Shown in pieces: positions 1 to 64,000 of a DNA stretch of 64,000 bases (position 1 is the stretch's first letter; each line of letters begins with the position of its first letter). The notes under the pieces are model-generated. The model worked only from the letters and a program-made list of their open reading frames with translations, had not been told where the DNA came from and searched no databases. Source of the DNA: Candidatus Zixiibacteriota bacterium (lineage in GTDB: Bacteria > Zixibacteria > MSB-5A5 > GN15 > FEB-12); contig JACZXB010000003.1 of the NCBI GenBank assembly GCA_022571845.1, positions 186,001 through 250,000 on the forward strand. Direction: 5' to 3'. The position numbers were made by a program, and so were the translations under genes.

Positions 1-1
1 T

Positions 2-364
2 TTTACAGCAACCGTCAACGGCTATATGATGCGCGTACGTCCGGCCACAAATATCTATATGGGGGCGTTTTTTGCAGAATCATTGCTACTGGCAGAAACA
101 GGCAACGCGGCCGGTTCGATTCAAATAGCCGGCACTGCCCGTCCCGAACAGCTGCCGTTTTTTATTGCAGCCTGTGACTACACCTTGATGGGTGAAGAGC
201 TTTACGCCGCTTCGGCCTATCTTTCGCATGAACCGATAATGATGGGTGGACTCAAAGGGCAGGACTTTATGAAAATCCTGATAATCATATTAATTATTAT
301 CGGAATTGTCCTGGTTCTTTTTGACTCAGCAGAGATTTATTTAAGCTGGTTTGAGGAAAATTGA
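2..364 (+). CDS. Unknown membrane-anchored protein, 5' end missing (partial)
   Basis: The frame is open from the window edge, so the true start lies upstream and only about the last 120 residues are seen. The visible part is a soluble, Ala/Gly-rich segment with a conserved-looking stretch (ESLLLAETGNAAGSIQIAGT) followed by one hydrophobic helix (about 17 residues rich in Ile/Leu/Val) and a short acidic C-terminus, so it is probably an inner-membrane protein with a C-terminal anchor. The stop overlaps the start of the next gene (ATTGATGAG), and four genes follow one another without gaps, so this is an operon. I do not recognise the family with certainty; a DUF6754-like protein is possible. Confidence 0.7.
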   Translation, partial: FTATVNGYMMRVRPATNIYMGAFFAESLLLAETGNAAGSIQIAGTARPEQLPFFIAACDYTLMGEELYAASAYLSHEPIMMGGLKGQDFMKILIIILIIIGIVLVLFDSAEIYLSWFEEN

Positions 365-1026
365 TGAGAACGACGCTTCCTTTGGCAGTTGCGTTTATTA
401 CCGGTTTGGTTTTTGTCATAACTTTTTTTCTAAATGAAGAATCACCTCTAGTCGGCGGCGTTTCAAAACAGCTTTTGGATTGGCTAATAATTATTGGCGG
501 CTTCACTCTACTTTTAGGTGTTGTTTCAATACTTCGGGTAAGCTGGCAGTCTGTAGAGCGTCGCAAAGAAGACTGGATTTACAAACTAATTACCATACTG
601 TCAGTTTTGGTGATGGCTATTCCAGGGCTGCTGCCGGAGTCATGGTCGTCATTATTTGGCAGGCAGGAAGGTACAATTTACGACTGGCTGTTTTTAAATT
701 TGCAGGCGCCTATGATGGCTACCATGTTTGCCACCCTGGCCTTTTATATCGCTTCGGCCGCTTATAGAGCCTTTCGGGCGCGTACTGCCGAAGCTACCAT
801 CCTGTTAGTAACTGCAACTCTGGTTATGCTCTGGCGGGTACCGATGGGCGAAGCTTTCTTGAATTTATTTTCGGAAGAAATACCCGGGCTGATAAACACT
901 TATATCATGGGCGGTGTAAACTTAGCTGTTCAACGAGGCATTATTATTGGTGCGGCGCTGGGTGCAGCAGCCATGTCTCTTCGCATTATTCTCGGCATTG
1001 AACGAACCTATATGGGTAAAAGCTAA
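361..1026 (+). CDS. Multi-pass membrane protein of unknown function
   Basis: The protein has 221 residues and about six hydrophobic segments (residues 5-25, 38-58, 75-92, 112-135, 145-160, 180-205), with no motif I can assign. The start codon overlaps the stop of the upstream gene, and the next gene begins 2 bp after the stop, so it is translated with its neighbours. The co-transcribed partners are also membrane proteins, which suggests the four products form one membrane complex. Substrate and role are unknown. Confidence 0.75.
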   Translation: MMRTTLPLAVAFITGLVFVITFFLNEESPLVGGVSKQLLDWLIIIGGFTLLLGVVSILRVSWQSVERRKEDWIYKLITILSVLVMAIPGLLPESWSSLFGRQEGTIYDWLFLNLQAPMMATMFATLAFYIASAAYRAFRARTAEATILLVTATLVMLWRVPMGEAFLNLFSEEIPGLINTYIMGGVNLAVQRGIIIGAALGAAAMSLRIILGIERTYMGKS

Positions 1027-1028
1027 TC

Positions 1029-1865
1029 ATGACTATCTGGGAACGTTTTGATAATATGGACAGACGCTGGGTCTACCTGATGGTCGGGCTGGCTGTCATA
1101 ATCCCTTTTTTAGTTCCCATGAAATTTGATATCAGCATTACACCTGAAGTGCAGTCGTTTTATGATGCAGTCGATAATCTGCCTGATTCATGCACCGTCA
1201 TGCTGGTCTTTGACTACTACCCCTCGACAGCGGCCGAGTGCGAACCGATGGCCATAGCAGCAGCGCATCATCTGTTTCGAAAAGACTGCAAAATAATCAC
1301 GTTAAGTAATATCCCCTATGGCGGACCATCGATGGCTGAGACTGTCACTAGAGCGATTGCCAAAGAATATGACAAAGAGTATGGTGAAGATTTTGTTAAT
1401 CTTGGATTTAAGTATGGTCCTATCGCTGTTCTGAAAGGAATGGGCATATCCATAGAATCAATTTTCCCGACAGACAACAGCGGCACACCGCTAGCTGAGT
1501 TACCGATGATGGATTCGGTCACCAACTACGAGCAAGTGAGTTTCATTTACGAAATTGCAGACAACGCCACTGCCGATCTCTGGATTTCGATTGTCAACGC
1601 TGGCTACGGGGTACCGATGGGAGTGGGCTGCACGGCCGTAATGGCACCCAAGTTTTATGCTTTCTTAGGAGCGAATCAGATAGTGGGACTCTTAGGCGGT
1701 ATGAAAGGCGCTGCCGAGTATGAAATCTTGGTGGGTAAGCTTGGCACCGCTTATCGGGGTATGGATATTCAGTCAATGGTGCACTTTGTAATAATTGCCT
1801 TAGTGATTATTGGGAATATCGGCTTTTTCGTAACCAAAAGACGAAATAGAAAGAAAAGCGCGTGA
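1029..1865 (+). CDS. Bitopic membrane protein with a large soluble domain, unknown function
   Basis: The protein has 278 residues. A TM helix lies near the N-terminus (about 14-30) and another near the C-terminus (about 250-270, followed by a basic tail), and between them sits a folded alpha/beta domain of about 210 residues. It contains the stretches VFDYYPS and ADNATADLWIS. The domain order suggests an extracytoplasmic domain held at both ends. It sits in the same tight operon as the membrane genes on either side; its stop TGA overlaps the GTG start of the next gene. Family not recognised. Confidence 0.75.
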   Translation: MTIWERFDNMDRRWVYLMVGLAVIIPFLVPMKFDISITPEVQSFYDAVDNLPDSCTVMLVFDYYPSTAAECEPMAIAAAHHLFRKDCKIITLSNIPYGGPSMAETVTRAIAKEYDKEYGEDFVNLGFKYGPIAVLKGMGISIESIFPTDNSGTPLAELPMMDSVTNYEQVSFIYEIADNATADLWISIVNAGYGVPMGVGCTAVMAPKFYAFLGANQIVGLLGGMKGAAEYEILVGKLGTAYRGMDIQSMVHFVIIALVIIGNIGFFVTKRRNRKKSA

Positions 1866-2497
1866 GCGGTATTGAAATTCTACAAATCTGGATAATCGCC
1901 TTTTTTACGCTGGCGCTTTTTTCTTTTCTGTATAAAGACAACCCCTTTTACAGACTTGCAGAAAATATTTTTGCCGGACTTACTACCGGCTATCAGGTTA
2001 GTCTCATCTGGGATACTGTCATAATTCAAAAACTCTGGGATCCGATGATGGGCGGTCAGTGGTGGATGTTTTTGCCCGGACTGCTGGGACTAATGATGTT
2101 CTCGCGCTTTTCTCCCAAGCTGTCCTGGATGTCCCGAGTGCCCCTGGCGGTAGTAATGGGAATAACCGCGGGAATATTCCTGACGACTCAGTTACATGGT
2201 TTTGTGCTGCCGCAGATGCAGGCTACTATGAGCACTTTTGTGAATGCCGAAGGCTTCGCCGAATTTTTCTTAGCAGCTCTCATAGCGGTGGGAGTTATTT
2301 CTACTATGATATATTTTTATTTTTCCCATGAGCATGTCGGGGTTTTGGGCGTGACGGCCAAACTTGGTATCTGGTTTATTATGATTTCATTTGGCGCCCA
2401 TTTTGGCTACACGGTCATGGGCCGGGTTTCGCTTTTGATCGGCCGGACACAGTTTCTGATTGAAGACTGGATCGGAACTTTCTCCTACATATTCTAA
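1862..2497 (+). CDS. Multi-pass membrane protein, last gene of the four-gene cluster
   Basis: The protein has 211 residues with about six predicted TM helices. The likely start is GTG at 1862, overlapping the previous stop (GTGA), which is typical of translational coupling. No conserved catalytic motif is visible. About 90 bp of AT-rich sequence separates it from the nucleotidyltransferase gene, so the operon probably ends here. Family not recognised. Confidence 0.72.
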   Translation: MSGIEILQIWIIAFFTLALFSFLYKDNPFYRLAENIFAGLTTGYQVSLIWDTVIIQKLWDPMMGGQWWMFLPGLLGLMMFSRFSPKLSWMSRVPLAVVMGITAGIFLTTQLHGFVLPQMQATMSTFVNAEGFAEFFLAALIAVGVISTMIYFYFSHEHVGVLGVTAKLGIWFIMISFGAHFGYTVMGRVSLLIGRTQFLIEDWIGTFSYIF

Positions 2498-2586
2498 ACT
2501 ATTTTCATCATTTTTATAGTCTATAATTGCACTTGTCAAAGTGTCATTCTTTAGCTAAAATAACAGCCTAAACTGAAAGGAAGCGG

Positions 2587-3561
2587 TTGAAAATTGTCAT
2601 TCCCGTCGCAGGTGAAGGTAGGCGCCTGCGGCCTCATACAAATACAGCTCCCAAGCCACTATTTGAGGTCGCCGGCAAACCGATTCTGGCTCATATCCTG
2701 GATCCGCTGCTGTCGCTTAATATTGATGAAGTTATTTTTGTCATAGGCTATTTAGGTAACCAGATCAAAGAATTTGTCAGCCAGAACTATTCGTTTAAGT
2801 CATCATTTGTGAACCAGGACAGACTTCTGGGGTTAGGCTATGCTGTCAGCCTGGCCTTAGACAATATAGAAGAGAGTGATCTGCTGATTATTCTCGGTGA
2901 CACCATAGCCGAATGCGACCTTGGCGCATTCACTACTAAAGCTGATTATGTTCTCGGAGTCAAACAGGTCGCTGACCCCAGAAGATTCGGTATCGCGGAT
3001 ATCAAAGATGGAATAGTCACGAAATTGGTAGAAAAACCAAAAGATCCACTCGGGAATTTTGCCTTAATCGGCATTTATTATTTCAAAGAAATAGCAAGGC
3101 TCAAGAGTAAACTGGCAAAACTAATAAAATCTGACAAGAAAACCAGCGGGGAAATTCAACTTACTGATGCCTTACAGGGGATGATTGAAAGCGGCACAAA
3201 ATTTAGATCCAGCGAAGTTAGTAGCTGGCACGATTGCGGTAAAAAAGAGACAATCCTAAAATCGAATGAACATTTTCTAAGATCGGCAGACTTTTCAGGC
3301 AGTTATAACGGCTCGAAAATCGTGCCGCCGGTGCATATTTCCGAATCTGCCGAAATTTCAAAATCTACAATAGGTCCCAATGTTTCGATTGCAGGGTCTG
3401 TTTCGATATCGGATTCTGTGATAGAAAATTCCATTATCGGAGAGAGCTCAACTGTTAAAAACGCTGATCTAAAAGATTCTTTGATAGGTAGGCGCGTATT
3501 AATAAGAAATTATAAAGGAACCCTCAATCTTGGCGATAACTCTATTATTGAGGGGAGCTAA
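2587..3561 (+). CDS. Sugar-1-phosphate nucleotidyltransferase (glucose-1-phosphate thymidylyl/uridylyltransferase type)
   Basis: The N-terminal Rossmann-like nucleotidyltransferase domain (about 1-235) carries the signature GEGRRLRPHTNTAPKP near residues 9-24, the NTP-binding loop of the RmlA/GalU superfamily, and the metal-binding LGDTI motif around residue 105. The last ~80 residues are hexapeptide-like repeats (SAEISKSTIGPNVSIAGSVS) forming a left-handed beta-helix, as in long-form StrD/RmlA and GlmU-like enzymes. It should make an NDP-sugar for cell-envelope polysaccharide; the exact sugar cannot be read from sequence. Start is TTG preceded by GAAAGGAAG at good distance. It is followed 44 bp later by metK. 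Confidence 0.88.
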   Translation: MKIVIPVAGEGRRLRPHTNTAPKPLFEVAGKPILAHILDPLLSLNIDEVIFVIGYLGNQIKEFVSQNYSFKSSFVNQDRLLGLGYAVSLALDNIEESDLLIILGDTIAECDLGAFTTKADYVLGVKQVADPRRFGIADIKDGIVTKLVEKPKDPLGNFALIGIYYFKEIARLKSKLAKLIKSDKKTSGEIQLTDALQGMIESGTKFRSSEVSSWHDCGKKETILKSNEHFLRSADFSGSYNGSKIVPPVHISESAEISKSTIGPNVSIAGSVSISDSVIENSIIGESSTVKNADLKDSLIGRRVLIRNYKGTLNLGDNSIIEGS

Positions 3562-3605
3562 TACAGTCTATGCGTTACATCAAAATATATCCGGAGAAAA
3601 TCTAA

Positions 3606-4769
3606 GTGTCTGGTAAAGACTATCTATTTACATCAGAGTCTGTTACCGAAGGCCACCCCGACAAAATTTGCGACCGTATATCAGATGAAGTCTTAGATGC
3701 TGTTCTTCGTCAGGACAAGACCAGCCGTGTTGCCTGTGAAACTTTCATAACCGTAGGCATGGTCATCGTCGGCGGTGAAATAACTACCAAAGCCAAAATC
3801 GATGTTCAGGATATTGTCCGCCGGGCTGTCAAAGATATCGGCTATACCGACCACCGTTTTGGGTTCGACTACGACACCTGTTCAGTGCTTAACGCTATTG
3901 GCACGCAGTCGCCGGATATTTCCCAGGGAGTAGATAGCGGCGGCGCCGGCGACCAGGGACTTATGGTTGGTTACGCCTGCCGGGAGACCAAAGAACTGAT
4001 GCCGATGCCAATCATGCTGGCTCAAAATCTGGCCAGAAAACTTGCCGATGTCCGCAAAAGAAATATACTGCTGTATCTTGGTCCCGACGGTAAATCGCAG
4101 GTGACCTTGGAATACAAAAACGGTCAGCCCCACCGGGCAGATACGATTGTTATTTCAACTCAGCACACCGAAGAGATTCTTGATAAAACTGGTAAAAAAA
4201 TCAGTAAAAAGTCCAGAGCAGAAATAATTGAAAATGTAATTTTGCCAGTTGTCCCTAAAAAGATGATAGACAAGAATACAAAGTTTTTGGTAAATCCGAC
4301 CGGCAAATTTGTTGTCGGCGGCCCGCAGTCTGATACCGGCATGACCGGCAGGAAAATTATTGTCGATACCTATGGCGGCACAACGCCCCATGGCGGCGGC
4401 GCTTTCTCCGGTAAAGACCCGACCAAAGTTGACCGCTCGGCTACATATATGGCGCGTTATGTTGCCAAAAACGTGGTGGCAGCCGGGCTGGCTGATATCT
4501 GCACGTTGCAGCTGGCCTATGCCATTGGAGTGGCTGAGCCGGTTTCGGTAATGGTCGATACCAGCGGCACCGGAAAAATTCCTGACACACAAATCGCCAA
4601 ACTTATCCGGAAACATTTTAATCTGACCCCGCGGGGTATCATAAAACATCTTGATTTGAGAAGACCTATTTATGCTATTACTGCTGCCTATGGTCATTTT
4701 GGAAGAACCGAAAAAACTTTCACCTGGGAAAAAACTGACAAAGCTAACGAATTAAAGAAGGACGCTTAA
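3606..4769 (+). CDS. metK: S-adenosylmethionine synthetase
   Basis: This enzyme makes SAM from ATP and methionine in the cytosol. The 387-residue length fits the family. Diagnostic motifs are [12 protein letters not shown] near the N-terminus (ATP and metal binding), signature 1 [12 protein letters not shown] at about 116-127 and signature 2 GGGAFSGKD at about 260-268. The start is GTG at 3606 with a GGAG sequence upstream. ahcY follows after 3 bp, so synthesis of SAM and removal of its by-product S-adenosylhomocysteine are probably co-expressed. The short intergenic stretch upstream has no room for a SAM riboswitch. Confidence 0.98.
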
Positions 4770-4772
4770 AAA

Positions 4773-6032
4773 ATGCCTCTGAAATTTGACATCAAAGATA
4801 AGAAACTTACCAAAGCAGGCCTAACCAAAATCGAATGGGCCGAGCGCAGTATGCCCGTACTGCGATTGATTCGAGAAAGATTCAAAAATGAAAAACCTCT
4901 CAAAGGTATCAATATCGCAGCCTGTCTGCACGTTACTACTGAAACGGCTAATCTGATGCGTACGCTCAAGGCGGGCGGCGCCAATACTGCTTTATGCGCC
5001 TCCAATCCTCTTTCAACACAGGATGAAACCGCCGCGGCTCTGGTACAGGAATACGGTATCAGCGTCTTTGCTATTCGAGGCGAAAACACAAAAACTTACT
5101 ACAAGCACATTCATCAGGCGCTCGATTTTGAGCCGCACATAACGATGGATGACGGCGCTGATCTGGTCAGCAGTATACATAGTGATCGCAAAGAGCTGAT
5201 AAAAGGAATAATGGCCGGCACCGAAGAAACCACGACCGGAGTTATCAGACTCAAAGCAATGGAAAAAGATAAGGCTCTCTTGTTTCCGGTAGTAGCCGTA
5301 AACGAATCAAAGACAAAACACTTCTTTGATAACCGCTATGGCACCGGACAGTCCACTCTTGATGGCATCCTGCGGGCGACTAATCTGCTGATAGCCGGCT
5401 CTACTTTTGTTATTATCGGTTATGGCTGGTGTGGTCGCGGTCTGGCCACTCGTGCCAAAGGGATGGGCGCCAATGTTGTTATTTGCGAAGTTGATTCTGT
5501 AAAAGGTATCGAAGCTGTCATGGACGGCTTTCGGGTAATGCCGTTAAACAAAGCGGCCACTATCGGCGACGTATTTGTAACAGTCACCGGCAACCTGCAC
5601 GCTATCGGCATAGGACATCTCAAGCGCATGAAAGACGGCGCCATCGTGGCCAACTCCGGACACTTCAATGTAGAAATTGATTTAGACGGCCTGAATAAAG
5701 CTACTTCCAAGAGACGCGAAGTTCGCCCGGAGGTGGTCGAGTACACACTGAATAAAAAGAGAATAATGATACTCAGCGAAGGCCGTCTAATTAATCTGGC
5801 AGCCGCCGAAGGACACCCGGCAATGGTAATGGATATGTCGTTTGCCAATCAGGCGCTGGCAGCAGAGTATGTGGTCAAAAACCACAAGAAGTTTGAGAAC
5901 AAAGTCTATGTCGTTCCCGAAAAGATAGATGCCAAAATAGCGGCCTTAAAACTCAAATCTATGGGCATTTCGATAGATAAGCTGACCCCGGAACAGGTAA
6001 AGTATCTGGCCTCCTGGGAGATGGGGACGTAA
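4773..6032 (+). CDS. ahcY: Adenosylhomocysteinase (S-adenosyl-L-homocysteine hydrolase)
   Basis: It reversibly hydrolyses S-adenosylhomocysteine to adenosine and homocysteine, completing the methyl cycle with metK just upstream. Visible family features are [10 protein letters not shown] (substrate binding, residues 52-61), the ASNPLSTQD loop, the NNRYGTGQS-type segment (here DNRYGTGQS) and the NAD-binding GYGWCGRG glycine motif at about 216-223. The 419-residue protein ends SWEMGT and lacks the Lys-Tyr C-terminal extension of the long bacterial/eukaryotic form, so it is the short type known from archaea and thermophilic bacteria. ATG start 3 bp after metK. Confidence 0.97.
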
Positions 6033-6145
6033 CGTTATTGAACTTCTTGTAGGTCAGGACTCTTGCAGTCCTGACTAATTAGTGGGTCGCCCACCCGCTT
6101 GCGGTGGGTTCTTAACAGAAGAGAAGAAAAATTCAATATGTGGTC

Positions 6146-6235
6146 GGCAGATGTTCTCACTTGTCCTGAGCCTGTCGAAGGGTCTACCCCAATATTAATG
6201 CGAGATTGCTTCGTCACTTCGCTCCTCGCAATGAC
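6146..6235. repeat. Composite dispersed repeat, copy 1
   Basis: Two adjacent units, a CCTGAGCCTGTCGAAGG unit and a GCGAGATTGCTTCGTCACTT unit ending in CTCGCAATGAC, are spaced by about 18 bp. The same arrangement recurs at 7106-7193, so the two copies flank the lipoprotein gene as direct repeats. Such sequences are typical of intergenic dispersed repeats in several uncultured bacterial lineages; that wider distribution is from memory. Confidence 0.75.
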
Positions 6236-6280
6236 AGTACAGGCCGTTCTGTGGACAATCCAATAGACAAGCTGTTATGG

Positions 6281-6320
6281 TGTCATTGCGAGCCCCGATT
6301 TTTTGGGGCGCGGCAATCTC
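6281..6320. repeat. Inverted partial copy of the dispersed repeat with internal hairpin
   Basis: GTCATTGCGAG at the left and GCAATCTC at the right are the reverse complement of the ends of the unit at 6198-6235. Between them lies CCCCGATTTTTTGGGG, a perfect small hairpin. The copy is therefore in inverted orientation and could fold as RNA or act as a terminator-like stem after ahcY. Confidence 0.65.
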
Positions 6321-6446
6321 CAAGCCTATTCAGGCAGAATCGCAAAAAGCCATGGTGCCCTGCATTTCTACGTCAAACTTTCAACTTGCTTAGGCTACCT
6401 CTCAGCATTAGATTCTGTAGAAACTTATCCACAAAAAGGAGAGCCT

Positions 6447-7004
6447 ATGAAAACGAAGAGTCTGGCTATTTTATCATTAGTCAGCTTGTTCTTAGTCGGT
6501 TGTATTCCGTCACTTCATCCGCTTTATACTGACAATGAGCTGGTGTTTGAACCGTCACTGCTGGGAATTTGGACTGAAGAAGGGGGCGGGATCAGCTATG
6601 AATTTATCAAGAATGACAGTTCGTCCTATACAATGATTTACACCGAAGACTCCATTCCGTCAGATTTCACCGCACATCTGCTAAAACTCGGTGATAATCT
6701 ATTCTTGAACCTTCAGCCCGATGAACCGGAATGCGGCAACGAGTTTCACAAAGGATATTTGATAGCTGCACATTCCTTTTACAAGGTGTCGCTGAAAAAA
6801 GATGTTTTGCGACTTGACGGACTGGATATTGACTGGCTTAGAGGCTTGTACCGAAACGGAAAAACCGAGCTAAGCCGCGACATCTTACAAGGTGATGAGT
6901 TTGTACTGACTGCATCGACAAAGGAATTGCAGGAATTTGTACTCGAGTATGCCGAAAATGAGGATGCTTTCCCAAAAGGGGACAATGCCCTTCGACAAGA
7001 ATAA
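6447..7004 (+). CDS. Small lipoprotein of unknown function
   Basis: The chosen ATG has a strong AAAAGGAG site 7 bp upstream and gives a 185-residue protein with a clean lipoprotein signal peptide: basic MKTK, hydrophobic core, and a lipobox LVGC ending at Cys18, so it is lipidated and membrane attached. The mature part is acidic and beta-rich (WTEEGG, NLQPDEP, FHKGYLIAAHSFYKV) without a motif I recognise. It is bounded on both sides by copies of the same dispersed repeat, which may have moved or duplicated this gene. Confidence 0.8.
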   Translation: MKTKSLAILSLVSLFLVGCIPSLHPLYTDNELVFEPSLLGIWTEEGGGISYEFIKNDSSSYTMIYTEDSIPSDFTAHLLKLGDNLFLNLQPDEPECGNEFHKGYLIAAHSFYKVSLKKDVLRLDGLDIDWLRGLYRNGKTELSRDILQGDEFVLTASTKELQEFVLEYAENEDAFPKGDNALRQE

Positions 7005-7105
7005 CTTTAGGGCCAAAGTTTTGGAAGGAGTTCCGTTATCCTGAGCCTTACAGCAAAGTCCCGAAGCGTACGAAGTCCCGTGGGAGCCGAAGGGTGACTT
7101 TTAAC

Positions 7106-7193
7106 GGCAGATGCTCTTACTTGCCCTGAGCCTGTCGAAGGATCTTCCCTTTTTGATGCGAGATTGCTTCGTCACTTCGCTCCTCGCAATGAC
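7106..7193. repeat. Composite dispersed repeat, copy 2
   Basis: This is the same two-unit arrangement as 6146-6235 and in the same orientation, with a few substitutions in the first unit and an apparently identical second unit (7156-7193 against 6198-6235). It lies between the lipoprotein gene and the 3' end of the convergent lptG. Confidence 0.75.
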
Positions 7194-7249
7194 GGAATAA
7201 AGGTCGAGGCTGCGCCATTGGGAGACCTGTATATGGTCGGAGTGCGGCA

Positions 7250-8332
7250 TTATTTTCTGGCGCCTATCATAGTAGAAATACCAATTATAAAAAAGAGAAT
7301 ATTTATTCCCCAGACTGCAAGATCCTCTGGTATTTTTTCATTATACCCGGCTGACTGCAGCACTCTGAAGAGAACAAAATATGTCAATGAAATAAGCGCG
7401 CCGATTGCAAAGGAGAAGGCCACGCCGCCGCGCTTGGGGTTGGCTGCAAAAGGGATGCTCAATAGTACTACCATGACAGATGTCAGCGGATAGGCTATTT
7501 TGATTTTGAGATCTATTGACTCTCGGAGGTAGGGACCGCCGGTTCGTTTCATAATGTCGATATATTCTTTAAGCTCGGCGTAGCTCATATCTTCCGGTTT
7601 GCCGAGCCGTCTGGCAAAATTTTCGGGCTTATCTTGTATTTCCGGCAGGCGCATTTTGTCAAATTCATAATATGTTTCATTGGCAGTATCTTCGAATAAC
7701 CGCACATAGCCGTCAACAGCCACCCAGTAGTGATCTTCAAAAATGATTCTCTTGGCACTAATCAGACTGGCCAGTTTGTTGTTTCTTTTTTGATATACGT
7801 TCAGGTTTTCGCCTTGGCGTCGTTTTACGTTAAATGTGCCAATAGTATAAAAATGCCCCGGTGATATCTGACGGTAGATATTTTTAATATGTGTCTGAGC
7901 TCGGCTGGCTCTTTTTTTAATTGTATACTCTTTTAACTCAACCCGCCGTTTATTGGCATTAGCATAGAGCACTTCGTTGTAGTAAATATGCCCGATCGCC
8001 AGCAGCAGCGCCGCGATAACCAGCGGCAGTGCCAGACGGTAGAGCGACAGCCCCAAAGATTTCATCGCCAGAAATTCGTTTCTACGAGCCAGTAGAGATA
8101 CGGAAAAAAGAGTAGCCAGCAGGATGAACATCGGCAAAAACTGTTTCAAAACCCAGCCTGCAAAATAGAAATAGTATTCCAAAATTATCATAAATGGAAC
8201 GTCGTTATCTACGAAATACCGGAGCTGGTCGATTATATTTATAATGATAATAGTAAAGCCAACTGCCACTGTTGTTACCAGTAGTGCCGCAAAGAATTTC
8301 TTGAGCAGGTAAATATCGATAATTTTTATCAA
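7250..8332 (-). CDS. lptG: LPS export permease LptG-like (YjgP/YjgQ family)
   Basis: The 360-residue protein has the family layout: three TM helices at the N-terminus (about 12-32, 50-72, 95-115), a periplasmic beta-jellyroll-like domain in the middle, and three TM helices at the C-terminus. With its partner it forms the inner-membrane channel that lifts lipopolysaccharide toward the Lpt bridge, powered by LptB (not in this window). Its ATG overlaps the stop of the upstream lptF by 4 bp. Its presence supports an LPS-bearing outer membrane. Assignment as G rather than F rests on gene order and is less sure. Confidence 0.85.
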   Translation of the reverse strand: MIKIIDIYLLKKFFAALLVTTVAVGFTIIIINIIDQLRYFVDNDVPFMIILEYYFYFAGWVLKQFLPMFILLATLFSVSLLARRNEFLAMKSLGLSLYRLALPLVIAALLLAIGHIYYNEVLYANANKRRVELKEYTIKKRASRAQTHIKNIYRQISPGHFYTIGTFNVKRRQGENLNVYQKRNNKLASLISAKRIIFEDHYWVAVDGYVRLFEDTANETYYEFDKMRLPEIQDKPENFARRLGKPEDMSYAELKEYIDIMKRTGGPYLRESIDLKIKIAYPLTSVMVVLLSIPFAANPKRGGVAFSFAIGALISLTYFVLFRVLQSAGYNEKIPEDLAVWGINILFFIIGISTMIGARK

Positions 8333-9666
8333 GGCTGTTCCTGTCTGGGTTTTCTAAAAAAAGACATGAAAGGTTTTTCAGTTGCAGCCATATAGAGCAG
8401 GTAAGCTCCGGCTGCAGCTATCAAAATATTGGCACTCCACATGGCGATAACAGGATGAATAATACCCCTGTCGGCCAGATCTTCGCCTCCTATCAAAAAT
8501 GCCCAGTAGATTATAAACATTAGTAGTGAAACCGCAATAGCCAGTCCCATGCCGCCTTTTCTGGAAAGCATAGCCATCGGCGCACCAAAGAGAATAAACG
8601 ACAGCGAAGCTATCGGAATGGCGTATTTTTTATGAATCTCAATAGAGAATTTGTTTACTTGTCTTTGCTGCGACAAAACTTGTTTCCGGTTTTTTTCTAC
8701 GTGACGTTTCAAAACATTGGCGTCACTCTTTATATATGAAAGCGCAGTGGCATATGAGACAGTGTCGACTCCTTTGTACTGAAAAGTGTCTGAAAAAAGA
8801 TAGCTGAATTTTCCGTTTAGGTATTTATTTATCTGTTCTCTGAAAGGTGTTATTGATTCTCCGGCCTGCCTGACTTTCTCCTGCATTTCATCAATGCCCA
8901 TCTCGCGGTCGGTACGGTACTTTGTATCGGTGCGAACAAGCTCCGAGCCAACATCGGCAATTGTTATTATCTGATTACTAAATTCAACTTTGCGGTAGTT
9001 TGTTGGCTCAAGTAAATCAAGCGAATGAATCTCACCATTATAAAGATCGAATTTCAAATTGCGGCCGCCATCGGTCATCTCAAGGTAGCCGGAGTCGGCC
9101 ACTATGATGCGTGGTTGATTGAGAGTTTTGGTTTCGGTGATACTGACACCTTGTACACGTGAAGTGGAATGGTCGATTTTGTCAATCATGACCAGATAGC
9201 CGGGGATATCTGAGATAAAAATTCCTGATTTAAAAGTCAGGGTCGGACGCATTGAGGAAATATCGCCTCTGAGATGTCTGGCTTCCTTGTTTAAATCCGG
9301 AAGGATTTGGTCATTGAACCAGATCATGCCGGCGGCCACCACCGCCCCAGCTCCAAGCACCGGCAGAATAATTCTGACCACATTGATACCGGTTGATTTT
9401 ATAGCGGTGATTTCAAAATCAGAGCTAAGCCGCCCAAAAGCCATCAGAGTCGCTACCAGAACAGACATCGGCACCGACAAGGCCAGCATCCAGGCCAGAT
9501 TCAGAGCGATTAGCTCCAGAACCACCCAGATAGAAATGTCTTTGTCTATGACCAGGTCAATTATTTTGGGGACAAAATCAATCAACAGCAGGAATGTGAT
9601 AGTCCCCAGAGCAAACAGAAAGGGAACAAGATGTTCCTTAAGTATATAGCGGGAAAGAATATTCAT
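8329..9666 (-). CDS. lptF: LPS export permease LptF-like (YjgP/YjgQ family)
   Basis: It has 445 residues with N-terminal TM helices (about 13-33, 55-75, 100-120), a periplasmic domain, and C-terminal TM helices (about 355-435). The segment starting MNILSRYILKEHLVPF is typical of the family. It is about 80 residues longer than usual LptF, the extra length lying in a charged Lys/Gln/Arg-rich insert around 250-345. It is the first gene of a two-gene operon with lptG, divergent from the exoribonuclease gene, with a ~100 bp intergenic region that must hold both promoters. Confidence 0.86.
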   Translation of the reverse strand: MNILSRYILKEHLVPFLFALGTITFLLLIDFVPKIIDLVIDKDISIWVVLELIALNLAWMLALSVPMSVLVATLMAFGRLSSDFEITAIKSTGINVVRIILPVLGAGAVVAAGMIWFNDQILPDLNKEARHLRGDISSMRPTLTFKSGIFISDIPGYLVMIDKIDHSTSRVQGVSITETKTLNQPRIIVADSGYLEMTDGGRNLKFDLYNGEIHSLDLLEPTNYRKVEFSNQIITIADVGSELVRTDTKYRTDREMGIDEMQEKVRQAGESITPFREQINKYLNGKFSYLFSDTFQYKGVDTVSYATALSYIKSDANVLKRHVEKNRKQVLSQQRQVNKFSIEIHKKYAIPIASLSFILFGAPMAMLSRKGGMGLAIAVSLLMFIIYWAFLIGGEDLADRGIIHPVIAMWSANILIAAAGAYLLYMAATEKPFMSFFRKPRQEQP

Positions 9667-9769
9667 AAGTGCGCTCCAATATATGACTTATACAACCCTC
9701 TGCCAGTTAAAATTAGTTCTGTAACAGGCCTCTTGGCAGGGCTGGCCATTCCTGCTATATTTGAGAGCT

Positions 9770-10738
9770 ATGTCCGCGTCCGCGAAGAAAATTAAAGACT
9801 TTGAAGTAGAAGATATTATCACCGGTTTTTTTGCTGTGCGCCGCAAAGATGTCCGGGAATTTGTACGCGGGCAGTTTGTTTCTATGGAATTAGGCGACTC
9901 TTCCGGGCGCATTGCGGCTGTCATGTGGGAGCCAGACCAGTTTGCCTTAGCAGAGCTTGAGACCGGGTTAGTGGTAAAAGCCAAGGGTGTAATTACAGAG
10001 TATAACAACAAGAAGCAGTTCAAAGTTGACCGCTTGAGACTTGCCCAAAAAGACGAGTACACTATAGAAGATATACTGGCGCATTCATCTCAGCCGATTG
10101 AAGAGCGCCGGGCCAGAATTTTAGCTCTGACTGAAAAAATTCAAAACAGCTATATCAAAAATTTGACAGAGTCATTCTGGAACGATGAAAAATTCTTTAA
10201 TGACTATTTAGTCGCCGCCGCCGGAAAACTCTGGCATCATGCCTACATAGGCGGGCTGTCGGAGCACTCAGCCAATGTGACCGAGTTAGCCCTCCGTGTG
10301 GCCTCAGGCTACGAACATTTAGATAATGATCTCTTGATATTTGGCGGGCTGTTTCACGACGCCGGCAAGATAGAGCAATACTCAATCGACACAGTTATTG
10401 ATTACACCGATTCCGGCCGCCTGCTGGGGCATATCTGTGTTGCCGATGCCTGGATAACCGAAAGAGCCCATAAAATCGAAGCTTTTCCTGAATCTCTTTT
10501 AATAAAGCTTCGCCACATGATTTTGTCTCACCACGGGCAGCTGGAGTATGCCGCACCGGTGGTCCCTCAGATTGCTGAAGCCTTTGTTCTCTTTTACTGC
10601 GACGAAATCGACAGCAAGATGGGCGCTATCGACAGAATCAGAGAAAGGCAGGGTGGACAGGGCTGGTCAGAATATGTCAAGCTTCTGGAGCGGTACCTGT
10701 TTTTCGGCCGCGACTCTGATATTGACAGCGGCTCTTAG
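9770..10738 (+). CDS. YhaM-like 3'-5' exoribonuclease (OB fold plus HD domain)
   Basis: Two domains are visible: an N-terminal OB-fold nucleic-acid-binding domain (about 10-85) and a C-terminal HD phosphohydrolase domain (about 150-300) with the metal motif HDAGK preceded by the YIGGLSEHS histidine region. This architecture matches Bacillus YhaM, which trims RNA or DNA 3' ends. I prefer ATG at 9770; a TTG three codons earlier is possible but neither has a strong ribosome site. No obvious operon partner. Confidence 0.85.
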   Translation: MSASAKKIKDFEVEDIITGFFAVRRKDVREFVRGQFVSMELGDSSGRIAAVMWEPDQFALAELETGLVVKAKGVITEYNNKKQFKVDRLRLAQKDEYTIEDILAHSSQPIEERRARILALTEKIQNSYIKNLTESFWNDEKFFNDYLVAAAGKLWHHAYIGGLSEHSANVTELALRVASGYEHLDNDLLIFGGLFHDAGKIEQYSIDTVIDYTDSGRLLGHICVADAWITERAHKIEAFPESLLIKLRHMILSHHGQLEYAAPVVPQIAEAFVLFYCDEIDSKMGAIDRIRERQGGQGWSEYVKLLERYLFFGRDSDIDSGS

Positions 10739-10898
10739 AAAATTAAAGCCTTACCAAAAATCTTTGACTCCATCCCGGATATCTCCTGCATGAACGTAAA
10801 CCAGCTATTCAAATAGTAGTTGTCCAGCGTTCAAAAATGGCTAAATTATCAATCTGAATAATCTGACTGGCTTGAAAAAAAACAAATAGCATTTGTTC

Positions 10899-10987
10899 GG
10901 AGAGGTGGCCGAGTGGCTGAAGGCGCACGCCTGGAAAGTGTGTATAGGTAACCCCTATCCAGGGTTCGAATCCCTGCCTCTCCGCCA
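10899..10987 (+). tRNA. tRNA-Ser (anticodon GGA)
   Basis: A complete cloverleaf can be drawn: acceptor GGAGAGG paired with CCTCTCC, D arm, anticodon stem CACGC/GTGTG with loop CTGGAAA (anticodon GGA at 10933-10935), a long variable arm typical of serine tRNAs, T arm CAGGG-TTCGAAT-CCCTG, discriminator G and an encoded CCA. It reads serine codons UCC/UCU. The tyrosine integrase gene starts 113 bp downstream, so this tRNA is the probable integration site of the island to its right. Confidence 0.97.
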
Positions 10988-11016
10988 TATAATTTACCCT
11001 TTTCGTAACTTTCCTA

Positions 11017-11045
11017 TTGACAAAGACTTAAAATTGTAGTATCAT
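11017..11045 (+). promoter_or_regulatory. Candidate sigma-70 promoter of the integrase gene
   Basis: TTGACA at 11017-11022, a 17 bp spacer, then TATCAT at 11040-11045. It lies about 55 bp upstream of the integrase ATG, which itself has an AGGAG site at about 11089. Match to consensus is good; activity is inferred. Confidence 0.6.
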
Positions 11046-11100
11046 TTTTCTGTGTCTTATGTGACCAAATAGTGACCGTTTCAGGATAGGAGTTTTTGAT

Positions 11101-12204
11101 ATGGCTACAATCTACAAACGAGGCCGGACATGGTATCTCGACCTCCGGGTCAACGGTAAACGAATCCGTCGTAAAGTTGGCAGCTCCAAAAAAATTGCCG
11201 AACTGGCCTTGAAGGATGCCGAAGTAAAGATTGCCCGTGACGAGTTCGGATTTACCAAAAACGATATTGGCCTCCGAAAGTTTTTCGACCGCTTTTTGGA
11301 GTATTCAAAGGCAATCCACCAAATAACTACAACTAACCGGTATCGAGCCGTGATTGATCACTTCATTACTTTTCTCAATGAGAAACGACACGCCTTGGGC
11401 TTTCTGTCTCAAATCACTCCTGAGGTTATAGACCAGTACAAGGTGCATCGAAAAACTGTATGGATAAATCCGAATGGCAGTCAGGTTGAAACTAAAGAAG
11501 GAATAAACGGCCATGCTCGAAAAGGCGCCCGAGCGCACACGATCAATTTTGAGATTGGTACGCTGAGGACGATTTTCTATCTCGCGATGAAGTGGGGTTA
11601 TCTGAAAGAGAATCCTACAAAATCAGTGAAAAGGCTCAAGGTCGATGATTCCAAAAAGATTCGTCTCCTTTCAACAAAAGAGTGTAAACGGTTACTTGAA
11701 GCATGTCCACAGGAACTGTATCCGATTTACTTTACCTTTCTTAACTCTGGCTTACGTAAAGCTGAGCTTGAGAATTTGGAGTGGGATGATATTGAATTTG
11801 ACAGACGTAAGATTAAAGTTCAGCGTAAAACATTCTGGAAACCGAAGACAGGAGAACGTGAAATTCCGATTAACTCTCCTTTAATGAGTCTCTTGAAAGA
11901 TTTACATCTCAAAAATGAACAGGGTCTTCAAAGTAACTTTGTTTTTCCGCATAATGATGGCAGTAAGATTAAGACCAAAATCAGGGAAAGACTGATTAAA
12001 ATTGCAGAACAAGCAGGTATCAAAGAGTTATCTCGGGTACATGACCTGCGGCACACCTTTGCCAGCCATTTGGTCATGAAGGGAGTGGACCTTCCAACGG
12101 TAAAAGAATTGTTAGGTCATTCAAATATTGAAACGACAATGATCTACGCTCATCTTTCCCCGGATCACTTGTCAGATTCGGTAGAGAAGTTAGATTTTGG
12201 CTGA
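11101..12204 (+). CDS. int: Tyrosine recombinase / phage-type integrase of the tRNA-Ser island
   Basis: The 367-residue protein has an N-terminal arm-type DNA-binding region (about 1-50), a SAM-like core-binding domain (about 60-165) and a C-terminal catalytic domain. Visible catalytic residues are the Arg in SGLRKAELE, the HDLRHTFASH box (His-x-x-Arg) and the terminal nucleophile Tyr in MIYAHLS, with the LLGHSNIETT box before it. All active-site residues seem intact. Its position directly after tRNA-Ser and next to a divergent excisionase-like gene is the classic layout of an integrated element. Confidence 0.95.
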   Translation: MATIYKRGRTWYLDLRVNGKRIRRKVGSSKKIAELALKDAEVKIARDEFGFTKNDIGLRKFFDRFLEYSKAIHQITTTNRYRAVIDHFITFLNEKRHALGFLSQITPEVIDQYKVHRKTVWINPNGSQVETKEGINGHARKGARAHTINFEIGTLRTIFYLAMKWGYLKENPTKSVKRLKVDDSKKIRLLSTKECKRLLEACPQELYPIYFTFLNSGLRKAELENLEWDDIEFDRRKIKVQRKTFWKPKTGEREIPINSPLMSLLKDLHLKNEQGLQSNFVFPHNDGSKIKTKIRERLIKIAEQAGIKELSRVHDLRHTFASHLVMKGVDLPTVKELLGHSNIETTMIYAHLSPDHLSDSVEKLDFG

Positions 12205-12225
12205 GTATTATGGCTATCGATTCTA

Positions 12226-12438
12226 CTACTCGAGTATATCTAGTCGTGGTGTTCTTTTGAATCTTCCCTTTCTTTCCCGACGTTCAATCCATTTCACAAC
12301 CGTTGACGGTCGAAATCTAATTAGCCGCCCCAGCTTAACACACGGAATCTGACGGGTATGCGTCCAGTGATAAATAGTGCTCAGTTTAACACAGAGCATG
12401 TCCGCGACTTGTTGAGGTGACAGCAGTGAGTCGTTCAT
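12226..12438 (-). CDS. Excisionase-like helix-turn-helix protein
   Basis: This 70-residue basic protein is nearly all a winged-helix/MerR-type DNA-binding fold: LSPQQVADMLCVKLSTIYHW followed by the wing IPCVKLGRLIRFRPSTVVKWIE. That is the pattern of the excisionase/HTH_17 family. It could act as recombination directionality factor for the adjacent integrase (convergent, 21 bp away) or as regulator of the operon it ends. Its ATG overlaps the stop of the kinase gene by 4 bp, so it is translated with the operon. Confidence 0.85.
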   Translation of the reverse strand: MNDSLLSPQQVADMLCVKLSTIYHWTHTRQIPCVKLGRLIRFRPSTVVKWIERRERKGRFKRTPRLDILE

Positions 12439-13682
12439 TTTGGCGTGTACTGTAAAGGTGTGTTGGCGACCAACAATCGGTCGTTCGGGTTAAGTTTTGT
12501 CATCGTACCAGGATATATCATAACCCATTTATCATCGTGCCATCTGCATGTGGGATTCAGACCGATCGGCTCCAGATAGAGAGAATTGCCAATTCTTCGG
12601 ACTATGATATGACCCCGACTGATATGATTGCTTCCGCCAAGTTGATTACGACCTAGAATTGTCACCAAACCGGATAATTCAATGGTTTCCCCGGTATCCA
12701 GCCGCAATTCACATTTCTGCAACTGATGACCGTAGGGGCAAGCCCTCCGCTCGTTATCATTTATAAAGGGAACATTACAAATAGAACAGGAAGATATGTT
12801 CTGCGATGCCGTATGCAGTGCCTGGACCCATGTTTCAATGCTTGGTCTGCCTTGAGGATTTGGCGACAACGCTGCTCTCAGCAAATTGATGATTTCAGGA
12901 TTGAGAGTGTCCACCGGATAGCCATGCGGGTTATCAAGTACCTTTTTATTCTTAGGATCATAAATCCACCCGATTAACATTGCTTTATCAATTTCTTCGA
13001 TAGTCTGATCAAATCCGGCGATCGGATGAAAGTGCAGCAGTACTTCATGTACTAACACACCAAATGAGTAGAGGTCACTTTCTTTTGTCAGGATTACTTT
13101 CTGTTTTCCGTTATGCTGATTTCGTAGCTCGGGTGCCAGATAGAGAGTCATGCCGATCATTTCCGGGGGAGGCACCCCTGCCGCTCGATAATTATCCAGG
13201 TCAATTGCGTATACCTGAATTCGATCATTCTTCCACTCTATTTTGAAGTTCTGTGTCTGTAGGTCCCCATGAATAATACCCACTGACATGATCTTTTGTA
13301 TTAGTGATGCTATCTGACGGGCTGCCTCGACTGCTTCCTCAAATCTCAGTTTGGCCTGTTCAAGCGCCTCAAGTAAAGTGATACCCTCAGCGTATGCTGC
13401 TACATGGCCCATATATCCACGCTTTGTAACTGTCTCAAGAGGTGAACAGATGCGTGAATCCAGTTGATGCAGTTTCAATGCCTGCAGGTGTCTAATCCTC
13501 TTTTTCGTTTTCTCAATTGCATATGACTGATAAAACAGCTTGAACACAATAGGCTCGTTTTGGTTTTGCAGCCGACCTTGATAGACGTCGCCCTGACCAC
13601 CGTCGGCAATAAACTGCTCAATCTGAATACATTTGCCGGAATCTGTTATCAGTTTAGTAGCAGAAGTGAGTCTCTGGCTCAT
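12435..13682 (-). CDS. Ser/Thr protein kinase with zinc ribbon and FHA-like domain
   Basis: The N-terminal kinase domain (about 1-285) shows a glycine loop GGQGDVYQG, the ATP-binding Lys in VFKLF, the catalytic loop HGDLQTQN and a metal-binding Asp in IDLDN (DFG position altered to DLD). After it comes a zinc ribbon (CSIC ... CPYGH, about 300-330), then a C-terminal phosphopeptide-binding FHA-like beta domain (about 330-415). The ATG at 13682 is preferred over the TTG ten codons upstream. It overlaps the PP2C gene, so kinase and phosphatase are a matched pair. Kinase plus PP2C plus VWA is the TerY-P triad known from comparative genomics. Confidence 0.9.
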   Translation of the reverse strand: MSQRLTSATKLITDSGKCIQIEQFIADGGQGDVYQGRLQNQNEPIVFKLFYQSYAIEKTKKRIRHLQALKLHQLDSRICSPLETVTKRGYMGHVAAYAEGITLLEALEQAKLRFEEAVEAARQIASLIQKIMSVGIIHGDLQTQNFKIEWKNDRIQVYAIDLDNYRAAGVPPPEMIGMTLYLAPELRNQHNGKQKVILTKESDLYSFGVLVHEVLLHFHPIAGFDQTIEEIDKAMLIGWIYDPKNKKVLDNPHGYPVDTLNPEIINLLRAALSPNPQGRPSIETWVQALHTASQNISSCSICNVPFINDNERRACPYGHQLQKCELRLDTGETIELSGLVTILGRNQLGGSNHISRGHIIVRRIGNSLYLEPIGLNPTCRWHDDKWVMIYPGTMTKLNPNDRLLVANTPLQYTPK

Positions 13683-14628
13683 TACCGTAATCCCTATTTC
13701 TCTGGTCTTCAATTGAAGTTCCTACTATAACATTGGAGTGTCTCATGTTACTGAGGCACCCCAATGAGACGTTGTCATTGCAGATATAGCCTTCGTCATC
13801 TTTGTAATTGGCCAAATCATTGACAGTTGATGTGACAGCTTCCTGCAGGTTTCCATTTGCAGTTTCTACATTGCTGACAAAATTTGAGATGACCATGGGT
13901 GCGCTCCCATTCTCAGGAACAGGGTAGATGCGGTCTGCTATACCGTCTGTCATCGCAATAATGAGATCATTCTCCGCTCGTCTGAATGCTCGGCTACGTG
14001 GTTTACCGTGAACAGTCGGACCCAGTGATGCTGATAAAAGACTCAGATTTCCGGGAAAGGCCTTTTGAGGCTCAAGCAATGCCTGGCATTCCGTCGCACT
14101 CTTGTAGTGATATACGGCACCATCCCCAATGTAAGTTAAAGTCGCATGACTTTCATTGGAAATGACGATAATAAGTGTCGTTCTCAACCCGCTTGTTATT
14201 ATATTGAGTTTGTCTCCACAACAGGCAAGCAAAAATCTTGCTTTTTCAAGTGCACTTGCAGACAATTCAAGCAACTCATTAGTGTTCATACATGTATGTA
14301 AGTCTGAGAGAATGGTGTTACTCGCTGACGATACGGCCAAAAATGACGCTAATCCACCATGAGTCAGTCCACCCATTCCATCAGCCAGAAGCAGGATCTG
14401 GTGACCTTCATAGTTGAAGGCCACCCCGTAGTCCTGATTCTCTTCCCGTACATTCCCTTTCACCGTCGCGAATCCGAAATTCCAGGCATTATTTTGTGCG
14501 AATCCGGCGAAGTACGATCTCAATTCAATCTGCTGCAAGAGTTTCTTATGAAACGTTTGTGGAGACGGAATCTCAGCAATTCGTATTCTGGTGGCGAGGG
14601 CGGGAATTGATTCTCTCAATTTGTTCAT
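13654..14628 (-). CDS. PP2C-family Ser/Thr phosphatase
   Basis: The 324-residue protein carries PP2C metal-site motifs in order: REENQDYG (about 60-67), LLADGMGG (about 80-87), YIGDGAVY (about 165), MTDGIAD (about 230) and NDNVSLG (about 290). It is expected to dephosphorylate the targets of the adjacent kinase with Mn/Mg. Its 3' end overlaps the kinase start by 29 bp. An N-terminal ~45-residue extension before the fold and a C-terminal ~30-residue polar tail are of unknown use. Confidence 0.92.
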   Translation of the reverse strand: MNKLRESIPALATRIRIAEIPSPQTFHKKLLQQIELRSYFAGFAQNNAWNFGFATVKGNVREENQDYGVAFNYEGHQILLLADGMGGLTHGGLASFLAVSSASNTILSDLHTCMNTNELLELSASALEKARFLLACCGDKLNIITSGLRTTLIIVISNESHATLTYIGDGAVYHYKSATECQALLEPQKAFPGNLSLLSASLGPTVHGKPRSRAFRRAENDLIIAMTDGIADRIYPVPENGSAPMVISNFVSNVETANGNLQEAVTSTVNDLANYKDDEGYICNDNVSLGCLSNMRHSNVIVGTSIEDQRNRDYGNEPETHFCY

Positions 14629-14668
14629 TCTCGTTTTCCTCCTATAACTGTTGTTATTTGAGTATTGA

Positions 14669-15346
14669 TTACTTGTTGATCTCCGCCAATGGTTGTGTCG
14701 CGTCTATTCCAGCTCTAATTGATTCTGAAAGTGTTGATCCAACCGCCGCCATGAAGGCTCGCAAATCATGCCCGTCCTGACACCGATAACAGTGCTCCGG
14801 GCTACTCGCTATCTGACGCAGCAGATCGAGATCAGCATCACTTCCAAAGGCTACACAAACAATGTCTGCGATCTGCTTGAGTTGCTCTGACTCTTTGTAC
14901 GGCTGGCATCCTGTATTATGCCCACCATCGGTGAACAGGATTACAACAGGTTTCAGGAACTGTTCGCTGCTATCGAGACTGTCGTCAGCCTCATCGAGAA
15001 GCTCTCTTGCTTTGGCAAGACCTGCTGTGATATTAGTGTAGTATGAAGTGCTGATTTCACTCAGACTCCCCTCAAGCTCGGTAGCTCTTGCAAAAGGCAC
15101 AGAAACCTCGGCTATCTTGGCAAAGTCGATGACGGCAAGGTAGAAACCGTCCTTGTTTTCGGGTCTGGCCAGTTCGGCCAGGAAGTTCTGCGTCGCTGTA
15201 CTGGCGTCTCTTGCCTTGTCGTCATCATCCATCGATACAGATGCATCCCTGACAAAGATGGCCCTTTGCTTTGTCTTGCTAGTGATCACATCAGGCCGCT
15301 TCAAACCGCTTAGCTGGAATGATCTGTTTTGTTCACTACTAGTCAT
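14669..15346 (-). CDS. VWA-domain protein, TerY-like
   Basis: The start ATG at 15346 has AAGGAG 7 bp upstream; a longer frame exists but lacks such a site. The ~225-residue protein is a single von Willebrand A domain with an intact MIDAS metal site: DASVS (about residues 33-37), the central Thr in TNITAGL, and FTDGG. TerY proteins of this type occur with PP2C phosphatases and kinases like the two genes just downstream. It probably acts as a scaffold that binds a protein ligand through the metal. Confidence 0.88.
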   Translation of the reverse strand: MTSSEQNRSFQLSGLKRPDVITSKTKQRAIFVRDASVSMDDDDKARDASTATQNFLAELARPENKDGFYLAVIDFAKIAEVSVPFARATELEGSLSEISTSYYTNITAGLAKARELLDEADDSLDSSEQFLKPVVILFTDGGHNTGCQPYKESEQLKQIADIVCVAFGSDADLDLLRQIASSPEHCYRCQDGHDLRAFMAAVGSTLSESIRAGIDATQPLAEINK

Positions 15347-15459
15347 AATCTTCTCCTTTACTACAGGTTGGTTTTCTGGTAAATTGTGTTCGTCTGTTGG
15401 CATTTGCCTTAAATCCAATCCTCTTTTGTTTGATGTTTATTTTCATCTATCTCTATTTC

Positions 15460-15918
15460 TCAATCTTTGTGCAATATTCTGAATCCCAACCCGACAAAGA
15501 GCAGAGCAATTCCCCAAAGAACCGTTCCCTTGAATCCGACATACTTACAGGTTAACCGGAAAAACGGCACTCTCTCAGGTCCAGGGATGTTAGTGTTAGC
15601 ATCAACCCATAAAATCCAAAGAGGGTACAGTAAAAGAGATACAAGTAGTGCTATTCTATGCCAGTGGATGAGGTAAGTGCGTTCCTCTTCGGTGCTGTCT
15701 TTATATATTTCAGTTTCATCTGGTGGCGTCTGAACTATTCTGTACATCAACCATCCAGCTAAGGTCAGCAGAATAAATCTGCAAATGGTCGTAAATCCTG
15801 AACAGTCAATGCAAAACGGTAACGCTTCACCGAAGCCGACATCACTACCGCAACGATCAAACCAGTCCCAGACCAACAGACAGCCAAACAACAGCGCTAT
15901 GAGTTTGAGAAGTTTCAT
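15460..15918 (-). CDS. Small multi-pass membrane protein of the kinase operon
   Basis: 152 residues with about four hydrophobic helices (1-20, 45-65, 88-107, 130-148). It has several cysteines (FCIDCSGFTTIC) that could bind metal or form disulfides, but no assignable family. Its ATG overlaps the previous stop by 4 bp (ATGA), so it belongs to the same operon and may anchor the signalling components at the membrane. Confidence 0.75.
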   Translation of the reverse strand: MKLLKLIALLFGCLLVWDWFDRCGSDVGFGEALPFCIDCSGFTTICRFILLTLAGWLMYRIVQTPPDETEIYKDSTEEERTYLIHWHRIALLVSLLLYPLWILWVDANTNIPGPERVPFFRLTCKYVGFKGTVLWGIALLFVGLGFRILHKD

Positions 15919-16763
15919 TTCTTAACGTCCAGGAATTCTATCAGGTCTCCGGCCAACTCCACCCGTACGGGGCAGGGGATTCCCTCACGTTGAACCAGTT
16001 CGCTTAGGAGATTAATTAACGGCCGCTTCATCTTCCGGTCTGTAACTGCTAGGATCAACTCATCCGGTAAAGGATCCCCTTCAAGATCTAACTTTACGTT
16101 AGTCATCTCCTTTTGAACCGGCCAGCTAGCGCATACTTCTACATAAATGACATTGTTTTCTTTTTCCGTACGCAAATCTATCAGCTTGCCATTTGGGTGC
16201 TGATATTCAATCTTTGTTTGGTAACCATGATGTTTGTAAGTAGTAGCAATGCGATGCACACTGAATTTATGTTTGAAGCCTCCTTTTGAGCTCCATGTAG
16301 GAGCTGGGTGATTGATTACCGCATATCCCTTATCGGTAATCTCCCAGTAGCAGGCGCCGGTTTTAGCCAGTGGCAAACTATGCTTTATATTGAGGCCGAG
16401 TTCCAAAGCTTTCTTTTCCGCTTGTAACACTGATGCTGCGCCGGTAATACCGGCTAAGGCCGCCGCCTCACTGCGAAAGAGAAACGGAGGTTCATGCTCG
16501 ACCTGTGCCTTCATAATTCGTAAGGCATTTCGCAACGGCTGTGATATTTCTCCGAAAGAGGCAGATAACGACGAAAAATCGTTAGCCGCCGATTCAGAGC
16601 CTCTTGGCTGTGCTTCTGAAAAGAAATCAGATTGGATTTCGTTCGAAACCATAATTTCTCCTGACACTAACTTTGAGATGACCAAAGATTCGTCGTCATA
16701 TAAAATTTCTTGTGATCTTTTCGAGATGTTACGAATCTCCTTGATTGTAGCTGTGTTGGTCAA
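15915..16763 (-). CDS. Winged-helix protein with possible nuclease-like domain, partner of HerA-type ATPase
   Basis: 282 residues. The first ~80 are low-complexity and polar. Residues about 85-165 look like a winged helix (ALRIMKAQVEH ... LAGITGAASVLQAEKKALELG ... WEITDKGYAVI). The C-terminal half has an alpha/beta pattern with KLIDLRTEKENNVIYVEVCAS, resembling the D...E-x-(K) spacing of restriction-nuclease-like folds but with Cys in place of Lys. Winged helix plus such a domain next to a HerA/FtsK ATPase recalls replication-relaxation (Replic_Relax) proteins of mobile elements; this is only an inference. ATGA overlap with the ATPase gene. Confidence 0.72.
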   Translation of the reverse strand: MTNTATIKEIRNISKRSQEILYDDESLVISKLVSGEIMVSNEIQSDFFSEAQPRGSESAANDFSSLSASFGEISQPLRNALRIMKAQVEHEPPFLFRSEAAALAGITGAASVLQAEKKALELGLNIKHSLPLAKTGACYWEITDKGYAVINHPAPTWSSKGGFKHKFSVHRIATTYKHHGYQTKIEYQHPNGKLIDLRTEKENNVIYVEVCASWPVQKEMTNVKLDLEGDPLPDELILAVTDRKMKRPLINLLSELVQREGIPCPVRVELAGDLIEFLDVKK

Positions 16764-18079
16764 ATTACCTCCCTATGAATCTGAAGCGTGAACGGATGCG
16801 GGTTGCGAATATCCTTGACGACCGCCGATCCTGGCTGGCTGATCGTCCGCATAAAGTCGCGCTGACCCCGATTGAGACCGACCGCTGAACCAAACGCCTC
16901 ATAGTCTGAACCATGACCAAAACCGCCAACCGCTATTTTGATTGCCGTATTGGCAAAAATTTCATCGGCGAGATTCATCGACTGGCTGGCGAAAATGACG
17001 CCGATTCCGAAAGCCCGGGCTTGTTGGAAATAGTCAAGTAACATAGACGTCTTTTTGGAACCTGTCTTGGGGAAAATCATCGATGCTTCATCAAGAACAA
17101 TAAGCGCTTCAAGCTTATCGCTGCGGAGATTGTTGTAGATTCTATAAAGAAGCAGCTTTGCAAAATAGATGGTGATACACAAATTCTGCAGCGAGGGCGC
17201 CAATCCCGCCAAACTGAGTGCCAGATCGAAATCACTAAGTTTCCGCCAATCAAGGCTTGTATGAGATGAGGCGGCATTGCCAAACACAGTGACGAGTGTC
17301 CGTGTCCGATGGCCGAGCCGCAAAAGTGTCTCTCTGGCCGACCCTTTAGCCTGTTCGGCACGAACAAACAAGTGCTTGGTCAATTCTCTCAAAGTTGGAT
17401 AGGTTGATTTCGGACGATTGCGGGTTCTCGAAAGCTGTTTCAGGACATCAATAATCAGGAATTGAGCTCCAATGTGAAGTTCGAAAGATGCCGTCAAAAT
17501 CTCGGCTAGTATATTGAACCAGGTCATACTATCAACGCCGTATGGCGGGGCACACCAGTTGTCCATGAAATCTTCCAGAAGGAAGTAAAGAAGCCGAAAC
17601 TCTATTGCCAGATCATAAAAGTCCTGTTTGCGATCAAAGATGATAATCGTCTTGTGCTTCTTCATCCTAAGAAGATGCTTCAGGATGATTTTGATGACTG
17701 TGGTTTTACCGCCACCGGTTCTACCAACGCAACACAAGTGCTCCGTTAACGCTTCCGGGTGTATTCCCCATGCAACGCCGGAATGGTGGACAATGCCTAA
17801 ATTGATCGGTCCGGTAAGTCGACTTGGCGTAGTTGGATTAATCCGTCGAAAGGGATCAGGGTCTAAGATATCCTGCATGTCTACCGAACGGATTCTTTCT
17901 TGAACGTACTGAACGCACTCGATGTCGTACGGATTGACTGACAACTGCTGTAAAGCTGACATTATAAGCGGGTCAGAAGTCAGATCACGGGTTGTGCAGT
18001 CCAACCATAGCTTTGATGTGTCAGCTTGAAATATTCTTCCAGGTTGAAACGCCCGATTGAATCTCCCTTTACGTGCCAT
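16760..18079 (-). CDS. HerA/FtsK/VirD4-type P-loop ATPase
   Basis: 439 residues with Walker A GRTGGGKTT (about 118-126), Walker B LIVLDEAS (about 325-332) and the downstream FASQS sensor-like element common in HerA, VirB4 and TraD/TraG ATPases. The region after Walker A (TIIIFDRKQDF) also fits. It probably forms a hexameric DNA or protein pump. With its overlapping winged-helix partner it could be a transfer coupling protein or the motor of a defence system. No TM helix is visible at the N-terminus, unlike typical VirD4. Confidence 0.9.
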   Translation of the reverse strand: MARKGRFNRAFQPGRIFQADTSKLWLDCTTRDLTSDPLIMSALQQLSVNPYDIECVQYVQERIRSVDMQDILDPDPFRRINPTTPSRLTGPINLGIVHHSGVAWGIHPEALTEHLCCVGRTGGGKTTVIKIILKHLLRMKKHKTIIIFDRKQDFYDLAIEFRLLYFLLEDFMDNWCAPPYGVDSMTWFNILAEILTASFELHIGAQFLIIDVLKQLSRTRNRPKSTYPTLRELTKHLFVRAEQAKGSARETLLRLGHRTRTLVTVFGNAASSHTSLDWRKLSDFDLALSLAGLAPSLQNLCITIYFAKLLLYRIYNNLRSDKLEALIVLDEASMIFPKTGSKKTSMLLDYFQQARAFGIGVIFASQSMNLADEIFANTAIKIAVGGFGHGSDYEAFGSAVGLNRGQRDFMRTISQPGSAVVKDIRNPHPFTLQIHREVI

Positions 18080-18085
18080 AACCTT

Positions 18086-18484
18086 TTATCTCCTTTTCTC
18101 CACAAATGGCTCTATGAATAGCTTGCGCAAAATGAGCAGCCAGCGGCGGCGTCTCAAATACAGGTCACAAGCGGGACACACTTTCATTTTTTCACGATTG
18201 CCGGCGCAGGGCCGACAGACGATCTGCCAGCAGCAATCACAGATAAGTATCATCTCTCGGGTGGCAAAATTGAGACAACTTTGACACTGACCGGCCACCT
18301 CTCTTGGCTCATGCGGAACCAGGCCCTGAATCACCGGAGCTTCCTCAATCTCACGGGTTCCAATGTTGCCGTCATTCAAAAACACCGAATACTCTTTGTT
18401 TTGAAACTCCACCGATGCACCTTTACCGCGGTATGTAGTTGTCTTTTTTCGTATCCGCTGCCTGGGATTGGTATTATTCGTCAT
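18086..18484 (-). CDS. Zinc-binding (RING/treble-clef-like) small protein
   Basis: The ATG at 18484 has AGGAG 7 bp upstream and is preferred to one six codons earlier. The ~132-residue protein has a cluster CQSC ... CDCC ... CRPC ... CPAC (about 65-110) giving eight or more Cys that can bind two zinc ions in a cross-brace or treble-clef fold. A basic, hydrophobic C-terminus follows (RRRWLLILRKLFIEP) that may touch the membrane. It directly precedes the ATPase gene (6 bp gap) in the operon. Function unknown. Confidence 0.75.
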   Translation of the reverse strand: MTNNTNPRQRIRKKTTTYRGKGASVEFQNKEYSVFLNDGNIGTREIEEAPVIQGLVPHEPREVAGQCQSCLNFATREMILICDCCWQIVCRPCAGNREKMKVCPACDLYLRRRRWLLILRKLFIEPFVEKRR

Positions 18485-18656
18485 CAAAATCTCCTGTATC
18501 ACTCTTCAATTTCTATTCAAGGTTCAATTTCCTGCCTAAGACATTGCCATTTCATCATTTTTACGGATTCTACTTCTGAATATGTATTGACGAGAATTTG
18601 AAATTGAAATAGAAAACATAAAGTTAAGGCTCATTCCTCGTTTCTTCTATGGAGCT

Positions 18657-19061
18657 TCACTCATCCGTATCATCATTCTTTTTTGGGCTTACTGGTATCA
18701 AATTGAGTTTGCCATCGAGTTCCACGGCTACTGTTTCCTGATTCAGTACAGAAGCTGCCAATTTCTTAAACCTCACTATGAGGCGACCGATTTCTTCTTC
18801 TTGATCTTCTTGAAATGATACTTTCAAAATTGTGTTTTCTTCTCGAATTAGCTTGCCTTGCGCGTTAATCCAAAAACCCCTTTCTTCCCATTCGCGCAGT
18901 CCCGTAAAATACTTAAATATCTCTTCGTACAGGGATTCGATAACAGGTCTTGGATTAATAGTTTTGCCAATCCCATCCTTGTTCGGAACGATCAATAACA
19001 ATGAGCGATCGAGAACACGCGCAGTCGGAACAATACCGTTCAAGATCTTTGATGCTTTCAT
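18657..19061 (-). CDS. Hypothetical protein, first gene of the kinase/ATPase operon
   Basis: 134 residues, mixed alpha/beta, with AAGG 8 bp before the ATG. No recognisable motif; it has a Glu-rich segment (EDQEEEIG) and an acidic tail. It lies upstream of the Zn-binding gene on the same strand with a ~170 bp AT-rich gap that could hold a second promoter. Divergent from the sigma/anti-sigma genes, so the 19062-19321 interval must hold promoters in both directions. Confidence 0.65.
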   Translation of the reverse strand: MKASKILNGIVPTARVLDRSLLLIVPNKDGIGKTINPRPVIESLYEEIFKYFTGLREWEERGFWINAQGKLIREENTILKVSFQEDQEEEIGRLIVRFKKLAASVLNQETVAVELDGKLNLIPVSPKKNDDTDE

Positions 19062-19321
19062 TACGGAACCTTTGTATTCTAAAGTCGCACTACGAATACT
19101 TCAAACGCGACAACCTTTATTCAGTTATCTCTAATCTCTATATCTCTGCCAGTGAGGATTTGTATCAAACTTTTTTGACAAAACTGAGAAAAAAAGCAAA
19201 AGAAATCAGTGGGAGCTGCTAAATCGAAAGGTTTATAAAAGGGAATATTTACTTATATCTAGCTCACTGGAACGGAATGCGATACCATTATCTCGTTTCA
19301 CACAGTATAAATGGAGACGAT

Positions 19322-19585
19322 ATGGGGGACACAAATGAATTATCCTATGAAATTGACAGGGCATTAAAACGATATTATCAAGCAAAAAACGCTGAACCAG
19401 CCGTAAGAACACCGCATTGTCCATCTGATGAGGATTTACGCTTACTTTGTTATGAGAAAGACGAGAAGGGAGCTCTAAGGCAACAATATCTAGACCATGT
19501 TATATTCTGTAAATACTGCGCTACGAATGCCAAGACAATTATTCAAGATAAACTTGACAAGAAGAACCTCTTGAGCAAGTTTTAG
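19322..19585 (+). CDS. Stand-alone ZAS-type zinc finger protein (anti-sigma-like)
   Basis: The ATG at 19322 follows GGAGACGAT and gives 87 residues. It is strongly similar to the first ~90 residues of the protein at 20310-20936: both contain R-T-P-x-C-P-S/T-D-E followed by the zinc motif H-x3-C-x2-C (HVIFCKYC here), the hallmark of ZAS anti-sigma domains. It lacks the long C-terminal part of its paralogue. It could be a duplicated domain that competes for, or senses redox for, the sigma factor at 19705. Confidence 0.75.
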   Translation: MGDTNELSYEIDRALKRYYQAKNAEPAVRTPHCPSDEDLRLLCYEKDEKGALRQQYLDHVIFCKYCATNAKTIIQDKLDKKNLLSKF

Positions 19586-19704
19586 GGACCTTTGTATGGG
19601 TTAACTACAGTCTTAGCAATTATTAGATTCTGTAAGCGAGCGCAAGTATTATGCAGGGTTAAACGAAAAATTAAGAATGGCACAGCGCTCTTTCGTAAAC
19701 AACC

Positions 19705-20334
19705 ATGGTGAAGGTTATGATTGTTTCGCTTTTTAACAATGAATATATTCAAGAATTGATAAATTGCGACAATGTCGCTCTCCGTCAATTTATAGATGGT
19801 TACGGCGATATTATAATGAGAGTCATGAGAAAAGTTCTCAGAAATGAGGACGACGTGCAGGATTGTTTTTTCTCTGTTTTCATGGTACAGTTGCCCAAAC
19901 GACTGATAAAGTTTGACGAAAATAAGGCCGTAAAACCCTACCTTTTGAAGATTGCAAAAAATGACGCCATGGCCATGCTTAATAGAGATAAAAATCCGGC
20001 AAGTGGTAGAGGGGTTGTCTCCATTGACATTGTTCAAGAGACCAGTTTAATTGTGGAAACGAATCCAGAAAAAGAATTAATGAAGAAAGAGGAATTCGAA
20101 CTTATCAATTCGGTTTTCATGGTGCTCAAAAAGACTAAAGATGTTCAGTCATTGCAGCTAACTTACTTGGCAGGATTTTCTGACGAAATGATTGCTGAAA
20201 TATTAATGGTCAAAAAGCAATCTGTTAGATCTCTAAGGAAGAAAGGTGGAGATAAATTTAAGACGCTATTTAGAAAGATGTACCCCAATTACCTTTTAGA
20301 GAGAGTGAAATGGACGACATCGAAAAACTGTTAG
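19705..20334 (+). CDS. ECF-type RNA polymerase sigma factor
   Basis: 209 residues with region 2 in the first half (MRVMRKVLRNEDDVQDCFF, helices that bind the -10 element and core polymerase) and region 4 in the second (AGFSDEMIAEILMVKKQSVRSLRKKG, a helix-turn-helix for the -35). Only these two regions are present, as in ECF sigmas. The 3' end overlaps the anti-sigma-like gene by 25 bp, so the pair is translationally coupled. The -35/-10 it recognises cannot be read from this sequence. Confidence 0.88.
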   Translation: MVKVMIVSLFNNEYIQELINCDNVALRQFIDGYGDIIMRVMRKVLRNEDDVQDCFFSVFMVQLPKRLIKFDENKAVKPYLLKIAKNDAMAMLNRDKNPASGRGVVSIDIVQETSLIVETNPEKELMKKEEFELINSVFMVLKKTKDVQSLQLTYLAGFSDEMIAEILMVKKQSVRSLRKKGGDKFKTLFRKMYPNYLLERVKWTTSKNC

Positions 20335-20936
20335 AAAAGTATAGAAGCACAAAAGCTGCTAAATCACCTATAAGAACACCCGATTGTCCAACCGATGAGG
20401 AACTGTACTTACTTTGTTATGAGGACGACAAGGACGGACCTCTTAGGCAAAAATACCTAAACCATGTGATTTTCTGCGATTTTTGTGCTTCTGCTACAAA
20501 AATTATCATTAAGGAAAAAATTAATACCCGACGTTCGATTACAAAAAATAAGAAAAGACTTTATCCTCTTCCGGATGAAATCGATTGGAGTAGCATAAAG
20601 AGTGTTGAGCTCTTCAAAGATAACGTTAGCGTTTCGAAACCTAAGCAAATGGATGAATCATCACTAGTATCTATTGATGTCACTGAACCGGGATTCTATC
20701 ACATTGCCATTGACACCGGTCAGATTATTTGGAGGCGAGAAATACCATGGGCCGAAATCCGACTGAGCGATGAAGAATTGGAGAAGGCAAGGGGGTATGG
20801 CATGGCCGCGAGCACTGATAAGTACATGGAAAACATTGTAAGTTTTGAAGAATCGGAATATGAAGGCAAGTTACACATTGCCCTTTACAAGCGCCTTAAC
20901 AAGGTTATTTTGGTCCTCACCTTTAGGCGTAAATAG
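20310..20936 (+). CDS. ZAS-domain anti-sigma-like protein with C-terminal domain
   Basis: 208 residues. The N-terminal part has the ZAS zinc motif HVIFCDFC (H-x3-C-x2-C, about residues 50-57) and the RTPDCPTDEE stretch shared with 19322-19585. No TM helix follows; instead there is a ~110-residue beta-rich domain with YHIAIDTGQIIWRREI, likely a sensory or protein-binding module. As the gene overlaps the sigma gene it is the obvious partner. The next gene, a Lon-protease-like protein, starts 12 bp later, so the three form one operon. Confidence 0.82.
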   Translation: MDDIEKLLEKYRSTKAAKSPIRTPDCPTDEELYLLCYEDDKDGPLRQKYLNHVIFCDFCASATKIIIKEKINTRRSITKNKKRLYPLPDEIDWSSIKSVELFKDNVSVSKPKQMDESSLVSIDVTEPGFYHIAIDTGQIIWRREIPWAEIRLSDEELEKARGYGMAASTDKYMENIVSFEESEYEGKLHIALYKRLNKVILVLTFRRK

Positions 20937-20947
20937 AAGACAGCTTT

Positions 20948-23560
20948 ATGGTTGGGAGAGTCAAAATTGCCCTTTTTAATAGTGTCCTTGGGGGCGCTAT
21001 ATCTGAAATCAATACCAAGCTGAGTGATGACAATGTTCAAGAACAGCGACTGTCATGGATTGAAACGAGCCATATAGAGCCGGGCGGGGCGCTGGAAAAG
21101 AACGCATACTTAATCCTTAACCATTATATAGACCCTCTTGCCAAACTTGTAGGAGCGCCTCCACCGAAATTTCAGATTAGTTTCCAACGAAGTCCAATAC
21201 ATGATGTTCGCGCTGAGACCCACTTTGTAAAGGACACTTCCGCAGGTGTGGCCCTCTTGGTGTCGATGGCCTCTGCCCTGTTGCGAAGTCCGGTTTCACA
21301 GACTGTAGTTGTTACCGGCTGTATAGATCCACCGAGCATAGCAATCAAAGAAGTAGACCCAGGAGGACTGGACAGTAAGATTAAGGCCGCGCTCAATTCT
21401 GAGATTTACCACATTGTTATACCCGATCCTAGTAGACGGTATGAAGGCACCGAACAGAAACAAGCGTTGCTTGATAGATTTCCGGGGATACGCGAATCTC
21501 ACAATAACTCTTCTGAAAAGCTGCTACCGATTACTAATCTTGACGAAATCTGGAAGTATGCATTCCCCGCTGAACTGATTTATGATGCTGTCATGTCCAA
21601 TGTTCAATTATATGAAGCTGTCAAGAAGGTGACCTCCAATCACACGCCTTGTTCGGGCCTACTGGCATACATGAAAGACAATTATCATCGGCGATGGGAA
21701 ATACTAAGCAAGTTTTGTGAAGAGAACGGTTCGCACGGATTCAGGCAAACGTTCCCTTCTCTTTTGGGTTTCTATCTTAATGGACATGTGGAACCAACAG
21801 ACTTTCACCCTGAGCTTAAGAAGATTCTCAGCCTAAGAGCCTTAGCGAACAGCGGATCTCTGTTCACCCTTACTCAATATTCAAGAATGTGTCATATTTA
21901 CCCGTCAGAACATTCTGATGAGCTTCTTGCCTTGTTGACCCAGGCAGACGAAGAGACACGATCGACATATGGCACAGTAATAATGGAAAAGTCAGAATCT
22001 GTTTCAGACTTGGCCTCTCGAACACAATCAGAGAAGAATGAATACAGCCAAGTATTTGAACAGCATCAGACCTGGGTAGTTACTGAAGGGGCGAGTGGAA
22101 AGGCGCTCAATTTGGATGGTCTTAGAGTTTACAATCTTGACGTTGCGGGATACAACTTGTCGAATGCTATTCTTAGAAATTCTGTCATATCGGAGTCTTC
22201 GCTTTCCGACGTCATTCTTTCTCGATCAAGGATGGATCAGGTGGAAGCGATCGGAGTGGACTTACAGCGGTCCACTTGTGATAATGTTAACTGGTCTGGA
22301 ATTGTTTTGAAGAACAGCAGTCTGGCTTATTGCTCATTTGTCAAGTCTCGTATTTCGGATTCCGATCTCTCATGCTCACAGCTTCACGGTTCTGACATGG
22401 CGAATTCCAAGTTTACAGATGTCAATTTTTGTGGTGCCAACCTTTCTGGGGTACTGACGTACTTTTCTCGCTTCCAGAATTGCAACTTTCAAGGAGCAGA
22501 TATTAGAGACGCCGACCTTCGTTATACCTTCTTTGATAATTGCAGGTTCGGAGGAGCCATGTTAGATGGCTCCCGGTTACATGGGGCATGGTTAATTGGC
22601 TGTGAATTAAAAGAGTATGAAGGCCTGACTTTAAATCTCATTGCGGGTGTCAATATACGTAATTCATCCTTATCAGAGCAAATCATGGATAGTCTTGATA
22701 GCGTAAAGTTTTTCATAACAAAACTAGTTCGAACAATATCACTAACTTTCGGCTCTCTGATTGTGATGAATATCATTGGCATCGCTGCCTTGATCTATAC
22801 TTATATGAGCGGTTCGGGTGAGAAGACCATCCTCACAACTTTGGCGGAGTCAGTTAGGACAGCGGCTGTACCACTTATTGCCGCAACTTCCTTTTTCCTT
22901 GCAAATCGAATCTATAATCTGTGCATGGAATTCTCCTCTTATCCGAGAAATTTTCCTGATGGCACAACTGTGGTCGAGAATAGCGTTCTTGGTAAGAAGA
23001 TCTTTGACTGGTATGATGAAATGAGTTTCACCGCCTATTTCGTTAAGTATACTAGGTTTCCAGTATGGCTTATTTTGGTTTCAGGATTCTTACCATGTTG
23101 CTATTTGTTGATATGGTTTTTTCATCTTTTGCTACCAAATTTTGTTTATGAGATAGTGGGTGACGATCTATCCTTCTGGAATGTGGCATCTGGAGCGGTC
23201 TGTTTAAGTATAAGTTTGTTTCTTCCAATGCTGATCAAGACTACACTCAAATCTTCTCTCGAGGATGATTCGGGTACAGGCAAAACGATTTATGTTCATT
23301 ATCACGAATACATTGATTATGACATTCTCAAATCGTATTTCGGTCAATATGGTCGCGTTGTCAGCACGGATTGGGGAAGCGATGTGCGCGACCCTGAGGC
23401 GAACCTATTTCAGAAATTTTGGAAGACGCATCCGAAAGGTAAATATAGGCTAAAGGTTGAATTTGGCACACGTGTTCAAGCAGTAAAGGCGCAAACTGAG
23501 AGCGATGGTATCACGCTTAAAGGCCAGAAGATTTTCGTATCAAGACAGATCAATTCTTAG
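20948..23560 (+). CDS. Lon-type protease domain fused to pentapeptide repeats, TM helices and an RRM-like domain
   Basis: 870 residues with an unusual order. Residues about 80-165 match the Lon (S16) catalytic domain: KDTSAGVALLVSM with Ser98 at the nucleophile position, TGCIDP, then EVDPGGLDSKIKAAL with Lys144 as the dyad base; the Ser-Lys spacing of 46 is close to the 43 in E. coli Lon. No AAA+ ATPase is present. Residues about 385-555 are pentapeptide repeats (A/S-x-L/F-x-x). Four TM helices follow (about 595-760). The last ~95 residues (about 775-868) have the IYV ... YGRVVS ... RLKVEF pattern of an RRM-like fold. The upstream sigma/anti-sigma genes suggest regulated proteolysis. The RRM call is the weakest part. 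Confidence 0.8.
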   Translation: MVGRVKIALFNSVLGGAISEINTKLSDDNVQEQRLSWIETSHIEPGGALEKNAYLILNHYIDPLAKLVGAPPPKFQISFQRSPIHDVRAETHFVKDTSAGVALLVSMASALLRSPVSQTVVVTGCIDPPSIAIKEVDPGGLDSKIKAALNSEIYHIVIPDPSRRYEGTEQKQALLDRFPGIRESHNNSSEKLLPITNLDEIWKYAFPAELIYDAVMSNVQLYEAVKKVTSNHTPCSGLLAYMKDNYHRRWEILSKFCEENGSHGFRQTFPSLLGFYLNGHVEPTDFHPELKKILSLRALANSGSLFTLTQYSRMCHIYPSEHSDELLALLTQADEETRSTYGTVIMEKSESVSDLASRTQSEKNEYSQVFEQHQTWVVTEGASGKALNLDGLRVYNLDVAGYNLSNAILRNSVISESSLSDVILSRSRMDQVEAIGVDLQRSTCDNVNWSGIVLKNSSLAYCSFVKSRISDSDLSCSQLHGSDMANSKFTDVNFCGANLSGVLTYFSRFQNCNFQGADIRDADLRYTFFDNCRFGGAMLDGSRLHGAWLIGCELKEYEGLTLNLIAGVNIRNSSLSEQIMDSLDSVKFFITKLVRTISLTFGSLIVMNIIGIAALIYTYMSGSGEKTILTTLAESVRTAAVPLIAATSFFLANRIYNLCMEFSSYPRNFPDGTTVVENSVLGKKIFDWYDEMSFTAYFVKYTRFPVWLILVSGFLPCCYLLIWFFHLLLPNFVYEIVGDDLSFWNVASGAVCLSISLFLPMLIKTTLKSSLEDDSGTGKTIYVHYHEYIDYDILKSYFGQYGRVVSTDWGSDVRDPEANLFQKFWKTHPKGKYRLKVEFGTRVQAVKAQTESDGITLKGQKIFVSRQINS

Positions 23561-23905
23561 CAGTTTTCCTACATTTCAGCCTCACTGAACCGACACAGGA
23601 TAGCAATGTTTTTCTGTGGTTCCTCTGAGAGAGGCACCTCCAGAAGATCGAGAGGCTTTTCTTCCAGAGAAGAAAAACTTGCTGAGTCGAGAATATAGCG
23701 TGATGCGAAAATAAGATAGTATGCGTAAGGAGAGCACTATAGCACACGGAAAAAGGTGACAGAAATCTCTCGAAAAGGTAGAAGTGACGTAACTTAAAAA
23801 CGCTTCAAGCCATTAACGCAACTCCTAATGAAACTAGAACCTTGCTACGAAGCTAACGACCATAAAGAAACCTCGAAAGTAGGGCTTGAGCCTTACAGAA
23901 TACAT
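23561..23905. other. Intergenic region, one candidate terminator
   Basis: No gene is supported. At 23657-23676 there is a perfect 8 bp inverted repeat (TTTTCTTC-CAGA-GAAGAAAA), which could terminate transcription in either direction between the convergent operons. Nothing else is apparent. Confidence 0.5.
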
Positions 23906-24226
23906 TTAATGATAGTCATGCCTACCGATCTTTCCGATTGATTTGGATTTAATATTTTCTCCGAATTTACATAGAGACCCACTATACACTTTCCTAAACT
24001 TCACTCTAAACCTGTTAAAGTGTGGCAACGAAATCTCTTTCGTCCAAAAAACTACGATTTTTTCATCAGGTGAAAGGCCATATTCTTTGACCAGTATTTT
24101 CCGAATGTTGGGATAGAGATATTTGAAAGAAGTGACAAACACAGCTTTTCTCAGATTCAAATATCGTTTTGGAACGTTGTCTTTCTTACTGTAAATTGGA
24201 ACAAGCTTCTTTACGATTATGACCAT
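23906..24226 (-). CDS. Small basic hypothetical protein
   Basis: 106 residues, Lys/Arg-rich, with no motif I can name. It lies 70 bp downstream of the HerA-type ATPase gene on the same strand and could be the last gene of that operon. Its ribosome site is weak, so it may not be real; the long frame and its position favour it. Confidence 0.45.
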   Translation of the reverse strand: MVIIVKKLVPIYSKKDNVPKRYLNLRKAVFVTSFKYLYPNIRKILVKEYGLSPDEKIVVFWTKEISLPHFNRFRVKFRKVYSGSLCKFGENIKSKSIGKIGRHDYH

Positions 24227-24295
24227 TTTTAGCTGATTTTCTTACCCTAAGGGATACCTATGGGGAAATTTTTTCTTTCCATATTTTCTTATACA

Positions 24296-25606
24296 TCAAT
24301 AGCTTAGCTTAACCAAAGGAACCCTCAAGAGTACTGGCTCATTAAACCTATATTTACATTTAACTATTGCCTCACCGATTCTAAGTTTATCAATGTATCT
24401 TTGTTCATCAGGCTTCAGGTTCATAGACCTAGACATCACTGCAATGTCATTTCCAGCTCCCAAATTAAAGCAAATCTTTGTGCTAGTATTAGCAATTACT
24501 GACTGACTCAATTTGCTGGGTTCTTGATCTATAACAATCACACCTTCACCAAATTCTCTAATCATTCTTAGAGTAGTTTCAATCACGGTTTCCTCTCCCT
24601 CCGCTCTTTCTTTTCGAGCAGACAAGACATGATGAGCCTCTTCTAAGACCGTTACGTGGTTCAGTTTATTTGATTTCCCCTGAGACTTCTTAAAGTGATA
24701 CAACCACAGAATCAGGCTTTCAGCCATGAAAGTCTTCTCAAGGGTAGCCAGGTTGTCCATTTCAATTATTACATTTTCCTTAAGAATTTTGTCAAGGTTC
24801 CTGTTTTCTTGCACATTCAATACCTCTCTCAAAATACCCTTGAAAGTCAGACTCGCCACTGCTCTCTTGGCAGATGACATCCAGAGCATTTCCCTACCTT
24901 TCACATACTCTTTAACTAGTACTTTTTCTAACTCAATAAATGTGGGGTAGCGTTTGCTTCCTCTATAGACACCGAATTGCTCGTACAACTGATCTATAGC
25001 CTTCCTCAGAATGTATTCTACTCCGTGACCCAAAAAATAGCTGTGTTTAAGAATGTCAATCAACATGGGCATCCAGTGTCTCGGATGAATCCCGGGAGGA
25101 GGGATCAAAGGGTTAAATGCGAAGTCACTGCCTTCTTCTCCCAAACGAATGACTCTTAGATTCTTTAGTACAGGTACCTGCTTCAGCTTTCTATAGTTCT
25201 GCTTCCAATCAAAAACTAAAAAGGGAATCTTGTGCTCTGCCAATTGCATTAGAAGTTGCAATGCGAGATTTGTTTTCCCTGAACCTGTCATACCTGCAAT
25301 AAACACGTGTCGTAACAAATCTTGTTCTGTAAGACCAATTTCTGAATAAACGTTATTTGGATAGATGACGTTGCCTAAATGATACTGTCCCCGTGTCTCT
25401 TGGCCAGAGGGTGGAGGTAATCTGATTAGTTCCTCATAGTCAACCTTGGCGTATTTATCAGCCAGAAGCTTCAGGAAGTTTTTATTCGCTATATCAGAAT
25501 CATCTTCACTCGAAAACAGGTTCCAATACCAAAGTTTTTTAACGACTGTTGGTAAAACCGGCTTAAGTTTTTGCAATAAGCTATCTATTTCAGTGTTATC
25601 TGTCAT
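24296..25606 (-). CDS. HerA-type hexameric ATPase
   Basis: 436 residues with Walker A GMTGSGKTNLA (about 107-117), a following strand IPFLVFDWKQNYRKL typical of HerA/DUF87 proteins, Walker B HVTVLEEAHH (about 320-329) and the arginine-finger/sensor region FGEGVIVIDQEPSKLSQS. The N-terminal ~90 residues likely form the HAS-barrel-like domain. HerA-type pumps act on DNA with nucleases or methylases. Here it closes an operon with two methyltransferase-like genes. Its similarity to archaeal HerA-type ATPases is my impression only. Confidence 0.9.
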   Translation of the reverse strand: MTDNTEIDSLLQKLKPVLPTVVKKLWYWNLFSSEDDSDIANKNFLKLLADKYAKVDYEELIRLPPPSGQETRGQYHLGNVIYPNNVYSEIGLTEQDLLRHVFIAGMTGSGKTNLALQLLMQLAEHKIPFLVFDWKQNYRKLKQVPVLKNLRVIRLGEEGSDFAFNPLIPPPGIHPRHWMPMLIDILKHSYFLGHGVEYILRKAIDQLYEQFGVYRGSKRYPTFIELEKVLVKEYVKGREMLWMSSAKRAVASLTFKGILREVLNVQENRNLDKILKENVIIEMDNLATLEKTFMAESLILWLYHFKKSQGKSNKLNHVTVLEEAHHVLSARKERAEGEETVIETTLRMIREFGEGVIVIDQEPSKLSQSVIANTSTKICFNLGAGNDIAVMSRSMNLKPDEQRYIDKLRIGEAIVKCKYRFNEPVLLRVPLVKLSY

Positions 25607-25666
25607 TCTGCGTCCTTTTGACCAACTCAGCTTTTAATGAGTGTTTTTCCAAGCTTTCTTTTCTGG

Positions 25667-26512
25667 CTAGGCAGCTTTACGTTGATTTAGACTGCTAATT
25701 GAGCCTAGTGGCTTGTATTTTAGTGTGCCGTTTTCTAGTTGTTGTAGTCGGTCTTTGATTATTTGAATATATTTGGGCACCCTTTCAGCACCAGCACACC
25801 TTCTATTGTGCAAGAGTGCGGCAATGGCAGTCGTTCCTGAGCCTAAGTAAGGATCTACTACCAGGTCTCCAGTATTGGTGAAGGCAAGTATCAGGCGCTC
25901 CATCAGCGCCACCGGATAAGGGCAAGGATGAGTTGTATGTTCAATTTGGCTTTTGGGAATCAACCAGACATCACCAGGGTTTTTGCCCAGCGGACTTCCC
26001 ATCAATTGTCCTTTTTTCTCTCCTTGAGAGTATTTCTTTCTGGCTGCTTTACGCGGGACCCTGATGGCATCAAGGTTGAAAACATAATCGTTAGATTTTG
26101 TGAACCAGAGAACTGTTTCATGTCGCCCTGATAACCTCTTGAAGCAATTCAAACCGGTCTCAAAATGCCAGATAATACGATTCTTTAACCTAAAGCCATG
26201 TTTCTTGAATAAAGGGTAGAATAGAGCGTCAAGTGGGAAGATTTGGCCTGATCGTACATATGTTCCTACCTGCCAACAAAGACTGCCTCTGGGATGGAGG
26301 ATTCTAACACATTCTTTTATTAATGGCTCAAAGCTATTTAGATAGTCTTTCAGTGGTTGTCTTGTTTCGTATTCTTTGCCAAGGTTATAAGGGGGAGAAG
26401 TAACAATTAACCTGGCGCTGTTGTCCGGAATCTGGCGAAACAACTTCAGGCAATCTCCGCTATATAACAGAAATTTCTCTTTCTCATTGTAAGTTGAACT
26501 TATTGATACCAT
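25667..26512 (-). CDS. DNA methyltransferase (N6-adenine or N4-cytosine), beta-type motif order
   Basis: From the preferred ATG at 26512 the protein has about 281 residues. Motif IV TSPPYN lies near residue 40, and the SAM-binding FxGxG motif I (VDPYLGSGTTAIAA) near the C-terminus, about residue 238; this permuted order defines the beta class. Between them the target-recognition region is short. A longer frame upstream lacks an RBS and overlaps the previous gene. Chemistry (adenine or cytosine) is not decidable from the motif SPPYN alone. It is probably not paired with a restriction nuclease in this window. Confidence 0.92.
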   Translation of the reverse strand: MVSISSTYNEKEKFLLYSGDCLKLFRQIPDNSARLIVTSPPYNLGKEYETRQPLKDYLNSFEPLIKECVRILHPRGSLCWQVGTYVRSGQIFPLDALFYPLFKKHGFRLKNRIIWHFETGLNCFKRLSGRHETVLWFTKSNDYVFNLDAIRVPRKAARKKYSQGEKKGQLMGSPLGKNPGDVWLIPKSQIEHTTHPCPYPVALMERLILAFTNTGDLVVDPYLGSGTTAIAALLHNRRCAGAERVPKYIQIIKDRLQQLENGTLKYKPLGSISSLNQRKAA

Positions 26513-26525
26513 TTTTGTTTTTCTT

Positions 26526-26921
26526 TCAAGTATTCTCGATGATTTTGAACTTCTCACGTGCATTGGTAAGTTCTTCATTCGCACGCTGGTGTTGATCTTC
26601 AAGCTTTATTATGTCGTTAAAGCAGCCTGTCAGTTCTGTGCCAATCTGATTCTCAATTTGTAACAAATCTTGTTTTGTTCTCTGCTCTCTACTACTTCCA
26701 GCACCAGAAAGCCAAATGTATCTCATCCTATGTAGTTCATCTTCAAATTGAAGCCTTTTTGTGCCAAGTTTAGTTAACAGCAAGTCACTTAGTTTGCGTC
26801 TCTCAAAAATTTGTGACTCAAGCATTGCTATCCTTTTTTCAAGATTTGAAACCGGCAGGCGAATGAGTGCGCTTATTACGTCTTCTTCTAACGCTTTTGT
26901 ATGCTGAGTGTATTCCTCCAT
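26526..26921 (-). CDS. Coiled-coil hypothetical protein
   Basis: 131 residues, mostly alpha-helical with heptad-like stretches (LEKRIAMLESQIFERRKLSDLLL and near the C-terminus). No enzyme motif. It is between the winged-helix gene and the methyltransferase, 13 bp from the latter, and likely bridges components of the operon's complex. Confidence 0.7.
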   Translation of the reverse strand: MEEYTQHTKALEEDVISALIRLPVSNLEKRIAMLESQIFERRKLSDLLLTKLGTKRLQFEDELHRMRYIWLSGAGSSREQRTKQDLLQIENQIGTELTGCFNDIIKLEDQHQRANEELTNAREKFKIIENT

Positions 26922-26943
26922 TTGTGCTTAGCAGTCAGTTTAA

Positions 26944-27204
26944 TCAATTGAGCTCTGCTTTCAGGTTCATTAGAGATACTGCCATGCGTTCTCCTTTTTT
27001 AGTTAGCGTTAACAGTTTGGTCTTTCTTGTACAAGAGATTTCAATCAGGCTTTGGATTGCTAGTTTCTTAACAATTTCACGAACATGCGAACGCGATGTA
27101 TTCAATCGCCGATAAAGCCTTTCTGCGTACCTATCACGCTTACGACTACCATAAATGGCAATTAGGACAGCCTGCCAGCGGGGGAGTCTGATGAACTGTA
27201 TCAT
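26944..27204 (-). CDS. Winged-helix DNA-binding protein
   Basis: 86 residues with a MarR/ArsR-like winged helix: AERLYRRLNTSRSHVREIVKKLAIQSLIEI then a wing TRKTKLLTLTKKGERMA. It overlaps the upstream methyltransferase-like gene by 4 bp. It may regulate the operon or bind DNA as part of the complex. Confidence 0.8.
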   Translation of the reverse strand: MIQFIRLPRWQAVLIAIYGSRKRDRYAERLYRRLNTSRSHVREIVKKLAIQSLIEISCTRKTKLLTLTKKGERMAVSLMNLKAELN

Positions 27205-27866
27205 TGTGTAAATAGATCTGGCTCGATTCTTTCTGATTTAACTTTGAGTTTGTCAATTTGAGAATACCAATTATTGGCATACTTCCAGTTTTCCCGGCCT
27301 GCTTTAGTGGAAATATCAATCTCATGCCTAAGACTATCTGCGTGGAGAAGGTAGCCTTGGATATTGTGTATGGCCAGATTGGCATAGGCAATTCGAAGCA
27401 GTCGAAGATCCGTATCAACACCAAACAACCTGGCCTTTGGAGCTTGCCTATGAGCAGCCATCAAGAGCCTGCCGCTGCCAACCGCAGGGTCAAGGATATT
27501 TACTTTCTGGTCAGTCTTTTCAATAGTTATATTAGCCATTAAGCTCCCCACTTCCATAGGCGTCAGATAGATTCCTTGGCGTTGAACTTCACTCTTGCTC
27601 AATAACTTCTCGATATACATCTCACCCAGATGATCGTAATAATCCGAATTGAGCAGCTTTGAGTCATAGACGGCCATGAAATCTTTTGCTAGTTGGCTAT
27701 CGTCAAAGAACCATTCAAATCTGTGGTTGAGCTGAAAAAACAGGGGAGCACAGTTGTCCACTGCAATGAATTCAATCAGTCTGTCCCAGGCTTTCGAAGG
27801 GTCATGTAGCTTTCTTTCGAGTATTCCGTACGAATTTTCGAGCATGGTTCTGACTTCTGGTATCAT
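27201..27866 (-). CDS. N6-DNA-methylase-like protein without catalytic motif IV
   Basis: 221 residues. It shows QGIYLTPMEVGSLMANI and the SAM-binding motif LDPAVGSGRLLMAAHRQ (about 124-140) of gamma-type adenine methylases (HsdM family), then VDTDLRLLRIAYANLAIHN. However the sequence ends soon after HADSLRHEID and never shows the NPPF/Y catalytic motif. It is thus SAM-binding but probably inactive alone; it may need the beta-type enzyme two genes away, or be a truncated methylase. The ATGA overlap with the next gene argues that it is a settled part of the operon. Confidence 0.78.
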   Translation of the reverse strand: MIPEVRTMLENSYGILERKLHDPSKAWDRLIEFIAVDNCAPLFFQLNHRFEWFFDDSQLAKDFMAVYDSKLLNSDYYDHLGEMYIEKLLSKSEVQRQGIYLTPMEVGSLMANITIEKTDQKVNILDPAVGSGRLLMAAHRQAPKARLFGVDTDLRLLRIAYANLAIHNIQGYLLHADSLRHEIDISTKAGRENWKYANNWYSQIDKLKVKSERIEPDLFTQ

Positions 27867-27917
27867 TCTCGTTTACAAATGATCACCCCTGTTTAGTTGG
27901 TTTGATAATTTTAGAGA

Positions 27918-28253
27918 TTACTTATTAAGCACCTTGACAGTGTATTTCTCGAAATCAAGATGTTCGAGTTCTAATACAGCTTGAATTGTGCCTGCCTGCC
28001 GAAGGACTGCTGAAATTGCTTTCCAGAGAACCCATGAGTTGACTGTCAGCAGTCTGCCCTCTGTGGACTCTATGATATACTTGTAGTTGACCCTGGAAAG
28101 ATTATCCTGTTTTGAAGGATTGGTAATCTTACGTATTTCTTTTATCTCAAATCTAGGAATCTTCTCACCTATACGTAGCGAGAGGAATGAAGAACTGAGG
28201 TCATCAACTGATACGTTTGTTACTTCGCTGCCAGGAGGTATGTCCGATGTCAT
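27918..28253 (-). CDS. Hypothetical protein, possible OB-fold
   Basis: 111 residues with a beta-rich pattern (FLSLRIGEKIPRFEIKEIRKI ... YKYIIESTEGRLLTVNSWVLW), which might be an OB-fold nucleic-acid binder, but no signature proves it. It overlaps the coiled-coil gene by 4 bp and precedes the methylase-like gene by 51 bp. Confidence 0.65.
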   Translation of the reverse strand: MTSDIPPGSEVTNVSVDDLSSSFLSLRIGEKIPRFEIKEIRKITNPSKQDNLSRVNYKYIIESTEGRLLTVNSWVLWKAISAVLRQAGTIQAVLELEHLDFEKYTVKVLNK

Positions 28254-28477
28254 GCACTACTTTGCCTCCTGTCTCTTTTCTTGTGTGATAGAGCCTCGGT
28301 TTCCTCTATTTTAGCCGAGACCAGCAGCATCTGACGCCTGAGGCGGATTAGTTCTGCTTCATGGTCAGCAATACTCTCAACTAATACAGTCAACCTGTCT
28401 TCGATTTTCCATAGTGATTCCCTGAGAAGCATGTTACTGATTTTTCGGTGGTTTGCAGGACACTTTACCATGTCCAT
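28250..28477 (-). CDS. Short coiled-coil protein, first gene of the methylase/HerA operon
   Basis: 75 residues, alpha-helical with heptad pattern (LWKIEDRLTVLVESIADHEAELIRLRRQ) and a basic tail. Function unknown. It starts the minus-strand operon that runs to the HerA-type gene; the promoter must lie in 28478-28770. Confidence 0.62.
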   Translation of the reverse strand: MDMVKCPANHRKISNMLLRESLWKIEDRLTVLVESIADHEAELIRLRRQMLLVSAKIEETEALSHKKRDRRQSSA

Positions 28478-28611
28478 ATCAATGCAGCCCTACAATATAA
28501 GCATTGTGCCACTTTTGAGGTACAACAGCCAGTATAGAAAAGTTTTTAAAAGTGGTTTAGTCTCTGAACCTGTCCTCACCGCAACAGACTAAAGGTATTT
28601 GTCGTTCCAAT

Positions 28612-28701
28612 AACGTAACAGATTTCTTTTCCGTCGCTGCACGGTTCAAGACAGATAATAACGGTAATACCTATTTGTCTGATTTTTGGGAAATAGAGTA
28701 A
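28612..28701 (+). pseudogene. Decayed copy of the 55-residue small protein at 60485
   Basis: In this frame the sequence reads VAARFKTDNNGNTYLS before a stop, matching VAAWFNTDSDGNTYLS of the protein at 60485-60652. It has no start codon or ribosome site, and the C-terminal part has diverged. I take it as a remnant, linking the methylase/HerA module to the mobile segment near 60 kb. Confidence 0.6.
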
Positions 28702-28767
28702 ATCTCATTCCGACTGAGCGAGATATCGAAGAAAAAGAATACGTGAAAGCCAAATTCTAATCAAATC

Positions 28768-29130
28768 TTATGGCAAATAAATATTCTTTCTTACAATTTC
28801 ATTACCGCTTCCTGAGAGAATTATGTAGTCTCTGCCAGATCCTATAAAAATGAGCTTCTTGCCGTTCGCAGTTATCACGAAATCGTTATTTCCTCTATAA
28901 AAGGCAAATGACCCATCGAAAGAAGTCACTGTCGAAGATTTGACTGTACCTGGATCCATATTCGGACGAACTGCTACGTGTAGTTTTACTGTCATATTCG
29001 CTAGTGGGGTAATCTTGTCCGATTGATAGGCTTTTCCATATAGAATCTGATTTGACGAATTTGGAACTAATTGGTGATCAGAAGCTCTAGTTGTGGTTTG
29101 CTTTACGCTGGATGATTTAATTGCAGACAT
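28768..29130 (-). CDS. Hypothetical protein, carboxypeptidase-regulatory-like fold possible
   Basis: 120 residues, polar, with LANMTVKLHVAVRP ... TVTSFDGSFAFYRGN, the cadence of a small beta-sandwich (CarboxypepD_reg/Cna-B-like). No signal peptide. It lies 47 bp after the prepilin peptidase gene on the same strand and could be the last gene of the pilus locus. Confidence 0.6.
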   Translation of the reverse strand: MSAIKSSSVKQTTTRASDHQLVPNSSNQILYGKAYQSDKITPLANMTVKLHVAVRPNMDPGTVKSSTVTSFDGSFAFYRGNNDFVITANGKKLIFIGSGRDYIILSGSGNEIVRKNIYLP

Positions 29131-29177
29131 AATCTATTGTAGGTTATCGGAATAGTCTGAAACTGATTCAGCGTTAA

Positions 29178-29969
29178 TTATCGAACTGTCAGAAAGTTCC
29201 TGACGTAGAAATCAATTATCTGGTCGCCATAGGAAATTGCTAATACAGCAGCAGTAGCTAAGAACAGCCCGAAAGGGACTGCTCGTTCTTTGCGGAGTTT
29301 GGCCGAAAAGGACATCATGATAAGAGATACTACTAATCCTATTACAGAAGAACTGATAAATATGAGAAGTATCTTTTCCCATCCCAGAAATGCACCCAGC
29401 ATAGCGGCCATTTTGATATCACCGCCGCCCATCGATTCTTTCTTGAAAAGCCAGTCGCCAAGAATTGCTATCAAAAACAGCGAGCCACCTCCTACTAACA
29501 TTCCTATCAAGCCAGTATAGATACCAATTCCTCCAGGTAAGAAAGATATCGCCAGGCCAAACAGTATGCCCGGCAGAGTTATGACATCGGGTATGATTTG
29601 GAAGTCAAGGTCAATAAAGAAAATCACCAATAGTACTGTCAGTAAGAATGAAAATACCGCAAACTCATACGAAAGCCCGAACTGCCAGTAGAAATAGACG
29701 TAGGATAGTGCATTCAGGGCTTCTACAAGTGGATATCTAACGGAAATTCTCTTCTTACAATTTGCGCACTTACCAGCCAAAAAGAGATAACTTACCAAGG
29801 GTATGTTTTGGTACCACTTTATCGTTGTGTCACAGCCGGGACATTTTGAACGGTCAGAGATGAAGGGAATTTTACGAGGAAGTCTGTAAATCAGAACGTT
29901 TAAAAACGACCCAATAGCGAGTCCAAGTACTGCAACTAAAATTAGAATCAAATCGGGCATAATAATCAT
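29178..29969 (-). CDS. pilD: Prepilin peptidase / N-methyltransferase (PilD/GspO)
   Basis: 263 residues with the family architecture: first TM, the cytoplasmic zinc tetracysteine CPGC ... CANC (about 43-71) used for N-methylation, then seven TM helices. Catalytic aspartates are in IDLDFQIIPD (about 120-129) and GGGDIKM (about 183-189). It cleaves and methylates prepilins with the GFSLIE-type sites encoded just upstream. An in-frame ATG at 29960 is an alternative start. Confidence 0.95.
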   Translation of the reverse strand: MIIMPDLILILVAVLGLAIGSFLNVLIYRLPRKIPFISDRSKCPGCDTTIKWYQNIPLVSYLFLAGKCANCKKRISVRYPLVEALNALSYVYFYWQFGLSYEFAVFSFLLTVLLVIFFIDLDFQIIPDVITLPGILFGLAISFLPGGIGIYTGLIGMLVGGGSLFLIAILGDWLFKKESMGGGDIKMAAMLGAFLGWEKILLIFISSSVIGLVVSLIMMSFSAKLRKERAVPFGLFLATAAVLAISYGDQIIDFYVRNFLTVR

Positions 29970-30224
29970 ATATCGGCAATTCTTCTGTTGATAGAAAGGG
30001 AGTTAATCAAGATAGAGGAGATTCATAAATCTAGTGGGGGTAAATCCGAACTATAGCGATACACTTGTACTCGAACATAGAGATATTGCATCATGACTAT
30101 GAAAAGCGAACTTTTAATAATTAATTTAGAATCTGATGAACTGTCATGTCATTTTTTCTTGATATATTACGTCTCAAAGTAATCTACTGACGTACAAAAA
30201 ATTAAAAACTAAATTGGAGAGTCT

Positions 30225-30683
30225 TTACCGAGCAATTGCATCGTCAATGATTGCCTTGAGGTCGCCAGACTCGTCGATTTCCCATTGGTCGATTGCAGGA
30301 TCGTCGTCAAGGCGTCGGGCGGTCGCAGTAGCAGTGAAGTGGTCTATATCACCAGAGATTACATATGCGTAGCGAGCTGATTTCATAATCTCGACTCCAA
30401 TTGTATCAAAGGCATACTGATTGTCTTTATCGGCGGTGATACCAGCTTGAGGTATCCAGTATCTATCATTATTTTGGAAGAACGAACGCTGGAGCAGGTA
30501 AATCTGGTGCAGCATTTGTTTTGCTTCTGTTTGCTTAGCCTTGACAGTAGAGCTCATGTAACGCGGAATGGCAATGCCAGCCAAAATTCCGATAATGACC
30601 AGAACTATAAGCAGCTCTATGAGGGAGAATCCTTTTTGATTGAGCCTAAATCTCTTAGTTTTGTTGATATTTGATATATTCAT
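30225..30683 (-). CDS. Type IV pilin / major pseudopilin
   Basis: 152 residues with the prepilin cleavage site QKG-FSLIELLIVLVIIGILAG: basic leader of 18 residues, Gly before cut, Phe+1, Glu+5, then a hydrophobic helix. The C-terminal globular part is about 110 residues with an Asp/Glu-rich end, as in GspG or PilA. As the largest well-formed pilin-like gene in the cluster it is a candidate major pilin. Overlaps the upstream pilin-like gene by 29 bp. Confidence 0.9.
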   Translation of the reverse strand: MNISNINKTKRFRLNQKGFSLIELLIVLVIIGILAGIAIPRYMSSTVKAKQTEAKQMLHQIYLLQRSFFQNNDRYWIPQAGITADKDNQYAFDTIGVEIMKSARYAYVISGDIDHFTATATARRLDDDPAIDQWEIDESGDLKAIIDDAIAR

Positions 30684-31182
30684 AATGATTCTTTATTATC
30701 GATTCTAATCTGTCTGAGCTTCCCTTACCATCTGAAACCACCACAGTTAGCTTATATAATCCCGCGACAGAACTATCTTTTGCCTCTTCCAATATAGAAA
30801 CTGAATCACCCGAATGCAATATCATTTTTCTCAGGACAACGCTATCAATAATGAAGTCCTTGTGTGATAATAGTTTACTATCACGGTAAAAATGGCCATC
30901 TGGCCAGGTGTATCTCCTTTGTCTTGCTGAGGGTAGGGTACAAATTATGCTATCAGCAAAAATCTGAACCTGCCTGCTAATTTCCACATTCCGTGTAATC
31001 TCACTTTGTACAAATGCCAATTCATCCAGCAATTTACTGCTGCCTGTCCATCTGTTTAAGTATTGCTCAACAAACAGACTACCGGAAATTATTGCAATCA
31101 TCAGAACAGACGTAATACCCAATCCAATTATCAATTCTGTAAGAGTCAGGCCTTTATTGTTTTTCAGATAAGATAAATTCAT
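30655..31182 (-). CDS. Minor (pseudo)pilin, PilW/GspJ-like
   Basis: 175 residues with prepilin site NNKG-LTLTELIIGLGITSVLM. The Leu at +1 is acceptable. The globular region resembles minor pilins with type IV N-methylation signals. Overlaps neighbours on both sides by 29 bp, consistent with a tightly packed operon. Confidence 0.82.
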   Translation of the reverse strand: MNLSYLKNNKGLTLTELIIGLGITSVLMIAIISGSLFVEQYLNRWTGSSKLLDELAFVQSEITRNVEISRQVQIFADSIICTLPSARQRRYTWPDGHFYRDSKLLSHKDFIIDSVVLRKMILHSGDSVSILEEAKDSSVAGLYKLTVVVSDGKGSSDRLESIIKNHYEYIKYQQN

Positions 31183-31528
31183 TGTGCAGTTCTATTAGTT
31201 TTCTTCCCGTTTTCCTGCGAATGACAGTTATGTTAATTTCAACCAACTTATCATGTACTCGCGAGATCTTTTTAACATCGTAGCTAATGTTTCCTTGTGT
31301 TATAACCGTATCCAAAGAAGTTGTATCTTTAACAAGAATTGTCTCAATCATCAATTCATCAGCAATGCTACTACTTATAAACAGCTCCTTTGTCGACGCT
31401 CGAGAAATAGTAGTATCAAGAAGAGAAATCATTACCGCAAAGCCAATCATAAACACAGTAGCTGCTATCATTACTTCCAGAATAGTAAAACCAGATTGAT
31501 CCTTAAGTTTGGTAATTCCTATTTCCAT
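31154..31528 (-). CDS. Minor (pseudo)pilin, PilV/GspI-like
   Basis: 124 residues; prepilin site QSG-FTILEVMIAATVFMIGFA near the N-terminus and a short globular part, matching PilV/GspI. Thought to build the tip of the pilus or pseudopilus with the other minor pilins. Confidence 0.84.
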   Translation of the reverse strand: MEIGITKLKDQSGFTILEVMIAATVFMIGFAVMISLLDTTISRASTKELFISSSIADELMIETILVKDTTSLDTVITQGNISYDVKKISRVHDKLVEINITVIRRKTGRKLIELHNEFILSEKQ

Positions 31529-32919
31529 ATGTCTTGCCTTAGAATAGCGAATTTTGATTTCTCGTCTGAACCAGACATCAGGGGCAGTGCCGGTCTGTAG
31601 TCAAGTTGTGCTCGGTCAATCTGGAAATCCTTAATCCAGTTTACGTATGTTGTCGGAGGCAAGAAGTAATAAAATCTTTCGGTGACTACAGAGCCGTAAA
31701 CTCTTCCCCTTAAATCTGCCTTCCCTTGAGATATTATGAAGCCCGTGAATCTACTAAGGCTATCAAGATAAATCAGGGGACTGTCTTTGCCTTTTGAATC
31801 AAGATTCTTTTCAACATAGCAAACTGATTCCATTCGTTTTCGACTTCTCAGGAAAATCCCAGTTTCAATTTCAGTAGTTTGTTTTTTATCTCTAAATAGC
31901 AATAATGAAGGATATATTAATTCTGCATTGTCTTTGACAATAAGTTTACTGCTTGATATTGCTATACTCGAGAACTTAGAATGATCGCCAATAACAATTG
32001 AGTCAGGGGTCATTAGTATCATGTTATCTATTACTGCAGAGTCTCTTACATAAATGGCTCCATTTGATATAATTTCGATGAGTCCTGAAATTCTAGTATT
32101 GCCCTCAATTTCAACATAACCTTGGACAAAGATTGACTTAATTTCTGTATTATCGCTTCGCTCAAAAATTACGTTTCGTATCTTGAGATTGTTTTCTACC
32201 GAGAGGCAGTTATGATTTTGTAGAATAGAGATGTTGCTGCTATCAATTATCCAGGAACCCTCTAGTACTTTTTTGCATTGGTGCTTTCGCATGAATGCTT
32301 CTTTCGCGTACCTGTTAAGCAGATTTGTGTCTAGTTGTGGAATAGTTATGCTTTTACAAATGATCGTTTCGCCCTTGTGGAAGTTTTCGTTTACAATTGC
32401 TTCACCTCTCATTCTACCTGTAGTTATTCCTAAAGGTCCGGTGTTAACATCACCCGTAATGTTAGTGTTACCGGTTGCGACTAATGGTAAAGATTCATCC
32501 CCGACAGTTATGGCGGCGTCGAAATATTTATTTGCCCTTGAACCGATAAGAGAGGTTGTTATGATTTCCTGGTTAGCATATTTACCTTTTGATATTGCTA
32601 ATGCGAACGGTCCCCAGGGAGAAAGATATGATATGACCTGCCCACCGTTTGGAGCCTCAAATGATATAGTATCATACTTGACGCCATGCTCAGAGAGATG
32701 ATTCAACCGACGTGTAATCCCTGCTTCTGAAAGATGCCTGGCGATAAGTCGGTTCTGTTGCTTTATATGAAAACTCCGTCTATTAGCTATGTAAGTAAAG
32801 GCGGCAAGAAAGAGAAGCAGTAAAATCACCATTACCGCCAGTACTGTTACTAGTACTGAACCAGAGTTTTCGAATGGCTTAGTCCAGCGACACCTGTGCT
32901 TCCAACCAGAGAGTATCAT
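31519..32919 (-). CDS. PilX-like protein with parallel beta-helix-like body
   Basis: 466 residues. A single TM helix near the N-terminus (GSVLVTVLAVMVILLLLFLAA, about 20-40) is followed by NRLIARHLSEAG, the layout of PilX/GspK-type pilus assembly proteins, though the Glu+5 is not clear. The remaining ~400 residues have repeated short beta motifs such as SIFVQGYVEIEGNTRISG and AIYVRDSAVIDN that suggest a right-handed beta-helix or bactofilin-like fold. That body is much longer than a typical PilX. Its 5' end overlaps the next gene by 41 bp. Confidence 0.72.
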   Translation of the reverse strand: MILSGWKHRCRWTKPFENSGSVLVTVLAVMVILLLLFLAAFTYIANRRSFHIKQQNRLIARHLSEAGITRRLNHLSEHGVKYDTISFEAPNGGQVISYLSPWGPFALAISKGKYANQEIITTSLIGSRANKYFDAAITVGDESLPLVATGNTNITGDVNTGPLGITTGRMRGEAIVNENFHKGETIICKSITIPQLDTNLLNRYAKEAFMRKHQCKKVLEGSWIIDSSNISILQNHNCLSVENNLKIRNVIFERSDNTEIKSIFVQGYVEIEGNTRISGLIEIISNGAIYVRDSAVIDNMILMTPDSIVIGDHSKFSSIAISSSKLIVKDNAELIYPSLLLFRDKKQTTEIETGIFLRSRKRMESVCYVEKNLDSKGKDSPLIYLDSLSRFTGFIISQGKADLRGRVYGSVVTERFYYFLPPTTYVNWIKDFQIDRAQLDYRPALPLMSGSDEKSKFAILRQDIWK

Positions 32920-33364
32920 AGTTCTTATCTCTTTTGAATATTACATGATCTGAGTTTATGGTCATTAATTTCCAGGTGCCGACTGAATCATCAAGTGCCA
33001 TAACTGTGGTACCGGTCTCAGATGAATTTACCACTGCTTGGGAATGTTCTTTGTCTTTAAGTACTCCCAAGAGTTTGTGCATAGTGCTTGGTTTATTAAG
33101 CTTAACGGGTTTAGTTCTAGTTTTCTTTTGTTTCTTAGCAGCAGTTGTCGTCTGTGACAAAGAAACCTTGAACGGATTGACTCTCGGTGCCTTGTATTTT
33201 AATTCTAGCTCTGTGCTTTTTGCAATTGGTCTGGATTCAGTCTTACTGTCAAAACTGATTGAGTAGCTGTTTCCATATAACAGTTTAAGATTATCCCACC
33301 ATACTATAGAGAGTATTAACAGCAGGACCCCCAGAAATATTTTTTTGGTTTTATGTGACTTCAT
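32879..33364 (-). CDS. PilP-like pilus assembly protein
   Basis: 161 residues: one N-terminal TM helix (about 8-25), a Lys/Thr-rich linker, then a small beta-domain (LLGVLKDKEHSQAVVNSSETG). The position after PilO-like and before pilin genes, and the layout, fit GspC/PilP. The predicted job is to link the inner-membrane platform to the secretin. Confidence 0.72.
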   Translation of the reverse strand: MKSHKTKKIFLGVLLLILSIVWWDNLKLLYGNSYSISFDSKTESRPIAKSTELELKYKAPRVNPFKVSLSQTTTAAKKQKKTRTKPVKLNKPSTMHKLLGVLKDKEHSQAVVNSSETGTTVMALDDSVGTWKLMTINSDHVIFKRDKNYDTLWLEAQVSLD

Positions 33365-33870
33365 TGTTTAGACACATATACAAGCATTGTAAGTGCAACT
33401 TGTTCCCCGGTCTCATCTGTAGGCCTTAGAGTTAATTGGTCAATGTTAAGCAGAAAATCTGTTTCCAGTTTCCTGATAAATTTCACTAATGAAGTAGCCT
33501 TTCCTAAGTAGGTTGTAGTGTAGGAAATAGATTCAGAATGTTTATCAGATTTCTGATTTCCCTTTTCAATATTGTAAAGCTTCAACTGATAGCTATTTGC
33601 ACTCTTCTTCAGATCTAAAAGAGTCGGGTATTTCAATTGCTGCAAATTTGCTATTTTTTGACTGAGCTCGTTGACTCGAACTTTCAATTCTTGATAGTCT
33701 GTTTGCTGGCTGGAAAAGTCTGCTTCTGCTTGATTCTTGAGTTTTACAACCCTGGTTTTGCTTATGGCAGTGCTTACTCCCCAATCTGTTATGATTACTA
33801 AAAACAGTGTTAGTATTATAGAAAACATGAGTGTAAGAATGATTTTAATATTAATATCTGTTAATTTCAT
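33361..33870 (-). CDS. PilO/GspM-like pilus assembly protein
   Basis: From ATG 33870 (GGAG 9 bp upstream) about 169 residues: short cytoplasmic tail, TM helix (about 8-30), a coiled coil (AEADFSSQQTDYQELKVRVNELSQKI) and a C-terminal ferredoxin-like domain, the standard PilO plan. Its start lies inside the 3' end of the upstream gene (20 bp overlap). Confidence 0.82.
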   Translation of the reverse strand: MKLTDINIKIILTLMFSIILTLFLVIITDWGVSTAISKTRVVKLKNQAEADFSSQQTDYQELKVRVNELSQKIANLQQLKYPTLLDLKKSANSYQLKLYNIEKGNQKSDKHSESISYTTTYLGKATSLVKFIRKLETDFLLNIDQLTLRPTDETGEQVALTMLVYVSKQ

Positions 33871-35206
33871 TGATGGTAGCTCCGAAATTGAAAACAAAAA
33901 GGGTATCAACTATTCCTCTTATGTTTTTCACCTCTGGTTTAACAGAATTCAGACTCAGACTATACGGACTAAATTGTTCAGCCAGCGCCGCATGATATGA
34001 GAAGATTCTCGCTTGCTGTTTCGATGCTCCCTGAATCTCAACTTTGGCACCGTCTGATGGAAGACGCCTCAAACTAACTTGAGTCAAATAAACATCTTTG
34101 AACTTTCTTTGAGAAAGAGCTGATATTACAGAGGCAGCCTGAATTCTGCCCGGCAGATTTGAAGCAATTTCTATTTCTCTGTTTTTGAGGGAGTCAAGGA
34201 TTGTTTCAAGCTGTATTACTTCACTGTAGTATACTTGGTAATCTGCAAGGTTTTCATCACTTCCTGCAGCTAGGAAAGACATAACGCCTGCCAATGAAAG
34301 GCTCAGAAAGCATATTCCTGCCATTACGAATGTAAGTAATCGCAGGCTATTAAGAGCTGTCATAGTCATTCTGGCAATACCAGATGTTTTCGGCTTATAG
34401 AATGATTTGTTAGTTCTCTTAGCACCGCCTTTACTACGAATCATTAGAAGAGAAAGTGACTCAACTCTGGTATCGCCAGCGGCTTTCTTGGTCAGAGAAG
34501 AATAGACACTTATTTTCGGGATGTCTTGTGAATCAAAAAAATCTACCTGTAATTGACCGATGAGAGTGTTAAGGGATTGACCACCATCTTTGGCAACCTT
34601 ACTGCCGAAAATGATATTTCCTGTCTTGTCCCACACCAGATATGAAAGCGCGTTTCTGTCAAACTGAAACAGGGTTATTCCGCTAGCATCAAACGACTTC
34701 GATGGTAGCCTCTGTAGCAGGTATACGGGCAGCCCTATCAGTTCAAGAGCAGGAATTCTATATTTTTGAGTTAGATTTTCAAGGAGGGCCAAAAATGACT
34801 TATTTATGCCCTGCCCAATAAATATCGGGCTCTTTGTGTCTTCTCTGACCGTATGTGAAAAGTGTAAGTTTTCATTTTGCATGAGCCTTACATTTTCAAG
34901 CACTTGTTGAGGGTTTTGTTTACTTAAGACTTTCAGGTAAGCGAAGCTTTCAGAGTTATTGAGCAAAATTGTTAACGGTTGTCCGTAATAGTCTGGGAGT
35001 GATGTGACTTCCTTTAAGAAGTCATTTAAGAATTTGGAATCTGTTGTATCACCTGTCTGCTCAAAAAGACGTTCCAATTTGCCTCTGCCAACAGCTCTGA
35101 AAAACTGTAATGAGTTAGAGTTTATTAGCAAAAAGTAACTGTAGACATTTAAGGAAAATGAATCCCGTATGATGCTGTCGATATTCGGTTTTAACTTCAG
35201 TTTCAT
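33851..35206 (-). CDS. PilM-PilN/GspL-like platform protein
   Basis: 451 residues. The first ~270 look like an actin-like cytoplasmic domain (PilM/GspL), with the segment LVWDKTGNIIFGSKVAKDGGQSLNTLI. A TM helix follows at about 290-312, then a coiled coil and a ferredoxin-like domain as in PilN. It therefore looks like a natural PilM-PilN type fusion as in GspL. It overlaps the secretin gene by 4 bp at its 5' end. Confidence 0.78.
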   Translation of the reverse strand: MKLKLKPNIDSIIRDSFSLNVYSYFLLINSNSLQFFRAVGRGKLERLFEQTGDTTDSKFLNDFLKEVTSLPDYYGQPLTILLNNSESFAYLKVLSKQNPQQVLENVRLMQNENLHFSHTVREDTKSPIFIGQGINKSFLALLENLTQKYRIPALELIGLPVYLLQRLPSKSFDASGITLFQFDRNALSYLVWDKTGNIIFGSKVAKDGGQSLNTLIGQLQVDFFDSQDIPKISVYSSLTKKAAGDTRVESLSLLMIRSKGGAKRTNKSFYKPKTSGIARMTMTALNSLRLLTFVMAGICFLSLSLAGVMSFLAAGSDENLADYQVYYSEVIQLETILDSLKNREIEIASNLPGRIQAASVISALSQRKFKDVYLTQVSLRRLPSDGAKVEIQGASKQQARIFSYHAALAEQFSPYSLSLNSVKPEVKNIRGIVDTLFVFNFGATINEINRY

Positions 35207-37149
35207 TTTTCATCTAGGATAGTTTGGATATCTATTGAGCCTTCGGAACCGAAATAGACATGAGGAGTGATGTAAATCATCAGTTCTGACTGAATTTCGA
35301 CCGTGGAATGGTTTCTGAATATCCTGCCGAGTATTGGTATCGAACCCAGTAAAGGCCATTTACTGACATTCTCAGTCTTGCTTGTCTGAACTAGACCTCC
35401 CAGAACTATCGTCTCTCCATTCTTGAGTCGCACAGTAGAATTAAGCACTCGTCTATTGATGGTAGGTGGCACATCCGGATCAAAAGAGGCAGCTGGAGTA
35501 TTGAACTCAGGCTTTATATGAACAATGAGATCTCCGTTTCTATTAACAAAGGGAGTTACTTCGAGTTTCATATCTGCATTAATTGTCTCAAACCTCTGCG
35601 ATGTCTGGGTTGAAATACCAGGTTGTTGTGAAGGGTAGATGGTCTTTGACTCGAGAAGATAATACTGAGTTGTACCTATGGTAATTGAGGCGGTATGGCC
35701 ATTGAGAGTTGCTATCCTGGGATGGGATATGATATTGGCGATGCCTTTTTCCTGCAGAATCTTTAGATTAAGATAGAAATCGATGGATAGTTTACCCAAG
35801 TTAGAAATCCTCAGCTTATTCGAGAGATTAGATAGTTCAGTGTTTAGCTGGTCACCTGACCGATGTAAATCAATGTAAGGGAAATAGGTTTCTCCGGGTA
35901 ATCCTGAGCCACCGCCAAAGTTGTTGGCAAGTATTTCGAACTCATTCCTTTTGGTAAGCGTGTAGTCAACCACAAGAACATCGAAAAGTACTTGGGCTGT
36001 GGGAACATCTACTTCCCTTAGAAATGATTTAAGTCTGGATATAGATGTTAAGGGGCCGGTTACCAGAAGTCCGTTATGCTCCTTGACCACCTTTACTGTT
36101 AACTGCTTCGAAAGACTTACAGGTATCAGCGGCTCTAGAGTGGTGGCAATGAGATGATCCAACTTAAACAGTTTGGTAACGTGCAAGTCTTCGGAGTCAC
36201 GCTTGCCTATAAAATAAATACTATCAACTTCCTTATAAGTATAGGGTGAATTCAATAATATGTACGTTAGTGCTTCACTGATTGATTTTTTCGTAAATCT
36301 GGCTGAAGTAGACCCTTCCAGCTTCGTCTGTATCAAGAGGCTTACCGCACATTCGCTGGCAATCACTGATACAACATCTCTCAAAGGGCTGTTGGTCACA
36401 TCCACAGAAACTTTACTATTTTCGCAAGTTATGAATAGATGTCTTGCCCTTACGGCAGCCTGCTCTCCGGTGACGCCCGGACTAACGTAAATCACGCCTT
36501 CTACTTTTCTGTAATTGAAGCCGTTAGTCTGCAGAATAACTTTCAGGGCTCTTTCTACTTTCATATCAGTAAGCTTCCCTGACAATTTCCCTATTGTGCC
36601 GCCTTCTATTAAGACATTTAAACCTGTTAGAGTGGTCAACTCTTCAACAAACTGAACGAGGTTAGCACTTTTTAAATCAAATGAAAGAAGACCGTTTTCG
36701 TAATTCAGATTAAGAGGTACAGGCGGGGGTGGAGGAATTACTAAGCGAAATACTTTAATGATATCGCCGACCCTGTCCCAAGCCAGGTTATGCTCCTGAA
36801 AAATATAGGCCAAAGCATCGTTAAGGCTGACGTTATCCAGGCGAATGTTTATGGTGCCGGTTACTGAAGAATCGATCGCCATCGTAATATTGTAGGCCCG
36901 GGCCAAAGCCGTAAGAGCATCTGCAAGCCTAACGTCGCTAAAATCAAGCTTGGGGACGATAATTGAGGAATCTACAATATACCTATAAGATTTGTCGGCA
37001 ATGATATCTTTTGCCTCAGATATTGATTCTATGAGTGTATCAGCAGTTTCTTTCTCTTCCTGTGCCTGCTGCTGGGCCGATGAATGATGTGAGGAAATTA
37101 GAAAGACAACTAGTAATATATATGAGAATACAGTAAACTTTATTTTCAT
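35203..37149 (-). CDS. Secretin (PilQ/GspD/MshL-like)
   Basis: 648 residues with a Sec signal peptide ending near residue 25, an STN-type domain (DVRLADALTALARAYNI), two or more further N-domains, and the secretin domain (about 440-640) with the C-terminal signature VLGGLVQTSKTENVSKWPLL then IPILGRIFRN and ITPHV. It forms the outer-membrane pore. A proline run (PPPPPVPL) lies between two N-domains. Starts 12 bp after the ATPase gene. Confidence 0.94.
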   Translation of the reverse strand: MKIKFTVFSYILLVVFLISSHHSSAQQQAQEEKETADTLIESISEAKDIIADKSYRYIVDSSIIVPKLDFSDVRLADALTALARAYNITMAIDSSVTGTINIRLDNVSLNDALAYIFQEHNLAWDRVGDIIKVFRLVIPPPPPVPLNLNYENGLLSFDLKSANLVQFVEELTTLTGLNVLIEGGTIGKLSGKLTDMKVERALKVILQTNGFNYRKVEGVIYVSPGVTGEQAAVRARHLFITCENSKVSVDVTNSPLRDVVSVIASECAVSLLIQTKLEGSTSARFTKKSISEALTYILLNSPYTYKEVDSIYFIGKRDSEDLHVTKLFKLDHLIATTLEPLIPVSLSKQLTVKVVKEHNGLLVTGPLTSISRLKSFLREVDVPTAQVLFDVLVVDYTLTKRNEFEILANNFGGGSGLPGETYFPYIDLHRSGDQLNTELSNLSNKLRISNLGKLSIDFYLNLKILQEKGIANIISHPRIATLNGHTASITIGTTQYYLLESKTIYPSQQPGISTQTSQRFETINADMKLEVTPFVNRNGDLIVHIKPEFNTPAASFDPDVPPTINRRVLNSTVRLKNGETIVLGGLVQTSKTENVSKWPLLGSIPILGRIFRNHSTVEIQSELMIYITPHVYFGSEGSIDIQTILDEK

Positions 37150-37161
37150 TTCAATAATTCC

Positions 37162-38625
37162 TTAAGCCCCTAATTCTCTTATTATTTCTGTCGCGGTCGT
37201 AATGCGTTCGCTGATTAGATCAACAGCCCTTTCTTTCATTGTTCGATATCCCTTGAGTCGGGCACAGTCTAGTATATCCTTTTCCGAACCACGGGAATGA
37301 ATTATTTCCCTGAGATCATCATCTATGTTCAATATCTCATAAATGGCAGTTCTGCTTTTATATCCTGAATTGTTACACTCTTCACAGCCGCTGCCATTAT
37401 TCAAATTGGAAGTGTCTCCAAGGCCTAATTGAACAGCCGCCGAGTTTTCTTCTTTTGTTACTTCACCGGTCGAACAATTCCCACATATCCTTCTGACCAG
37501 ACGCTGTGCCACTATCATCTTTAGTGACGATGCCAAAAGGAATGGCTCTGAACCTAAGTCCAAAAGACGAGTCACTGTTGACACGGCGCTATTTGTATGT
37601 ACTGTTGACAGTACTAAATGTCCTGTCTGCGCCGCTCGAATTGCAATCTCAAGAGTTTCCCTGTCTCGAATTTCCCCTACCATGATGATATTAGGATCTT
37701 GTCTTAAGAGTGCCCTTAACATGGCAGCAAAGGTAAGATTTATTTCCGGCTTTACTTGGGTTTGGTTGATGCCATCTAAGTTATATTCTATAGGATCTTC
37801 TACAGTAGAGATGTTTATGCTTGATGACTTAAGATGATTCAAGGCAGCATAAAGAGTTGTAGTTTTGCCGGAACCGGTTGGACCTGTTACCAAAATAATC
37901 CCGCTGGTACTTGTAATATTCTTTCTGAAGGATTTCAGTTGATCATCAGCAAATCCTAATGAATTTAAATCAAGCTTGAGCTGCTCTTTGTCAAGAATTC
38001 TCAGCACGGCTTTTTCACCAAAGTCAGTCGGTATGATAGATACGCGAATGTCAACCAGCCTATCATCGATGCCAAATCTGATTCGACCATCCTGAGGACG
38101 TCTTTTCTCAGCAATATCAAGCTCTGACATTATCTTGATTCTTGAAAGGATTTCAGGGTGTTCACTCAAATTTAACTGCTTGACATCATGCAGTACTCCG
38201 TCCAGTCTATTCCTTACTCTGAGAGATTTTTCACCTGGTTCAAAGTGAATGTCAGATGCTAGTGACTTTATAGCCTGACTCAAAATAGCATTGATTCCCT
38301 TGACTATTTTGTTGTCGCTGGCAGGTTCGAGATCACTTTCTGAACCTGCGGGGTTGTTTTGGCTGACTTCTACTTCCTTGTTTTCACTGTCGCCATCGTT
38401 AATCATTTCAAGGAGTTGACTGTCAGAGACCCTGATTGGTATCAAGCTTTCCATTGTCTTGAAGCGCAGATAATCTAATATTGATAAATCCGAATTATCG
38501 CTGACATATAGTGAGGGCTTTTTGCACTCTCTATAATCTAAATAGAGCTTGAATTTCTGATAAAAGCTTTTCTCAAAATGGCCTTGCGCCGAACGAACCA
38601 TAAAAATGCCTTTCCTTTCAGGCAT
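37162..38625 (-). CDS. Pilus assembly / type II secretion ATPase (PilB/GspE)
   Basis: 487 residues. It has Walker A GPTGSGKTTT (about 245-254), an Asp box (STVEDPIEY), Walker B MVGEIRDRET, a His box (LVLSTVHTNS) and the zinc tetracysteine CGNC ... CEEC (about 380-418) of GspE/PilB. It powers extension rather than retraction; no PilT homologue is seen in the window. An ATG at 38601 is an alternative start with a better RBS. It diverges from the platform gene with 46 bp between. Confidence 0.95.
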   Translation of the reverse strand: MPERKGIFMVRSAQGHFEKSFYQKFKLYLDYRECKKPSLYVSDNSDLSILDYLRFKTMESLIPIRVSDSQLLEMINDGDSENKEVEVSQNNPAGSESDLEPASDNKIVKGINAILSQAIKSLASDIHFEPGEKSLRVRNRLDGVLHDVKQLNLSEHPEILSRIKIMSELDIAEKRRPQDGRIRFGIDDRLVDIRVSIIPTDFGEKAVLRILDKEQLKLDLNSLGFADDQLKSFRKNITSTSGIILVTGPTGSGKTTTLYAALNHLKSSSINISTVEDPIEYNLDGINQTQVKPEINLTFAAMLRALLRQDPNIIMVGEIRDRETLEIAIRAAQTGHLVLSTVHTNSAVSTVTRLLDLGSEPFLLASSLKMIVAQRLVRRICGNCSTGEVTKEENSAAVQLGLGDTSNLNNGSGCEECNNSGYKSRTAIYEILNIDDDLREIIHSRGSEKDILDCARLKGYRTMKERAVDLISERITTATEIIRELGA

Positions 38626-38671
38626 AAACCTTGTTAAATTATACTACTCACAGCGGAGGTTGTAAAGAGCA

Positions 38672-39868
38672 ATGCCAAAATACAGCTATGCCGGCACATC
38701 TATAGACGGTAATGTGGTCGAAGGTGTTTTAAGGGCTGACAGTTTATCCGACTTGGAAATCAAGCTGGTTAATCAGGGTGTTATTGCCACCCAGACAAGA
38801 CCTGCCTATTCCACAGTCCAGCAACTCATAATTAAGCATTTGAGAGCCTCAGACATAACCAGGACCACACGGCAGCTGGCCGTTCTCCTAAAATCTAAAG
38901 TGTCTCTGGTGGAATCTCTGACGCTGGCCAGTGAGCAGATAAAGGACAAAATGCTTAGATCCATTTACGATGATATAATTCAGCAAGTTGAAGCAGGAAA
39001 GTCACTTGCGAAATCCTACGCTAACTACCCTCAGATATTTGACGAGCTTTACGCTAGCATGATTGAAGCTGGTGAAATATCTGGAAATTTGGAGTTCGCA
39101 TTTGGTAAGATTGCCGACTACAGAGAAAAAAGCGAGTCGCTTGCAAAGAAAGTCAAGTCAGCTCTGGCCTACCCTCTTGTAGTAATAGCTGTTGCTGTTC
39201 TTGTAGTTATGGCCTTGGTCCTCTACGTAATACCGGTGTTCTCATCGATGTACGCAAATTTCGGGGCAGAGCTACCGGCCCTTACTCAAAAAGTTGTCAG
39301 TACGAGTAACTACTTAAGAACTACCATATGGTACTGGTTATCGGGTGCCCTTTTGCTGGGCCTAGTATCAGTATTCCTAGCAAATTCGCTACGAGTTAAG
39401 TTTATTTTTCAAAGAATTATGTTAAAGATTCCATACTTCGGTCAACTGATCACCAAGATTGCCACAGCCCGTTTCTCAAGAACAATGGGCTCCCTGCTGA
39501 CAGCAGGAGTAGATATAATCTATGCCTTAGAAGTTTCTGCGAAATCAATGGCCAATTCGTATTCAAGTTCGTTATTGCTACTTGCTGGTACTAAGTTAAT
39601 GGAAGGCAAGTCATTAACTTCTGTATTGGAGGATACGAACTTTTTCCCAAGGACATTGCTTCGCATGGTTGCATCTGGTGAAAAAACCGGACAGTTGGGA
39701 TATATGTTAACAAATGCCGCAGATTTTTTTGAGCAAGAAACTGACGCAGAAATTGCTACATTGACTACTTTAATCGAACCTGTTGTCATTATTATTCTTG
39801 GAGCATTCATCGCATTCATACTCGTAGCAATGTACTTGCCACTGTTTGATTTAGTGGGGACGATTTAA
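38672..39868 (+). CDS. Pilus/type II secretion inner-membrane platform protein (PilC/GspF)
   Basis: 398 residues with two repeated GspF domains and three TM helices (about 165-190, 215-235, 370-392). Typical motifs are AVLLKSKVSLVESLTLASEQ and LLTAGVDIIYALEVSAKS, plus PVVIIILGAFIAFILVAMYLPLFDL at the C-terminus. It faces the ATPase gene across a 46 bp divergent promoter region, so the platform and ATPase are transcribed separately but from one locus. Confidence 0.95.
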   Translation: MPKYSYAGTSIDGNVVEGVLRADSLSDLEIKLVNQGVIATQTRPAYSTVQQLIIKHLRASDITRTTRQLAVLLKSKVSLVESLTLASEQIKDKMLRSIYDDIIQQVEAGKSLAKSYANYPQIFDELYASMIEAGEISGNLEFAFGKIADYREKSESLAKKVKSALAYPLVVIAVAVLVVMALVLYVIPVFSSMYANFGAELPALTQKVVSTSNYLRTTIWYWLSGALLLGLVSVFLANSLRVKFIFQRIMLKIPYFGQLITKIATARFSRTMGSLLTAGVDIIYALEVSAKSMANSYSSSLLLLAGTKLMEGKSLTSVLEDTNFFPRTLLRMVASGEKTGQLGYMLTNAADFFEQETDAEIATLTTLIEPVVIIILGAFIAFILVAMYLPLFDLVGTI

Positions 39869-40085
39869 TGTAACAATCGATTATATATCAAGTAATCTTA
39901 TTTCTTCTAATGATTTAGCAATTTATATTCTTTCTAATAACTTCGAAGCCACAGTTGCTTCTTGTTTTAGTTAAATTTATTTTCAAATAAATCAAATTCT
40001 GACTTTACAAAACATGCTTTCAATGCGTCATTGAAATCGTAGGTCTGTTATTTAAATCTAATATTCTATCCGTTTGGAGGGATCC

Positions 40086-43000
40086 ATGTTTACCATGCGT
40101 TGTACCCGGATTTTTCTTACTATCGCCACTTTCACATTGGTGGTAATATCTTTCACTACTGCGGTTAGGGGCCAAGGTCCATACAGTGTTATGGATAAAG
40201 TCACACTGGGGGCGGAAAAGGGAACGGACTTTTTACCGGCTAATAATTTTCTAAGTGGCAATGTTTCAACATTTACCGGACAATTTCAATATGGGATTCC
40301 CGTCGTAACACTTAAAGGACGATCCGGGTCTAAACTCACATTTTCAATTCAGTACTCATCGGCCGAGTCCAAAAAGAAAGCAAATCTATCGAACAAGTAT
40401 TACCAACCGTCATGGGTAGGATTTGGCTGGCAAGGAGGCTTTGGTTACATAGCCAGCGATCGTAACAACACTTTTGATTACAAAGACGATGAATATACTA
40501 TGGTCGATGAAGCGGGCCATAGTTTTCGCCTCTTACCTCATCAAACAACCGCTCATCGTTTTGTAGTTGAGGAGTTCCGAAATTGGATAATTGACAGAAC
40601 CATCGGTGCAAGCGGCGAGGTAACTCACTGGACGGTGATTCGCGAGGATGGTAGAAAATTTACATATGGGAACCCTGATTCATTAGCCACGCGACACAGC
40701 CTAAGAATCGGTAATAACGCCGCCAACCCGAGCGGTGCCATCGCTAGTTACGAAGAAAATCCTTACCAGTGGGACCTTTACAGTATTGCTGATGCCTCTG
40801 GTAATAATGCATTCATTCTTTCTTATCAACAAGATTCGACATACATAGTATACGGTGCTAATACCTCTGTAAGAGCCTACACTCAGGCGTCTTACTTGAA
40901 GCGCGTCACTGCGCCGGATGGACGCTACCTTGAATTTGTATTGGAGGACAGAGAAGACTTCGAAAATGTCTGGGCTGCATGGCATCATGATTTTTTCATG
41001 ACAAAGAGGCTTGCCAGCGTCACCAGGCGCGCTGCCGACACGACTATTATCGAAAAAGCCATATTTCAATATAATTACCTGAACTCGACCGAGGACAGCA
41101 CCCGGAAGAAGAGCATTTTGACCTCAGTTCAAATGAAATCTGGTGATGAATCTGAGGCCTATCCGGCATATTTGTTCAACTATGAAATAGAACCCGACTC
41201 TGGCCATTTCGGCGCCATGACTTCAGTTATAGATCCAGTGGGGACGATTAAAGAACTAGTATATGTTACGGAATCGACTTATAGTGATTCAAGACTTCAT
41301 TCTGGAGCTGCAATCTATGAAGGTTTGGACCCGAATAACTATGACCTACAGCTAAGGACAACTTCATTCACAGATAATATAGCCGTTTTCGTTTTCACAA
41401 GTAAATACCTTTCAAATCCTAGGGAAGATTTTGTTCGCGTTCTCTATTGGAACGGCATGTGGCACCAACTAACTACTGATCAGATTGGACTATCTACTTA
41501 TCCAGGTAAAGAAATTCTTGTGGGCACAGGTAGAGACTATGCGGTAATTACTCAGCATAGAGATGAAAGTGATACCAGTGACGTTGATAGTTTGATTTTT
41601 TTAAACTTGGTCGATGGTTACCTCGTACGCTCAGCAGATACGCTCCCAAGCGGCTTCGAGCTTACGTTTCAGGCTCCGTATGACGATGAAAATATTACTT
41701 GCCCCAAACCAGATATTAGCATCGAGGCAGGTCCTGATTTTTTTGTACTACGTCTAAGGGGCCAAGGTCAATGTGATTATGAACTCCACCAAATATCATT
41801 TGTTTTTTCCTACCATTGGAACGGAGTCAAGTGGCTCAATCAAGACGCTGTTTGGGAAGAATTTTCTTACAGCGGACCATTCGATACATACACGCTTCAA
41901 GAATCTGATTTATCAAGCAGGTCCTTTATTCAACGTACATTTTTGCAATGGGTAGATAATGGAGTTCCATATAATAAAAGCCAAGTACTTGCAGGTGTTA
42001 GGCACGATGGACAAATTCGAAAGTTCAGCTCCAATTGGTACTCTATTTCAGGGCAAAGTGGGGCTACATTGAAAAACGTTGCGATCAATCCTCCATATCT
42101 GGCTTACTTTAGGAGGAGATCAGACTTTACCGATTATGCATACCTTGAAGTTAGTGAACTGAATTCTTCGGGTGTATGGGTTGATGCAGGAGGACTTAGC
42201 ACTTTCGATAGACTGCTTTGGAATGAAATCAAGAGTCTCGTTCTTAAGAAAAACTATCTGGCCTGGAAATTGTCTGGATCTGGAACAACTGAGTTAATGA
42301 CAATGTACAAAGACGACACCGGTTGGGTTCCGAATCCGTTTATTCCATTAGGCAATCATACTATCATAGATATCCAATATAATGACCACACTATCGCAGT
42401 TTGCGGACGAAGCTGGGGTTCGCAAAATAGATTTGTTGACTTGTATACTTGGGATGGCTCGTCGTGGATCAAAAAAGATGTGTTTGATTATAACGAACAA
42501 GATCCAGAGAAAATTTCGATTCGGCTGTCCAACAACACTCTTGCTATAAGCGTTCGCGATAATCCTGTATTCAATGTAACCCGCCGAGATCTGGTTTGGG
42601 TTTCGCGGTTTGAAGGTACTAATGTGAACAATGAATATTGGTCAGATACAGTTCGTGTATTTGACAACACTTATGACATTGCGCCTGATAGACTTAAATA
42701 TTTTGTGCAGGACAACCGATTAATGTTATTCGATCGACTTGACTGGTCAACTGACGAATTTACTATTCGCCTGTTCGATTACTTTGATGGTCAATGGAAT
42801 GAGACTATACTCGATGTGACAGGGCACCATGACGGCCTACCCACTCTTTACGGAATGGGGTTATCAAGAAATAACTATTTCTACGCCACTTATGGCGAAG
42901 TGACCGGAATTGGAACTTACTCTGTTACCATTTTCCAAACTGGACACAGCTATATGGGTCAGCACGAAGGGTTGGCTTCTCACACTCTTGTCGATACAGT

Positions 43001-46000
43001 AAAACTAATAGAATGGTCTGATGATGCTGACACGGTATTTGTAAACTATGATTATGCAAATGTGATCAAAGACCCAACCGACAATTACCCCAAAGTTAAT
43101 ATTACTTCAGTTTCACAAATACACAGAAAGGGCGAGACGGAGTACCTGACAAAGTATCACCACTATAACGATTTTCCGACTGCTGAAACAGGTAATCTTG
43201 AGGACCCTGCTATTTATGGTACTACTGGGGGCGGCTACATGATGGATGGCTTAACCTATAAAATAGAATCCGAAAATGAGGCTGGTGGATTTACCACGGA
43301 CTACACGAACCGGGTTTACAAGGTTGACTCCTTAGGCAATGGCGTGTACTGGTCACATCTCGATTCCGAAGTTACCGCTGTTGATGGAATTGAAAGAACA
43401 GTTAGCTATGAGTATAGCGGAGATAAATTTCACCAACTCGTAAAAACAAAAACATCTGTCCCGGGTAGATTGGGTACCGCTTATGAAATTTCAGACTCAA
43501 TAAAATACGCTTATGAATTTCACACATTGATGAAGAATGATAATGCTGTTTCACAGCCGGGAGAAATAATCAAGCTGGAAGGACTGACTGTACTCAACAA
43601 AGACATCCTATCTTACGCAAAACAATCTCATTGGCAGGTCAGCCAGCAGTCTACATGGCTGGATCTCGAGGCGGAAACGATAGTAAAAAATCAAACCGAA
43701 TTATGGGACAACTCTGGAAATGTGATCCAATATATAGATGCCTTAGGTGTATCGACGAGTATTATATTTGACGATAACGAATTTCATACTGTCGCTGTTA
43801 TTTCTGGTGCTTCAAGATCGGATTGTGTCCACCTGGGTTTTGAACAGGAGGATGGTTGGGATGGATGGAATTACAGACTTTATTTTGCAAGTACAGATAC
43901 AACTTCGGCGGAGTCATTTACCGGTAATATTTGTATTGAGCTAATAGATGACACAAGTAATTCGGATAAAGCTTGGGGTCCCTTTCGCTCCATTGATGCT
44001 GACTCTCTTACGGATTCTCTATACCATGTTTCCGCGTGGTATAAAGGCAACAACCCTTGTTTTGTCTACGTATGGACATTTGACGGCAATAATGTACTTC
44101 GGCAGTACCACGTTCTCCAATACACCCCGGATACCCCCGTTGAAAGTGTAGAATGGGTGCATCTGGACACTGTTTTTAGCATTCCACATCAATTTGGCGA
44201 CGGAGACACACTTAACCATATTGAAATATTGTTGGGTTCTCTCAACGGTACATTTGATACAAATTATGCTTATATAGATGATATCAGATTTCACGCGGCC
44301 AATGCATTGATGACTAGTCGCACCTATGACAAAATAACTGGTTTAATCACCTCTGTATCCAACGAAAACAATGTTCCTATCAAATTTGAATACGATGATC
44401 TCCAGCGACTAATCAAGCAGCGCGATCATACCGGAGCACTGCTTGAGGAAAAAGAATATTTCTATTCGCGCGACTACACGGGGCTACCCGCAGAAGCTCC
44501 GAAAAATCCATCTTATGCCTTGACACGCACTTACCGAGGAATTAGTGAGTTTGGGGAAAGAGTGGAGTTTTATGACAATTTCGGCAAACCAGTTCAGACC
44601 CGGCTGACCCATGAGTCAGCCACGCTGGTATCGGGAAAACAATATGATTCCAGAGGAAGAGATTCGACAAATTACAAGCCTTATTATGATACTGGGCTGA
44701 ATAGTTCTGTACTTGACTTTGATTTGATAAGCAATCTTGAGACAGAAGTGGAAGGTTACTATGCCTCATACATCCCCGATTTAGATACTTTTACTTACAA
44801 AGAGTTTATCTACGAAGCTTCTTCCAAGAATCGACTCCTTGAGATTCGCCACGAGGGAAAGTTCAACGAATTCCCGAATACTTTTTCGTATGGTCTTAAT
44901 AGTGTGACTATAGATGACTATGATGCCAGTACTCTTTACAAGACCGACAATTTTGACCCGGATAACAACCAACAGACTTCATATGTTGACAGATTGGGCA
45001 GAACAATTAGAACAGTAAGTGATCCTGCTTCGATAAACGCTTACACCAGTTTTTATCCAAACTACCAAGGACTTGATACCCTTGTAATTCAACCGGAAGG
45101 TCACAAGATAAAAAAGATCTACAATAATCAAGGCTGGTTGGTATTTGACTCCAGCGGAGATTATGGAGTTGATAAATCTATCTATGACAAGGTTGGTAAT
45201 TTGAGATTCTCCAGGACAGCGACCGATTATGCGTCAAATAGATTTCACTTCTACAAGTATGATGCTCATAACAGGCTAATTGAAGAAGGCGTTTTTACAG
45301 ATACAATCGCTATGACCTGGACAAATTCCAAAATCAGTAGTTTCCCCGATACTAACACGGTTGACTCTCTTAACACTGTAATAACGGCTTCGTATGAATA
45401 TGATAACGGAGAATACGCCAACGGCAGGTTAACTAAATCCATAAGGTACCCATCCGGCGATGCCGATTCAGCATCATGGGAATCTTACGAATATGACTTT
45501 AGGAGTCGAGTTGTTCGAAAAGAGTTGTTTATTTATCCTCTAGACGAATACACAGGTCCCAGAATATTTACTGCCGGATACAACTATGCTGACCAGTTAA
45601 CTCAATTGACTTATCCGAACGGCGAGTCCGTGTATTACAGCTACAACCTCGCGGGTCAGGCAGCGATAGTTACAGATTATGGGACAATGCGAGCTCATCA
45701 CATTTATTGGCCATCAGGTAAATTGGCCGCGAAAGCGTTAGGGGACTTGGCACAGGCACAACTTGTCACCTACACGTACAATGAGAGAGACTGGCTAACA
45801 GCTATAAATGACGGGATAGTTGACACTTCCAGTACCGGCAATGGTGACCACTATTCCTTGGAACTGACCTATGATTCTGCAGCTTATGAGGGCGACTGTG
45901 AAGGAGAGAGCTGCGACTACGATTCTGGGTATCATAATGGCAATATTGCTTCTTATACTGTCAAAACCAGCCCCGGAACAGGCAACAATGCTGTCACTTA

Positions 46001-47624
46001 CAGGTTGGCTTATGACGATATGGACCGGATGGTAGCAGAATTCTATGTGGAGTCTGCTACTAGCTACGGATACACGTATAGTTATGACAAGAATGGCAAC
46101 ATTTCAATTATTGCGGATGAGCCATTTGTATTTCCGACCATAAACCTAAACCGCTACTTCTATTATTCTGGTACTAATAGAGTTGAGCAAATCACAAATC
46201 TGGCAGCAGGCTTCAACAATTTTGAATTTACGCCATCCGGCTCAATGAAAAAAGACAACAGCACCGACCATTTTCTCTCATACAACCTTCATGGGCATTT
46301 GTCAAAGAGAGCGCGAATTTTCACTGAGGCAAGTATGGATGTGAAATTCTGGTACAACACCGAGGGTCAACGAATACTTAAGAAGTACAAACACTATATT
46401 TATGTTTGTCAAGGAGATGGTGACCCTGGCCAGTTAAGTTTTGGTTCTGTGATAAACTCGTCGCTCGGTCCCGGCGGGGGCGGTAATTGTTTTAATTGGT
46501 CTACAGATTTCACCGCATATTATTATTTTGGTGGACAGGTTCAGTCAGAATATTTTAACGGCGGCTTAACAGAATTATCGGGCAATTATGTTTATCTAAA
46601 CGGAGAGCGGGTTGCAAAAATGGCCGGAAGCGCCAATTCTGTCCGTTATTATCTAAATGATCATCTGGGGTCGGTGGTGGCAACGGTCGATAAGGACGGA
46701 ACTCTAAAAAACTGGTATCAGCACGAGCCATATGGCAAACCGCACAGAATGTTCGCTGCCGATGATATCGATTTTGGTTTCAACGGCCATCTGCTTGACG
46801 AGGAATTGCAGCACGACATATATTATTATGGTGCCAGATACTACGACCCGGAATATAAGATATTTACTTCAGTGGACCCATTGAGCGACCTATACTCAGG
46901 CTGGGGACCATACGTGTACACATTGTCTAACCCTATGAAATATGTTGACCCGGATGGACGGTGTCCAACCTGCCCGGATGAAGTCTATGTACCAATCGCA
47001 CAGCATGTTTATGGCGCTGAAGAAGGACAAGTAACAGAAAACGGCTGGAGAGTCATCCGTGTTGACGATCTAAGATCAGGATTTCAAGGAGCACTTTACG
47101 AAGGTACTTATGAGGGAAATACTGAATACATTTATGCAACTGCAGGTACCCAGGGTTTGTTTGACATAGCAGCAGACATTCTACAACTAGCCGGTGTTTC
47201 TAAACAATATATAGAATCCGTATTAAAAGCTGATATACTTGATTTGAGGTTTCCAGGAGTTTCATTTACTGGTCATTCTTTGGGAGGTGGATTAGCAAGT
47301 GCAAATGCTTTGAGTGTTGAAGGAAAAGCAGTCACATTTAACGCAGCAGGACTTTCCTACTTCACTAAGTTCGCCCTGGGTATAACTGATAATTCTGCCA
47401 AAATATCTGCTTATGTTGTAGAAGGAGACATAGTGCATATTCTTCAATCGATAATAGGCTTGAAAGCTGAAGGCGATATCACATATCTATCGGCCAGTTA
47501 TTCTAGTTTTTCTTTGTGGGAACCCCCACTTGCCACTATCATAAAGCGCGCTTTAGAAAGTGCGGAGAACCATAGAATAACTACTCTTGTACATAAGTTT
47601 GACCAGAGTTTTGAAAACAAATGA
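40086..47624 (+). CDS. Secreted Rhs/YD-repeat protein with lipase-like C-terminal toxin domain
   Basis: The ATG at 40086 follows TTTGGAGGG and gives 2,512 residues with a signal peptide (FLTIATFTLVVISFTTAVRG). An Rhs-type N-terminal region, a long beta-rich middle and many YD-like repeats (about residues 1400-2200) build the toxin-encasing shell. The Rhs core ends at DPDGRC (about 2290), where the variable tip starts. The tip carries GHSLGGG with nucleophile Ser2398, then Asp in VEGDIVH and His in NHRITTLVH, matching class-3 lipase/phospholipase toxins. A DNA-repair-like or secretion gene is not seen next to it; the pilus/secretin locus lies just upstream. Confidence 0.9.
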   Translation: MFTMRCTRIFLTIATFTLVVISFTTAVRGQGPYSVMDKVTLGAEKGTDFLPANNFLSGNVSTFTGQFQYGIPVVTLKGRSGSKLTFSIQYSSAESKKKANLSNKYYQPSWVGFGWQGGFGYIASDRNNTFDYKDDEYTMVDEAGHSFRLLPHQTTAHRFVVEEFRNWIIDRTIGASGEVTHWTVIREDGRKFTYGNPDSLATRHSLRIGNNAANPSGAIASYEENPYQWDLYSIADASGNNAFILSYQQDSTYIVYGANTSVRAYTQASYLKRVTAPDGRYLEFVLEDREDFENVWAAWHHDFFMTKRLASVTRRAADTTIIEKAIFQYNYLNSTEDSTRKKSILTSVQMKSGDESEAYPAYLFNYEIEPDSGHFGAMTSVIDPVGTIKELVYVTESTYSDSRLHSGAAIYEGLDPNNYDLQLRTTSFTDNIAVFVFTSKYLSNPREDFVRVLYWNGMWHQLTTDQIGLSTYPGKEILVGTGRDYAVITQHRDESDTSDVDSLIFLNLVDGYLVRSADTLPSGFELTFQAPYDDENITCPKPDISIEAGPDFFVLRLRGQGQCDYELHQISFVFSYHWNGVKWLNQDAVWEEFSYSGPFDTYTLQESDLSSRSFIQRTFLQWVDNGVPYNKSQVLAGVRHDGQIRKFSSNWYSISGQSGATLKNVAINPPYLAYFRRRSDFTDYAYLEVSELNSSGVWVDAGGLSTFDRLLWNEIKSLVLKKNYLAWKLSGSGTTELMTMYKDDTGWVPNPFIPLGNHTIIDIQYNDHTIAVCGRSWGSQNRFVDLYTWDGSSWIKKDVFDYNEQDPEKISIRLSNNTLAISVRDNPVFNVTRRDLVWVSRFEGTNVNNEYWSDTVRVFDNTYDIAPDRLKYFVQDNRLMLFDRLDWSTDEFTIRLFDYFDGQWNETILDVTGHHDGLPTLYGMGLSRNNYFYATYGEVTGIGTYSVTIFQTGHSYMGQHEGLASHTLVDTVKLIEWSDDADTVFVNYDYANVIKDPTDNYPKVNITSVSQIHRKGETEYLTKYHHYNDFPTAETGNLEDPAIYGTTGGGYMMDGLTYKIESENEAGGFTTDYTNRVYKVDSLGNGVYWSHLDSEVTAVDGIERTVSYEYSGDKFHQLVKTKTSVPGRLGTAYEISDSIKYAYEFHTLMKNDNAVSQPGEIIKLEGLTVLNKDILSYAKQSHWQVSQQSTWLDLEAETIVKNQTELWDNSGNVIQYIDALGVSTSIIFDDNEFHTVAVISGASRSDCVHLGFEQEDGWDGWNYRLYFASTDTTSAESFTGNICIELIDDTSNSDKAWGPFRSIDADSLTDSLYHVSAWYKGNNPCFVYVWTFDGNNVLRQYHVLQYTPDTPVESVEWVHLDTVFSIPHQFGDGDTLNHIEILLGSLNGTFDTNYAYIDDIRFHAANALMTSRTYDKITGLITSVSNENNVPIKFEYDDLQRLIKQRDHTGALLEEKEYFYSRDYTGLPAEAPKNPSYALTRTYRGISEFGERVEFYDNFGKPVQTRLTHESATLVSGKQYDSRGRDSTNYKPYYDTGLNSSVLDFDLISNLETEVEGYYASYIPDLDTFTYKEFIYEASSKNRLLEIRHEGKFNEFPNTFSYGLNSVTIDDYDASTLYKTDNFDPDNNQQTSYVDRLGRTIRTVSDPASINAYTSFYPNYQGLDTLVIQPEGHKIKKIYNNQGWLVFDSSGDYGVDKSIYDKVGNLRFSRTATDYASNRFHFYKYDAHNRLIEEGVFTDTIAMTWTNSKISSFPDTNTVDSLNTVITASYEYDNGEYANGRLTKSIRYPSGDADSASWESYEYDFRSRVVRKELFIYPLDEYTGPRIFTAGYNYADQLTQLTYPNGESVYYSYNLAGQAAIVTDYGTMRAHHIYWPSGKLAAKALGDLAQAQLVTYTYNERDWLTAINDGIVDTSSTGNGDHYSLELTYDSAAYEGDCEGESCDYDSGYHNGNIASYTVKTSPGTGNNAVTYRLAYDDMDRMVAEFYVESATSYGYTYSYDKNGNISIIADEPFVFPTINLNRYFYYSGTNRVEQITNLAAGFNNFEFTPSGSMKKDNSTDHFLSYNLHGHLSKRARIFTEASMDVKFWYNTEGQRILKKYKHYIYVCQGDGDPGQLSFGSVINSSLGPGGGGNCFNWSTDFTAYYYFGGQVQSEYFNGGLTELSGNYVYLNGERVAKMAGSANSVRYYLNDHLGSVVATVDKDGTLKNWYQHEPYGKPHRMFAADDIDFGFNGHLLDEELQHDIYYYGARYYDPEYKIFTSVDPLSDLYSGWGPYVYTLSNPMKYVDPDGRCPTCPDEVYVPIAQHVYGAEEGQVTENGWRVIRVDDLRSGFQGALYEGTYEGNTEYIYATAGTQGLFDIAADILQLAGVSKQYIESVLKADILDLRFPGVSFTGHSLGGGLASANALSVEGKAVTFNAAGLSYFTKFALGITDNSAKISAYVVEGDIVHILQSIIGLKAEGDITYLSASYSSFSLWEPPLATIIKRALESAENHRITTLVHKFDQSFENK

Positions 47625-48472
47625 AAAATCCAAAACTTTTTATCGTTTTATTGTTCCCTTTTTATTTTTGCATGGAAAGCTGCGGGCAGAAAGACAGCAG
47701 AGATGTAGCCTTTTTCAAAGATACACCTGCTTATGAGTTAGCTAAAGCAGTTGAGAAAGGGGATTTGCGAAAAATAGAAAAGTTGGTTAAGAGAGACTCT
47801 TCTTTGTTAGAAGTAGCGGAACCGGAATTCGGCTCCAATATACTTGTAACTTGTATTTACTTAGAGCAGTTTGAATCGTTCAAGAAGCTGTTAGAGCTGG
47901 GGGCAGACCCCAATTTCATCAATCCCTATGACAAACATAGCGTTCTGATAGATGCCATCGTGCCTTTCGGAAGTAGCTTTGAATGGATAGAGGATAACCG
48001 ATATGCTGAACTGTTACTCGAATATGGAGCAGATCCCAACTATGCGATTGAAAGCGAATTTACAAATGAAAAAGGGCGTTATGTGGAAGCTGAATCTCCA
48101 ATTATGAGAGCTGCAGCTCTGAATTTAGATGTGGTCAAAACTCTGATCAGGTCTGGTGCCGACCCTAATAGGAAGTTGGGGGAAAATTTGCGAACTCCTT
48201 TTGGGGAAGCTTTGCGAGCGACAAAAGTTGAGATTGTCTATTATTTTATTGACACTTTAAAAGTGGATATCCACCAACCTTTGTTTATTCGAACCAAAGA
48301 CAGTTTGTTTATTCAGGATTACATTGTTACAAAAAAGACATTAAAAAAAATAAGGGCAGGCGAAATAAACGGGAAAGACATTAAAATAACAAAAGAGAGA
48401 TGGGACCTCATAAAGTATTTAGAGTCAAAGGGTGTTGACTTCGTAAATTATGAATATAAGCGGTTAAAGTGA
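47621..48472 (+). CDS. Ankyrin-repeat lipoprotein, probable immunity protein of the lipase toxin
   Basis: 283 residues. A lipoprotein signal (FYFCMESCG, Cys21 probable) is followed by ankyrin repeats: KLVKRDSSLLEVAEP, FKKLLELGADPNFIN, AELLLEYGADPNYAI and LIRSGADPNRKLG. Its ATG overlaps the stop of the Rhs gene by 4 bp, so it is translated with the toxin. Ankyrin lipoproteins protect against phospholipase effectors in type VI systems; here the analogous role is inferred. Convergent with the next gene, overlapping its stop by 9 bp. Confidence 0.82.
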   Translation: MKNPKLFIVLLFPFYFCMESCGQKDSRDVAFFKDTPAYELAKAVEKGDLRKIEKLVKRDSSLLEVAEPEFGSNILVTCIYLEQFESFKKLLELGADPNFINPYDKHSVLIDAIVPFGSSFEWIEDNRYAELLLEYGADPNYAIESEFTNEKGRYVEAESPIMRAAALNLDVVKTLIRSGADPNRKLGENLRTPFGEALRATKVEIVYYFIDTLKVDIHQPLFIRTKDSLFIQDYIVTKKTLKKIRAGEINGKDIKITKERWDLIKYLESKGVDFVNYEYKRLK

Positions 48473-49816
48473 ATCAAAGCAACAATCAACTGAATCAATT
48501 CCATTTACAAATCTCCCCAGTACGACAACATCTGACAGATCTATCGTATTATTACAATTGAAGTCAACAGATGTAGTTGATATTGGCCATGGTCCATTAT
48601 AGAAATAAGTTTGCCAAATGTATGATAAATCGTCCTGGTCCACAAGTAGATCACCGTTGGCGTCTCCGCAGGGATACTCTAATACAGTTAGGTTAGCAGG
48701 AATTTCTAAGTTCGCTTTTGCAGGGGAGTTACTATTAATTGAAATAATAGCTGAATAGTCCCCACCGGCCCAACCGGTAGCGTCAAATGTTACTTCCACG
48801 ACCATAGATGAATTTGGTGGTATTGTTCCGGACGTCGGGTTGATGGAAAGCCAAGCGGTTTGTGACAGATGAACAACATATTTAATTAGATTTTCAAATG
48901 CTCTGCCTCTTCCGCCGGCTCCCCCCCAGCCATAAGTAAGAGTGGTAACAATTACATAACCTCTTCCCAGTCTATATTCCATCCAGGTATAAAGATCAAA
49001 ATGGCCTAAAACGGCGAGGCTGGAATCCGGGTAATTAATAAGATTTCCATGATCAGTTGAATTCCAGAGATTAAAGTCTGCAATTTGAAGTGGATTACCG
49101 CCGAAAGGCTGACCGGTAATGTATGGGTGATCGGGATCGAAAATAGTCTCACCGTTGTGCAGAAACCCACCGTAATCGCCATCATAATTGGCGTAGATAG
49201 TTTCTGATGGGTCTATGCCCAGCCCATCGCCGATGTTGCCGGCGACGTTAATGACCACAACACCACCGGATATGGCATAATCTTTAATTTTTGACATGTT
49301 GTCGGACAAATTTATGTAGTCAAACCAGTCCGGCTCAAAATATAGCACTTCGTATTGCTTAAAGTCGTTTACTGTCAGCGTATATAGGTCCACCTCCGAA
49401 GCCAGGTCATAGGTGTAACTACTAAAAAAAGTTTTATCTTTCCCGTGGTCGATTACTAAGAAATCTGAGGGTACTATTGACTTAGAGCTTAATGTAGGTA
49501 CTGGCGGGGCTGGATATGATTCAGTGGTCAGCGGATAATCAGCAGAGCCCTCTGTCGAAATTGAGTACTTGTGGTTAGCCTGAAACCCTGGTGAGTTTTT
49601 AGTCGTAATTTGAGAAGGAGGTACAACAGCAATGTCAAAAACCAGGCCGGAATCGCCTGTGTTGGTAATTGTCAGCGATAGAGCCGTAGTTGAGGCTGTA
49701 TATAATTCGGCATAAAGAGAATCTGGTGTTACAATTATCTCGGGTTGACCAGAAACTTGTGCGGTAATGATGTAAAATGAGACTATAACGACAACTGAAA
49801 AAATGACCTTTTGCAT
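48464..49816 (-). CDS. Secreted protein with beta-sandwich domains and a dockerin-like repeat
   Basis: 450 residues; signal peptide ends near ITAQVSGQ (about 24). Then an N-terminal beta domain (about 25-75), a ~220-residue central domain of unknown type with DYGGFLHNGETIFDPDHP, a second beta-sandwich (WLSINPTSGTIPPNSSM, immunoglobulin-like), and the dockerin-like end CGDANGDLLVDQDDLSYIW ... FNCNNTIDLSDVVVL with two calcium-binding loops. Dockerin repeats of this type are common in secreted proteins of FCB candidate phyla. Role unknown; probably cell-surface. Confidence 0.82.
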   Translation of the reverse strand: MQKVIFSVVVIVSFYIITAQVSGQPEIIVTPDSLYAELYTASTTALSLTITNTGDSGLVFDIAVVPPSQITTKNSPGFQANHKYSISTEGSADYPLTTESYPAPPVPTLSSKSIVPSDFLVIDHGKDKTFFSSYTYDLASEVDLYTLTVNDFKQYEVLYFEPDWFDYINLSDNMSKIKDYAISGGVVVINVAGNIGDGLGIDPSETIYANYDGDYGGFLHNGETIFDPDHPYITGQPFGGNPLQIADFNLWNSTDHGNLINYPDSSLAVLGHFDLYTWMEYRLGRGYVIVTTLTYGWGGAGGRGRAFENLIKYVVHLSQTAWLSINPTSGTIPPNSSMVVEVTFDATGWAGGDYSAIISINSNSPAKANLEIPANLTVLEYPCGDANGDLLVDQDDLSYIWQTYFYNGPWPISTTSVDFNCNNTIDLSDVVVLGRFVNGIDSVDCCFDSL

Positions 49817-50050
49817 TTGTACACCTCTTGACCGAATTCTCTTACTTAATGTAGACTGTCTGTAATCTAAGTTAAAAAACTTCAGTAATAATTCTAAATT
49901 TTCTTACGATATCACCCTTGCTAAAAAATAATTATTAGGGGATAGTTCCACATTTCAAAATACCCCAATTTCGTAATTTTGTCAAATTGGTAAATACAAC
50001 TGTACTCTCACTTAAATAGAAGAAGAATCTGCATTTTTCTTTCTAACAAT

Positions 50051-50106
50051 CTACTTCAAGTAAGTTGCTCCTACTTGGCTCTACTTGCTCCTACTTGAAT
50101 CTACTT
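50051..50106. repeat. CTACTT units phased at 10 bp
   Basis: CTACTT starts at 50051, 50071, 50081, 50091 and 50101, the last four exactly one helical turn apart. That is the spacing expected of tandem binding sites on one DNA face. No gene is adjacent; the function (origin iteron, operator or chance) is open. Confidence 0.55.
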
Positions 50107-50230
50107 AACCATTGACAGGGTAAAGAATTATGCCTAAACTTCAGTATAGCAAAGATTTAGCCAAAATGGCATACGGAGAATCCCTGCTTCTAAGAACGAT
50201 TGAAATTCAAACTTACAACCTTGATTTCGC

Positions 50231-50477
50231 TGTTTATTTTGCTGCTCTGGTAATTTTTTTGTATTCAGAAGCCTAAATTTGCTCGATTCTCAAATTTTAT
50301 AGCAGTTTTTAGATCTCACACCTGCTTCAAGTGTCACAATTATCTAATTCAACAAAAATTCATGGTACTCATTTCGTTACTTCCGTACACTCAATTTAAT
50401 TTTTCACTTAACTCCATTTTTCTTGCTATTCATAGATTTCACTTGCAACGCAGATGAGATTGCCTTGAGGTGTCGCG
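50231..50477 (+). repeat. Diverged ~245 bp repeat, copy A
   Basis: It aligns end to end with 60147-60396, sharing for example TTCAGAAGCCTAAA, CATTTTTC/GTTTTTC and the promoter-like TTTTTCACTT. The promoter hexamers are degenerate in this copy (TTAACT and TCATAG). Nothing resembling the 60485 gene follows. Confidence 0.7.
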
Positions 50478-51097
50478 CACCGAAAGATATATATAGTTCA
50501 ATAACATTGAATCATGCATTGAACGCTGATTTCAATTTGGTTGAAGCCCGCATTCTGCTACAGTTTCATCCAGCGTCCGGCGTGGGCGCTTGACATTTCT
50601 GTTATAATATAGGGGCAACGCTTAAATGTTTCTAATTGATTCCCCATGAAAGTGCAGTAAGTTACTCACAGCCTGGTGCGGGCATCGTATTGCAGTCCGA
50701 TCACTAGTACTGGAACTTTCTCCAGATTTCCCCTTAAGATAACACAGTATCTTACAACTCTTTTGTATCTTACACAATGTTCAAATGGCTGACAGGCCCT
50801 GTCAGCTGTCCAGTATTTATTCTTAGTCTTACCGAATAAATCCAACTGGTCCGAATATGGAGGGCTATATATGAACAAGAACTTATCACGCGTAATGGAC
50901 AAAATCCCGGTGAGGATACTATATTTTCCTTCATAGGCAAACAAACACTTATTGGCTCCCCTTGGTACCTTAAATTGTAGTACATGTCCAGGGTTCGTGT
51001 ATATTGTATGTAAATAGATGCATGTTGCAAATAATTGCTATAACGTGGAATCGGTTAATGCCATACCATCCAATGTCTTATCTTTGAAGGTTTGATT

Positions 51098-51820
51098 ATG
51101 TCATCTGAGCCAATTTCGTCTGGAATCTTTATTAAACTCTTTGCAGCTGAAGCACTCCATAAAGCTGCTGAATACTTGACGGGTGAAGTAGGAAAAATCC
51201 ACCGGACTCTATCGGATATTAACCGTGAAGATGTCCGGTCGGCGTTGGAACTTACTGTTATGACCCAACACTTTGAGCAAGAAGAAACGATCAAAGGGAA
51301 TCTACTTAGTGCAGTTTCATTATTTACTAAGTCGCTAAATAGGTTAAGCGTTTTAAGGGAAGGACCTACAGATAGGATGGTGTGTCATTTCGGCACACTG
51401 CTGGCCTACAAATTACTTGGCGAAGATAAATCGTCTGCATTGGAACTCGACAAATTGCGCTTTTCTGTTGAGCAATACGACTATCGAATTAGGGAGTTTC
51501 TTGAAAGTGCTTGGCCTAGTGGAGTTAAGAAGTTTATTGAATTCAGTGCAGAAGAAAGCGAGTCACATGAAAGAGGCGGTAATGCTTGGCTGCTTAGTAT
51601 TCCAGTATCCTTCGTATGTCTCTCTGTTGACCTCACATATGGAGTTGCACGAGGATCAAAGAAGGAGCTAAGAGCCATATCGAAAAGTATCTTTGAACAT
51701 TTCGGGGCCAATGGGTCGGAATGGTATTTCCGTGCACAGATGAGCTCTTGGGGTAAAGAAAAATGGTTACGAGCTTGGTGGCTCGCTTCCGAATTACGAA
51801 GACTAACTGAAGTCTACTAA
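51098..51820 (+). CDS. Hypothetical protein
   Basis: The ATG at 51098 gives about 240 residues, mostly alpha-helical. No signal peptide or motif I can assign; two aromatic clusters near the end (EWYFRAQMSSWGKEKWLRAWW). It stands alone between gene-poor stretches, which points to recent acquisition. Confidence 0.6.
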   Translation: MSSEPISSGIFIKLFAAEALHKAAEYLTGEVGKIHRTLSDINREDVRSALELTVMTQHFEQEETIKGNLLSAVSLFTKSLNRLSVLREGPTDRMVCHFGTLLAYKLLGEDKSSALELDKLRFSVEQYDYRIREFLESAWPSGVKKFIEFSAEESESHERGGNAWLLSIPVSFVCLSVDLTYGVARGSKKELRAISKSIFEHFGANGSEWYFRAQMSSWGKEKWLRAWWLASELRRLTEVY

Positions 51821-52081
51821 GTGTATTCACAACAACGACAACTATTATCGTAATGTTAATAGTTTAATTCATTGCAATACATGATCGGTATCTTACTCGG
51901 ATTTTACCAAAATTAAAAATCTAAAAGGCCAGTTGCACGCAGAAAGTTCGCGAGGTTACTTGCGCACTTTCGCTACTCAATCAAAGCCCATGACGGGCTT
52001 TGTGTAGCTTGCAACATTCATCTCTATGCTTGATATCACTGACAGATTATGTCTGTCAGCTGTTCTTAATTATACTATAAG
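51821..52081. other. Intergenic region with repeat copy and hairpins
   Basis: No intact gene. It contains the repeat at 51981-52059 with two inverted repeats (AAAGCCC-ATGAC-GGGCTTT at 51983-52001 and CTGACAG ... CTGTCAG at about 52040-52059) that could act as terminators for the gene to the left. Confidence 0.5.
51981..52059. repeat. Diverged ~78 bp repeat, copy 1
   Basis: Matches 53682-53757 at roughly 80% by eye, including GGGCTTTGTGTAGCT and GCAACATTCA, in the same orientation. The two copies flank a 1.6 kb segment with a transposase remnant, a SnoaL-like gene and an attC-like site, as expected for a segmental insertion or duplication. Confidence 0.65.
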
Positions 52082-52195
52082 ACCCCGATCAAGGCCTTCA
52101 TTGAGCATTACAACTATGAAAGATACCATGAATTGCTCAAGAAGGTGATCCCGGCTGATGTCTATACAGGTCAGGCTTGTACTCCGCTATGGTAA
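52082..52195 (+). pseudogene. IS3-family-type transposase C-terminal remnant
   Basis: The frame reads TPIKAFIEHYNYERYHELLK then KVIPADVYTG, the end of an integrase-core (rve) transposase, with a stop at 52193. No upstream part of the transposase is present. It is a degraded insertion sequence. Confidence 0.75.
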
Positions 52196-52197
52196 CT

Positions 52198-52698
52198 TCA
52201 TTCTTGGATTTGCGATTTGAGATTCCCAAAGTCGAAGTAGATCTTCGATTCGATTATTTTACCTGCCCGAACCGTGTATACACCACATGCCTGGATTCTA
52301 ATGGATTTATTCGTGGCAGGAATCAATTTGTCACCACGATTGTCTGGAAGCACTCCTCTGTGGGTTCCTGTAAATGTAAACTCCGCGCAGACGTATTCGC
52401 GGTGGCCAAAGATTCGGTCGAGTTTCCAGTGCAAATCTGGAAATGCGGTCGCCAGTGTCTCAAGTCGCTTACGAACCGCGGTTGACCCTTTGATCGGAGC
52501 AGGCAATCCTGACTCATTCCAGACAATCGAATCCGCGTAGAATCTCTGAAAACGATCCCAGTCGTGCACATTGATTGCATCGTACCGGGCCTCAATTAAC
52601 TTCAGATTCTCCTTTTCGGCTTCGATATCGACTTTCTGACTGCAAGCACTAATTACCAAAAAGGTTGCTCCAAAGAACAATACTGATAAGTTTTTCAT
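52198..52698 (-). CDS. SnoaL-like lipoprotein
   Basis: 166 residues with a lipoprotein signal (FLVISAC, Cys19). The mature part has the SnoaL/NTF2-like pattern: RYDAINVHDWDRFQRFYADS, then GSTAVRKRLETLATAFPDLHW, typical of ester cyclase-like proteins. A good TTAG/AGGAGGTAAGT ribosome site precedes the ATG. Enzymatic role uncertain; alternatives are small-molecule binding proteins of the same fold. Confidence 0.82.
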   Translation of the reverse strand: MKNLSVLFFGATFLVISACSQKVDIEAEKENLKLIEARYDAINVHDWDRFQRFYADSIVWNESGLPAPIKGSTAVRKRLETLATAFPDLHWKLDRIFGHREYVCAEFTFTGTHRGVLPDNRGDKLIPATNKSIRIQACGVYTVRAGKIIESKIYFDFGNLKSQIQE

Positions 52699-52737
52699 AC
52701 TTACCTCCTCTAATGATTAATATTTACTACCTAAAAT

Positions 52738-52877
52738 GGCTAACGGATCTGCGCATAAGCTGCGGTGTAATAACTCTCCAGCAATAAGATGCCGACCGTA
52801 CAGCAAACGTTACCAAGCTTACAACTCAATGGCCTTCCTTCTCATAAGGGCGCGACTGGTTCATCGGCTTGTTAGGC
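52738..52877 (-). other. attC-like site downstream of a minus-strand gene
   Basis: Read on the minus strand it starts GCCTAACAAGCCGATGAACC and ends GCAGCTTATGCGCAGATCCG followed by TTAGCC. The outer boxes GCCTAAC/GTTAGCC and inner AAGCCG/CAGCTT are imperfect inverted repeats, as in integron cassette attC sites. It begins 17 bp after the stop of the gene at 52895-53419, where an attC would be. No integron integrase is in the window. Confidence 0.5.
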
Positions 52878-52894
52878 TTGCTACTAGTTAGCGC

Positions 52895-53419
52895 TTACGT
52901 ATCCCTAACTCCTTCACGAAGAATCGGTTCCCAAAGCCCCTTGTTACCGATGCACGCGTCCCAACGCCTATCTCGTATTTGGTTCTCATCGAGATGCAAG
53001 TAATCTCCATCTTTCCAATAAAGACTGATGCTAGAGTAATAGGAGCGGCATGTCTGACCATGGTTTGATGTATAACTCGGGCCACTAAGCGAGTATTCCG
53101 CGAAAGACCCATTGGAGAAGTCACATCTGTATTTTTTAAGTGCCTCTCCCTTGCTTAATACCTCCTGTAACAAATATCCTGCAACGACCAAGAAAGCTGT
53201 GATTTTGTTACCTTCCTCATTCATACTACGAATTGTATGTTTGCCTATCAATGGGCTGACTGATACATTACATTCAACATTCATTCCAGCCACATCAAAC
53301 TGGTCTACTTCGCCGTCAGAATTTGAATTTGGACCAAAATAGTGCTGCGCCCACGCAGTAATCAATGCCAAAAGGATTGTCCCAATCCCCGCGAGCAACC
53401 AACGTCGAAACCGAGCCAT
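52895..53419 (-). CDS. Hypothetical membrane-anchored protein, cassette-like
   Basis: From ATG 53419 (GAGG upstream) about 174 residues: one TM helix (about 5-25), then a Cys-containing extracytoplasmic domain (Cys in VECNVSVS, KYRCDF, QTCRSY and DACIG), no known motif. The frame could begin at 53494, but that start has no ribosome site. A GTTAGGC on the minus strand (53474-53480) precedes it and an attC-like site follows, so it may be a former integron cassette. Confidence 0.6.
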   Translation of the reverse strand: MARFRRWLLAGIGTILLALITAWAQHYFGPNSNSDGEVDQFDVAGMNVECNVSVSPLIGKHTIRSMNEEGNKITAFLVVAGYLLQEVLSKGEALKKYRCDFSNGSFAEYSLSGPSYTSNHGQTCRSYYSSISLYWKDGDYLHLDENQIRDRRWDACIGNKGLWEPILREGVRDT

Positions 53420-53681
53420 TGGTCCTCTAGGTCCTTCGGATGACGTACGCATTCTTGTACTCGAATTTAGTAAGCCTAACATAATACTATACAACGCTTT
53501 TTCACCACAATCTAACTTACAAACGAGTCAATGTCAACACGAGGTAACAGGTAAAGCTTGTGCGTCGTCAAACAATGTGCACAGACTATTATCAGAAGTT
53601 TAGTCACAGGTTCCTTGAGCGCAACACTTCCCAATTGTGCTACACTGCCCTTCGATTTATCTTTCCGGCAAAGGATTAGCG

Positions 53682-53757
53682 TCAACCCCCATGCCGGGCT
53701 TTGTGTAGCTCGCAACATTCAATCTCTATGCCTGATTTCACTGACACATTCTGTCAG
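53682..53757. repeat. Diverged ~78 bp repeat, copy 2
   Basis: Same orientation as 51981-52059. It lacks the strong AAAGCCC hairpin arm of copy 1 but keeps GGGCTTTGTGTAGCT and a weaker CTGACA/CTGTCAG pair. Confidence 0.6.
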
Positions 53758-53891
53758 TGGAGTGAAATGTCTGTACTCCAGTGTCAATATGACTCCTTTA
53801 ACCAAATATTCTTGGCTGGCATTCTGTAATAAACGGTCGTTACGATAGAACATGTAGTCAGTAAAAATAATCTAATTACCCCATTTTTCAC

Positions 53892-53920
53892 TTGACAGCC
53901 CCTGAGCTGTGAGTTAATTT
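53892..53920 (+). promoter_or_regulatory. Candidate sigma-70 promoter
   Basis: TTGACA at 53892-53897, a 17 bp spacer and TAATTT at 53915-53920. It is about 210 bp before the gene at 54132. The preceding TTTTTCACTTGAC is shared with the promoter at 60324. Confidence 0.45.
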
Positions 53921-54131
53921 GGACAATGAAAGTCACGCAGGGCTTTTTGATCAGTTAATATACACAGGATTCGCAGGAAAGGATGATAATGGGTTACAAG
54001 TTAATGCAGGTATTAAGCTATTTTACGCGCAGTGGGAACTATACAGTGTGGTGAATCTGCATCATTTGGAAAGGTGTAGTTTGTCCTAATAGATGGTATT
54101 CTAACTTTGGCGTATCAGAAAGGGATTTATC

Positions 54132-55178
54132 ATGAAAAGAGTGATCCTAGTACTTCTTTTACTGTTAGGAGGATTGTTGGCAGCGAATCCGACCAGCGCT
54201 CAACTCTTAACTCGTCAACAGGCTTTGGATGCGTTGCTTGACCTGGGCAGCGGTATCTCGATTGATAATAATGGTGATGACAGGCTTTCCGAAGTTCAAA
54301 ATGAAGACGGTGTGCATTTTATTTCATCGGAACCTGGGTACCTCATATTAACGTTTCCAAATACTGGGGATGGGGGTGGATTCGAATTCTTCGCGGCTCA
54401 GAAACAAGAATGTCTGCCGCCCGCGGACCCTGCGGCAAAGGTAGTTGATGGCAGTGAAGAACCTAAACAAGACCTTACTGCTGAAATTCTGGGTGCGAAT
54501 AATGAATGGATTCAACTTGGGAGCCTTCCAACGAGAGAGAATCTTGGTCAGACGATTGTAGTTAGCACCCCGCACCTTTCTCAGACTTCAGATGTTGTCA
54601 CTATTCGTTTGTCCTGGGAATATGGTTACGAAACCTATGTAATTCGTCAATTGTTGCCTGCCGAAGAAGAAGTAACCATAAATTCTTGGCCAATTGCAAC
54701 CTATCAATTTGCGACCCCTAATGAAGAGCTCACACTCTGGAACGGATTTGATCAAAACACTCCCCTAGTATTGAAAAAAGGCGAAACCTTTGAGTTTACT
54801 TTTAATATTGGAGAGATTATAAATTCATCTTTGAACCGTGACTATATTATAGTAGCCACTGGCCGTTACGAACCGGACTATTCAATCTATTCTGACCTGC
54901 TTCCTAACACTATTATTCTTTTCAACAACTATCCGAATCCCTTTAATCCGACGACGACCATATCATATAGCTTACCTGAAGCGGGTAAGGTCAACCTTGA
55001 AGTTTTCAATATCCTTGGTCAAAGTGTGGGCATCTTGGTAGACGAGTACCAAGTTGCGGGGTTGCATAGAGTTGAATGGAGTGCGGAAGCTAACCGTCCA
55101 ATTGCGTCTGGACTTTACATATACAGACTGACGGCCGGTGACTTTACGGAAACGAAGAAAATGATGTTACTGAAATAA
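54132..55178 (+). CDS. Secreted protein with Por/type IX-style C-terminal sorting domain
   Basis: 348 residues; signal peptide (VILVLLLLLGGLLAANPTSA) and AAAGGG ribosome site. The last ~85 residues are the classic sorting tail: NNYPNPFNPTTTISYSLPEA ... LEVFNILGQ ... ASGLYIYRLTAGDFTETKKM. Such tails direct proteins through type IX secretion or attach them to the surface. The preceding body (about 25-260) is a beta-rich domain I do not recognise. Confidence 0.88.
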   Translation: MKRVILVLLLLLGGLLAANPTSAQLLTRQQALDALLDLGSGISIDNNGDDRLSEVQNEDGVHFISSEPGYLILTFPNTGDGGGFEFFAAQKQECLPPADPAAKVVDGSEEPKQDLTAEILGANNEWIQLGSLPTRENLGQTIVVSTPHLSQTSDVVTIRLSWEYGYETYVIRQLLPAEEEVTINSWPIATYQFATPNEELTLWNGFDQNTPLVLKKGETFEFTFNIGEIINSSLNRDYIIVATGRYEPDYSIYSDLLPNTIILFNNYPNPFNPTTTISYSLPEAGKVNLEVFNILGQSVGILVDEYQVAGLHRVEWSAEANRPIASGLYIYRLTAGDFTETKKMMLLK

Positions 55179-55230
55179 CGTCTTGATCGGAGAATCTAAA
55201 ATTGAAACTTGCTCAATGAAGGAGGGTCGA

Positions 55231-55269
55231 ATGCATCGCGTTACCGTTAAAAGAGACGATGCCAAATAA
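55231..55269 (+). other. Possible 12-codon leader ORF
   Basis: An ATG after GGAGGG starts a 12-codon frame (MHRVTVKRDDAK) that ends 13 bp before the ATG of the next gene. It might be a leader peptide or a relic. Weak evidence. Confidence 0.3.
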
Positions 55270-55282
55270 ATAGGAGAAAATT

Positions 55283-57748
55283 ATGTCACATACGGACGGA
55301 ATTGTTGACAATTCACTCAATCTGTGGATCAACACACACCAGGCACAACTTAATGCACAACCAGTTGGCTTCGTACCATTGGCGACGAGCGATGTTGACA
55401 CAAGCGATATTGCCGTGATTGAAGATGATGGCACATGTTTGATTCCTGTAGGTGTAAGCAACTCGTTGGACCATATTGCGATTGTAGAGAAATTCTATCA
55501 GACCCATAATGATCTGTTTGATTTCCTACTGATTTTTTCTGCCGTCCCAGTCACCAATGGTTCTATTTTCAAATTAGTTCACAACGTTACAACTGGGACT
55601 ACGGTCGACATCGAAGATAACAGAGGTGTGCTTGCTAATCATCCGGTCGCCGGGGCGCCGTTCGACGCAGCAACAGGACCGATTCGAAACCTGAAGGCTA
55701 TCACACAGTATGTCGACCTCACAACTCTGCCGGTTGATCCAAATACACTCATCCCGGGCAATAATGATACGCCCCTCTCGCTGATCGCTCAGGAAATCGG
55801 CCACTATTGGGGCATGGCCGCGCCTTTTGCCACAGTACCCGGCGGGGTCAACAACAACTCCCTTAGGGGCAGGGGCGGCTTTCCGACCGGTAGTCACTGG
55901 AGCTTCTTTGCGCATACACAGGCCTCCTCCTTGGAAGGTAACTCCTGGGTAGACAACGGGGGAATACCAAACAGCTTCACATCGAACGCCAATACGAACG
56001 GGTATTTCTCCTTCGACCTGTATCTCATGGGGTTACTGAATCCTGCCTTAACACTGGCATCCTTCTATATTCAGGCACCGTCCGCAGATACTTTCACTGA
56101 CCAGATCTACAGCGCACAAAGTGGACCTGCAGTTGGGGCTAATATCACGGGAACACGGGTGAACGTGACAGCAACGCAGTTAATCAATGCACTAGGAAAC
56201 CGAAACCTTAATTTCAATACATCGCAAAAGGACTTTAAAGCTGCCTTTATTCTAGTGGTTGCCAATGGCGCCACAGCGCCAGCAAATGCCGCGGTCCTTG
56301 CCGCCAATGTGGCGCAAGCAAATGGCTATCGAACAGCATGGGAAACTTATTGGAACACGAACACCCTTGGCGCATCCACCATGGACACCGCCCTTGACAC
56401 GGCAAGAGGTATTGATATTTACGTGCGCGATAACCTGGCAGATGACGGCTCCATCCCGACATCCAACCCGCTTTACTACTCTCCTGACATCATCGTTCGA
56501 CAAGCGATGTCAGCAGATCCGGCAACTGAATTCGGCACCCCAGGCGCTGACCCCGGTAGTGACCCGGTTGAAATCGGAAACGACAACTACATCTACATCA
56601 GAGTCCACAATCGCGACGACTATCCGACTGATGCAGACATCACAGTTTATTTTGCGGCCCTGACAACCACTATTGACCCCGCCACATGGACACCTATCGG
56701 AACCACCACTATTCCAACCGTCACGCCAGGAGGGATGGGAATCTCAGATCCAATCTTGTGGTCCAGTGTGCCCGACCCGGGAGGGGCTGGGCACTTTTGT
56801 GTAATTGCTATTATTTCCGATCCGCTCGATTCTGCTCCCGATTCCTCTGCTGTGGTGGATGCCGCTACTTATCTGGACTTCGTACGTAACAATAACAATG
56901 TCGCTTACCGAAATCTTACTTTCGAGGATCTGCTCCCGGACAGTGATGCAGATAGTGATTTCCTCGTTGGTTCTCTTCGGAAGTCAAGTACCGCTATCCT
57001 TGAATTTGATGGTCTAAAGCTTCCTAAAGGTTTTCGAACAAGGATTATCCTTCCTCCAGTCTGGAGACGATTGCGCAATTTGAAAATAAAAGGATTTGAA
57101 GGTAGATCACATCCTGCAAGACAACTCGTGCTCGCCGGCGGGGCCAAGGGTATCGTCGAAGGGCTTCCCGTCAAGGCTAAGAGTAAGAACCGTGTAAGGA
57201 TTCAAATCGATGTTCCCAAAGATGTCCGTCACCTGGAGCACGGAGTTCTGAATGTGATCCATAAGATAGGCAAGGAAGAGTTGGGTGGTATCGGTTTTCG
57301 CACGAGGGTCATCGCTAGAGAAAAAGCGAAGTATCTAGGGTTTATTAAAACCAAGATTTTTTATCCCGCAAACGATCCGACTCTGAGAAGAATTCCAAAT
57401 AAATCCCTGCGACCATTTCTCTCTCTGGAAGATGCATTAAAATCAGGCTACAACCCAAAAAGAGGGTTTCTCGTCGATGTGTTAGGGCCTAACGCAATCA
57501 GAGGCAAGTTCAGGCTTCAGGTTATCGACAAACTCAACCGCTCACGAACTGCTGATATCTTCTTCAAGAAAGTCAAGACTGGGTTGGGAAAGAGGCCGAA
57601 GCACTACACGTCGCAAATTAACAATCTCCTGTTCAGAGAAAAAAAGCGACTAAAGAAATTCACATCAATTGACCAAATTTATTCAGCGATCAGAATGAAC
57701 GGGCCTGCGTTGATGGAATTGGTTGATAGTTTTAAGAATATAAAGTGA
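55283..57748 (+). CDS. Large protein with degenerate metallopeptidase-like site
   Basis: 821 residues with no signal peptide; a start with GGAG 8 bp upstream. Residues about 150-270 resemble zinc peptidases: AQEIGHYWG at 169-177 where HEIGH is expected (first His is Gln170, codon CAG) and later DLYLMGL like a Met-turn region. It has lost one zinc ligand, so it is probably not active. Residues about 390-560 are a beta-sandwich (IYIRVHNRDDYPTDADITVYF, CARDB-like). The last ~250 residues are basic. The function is unknown. An attC-like site follows 18 bp after the stop. Confidence 0.68.
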   Translation: MSHTDGIVDNSLNLWINTHQAQLNAQPVGFVPLATSDVDTSDIAVIEDDGTCLIPVGVSNSLDHIAIVEKFYQTHNDLFDFLLIFSAVPVTNGSIFKLVHNVTTGTTVDIEDNRGVLANHPVAGAPFDAATGPIRNLKAITQYVDLTTLPVDPNTLIPGNNDTPLSLIAQEIGHYWGMAAPFATVPGGVNNNSLRGRGGFPTGSHWSFFAHTQASSLEGNSWVDNGGIPNSFTSNANTNGYFSFDLYLMGLLNPALTLASFYIQAPSADTFTDQIYSAQSGPAVGANITGTRVNVTATQLINALGNRNLNFNTSQKDFKAAFILVVANGATAPANAAVLAANVAQANGYRTAWETYWNTNTLGASTMDTALDTARGIDIYVRDNLADDGSIPTSNPLYYSPDIIVRQAMSADPATEFGTPGADPGSDPVEIGNDNYIYIRVHNRDDYPTDADITVYFAALTTTIDPATWTPIGTTTIPTVTPGGMGISDPILWSSVPDPGGAGHFCVIAIISDPLDSAPDSSAVVDAATYLDFVRNNNNVAYRNLTFEDLLPDSDADSDFLVGSLRKSSTAILEFDGLKLPKGFRTRIILPPVWRRLRNLKIKGFEGRSHPARQLVLAGGAKGIVEGLPVKAKSKNRVRIQIDVPKDVRHLEHGVLNVIHKIGKEELGGIGFRTRVIAREKAKYLGFIKTKIFYPANDPTLRRIPNKSLRPFLSLEDALKSGYNPKRGFLVDVLGPNAIRGKFRLQVIDKLNRSRTADIFFKKVKTGLGKRPKHYTSQINNLLFREKKRLKKFTSIDQIYSAIRMNGPALMELVDSFKNIK

Positions 57749-57765
57749 ATCTACTTGCCTATAAT

Positions 57766-57922
57766 GGCTAATGTGATCGGTGTTGACAGCTCCCCTCTTG
57801 GGTTTTTGGGAGAATTCTTTAAAGTGTTTGGTAAGGTATAACAATGGCATCAACTCGGACAGCAAGTAGCGCCGCTCGTTCCTCGCTCTGCTTTTTACTG
57901 CCGGTTATGCCAAACATTAGGC
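57766..57922 (+). other. attC-like site
   Basis: It begins GGCTAAT and ends ATTAGGC, near-perfect inverted repeats, with CCGGTTATGCCAAAC just before the right end, a phrase typical of chromosomal integron attC sites. The outer G of the R box is A (ATTAGGC, not GTTAGGC), matched by a change on the left. It starts 18 bp after the gene at 55283-57748. Confidence 0.42.
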
Positions 57923-58218
57923 AGCCCGGTCGAACCTAACGCAAGGGACTTGTGTCACAAGTTGGTCACTGCGTCCGCTTACGAAGATAAGGAATGGTTC
58001 GACGGATTGCCGCCGCGCAGTTGAAGAGTAAATCGCGACAGGCACAGCAGAAACGGCAGCAAGCGGTCAACTGTATGTCTTCAGTCAAGGTCGACAACCT
58101 GTTGGTAGAAGTGTAAGTCACAGACTTTTGATTTGCAACAGTTCTCCAATGCTTATTTGTTAAGACTGGGAAAAATAGTCCAAATGTACATACACCTCTT
58201 TCTAACAGTTTTCTAACA

Positions 58219-58321
58219 TAACAAGCCAAATCATTAGATAAAACGAGAAAACACCAGATAAAACGGCGACAGCTAACTCTTTCTGCTGTTGTCTGTTAGT
58301 GTCTGGTGCTTCCTCTTGTTA
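58219..58321. other. Nested inverted repeats, possible structured DNA or RNA
   Basis: Arms pair from outside in: TAACAAG (58219) with CTTGTTA (58315); CACCAGA (58252) with TCTGGTG (58302); ACAGC (58269) with GCTGT (58285). Together they can fold into a long imperfect hairpin, as in att sites recognised as folded single strands or in structured RNAs. It abuts the tRNA-like fragment. Confidence 0.45.
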
Positions 58322-58322
58322 G

Positions 58323-58380
58323 GGCTGTCGAACAGGCTCATAACCCGAAGGTCGAGGTTTAAATCCCTCCACCACTGGCA
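58323..58380 (+). pseudogene. tRNA-Met-like 3' fragment, probable att remnant
   Basis: AGGCTCATAACCCGAAGGTC is the anticodon arm (CAT) and variable loop of an elongator tRNA-Met, followed by a damaged T arm (CGAGGTTTAAATCCCTCC) and acceptor. The D arm and 5' acceptor are missing and stems have mismatches, so it is not functional. tRNA 3' ends are the usual attachment site of tyrosine recombinases like those encoded just to the right. Confidence 0.6.
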
Positions 58381-58388
58381 AAATTTTA

Positions 58389-58438
58389 GCCCTTCCGGGG
58401 CGTAGAACGATTCTGTTGCAAAAAAAGGGCGCAAGAAT
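58389..58438 (+). repeat. Shared leader block before the fusion gene
   Basis: GCCCTTCCGGGGCGTAGAAC then GATTCTGT and an AGAAT end aligns with 62215-62263. Each copy has a small GC hairpin at its left end and lies 28-85 bp upstream of one of the two related genes (58524 and 62292), so it is a conserved regulatory or recombination site. Confidence 0.6.
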
Positions 58439-58523
58439 GAATAGATTCAATCATAGTTAGTACTCAGTCACTAAAGTGGCGCAATCAATTTAAGTCAATT
58501 CAACCATTTAATCATAAGAGAAA

Positions 58524-59840
58524 ATGCAATCTCAACAAATTCAGTCTATACCTGACGAATTCAAAACAGATATTTATAAGGGACAGACTCACTACTTACG
58601 CGGCCTAGATAAATTGAAGAGAGATGAACTCATAAATTCGGTTGATAAGGACTTGATTATAAACTTCATAAGAGAATGTACACTCAGTAAAACGGTCAAA
58701 GGTAAGAGCAAGAAGAAAATAGGCCCAGCACGGTGTTTAAAATACATAGAGATTCTGACAAGAGTTTCTAGTTGGCTGGATAAGTCATTTGATAGAATAA
58801 CGGGGAAAGATATAGAGGAATTCATTGAAGCGTTGGAAGGCGATAAATTTCTTTCCAGATTTGGAAAGCCATATGCAGATGAAACAAAAGCTGATATCAA
58901 AAAATCCGTAAAGAAATTATGGAAATGGAAAGACGGCAATGGCAGAGTGTATCCAGAACTAGCTCGAAAAATCTCGATTGATTTATGGGAAGGAAATTGC
59001 CGGCAAATTTTGAAAGATCTTGACGATAATAGCGTTCAGTTAACACTCACAGATCCACCGTATTTTCTTGAAAAATTGGACGACAATTGGGATGACAATA
59101 AAATTAAAAAGAGCAAAGCAAAGGCCGGTGTAGTGGGTGGGCTTCCAGTCGGGATGAAATTTGATCCGAGACAGGGCGTCGCCTTTCAAAAGTTTTTTGA
59201 AGAAATTTCCAAAGAAATTTACAGAGTATTAGTACCCGGTGCCTTCTTTATCTCATTCAGTCAACCCCGGTTGTTTCACAGAATGGCTATTGCCGCCGAG
59301 AATGTCGGCTTTGAGATTCGAGATATGTTCGCATGGCATTACACAAAGAAGACACAGTTCAAAGCGTTTTCGCAAAATCATTTTGTTGATAAGATGAAAA
59401 TTTCTGCGAAGCGAAAGAAGCAAATAAAACTTGAATTGATGGGTAGAAAAACAGCACAATTACGCCCGCAATTTGAAGCCCTTATGTTGGCACAGAAACC
59501 AAAGGAGGGGACTTGTGTAGATAACTGGCTCAAGTGGAAAGTTGGGTTGATTGATTCTACCAAAATCTTGAATGGAGCGGGTTCGCCCTCAACTGTAATG
59601 CCAGTCGAAAAAACGATCAAGGAATTGTACAATGTACATCTAAGCGTAAAGCCCGTTGGGCTTTTAAGACACTTAATAGAATTGTTTACAGTCGAAGGCC
59701 AAGTTGTATTAGACCCATTTCTGGGTAGTGGCTCAACCGCTATCGCCGCAATGCTTACAGGTCGCGGATGTATTGGTATTGAGATCAACCCCGAATATAT
59801 AAAGATTGCTAAACAACGATTATCGAAAGCAGGGAAATGA
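58524..59840 (+). CDS. Recombinase core-binding domain fused to a DNA methyltransferase
   Basis: 438 residues in two parts. Residues about 1-150 match the N-terminal SAM-like core-binding domain of the tyrosine recombinase at 62292, including an almost identical TVKGKSKKKIGPARCLKY block and KKxWKWKDGN at the end. Instead of a recombinase catalytic domain, residues about 155-435 are a beta-class DNA methyltransferase: motif IV TDPPYFLEKLDDNWD (about 178), then motif I VLDPFLGSGSTAIAAM near the C-terminus (about 395). No recombinase Arg/His/Tyr site remains. It may methylate DNA bound by the recombinase domain. The junction has no frameshift. Confidence 0.93.
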   Translation: MQSQQIQSIPDEFKTDIYKGQTHYLRGLDKLKRDELINSVDKDLIINFIRECTLSKTVKGKSKKKIGPARCLKYIEILTRVSSWLDKSFDRITGKDIEEFIEALEGDKFLSRFGKPYADETKADIKKSVKKLWKWKDGNGRVYPELARKISIDLWEGNCRQILKDLDDNSVQLTLTDPPYFLEKLDDNWDDNKIKKSKAKAGVVGGLPVGMKFDPRQGVAFQKFFEEISKEIYRVLVPGAFFISFSQPRLFHRMAIAAENVGFEIRDMFAWHYTKKTQFKAFSQNHFVDKMKISAKRKKQIKLELMGRKTAQLRPQFEALMLAQKPKEGTCVDNWLKWKVGLIDSTKILNGAGSPSTVMPVEKTIKELYNVHLSVKPVGLLRHLIELFTVEGQVVLDPFLGSGSTAIAAMLTGRGCIGIEINPEYIKIAKQRLSKAGK

Positions 59841-60146
59841 TAAAACCAAGACGACTTGCCCAAATGGGTACGATCTATATGCAGGAAGCGGTTCGCGGAT
59901 ACGGATTCGATGCACTCTTTACTTGACAATTCGCTTCGGAACAAATTGCATCTTTGTTGTTATTTTGGCCGGAGTGAACAGGGCTATCTGCAAATTCTTT
60001 CGCCAAGTTATAAAATAGCTCAATTCTTGGAAAACAATGGGCAGGACCATAAAAATAATCCTGCCCAACGCAGGGCTGTCTCTGAGTGAGACAGAGGGGG
60101 GCTTTTAGTATTACCATAATTTAGAAAATAGTCCAATATTGTCAAC

Positions 60147-60396
60147 ATCTATTTTGCTACTCAGGTGATTTATTTGAATTCAGAAGCCTAAAGTTACTAG
60201 ATTCTCAAGTTCTATAGCAGTTATATAGATCTAACCACTGCTTCTAGTTTCATATTTATACTTTTCAATATGAATTCATGATTCTCATTTCCCTACTTCC
60301 TTACACTTAAATTGATTTTTCACTTGACGCTGTTTTTCTTGCCATTATAAGATTTTCCCTGCTACTGTCGGACCAGGTAAGATCGCCTCGAGGTTC
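60147..60396 (+). repeat. Diverged ~245 bp repeat, copy B
   Basis: Aligns with 50231-50477 along its length. This copy keeps a good promoter and precedes an intact gene, so it is the likely functional one. Confidence 0.7.
60324..60351 (+). promoter_or_regulatory. Candidate sigma-70 promoter of the 55-residue protein gene
   Basis: TTGACG at 60324-60329, a 16 bp spacer and TATAAG at 60346-60351, about 130 bp upstream of the ATG. Good consensus match; lies inside the diverged repeat B. Confidence 0.6.
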
Positions 60397-60484
60397 CGCT
60401 CGACTCAATCAAAATCATATAAATCAGAAAAATCTGAGACGCTATGAAAAATCATCAATACAGTTGTAAGGAGGTGGCAGAGAA

Positions 60485-60652
60485 ATGACAACATCAAATG
60501 GAAAAGGCGATAAGCCAGACTTCAAAGGTTCACTTGACGTAGCTGCATGGTTTAATACTGACAGTGACGGCAACACCTATTTGTCTGTAGTGCTTGGAAA
60601 CCGTATCAAGCTCGTCAAGAACGAGCAGAAGCTAGAAGATCAGTTCAAGTGA
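60485..60652 (+). CDS. Small protein (55 residues) with a strong ribosome site
   Basis: The ATG follows AAGGAGGTGGCAGAGAA, a near-perfect Shine-Dalgarno. The protein reads MTTSNGKGDKPDFKGSLDVA and then has the beta-hairpin core AAWFNTDSDGNTYLSVVLGN and a charged tail. It resembles short DUF736-like single-domain proteins found on plasmids, but this is only a pattern impression. A decayed copy lies at 28612-28701. It is too short for routine gene finders, and its context suggests a role in the element. Confidence 0.75.
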   Translation: MTTSNGKGDKPDFKGSLDVAAWFNTDSDGNTYLSVVLGNRIKLVKNEQKLEDQFK

Positions 60653-60892
60653 GCTGGTTTGGTTTCAGTGCTAATTCTTTTTGTTTTTCTTTTTTTTCTT
60701 TTTCAGTTGGGCCTATATCGAAAGACTTAAATACTTTGCTGTCAATCGGGCGCTTTCAAATTGCCCCAAATAGTATTAAATCAATTGCCTGCATGGCAGA
60801 ACCGAACGGAAACGTTATGGGCTCGGTCCGCGCATAGAACACATGCGTTCGGGTGCGCAAATATTTATAAAGGCAGAACGCTGCTAAATAGC

Positions 60893-62086
60893 ATGGCATT
60901 TGTAAAGATTGAAATACATAAATCAAACTTTCAATCAAGCAAGAGATTATATCAAAAGAGATTTCCAATAGAAGCCAAATACACAAGCAAATTTCTTCAG
61001 CTACTATCTATCGGAGAGATCAATCGGGGAAGACAGGTTGGTGAAAAGAGACAATTAAAATGTCTTTATGCTCTTTCCATATTTTTTACTCACTATAAGA
61101 AGCCTCTCTCAAGAATAACTAAGAAAGATATGCAGCACTTTATTGACAAACTAAGTAAAGACAAGATCAAGAAGATAAACAAAGAACCTTACTCGGATTC
61201 CACGAAATTGGATGTTAAGATCATATTGAGAGCCTACTTGAAATGGAGGCTACCCCAAAAGTACGCTGATCTTACTGAATGGTTTGATATGAGACTTAGG
61301 AAAACGACTCCGGAATGTCTCACTGAGGATGAAATTGAGAAAGTGTACAATGCCTGTTCGACAGTGTCAGAAAAGTTCTTGATCTCTGTGTTGTTCGATT
61401 CAGGGATGCGAGCAGAGGAGTTCCTGAATGTAAGGTTTGAAGACATTATTGAGCCTACAGAAAGTTTTCCATACTACAAAATTGACATCAAAGAAGAATA
61501 CTCGAAGACTGACGGTAGAACTGTCGGCTTATACTGGAAGCACAGTACTAAGATCATCCGAGAGTATCTTTCAGAGTGCAACAGACAACCAAAAGAGCCA
61601 GTCTACGCAAAAGACTATGATGCTGTAAGGATGTTTCTGACAAGACTTGGAAAAAGGGTCTTAAACAAGAGGGTTCATTGTCATCTATTCAGGAAATCAT
61701 CAGCCACCTACTACGCTCCTAAGCTCAACAGGCAGCAACTCTGTATTCGGTATGGCTGGAAGTTCAGCTCTGACATGCCTGACATCTATATCAAGAGAGC
61801 AGGTATCGATGAAGAAGAAGTAAAGGCCAAGATTCTCAATGCCAATCTTGAAAAACTGGAGAAAGATAATCAGGAGTTACAGACAAAGTTCGCCTTGATG
61901 AAGGATTCCAGTGATGAGGAGCTTCAGAAACTCAGCAAAGAACTCGAATCTTTGAAGGGCGGTAGAGGCTTTATGACTTTGCTGACAGGTCTTGCTCGAC
62001 AGCAAAAGCTGATGGCCGATGAATTAAAAGGTCTGACCGGCAAGAAGTTTGACTTTGTGCTGGGACGAAGGAATGAAGTGGGCTAA
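60893..62086 (+). CDS. Tyrosine recombinase with coiled-coil C-terminal tail
   Basis: From ATG 60893, about 397 residues. The N-terminal core-binding domain (about 10-150) precedes a catalytic domain with Arg in LFDSGMRAEEFLN, HLFRKSSAT (His-x-x-Arg) and Tyr in PDIYIKRAG. After the catalytic domain come a coiled coil (about 310-355) and a conserved tail LARQQKLMADELKGLTGKKF shared with the recombinase at 62292. The overall cast (LNRQQLCIRYGW) is like archaeal-type integrases. A longer frame upstream has no ribosome site. Confidence 0.92.
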   Translation: MAFVKIEIHKSNFQSSKRLYQKRFPIEAKYTSKFLQLLSIGEINRGRQVGEKRQLKCLYALSIFFTHYKKPLSRITKKDMQHFIDKLSKDKIKKINKEPYSDSTKLDVKIILRAYLKWRLPQKYADLTEWFDMRLRKTTPECLTEDEIEKVYNACSTVSEKFLISVLFDSGMRAEEFLNVRFEDIIEPTESFPYYKIDIKEEYSKTDGRTVGLYWKHSTKIIREYLSECNRQPKEPVYAKDYDAVRMFLTRLGKRVLNKRVHCHLFRKSSATYYAPKLNRQQLCIRYGWKFSSDMPDIYIKRAGIDEEEVKAKILNANLEKLEKDNQELQTKFALMKDSSDEELQKLSKELESLKGGRGFMTLLTGLARQQKLMADELKGLTGKKFDFVLGRRNEVG

Positions 62087-62291
62087 TGCCCAAGTTGGTA
62101 TAGGGACGAGGATTTAAGGTTGAAATGAAACGGGTAAGCCTTTCAGATTAGAGGAAGCGATTAAATTTCTGAAGGAAATCGTCCATCCTACGGATGGATT
62201 ATGGATAGATTCCCGCCCTTCGTGGGCGTAAAATGATTCTGTCACTTTATTGGGGCAAAGAATAAATATATCAGCGACCATGGAATAGAAA
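62087..62291. other. Intergenic leader of the second recombinase
   Basis: Contains two small hairpins (CATCCTACGGATG at about 62184-62196 and GCCC-TTCGT-GGGC at 62215-62227) and the leader block shared with the fusion gene (62215-62263). Confidence 0.55.
62215..62263 (+). repeat. Shared leader block before the second recombinase
   Basis: GCCCTTCGTGGGCGTAAAAT then GATTCTGT ... AAGAAT aligns with 58389-58438. It is 28 bp upstream of the ATG at 62292. Confidence 0.6.
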
Positions 62292-63545
62292 ATGGAATCA
62301 AAACAATCGACTCCAATTCATGAAGAAGGGGAAATTGACATTCATCATCGAGTAGAACAGTATAGGAGAGCACTTGAGAAGTTTGAGATAGATAAAACTA
62401 TTATTCCTGAAAATAAAGAAAGAATTTCCAACTTTCTCCGTGATTGCACTCTTGGCAAAACAGTTAAAGGAAAAAGTAAGAAAAAGATTGGTCCAGCTAG
62501 ATGTTTGAAATATCTCAGTATGTTGACGAGAATATCAACTGAATTGAAGAAACCATTTGATCATGTAACTCAAGCTGACATGGAAGAATTTGTTCAAAAT
62601 TTAGAAGAAGAAAGGATGCTCACTCGTTCAAATAGACCATTTAGTGATGAATCAAAAGCAGACTATAAGAAAACCATTAAGAAATTTTGGAAATGGAAAG
62701 ATGGAAATAATACTCACTATCCAGAGATTGTGGAATGGCTGGACACTTCAGTTAAAGTGAAAGAAATCCCGGCACTGTCTCGAGAAGAGGTTGACAAGCT
62801 CATAGAAGCGCCACCGTCAGCTCGTCAAAGGGCGCTGATCATGGTTCTCTTCGATTCCGGAGCAAGAATTGAGGAACTACTGAATGTGAGGCTGAAGTCT
62901 GAACACGTTATGTGGAAAGAGGACGTTGGATGTTATATGATTCGCCTAGAATTTAGCAAAACCAAACCGCGAACAATATCACTTCCATTGTCGACCAAAT
63001 ACATGCGAGAATGGCTTGAAGTGCATCCTGCGAAAGGCAATGCTCAGGCGCAACTCTTTCCAATTACTTATGGGAATCTCAGGATGATTCTGTATCGATT
63101 GGGGAAGAGGGTTTTGAATAAAAGAGTTACTGCCCATGTCTTGCGCCATAGTTCCGCTACGTTCTTTGCCAACAAGTTGAACCACTATCAACTGTGTAAC
63201 CGATACGGCTGGACCATGAGTTCCGATCAAGTCAATCGGTACATTGATAGGGCAGGTATTCTCGAAGAGCAGACGACCATGCTCATCAAGAGTGATGAAA
63301 TCACCCAAGCTCAAGTACAAAATAAAGCGATTTCAGAGGAGCTTTCTCTACTGAAAGAACGCAACGAAACTCTTGAGCGCCAGCTTGGTGTATTGACCGG
63401 CAAGTTCAAGGGATCGGAATCTGGCGAGAGTTTCTTGAGGCTCCTGAATGATCTGGCAGATCAGCAGCGGGAAATGGCGGTCGACCTGGGCCGCCTTACC
63501 GGCAAAAAGTTCGATTTAGTTATTTATTCTTCTCGGCCCTCCTGA
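62292..63545 (+). CDS. Tyrosine recombinase, N-terminal twin of the methyltransferase fusion
   Basis: 417 residues. Core-binding domain about 30-150 with TVKGKSKKKIGPARCLKY as in the fusion protein; catalytic domain about 165-330 with Arg in FDSGARIEELLN, HVLRHSSAT (His-x-x-Arg) and Tyr in VNRYIDRAG; coiled coil (about 335-375) and tail LADQQREMAVDLGRLTGKKF shared with 60893-62086. All catalytic residues look intact. Both recombinases and the fusion protein probably recognise related DNA sites. Confidence 0.94.
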   Translation: MESKQSTPIHEEGEIDIHHRVEQYRRALEKFEIDKTIIPENKERISNFLRDCTLGKTVKGKSKKKIGPARCLKYLSMLTRISTELKKPFDHVTQADMEEFVQNLEEERMLTRSNRPFSDESKADYKKTIKKFWKWKDGNNTHYPEIVEWLDTSVKVKEIPALSREEVDKLIEAPPSARQRALIMVLFDSGARIEELLNVRLKSEHVMWKEDVGCYMIRLEFSKTKPRTISLPLSTKYMREWLEVHPAKGNAQAQLFPITYGNLRMILYRLGKRVLNKRVTAHVLRHSSATFFANKLNHYQLCNRYGWTMSSDQVNRYIDRAGILEEQTTMLIKSDEITQAQVQNKAISEELSLLKERNETLERQLGVLTGKFKGSESGESFLRLLNDLADQQREMAVDLGRLTGKKFDLVIYSSRPS

Positions 63546-63760
63546 GCGAATCTGGAGTAACTGCTCGAGCCATGCTATTTGACCGTGGCATTTTGGTGCG
63601 ACTCAATACTTTTTAGTTTTCGTCTCGTGGGGCTGGAAACGTTACCTTCGCTGATGAAATTCAACTCGGCTAAGGGTTGACAATCACTCCTATGTAACGT
63701 AGTATGGAATTTTGAATCCAGAGTTGAACCAAGAACTGGCACGAAATTATAAACAGTAGT

Positions 63761-63970
63761 GTGAGAAACCAGGAAATCGCGTTTTTGGTGAGAGGCCTCT
63801 GCGGTCTATTTGGCTTGACTCAAGAACAATTGTTCCAAGAGGTCGGCATGACTTTTAACACAGTCAATCTCACTGGTAGAACGGGAATCCGGACACTCGC
63901 AACTGATCCGAGCAAATTCAAAGGGGAAGTAGTTCCGTTAGAATATCAAAAACAACTATCGGTATATTAA
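63761..63970 (+). pseudogene. Decayed XRE-like helix-turn-helix fragment
   Basis: The first ~36 residues read VRGLCGLFGLTQEQLFQEVG and MTFNTVN, the start of a phage-type XRE helix-turn-helix. After this the frame becomes LTGRTGIRTLATDPSKF, which looks like a shifted remainder of the motif, and the C-terminus has no sense. A GTG start without a ribosome site adds to the case for a relic. Confidence 0.5.
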
Positions 63971-64000
63971 GCTGTGAGGGGCAATGAGATGATTCAGTTC

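Follow-up and report, generated by a model that had tools for sequence, protein, structure and literature searches.

Within a 64,000-nucleotide stretch of a bacterial genome (hereafter the window, which is part of contig C16 of a 2.75 Mb assembly with 21 contigs and 98.8% completeness), a single open reading frame of 438 amino acids (58,524–59,840, forward strand) joins the N-terminal region of an archaeal-type tyrosine recombinase to a beta-class DNA methyltransferase. This fusion gene is real and rare, and we favour, with moderate confidence, the reading that it arose by a chance in-frame fusion and encodes a working orphan methyltransferase behind a partly degenerating recombinase leader. 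We prefer this reading because the relatives of the methyltransferase share a fixed context of transposase and small ORF, the latter with a truncated 5′ end left behind the fusion, and because the methyltransferase part appears constrained, the recombinase part relaxed and the architecture a singleton.

The frame begins with ATG, runs through its 438 codons without an internal stop, and lies entirely inside contig C16 in the assembly sequence. Residues 1–64 (58,524–58,715) form an extension typical of the archaeal-type recombinase family, followed by the SAM-like core-binding domain of the recombinase at residues 65–147 (58,716–58,964) and a complete beta-class N6/N4 DNA methyltransferase at residues 148–438 (58,965–59,837), all on the forward strand. 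The border at residues 64/65 was taken from the phrog_1 and XerA_Arch matches on the recombinase at 62,292, which start at about residue 65–72. The junction falls at about residue 147, between YPEL and ARK and near the boundary of the core-binding and catalytic domains, where the recombinase reads YPEIVEWLD, the fusion YPELARKISIDLW, and a methyltransferase relative VKPARRKTFVDLY. The proposal of the initial annotation that the catalytic half had been replaced by a full beta-class methyltransferase was borne out: PF01555 is matched over its complete profile (1–221/221), homology searches found no recombinase catalytic sequence downstream between 59,840 and 60,761, and a Pfam search found no PF00589 match in the fusion protein. 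Because the catalytic domain is absent, and with it every one of the R-K-H-R-(H/W)-Y residues, the protein cannot be a recombinase. The join was confirmed as real in the assembly. An assembly chimera of two separate genes, which the number of contigs (21) and the unique architecture might suggest, is extremely improbable. Neither missing half is present at another locus of the host: the most similar other methyltransferase reaches 71% identity, and a search of the genome for a stranded recombinase catalytic half found none. The join also preserves the reading frame and falls at a domain boundary, and beyond the methyltransferase stop the sequence is still homologous to the operon of the relatives.

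The closest relative of the N-terminal part in the window is an archaeal-type tyrosine recombinase of 417 amino acids (62,292–63,545, forward strand; PF00589 E 1.5e-10), which also matches the NCBIfam model recomb_XerA_Arch at E 2.3e-22, below the cut-off. Its candidate catalytic residues (R192, K223, H282, R285, W307, and Y317) are all six invariant among seven relatives. Residues 1–147 of the fusion are 52% identical to it (E 1.7e-42), and an 18-residue basic string (TVKGKSKKKIGPARCLKY, residues 57–74 of the fusion) is identical in both. The two regions had been described as nearly the same; the homology and the identical string stand, while near-identity does not, since identity is uneven, at 31% over residues 2–36 and 59% over residues 37–147. 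The motif (G)KIDIHxR at residues 13–20 has been lost through G13F, I15T, H18Y, and R20G. A profile of seven recombinase N-termini, built with the fusion left out, matched it at E 2.7e-53 and matched neither shuffled copies of the segment nor four plain methyltransferases of the same clade, so the likeness to the recombinase domain passed the homology check at the sequence level and, together with the 52% identity, identifies the segment as the SAM-like core-binding domain of a tyrosine recombinase. The Pfam integrase SAM-like family (PF13495) gave only a weak match at residues 74–106. This assignment is made by sequence homology and is independent of structure models. AlphaFold2 models were computed from few input sequences (mean pLDDT 62 and 63); the low-confidence N-terminal model (pLDDT 62) places helices at residues 39–53, 68–85, 94–105, and 119–132, a predicted layout compatible with a core-binding domain. 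With this model Foldseek ranked XerA third, with a non-significant E of 1.4 and the top probability among the hits shown (0.44). The fusion thus shares the N-terminal extension and the core-binding domain (residues 1–147) with the archaeal-type tyrosine recombinases (recomb_XerA_Arch; PF00589; known from DPANN archaea and as pleolipovirus integrases of Archaeoglobi), but lacks the catalytic domain that these possess.

In the other half, N6_N4_Mtase (PF01555) was matched at residues 171–431 (E 1.1e-35), with the motifs in beta-class order, motif IV (DPPY, 177–180) preceding the AdoMet motif (FxGxG; here FLGSGST, 399–405), while homology to methyltransferase relatives extends past the Pfam borders to about residues 148–438, and phrog_67 was matched at E 2.9e-59. 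The closest relative, of 315 aa, is encoded on contig C21 of the host genome itself (71%; L053:1344–2291); the next, of 320 aa, comes from genome G062 of the same class (67%; L054:9742–10704). In G062 the methyltransferase gene overlaps at its start with the gene of an IS1595-family transposase (NF033547, E 2.4e-60) and at its stop with a 97-aa ORF, the three genes lying within 36-bp terminal inverted repeats that are 83% complementary. This element (L054:8743–11020) combines a DDE transposase with terminal inverted repeats around translationally overlapping passengers, as do the IS1595-family tIS, transposons with passenger genes (PMC7986276, PMC5704250). The copy on C21 (L053:1138–2623) is a decayed form that retains a transposase fragment, a 99-aa ORF, and a terminal-repeat-like end. 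At the fusion locus neither transposase nor terminal repeats are left, and no IS1595 transposase above threshold was found in the host genome; what persists is a truncated remnant of the 97–99-aa ORF (59,837–59,926, forward strand; tblastn E 3e-4; translation MIKPRRLAQMGTIYMQEAV...), homologous over some 19 codons (to about 59,893), whose start overlaps the methyltransferase stop as in the relatives. More distant relatives were solitary methyltransferases on viral contigs (50–62%) and on Thermus plasmids (45%). The fusion has all motifs of the orphan beta-class methyltransferases (PF01555; phrog_67; CcrM- and MboIIA-like), but none of the aligned relatives, which start 27–54 residues before DPPY, has a recombinase domain in front. 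By homology, the source of this half is a clade of stand-alone methyltransferases carried as IS1595 passengers (still so in G062, formerly on C21), and its origin would therefore be an ordinary one. A GTG at codon 142 of the fusion could serve as the start of a methyltransferase of stand-alone size.

Constraint on the two halves was compared by counts of invariant residues, as the third codon positions of the recombinase part are saturated and gave no dN/dS (codon-position branch lengths). Invariant positions were defined among seven true recombinases, which were themselves scored leave-one-out. Over residues 37–147 the fusion keeps 30 of 39 invariants and has lost nine (N41D, D51E, G55S, Q94G, M97I, I129V, F132L, N140G, and V147A), several of them conservatively (D51E, M97I, I129V, F132L), compared with 14 of 287 (about 5%) lost in the true recombinases (Fisher p 0.0005). 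The loss is heavier in residues 2–36 (4/5; p 0.02 against residues 37–147), although the core-binding part is still 53–59% identical to true recombinases. When archaeal relatives were added, the fusion lost 4 of 13 deeply conserved positions and the bacterial recombinases 0–1, a comparison in which some archaeal recombinases lose as many as the fusion, or more. The methyltransferase half keeps 63 of 65 family invariants and all motifs; its loss (2/65, 3.1%) resembles that of its relatives (26/546, 4.8%; p 0.76) and differs from that of the recombinase half of the same protein (9/39; p 0.002). In trees, the fusion has the longest amino-acid branch of the recombinase part (0.47 vs. 0.23–0.40) and, in the methyltransferase part, the shortest branch from the node uniting it with its two close relatives. 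These comparisons indicate that the recombinase part is under relaxed constraint and that the methyltransferase part is constrained; relaxed drift and changed function are inseparable in the former because of the saturated third positions, and its open frame is no evidence of function, since the methyltransferase too would be lost by a stop in that part.

The same counts bear on whether the gene is a non-functional relic in which neither half is used and the frame is open only through recent fusion. Mobile-element debris around the fusion, the broken small ORF, and the relaxed recombinase part would fit such a relic, but we consider it highly unlikely, given the 63 retained methyltransferase invariants and intact motifs. 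In addition, the small-ORF remnant has changed at 4 of its 10 invariants, a higher share than the methyltransferase with 22 of 189 (p 0.03), and therefore some time would have passed without decay of the methyltransferase.

The architecture was searched for well beyond the window. It was found only in the fusion itself among 132 genomes of the window's phylum, without other copies in the host genome, and was absent from 371 genomes of the Woesearchaeota phylum, 227 Asgard genomes, phage records, plasmid records, and viral contigs. A scan of 84,980 species with one genome each, keyed on exact 8-residue patterns from one sequence and therefore able to rule out only close relatives of the fusion, returned methyltransferase relatives and zero fusions, and scans of viral contigs with N-terminal or recombinase alignments gave no confirmed relatives. 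A methyltransferase follows in the fusion alone among the N-terminal homologues with an inspected locus; in the rest, apart from the truncated L099 and L102, recombinase catalytic sequence comes next. Four short-frame archaeal homologues with a locus were checked as candidate further fusions, those without one (such as G257, G410, G377, G400, and G170) being left out: the catalytic sequence of a recombinase follows in L088 and L096, and L099 (156 aa) and L102 (at a contig end) have no second domain. The fusion is thus a singleton among all homologues found in the collections searched, in agreement with the earlier remark that no described family is known to have such an architecture. A literature search found no description of it either, which is weak evidence of absence, as subscription journals were mostly outside its scope.

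What has been observed comprises the junction and the homology on either side of it, the clade from which the methyltransferase came, and the shortened remnant of the small ORF; on this basis a course of events can be proposed. The region is variable and rich in defence genes, and here an IS1595-carried clade would have supplied an orphan beta-class methyltransferase that came to be joined to the 5′ half of a gene for an archaeal-type tyrosine recombinase, with loss of the recombinase catalytic half and of the transposon ends. The product would still be active as an orphan DNA methyltransferase, translated from the start signals of the recombinase gene or from the internal GTG, with a recognition sequence presumably set by the methyltransferase itself. 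The recombinase part may be mainly tolerated as a drifting leader that perhaps still makes some non-specific contact with DNA. Against a chance fusion speaks that the core-binding part has not collapsed, given the invariants and identity that remain (30/39; 53–59%) and the conservative nature of several losses, and that the excess loss in the first 36 residues (p 0.02) would be unexpected under uniform neutral drift. An old fusion with changed constraint would give the same pattern as a drifting leader.

The alternative is a targeted methyltransferase, whose core-binding domain recognises the core sites of the recombinase at 62,292 or of a sibling and brings the methyltransferase there; recombination sites would then be blocked or marked, either by methylation or simply through competition. 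The largely kept core-binding region with its basic string identical to that of the recombinase would favour it, as would the functional-looking recombinases 1–3.7 kb away and the location of this recombinase family in a methyltransferase-rich defence region. We nevertheless regard it as doubtful: constraint is relaxed in exactly the recombinase part, the architecture is a singleton, and no non-coding repeats, as candidate common core sites, were found to be shared by the neighbourhoods of the fusion and the recombinase (57.7–64 kb). Moreover, tyrosine recombinases that have been studied closely owe a large part of their site affinity to the catalytic domain as well. The related proposal that methylation is guided to the recombinase's own sites, and thereby regulates whether a methylation-linked defence island is integrated, excised, or inverted, is unlikely. 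The earlier suggestion that a recombinase domain delivers methylation to recombination sites was therefore not supported, in view of the singleton status, the relaxed recombinase part, the lack of common repeats, and the ordinary IS1595-passenger origin. If the domain did still target, the gene would be a case of natural recombinase-guided DNA methylation, linking mobile-element integration directly to epigenetic marking and of possible use for locus-directed methylation; if not, the chance fusion documents the capture of IS1595 passenger methyltransferases by other genes and draws attention to an archaeal-type recombinase that is tightly tied to a methyltransferase/HerA defence cassette.

In the window, this cassette (24,296–28,253, reverse strand; context outside the fusion) comprises a HerA-like ATPase, an N6/N4 methyltransferase, an N6-Mtase-like protein, and a 111-aa ORF. 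All seven phylum genomes with a close recombinase (the window's host, G023, G040, G048, G068, G074, and G087) carry recombinase and cassette on one contig, 2.5–35 kb apart, and the cassette's N6-Mtase-like protein (210–221 aa) was found in 2 of the remaining 125 genomes (Fisher p 3e-10). In L063, as in the window (24.3–28.3 kb), the cassette also has the N6/N4 methyltransferase and the HerA-like ATPase. Among the PADLOC models, mad8 is matched by the ATPase (E 4e-22) and, weakly, mad2 by the MTase-like protein (E 8e-9), which recalls MADS/HerA-type methylation-associated defence in single components rather than as a complete MADS operon. The cassette methyltransferase has only its C-terminal part in common with that of the fusion (49% over 65 residues, L063 copy). 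In archaeal genomes the link between recombinase and cassette was not seen, the N6-Mtase-like matches being weak and mostly in longer, methyltransferase-sized ORFs. In this phylum the recombinase thus appears to belong regularly to a defence island, which may be mobile and have it as integrase or as a standing component. This makes a functional tie between recombinase and methylation less far-fetched; for the fusion itself such a tie is a possibility.

Elsewhere in the window (12,435–18,079, reverse strand), the translations of an operon-like group, judged by eye, suggest a putative Ser/Thr kinase, PP2C-type phosphatase, VWA-domain protein, and HerA-like ATPase, with a tRNA-Ser (10,899–10,987) and an integrase gene (11,101–12,204) nearby; the kinase-, phosphatase-, and VWA-like genes resemble the TerY-phosphorylation triad.

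A second archaeal-type tyrosine recombinase (60,893–62,086, forward strand; PF00589 E 1.2e-8; the ORF may start at 60,761) is 36% identical to the one at 62,292. Six other genomes of the phylum each have one close full-length relative of the latter (53–62% identity), and there are two more distant matches besides; the wider family (E ≤ 1e-4) extends to the Woesearchaeota phylum (77 of 371 genomes) and the Asgard archaea (1 of 227 genomes), the nearest annotated relatives being pleolipovirus integrases of Archaeoglobi. In two genomes of the same genus, gene pairs of a Mre11-like phosphoesterase and a Rad50/SbcC-like ATPase lie just downstream of the recombinase (L052:7009–10790 and L058:11683–14855), their proteins being just about 20–28% identical over parts. 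An OLD-family AAA/TOPRIM nuclease-like gene (PADLOC Old, GajA) is found downstream of the recombinases at L052:11131–13059 (reverse strand). A short tyrosine recombinase of 226–230 aa, mostly catalytic domain, occurs in three genomes (L058:1166–1846, L059:18857–19543, and L060:13864–14556) with 53–57% identity among them, in each no more than about 10 kb from the archaeal-type recombinase.
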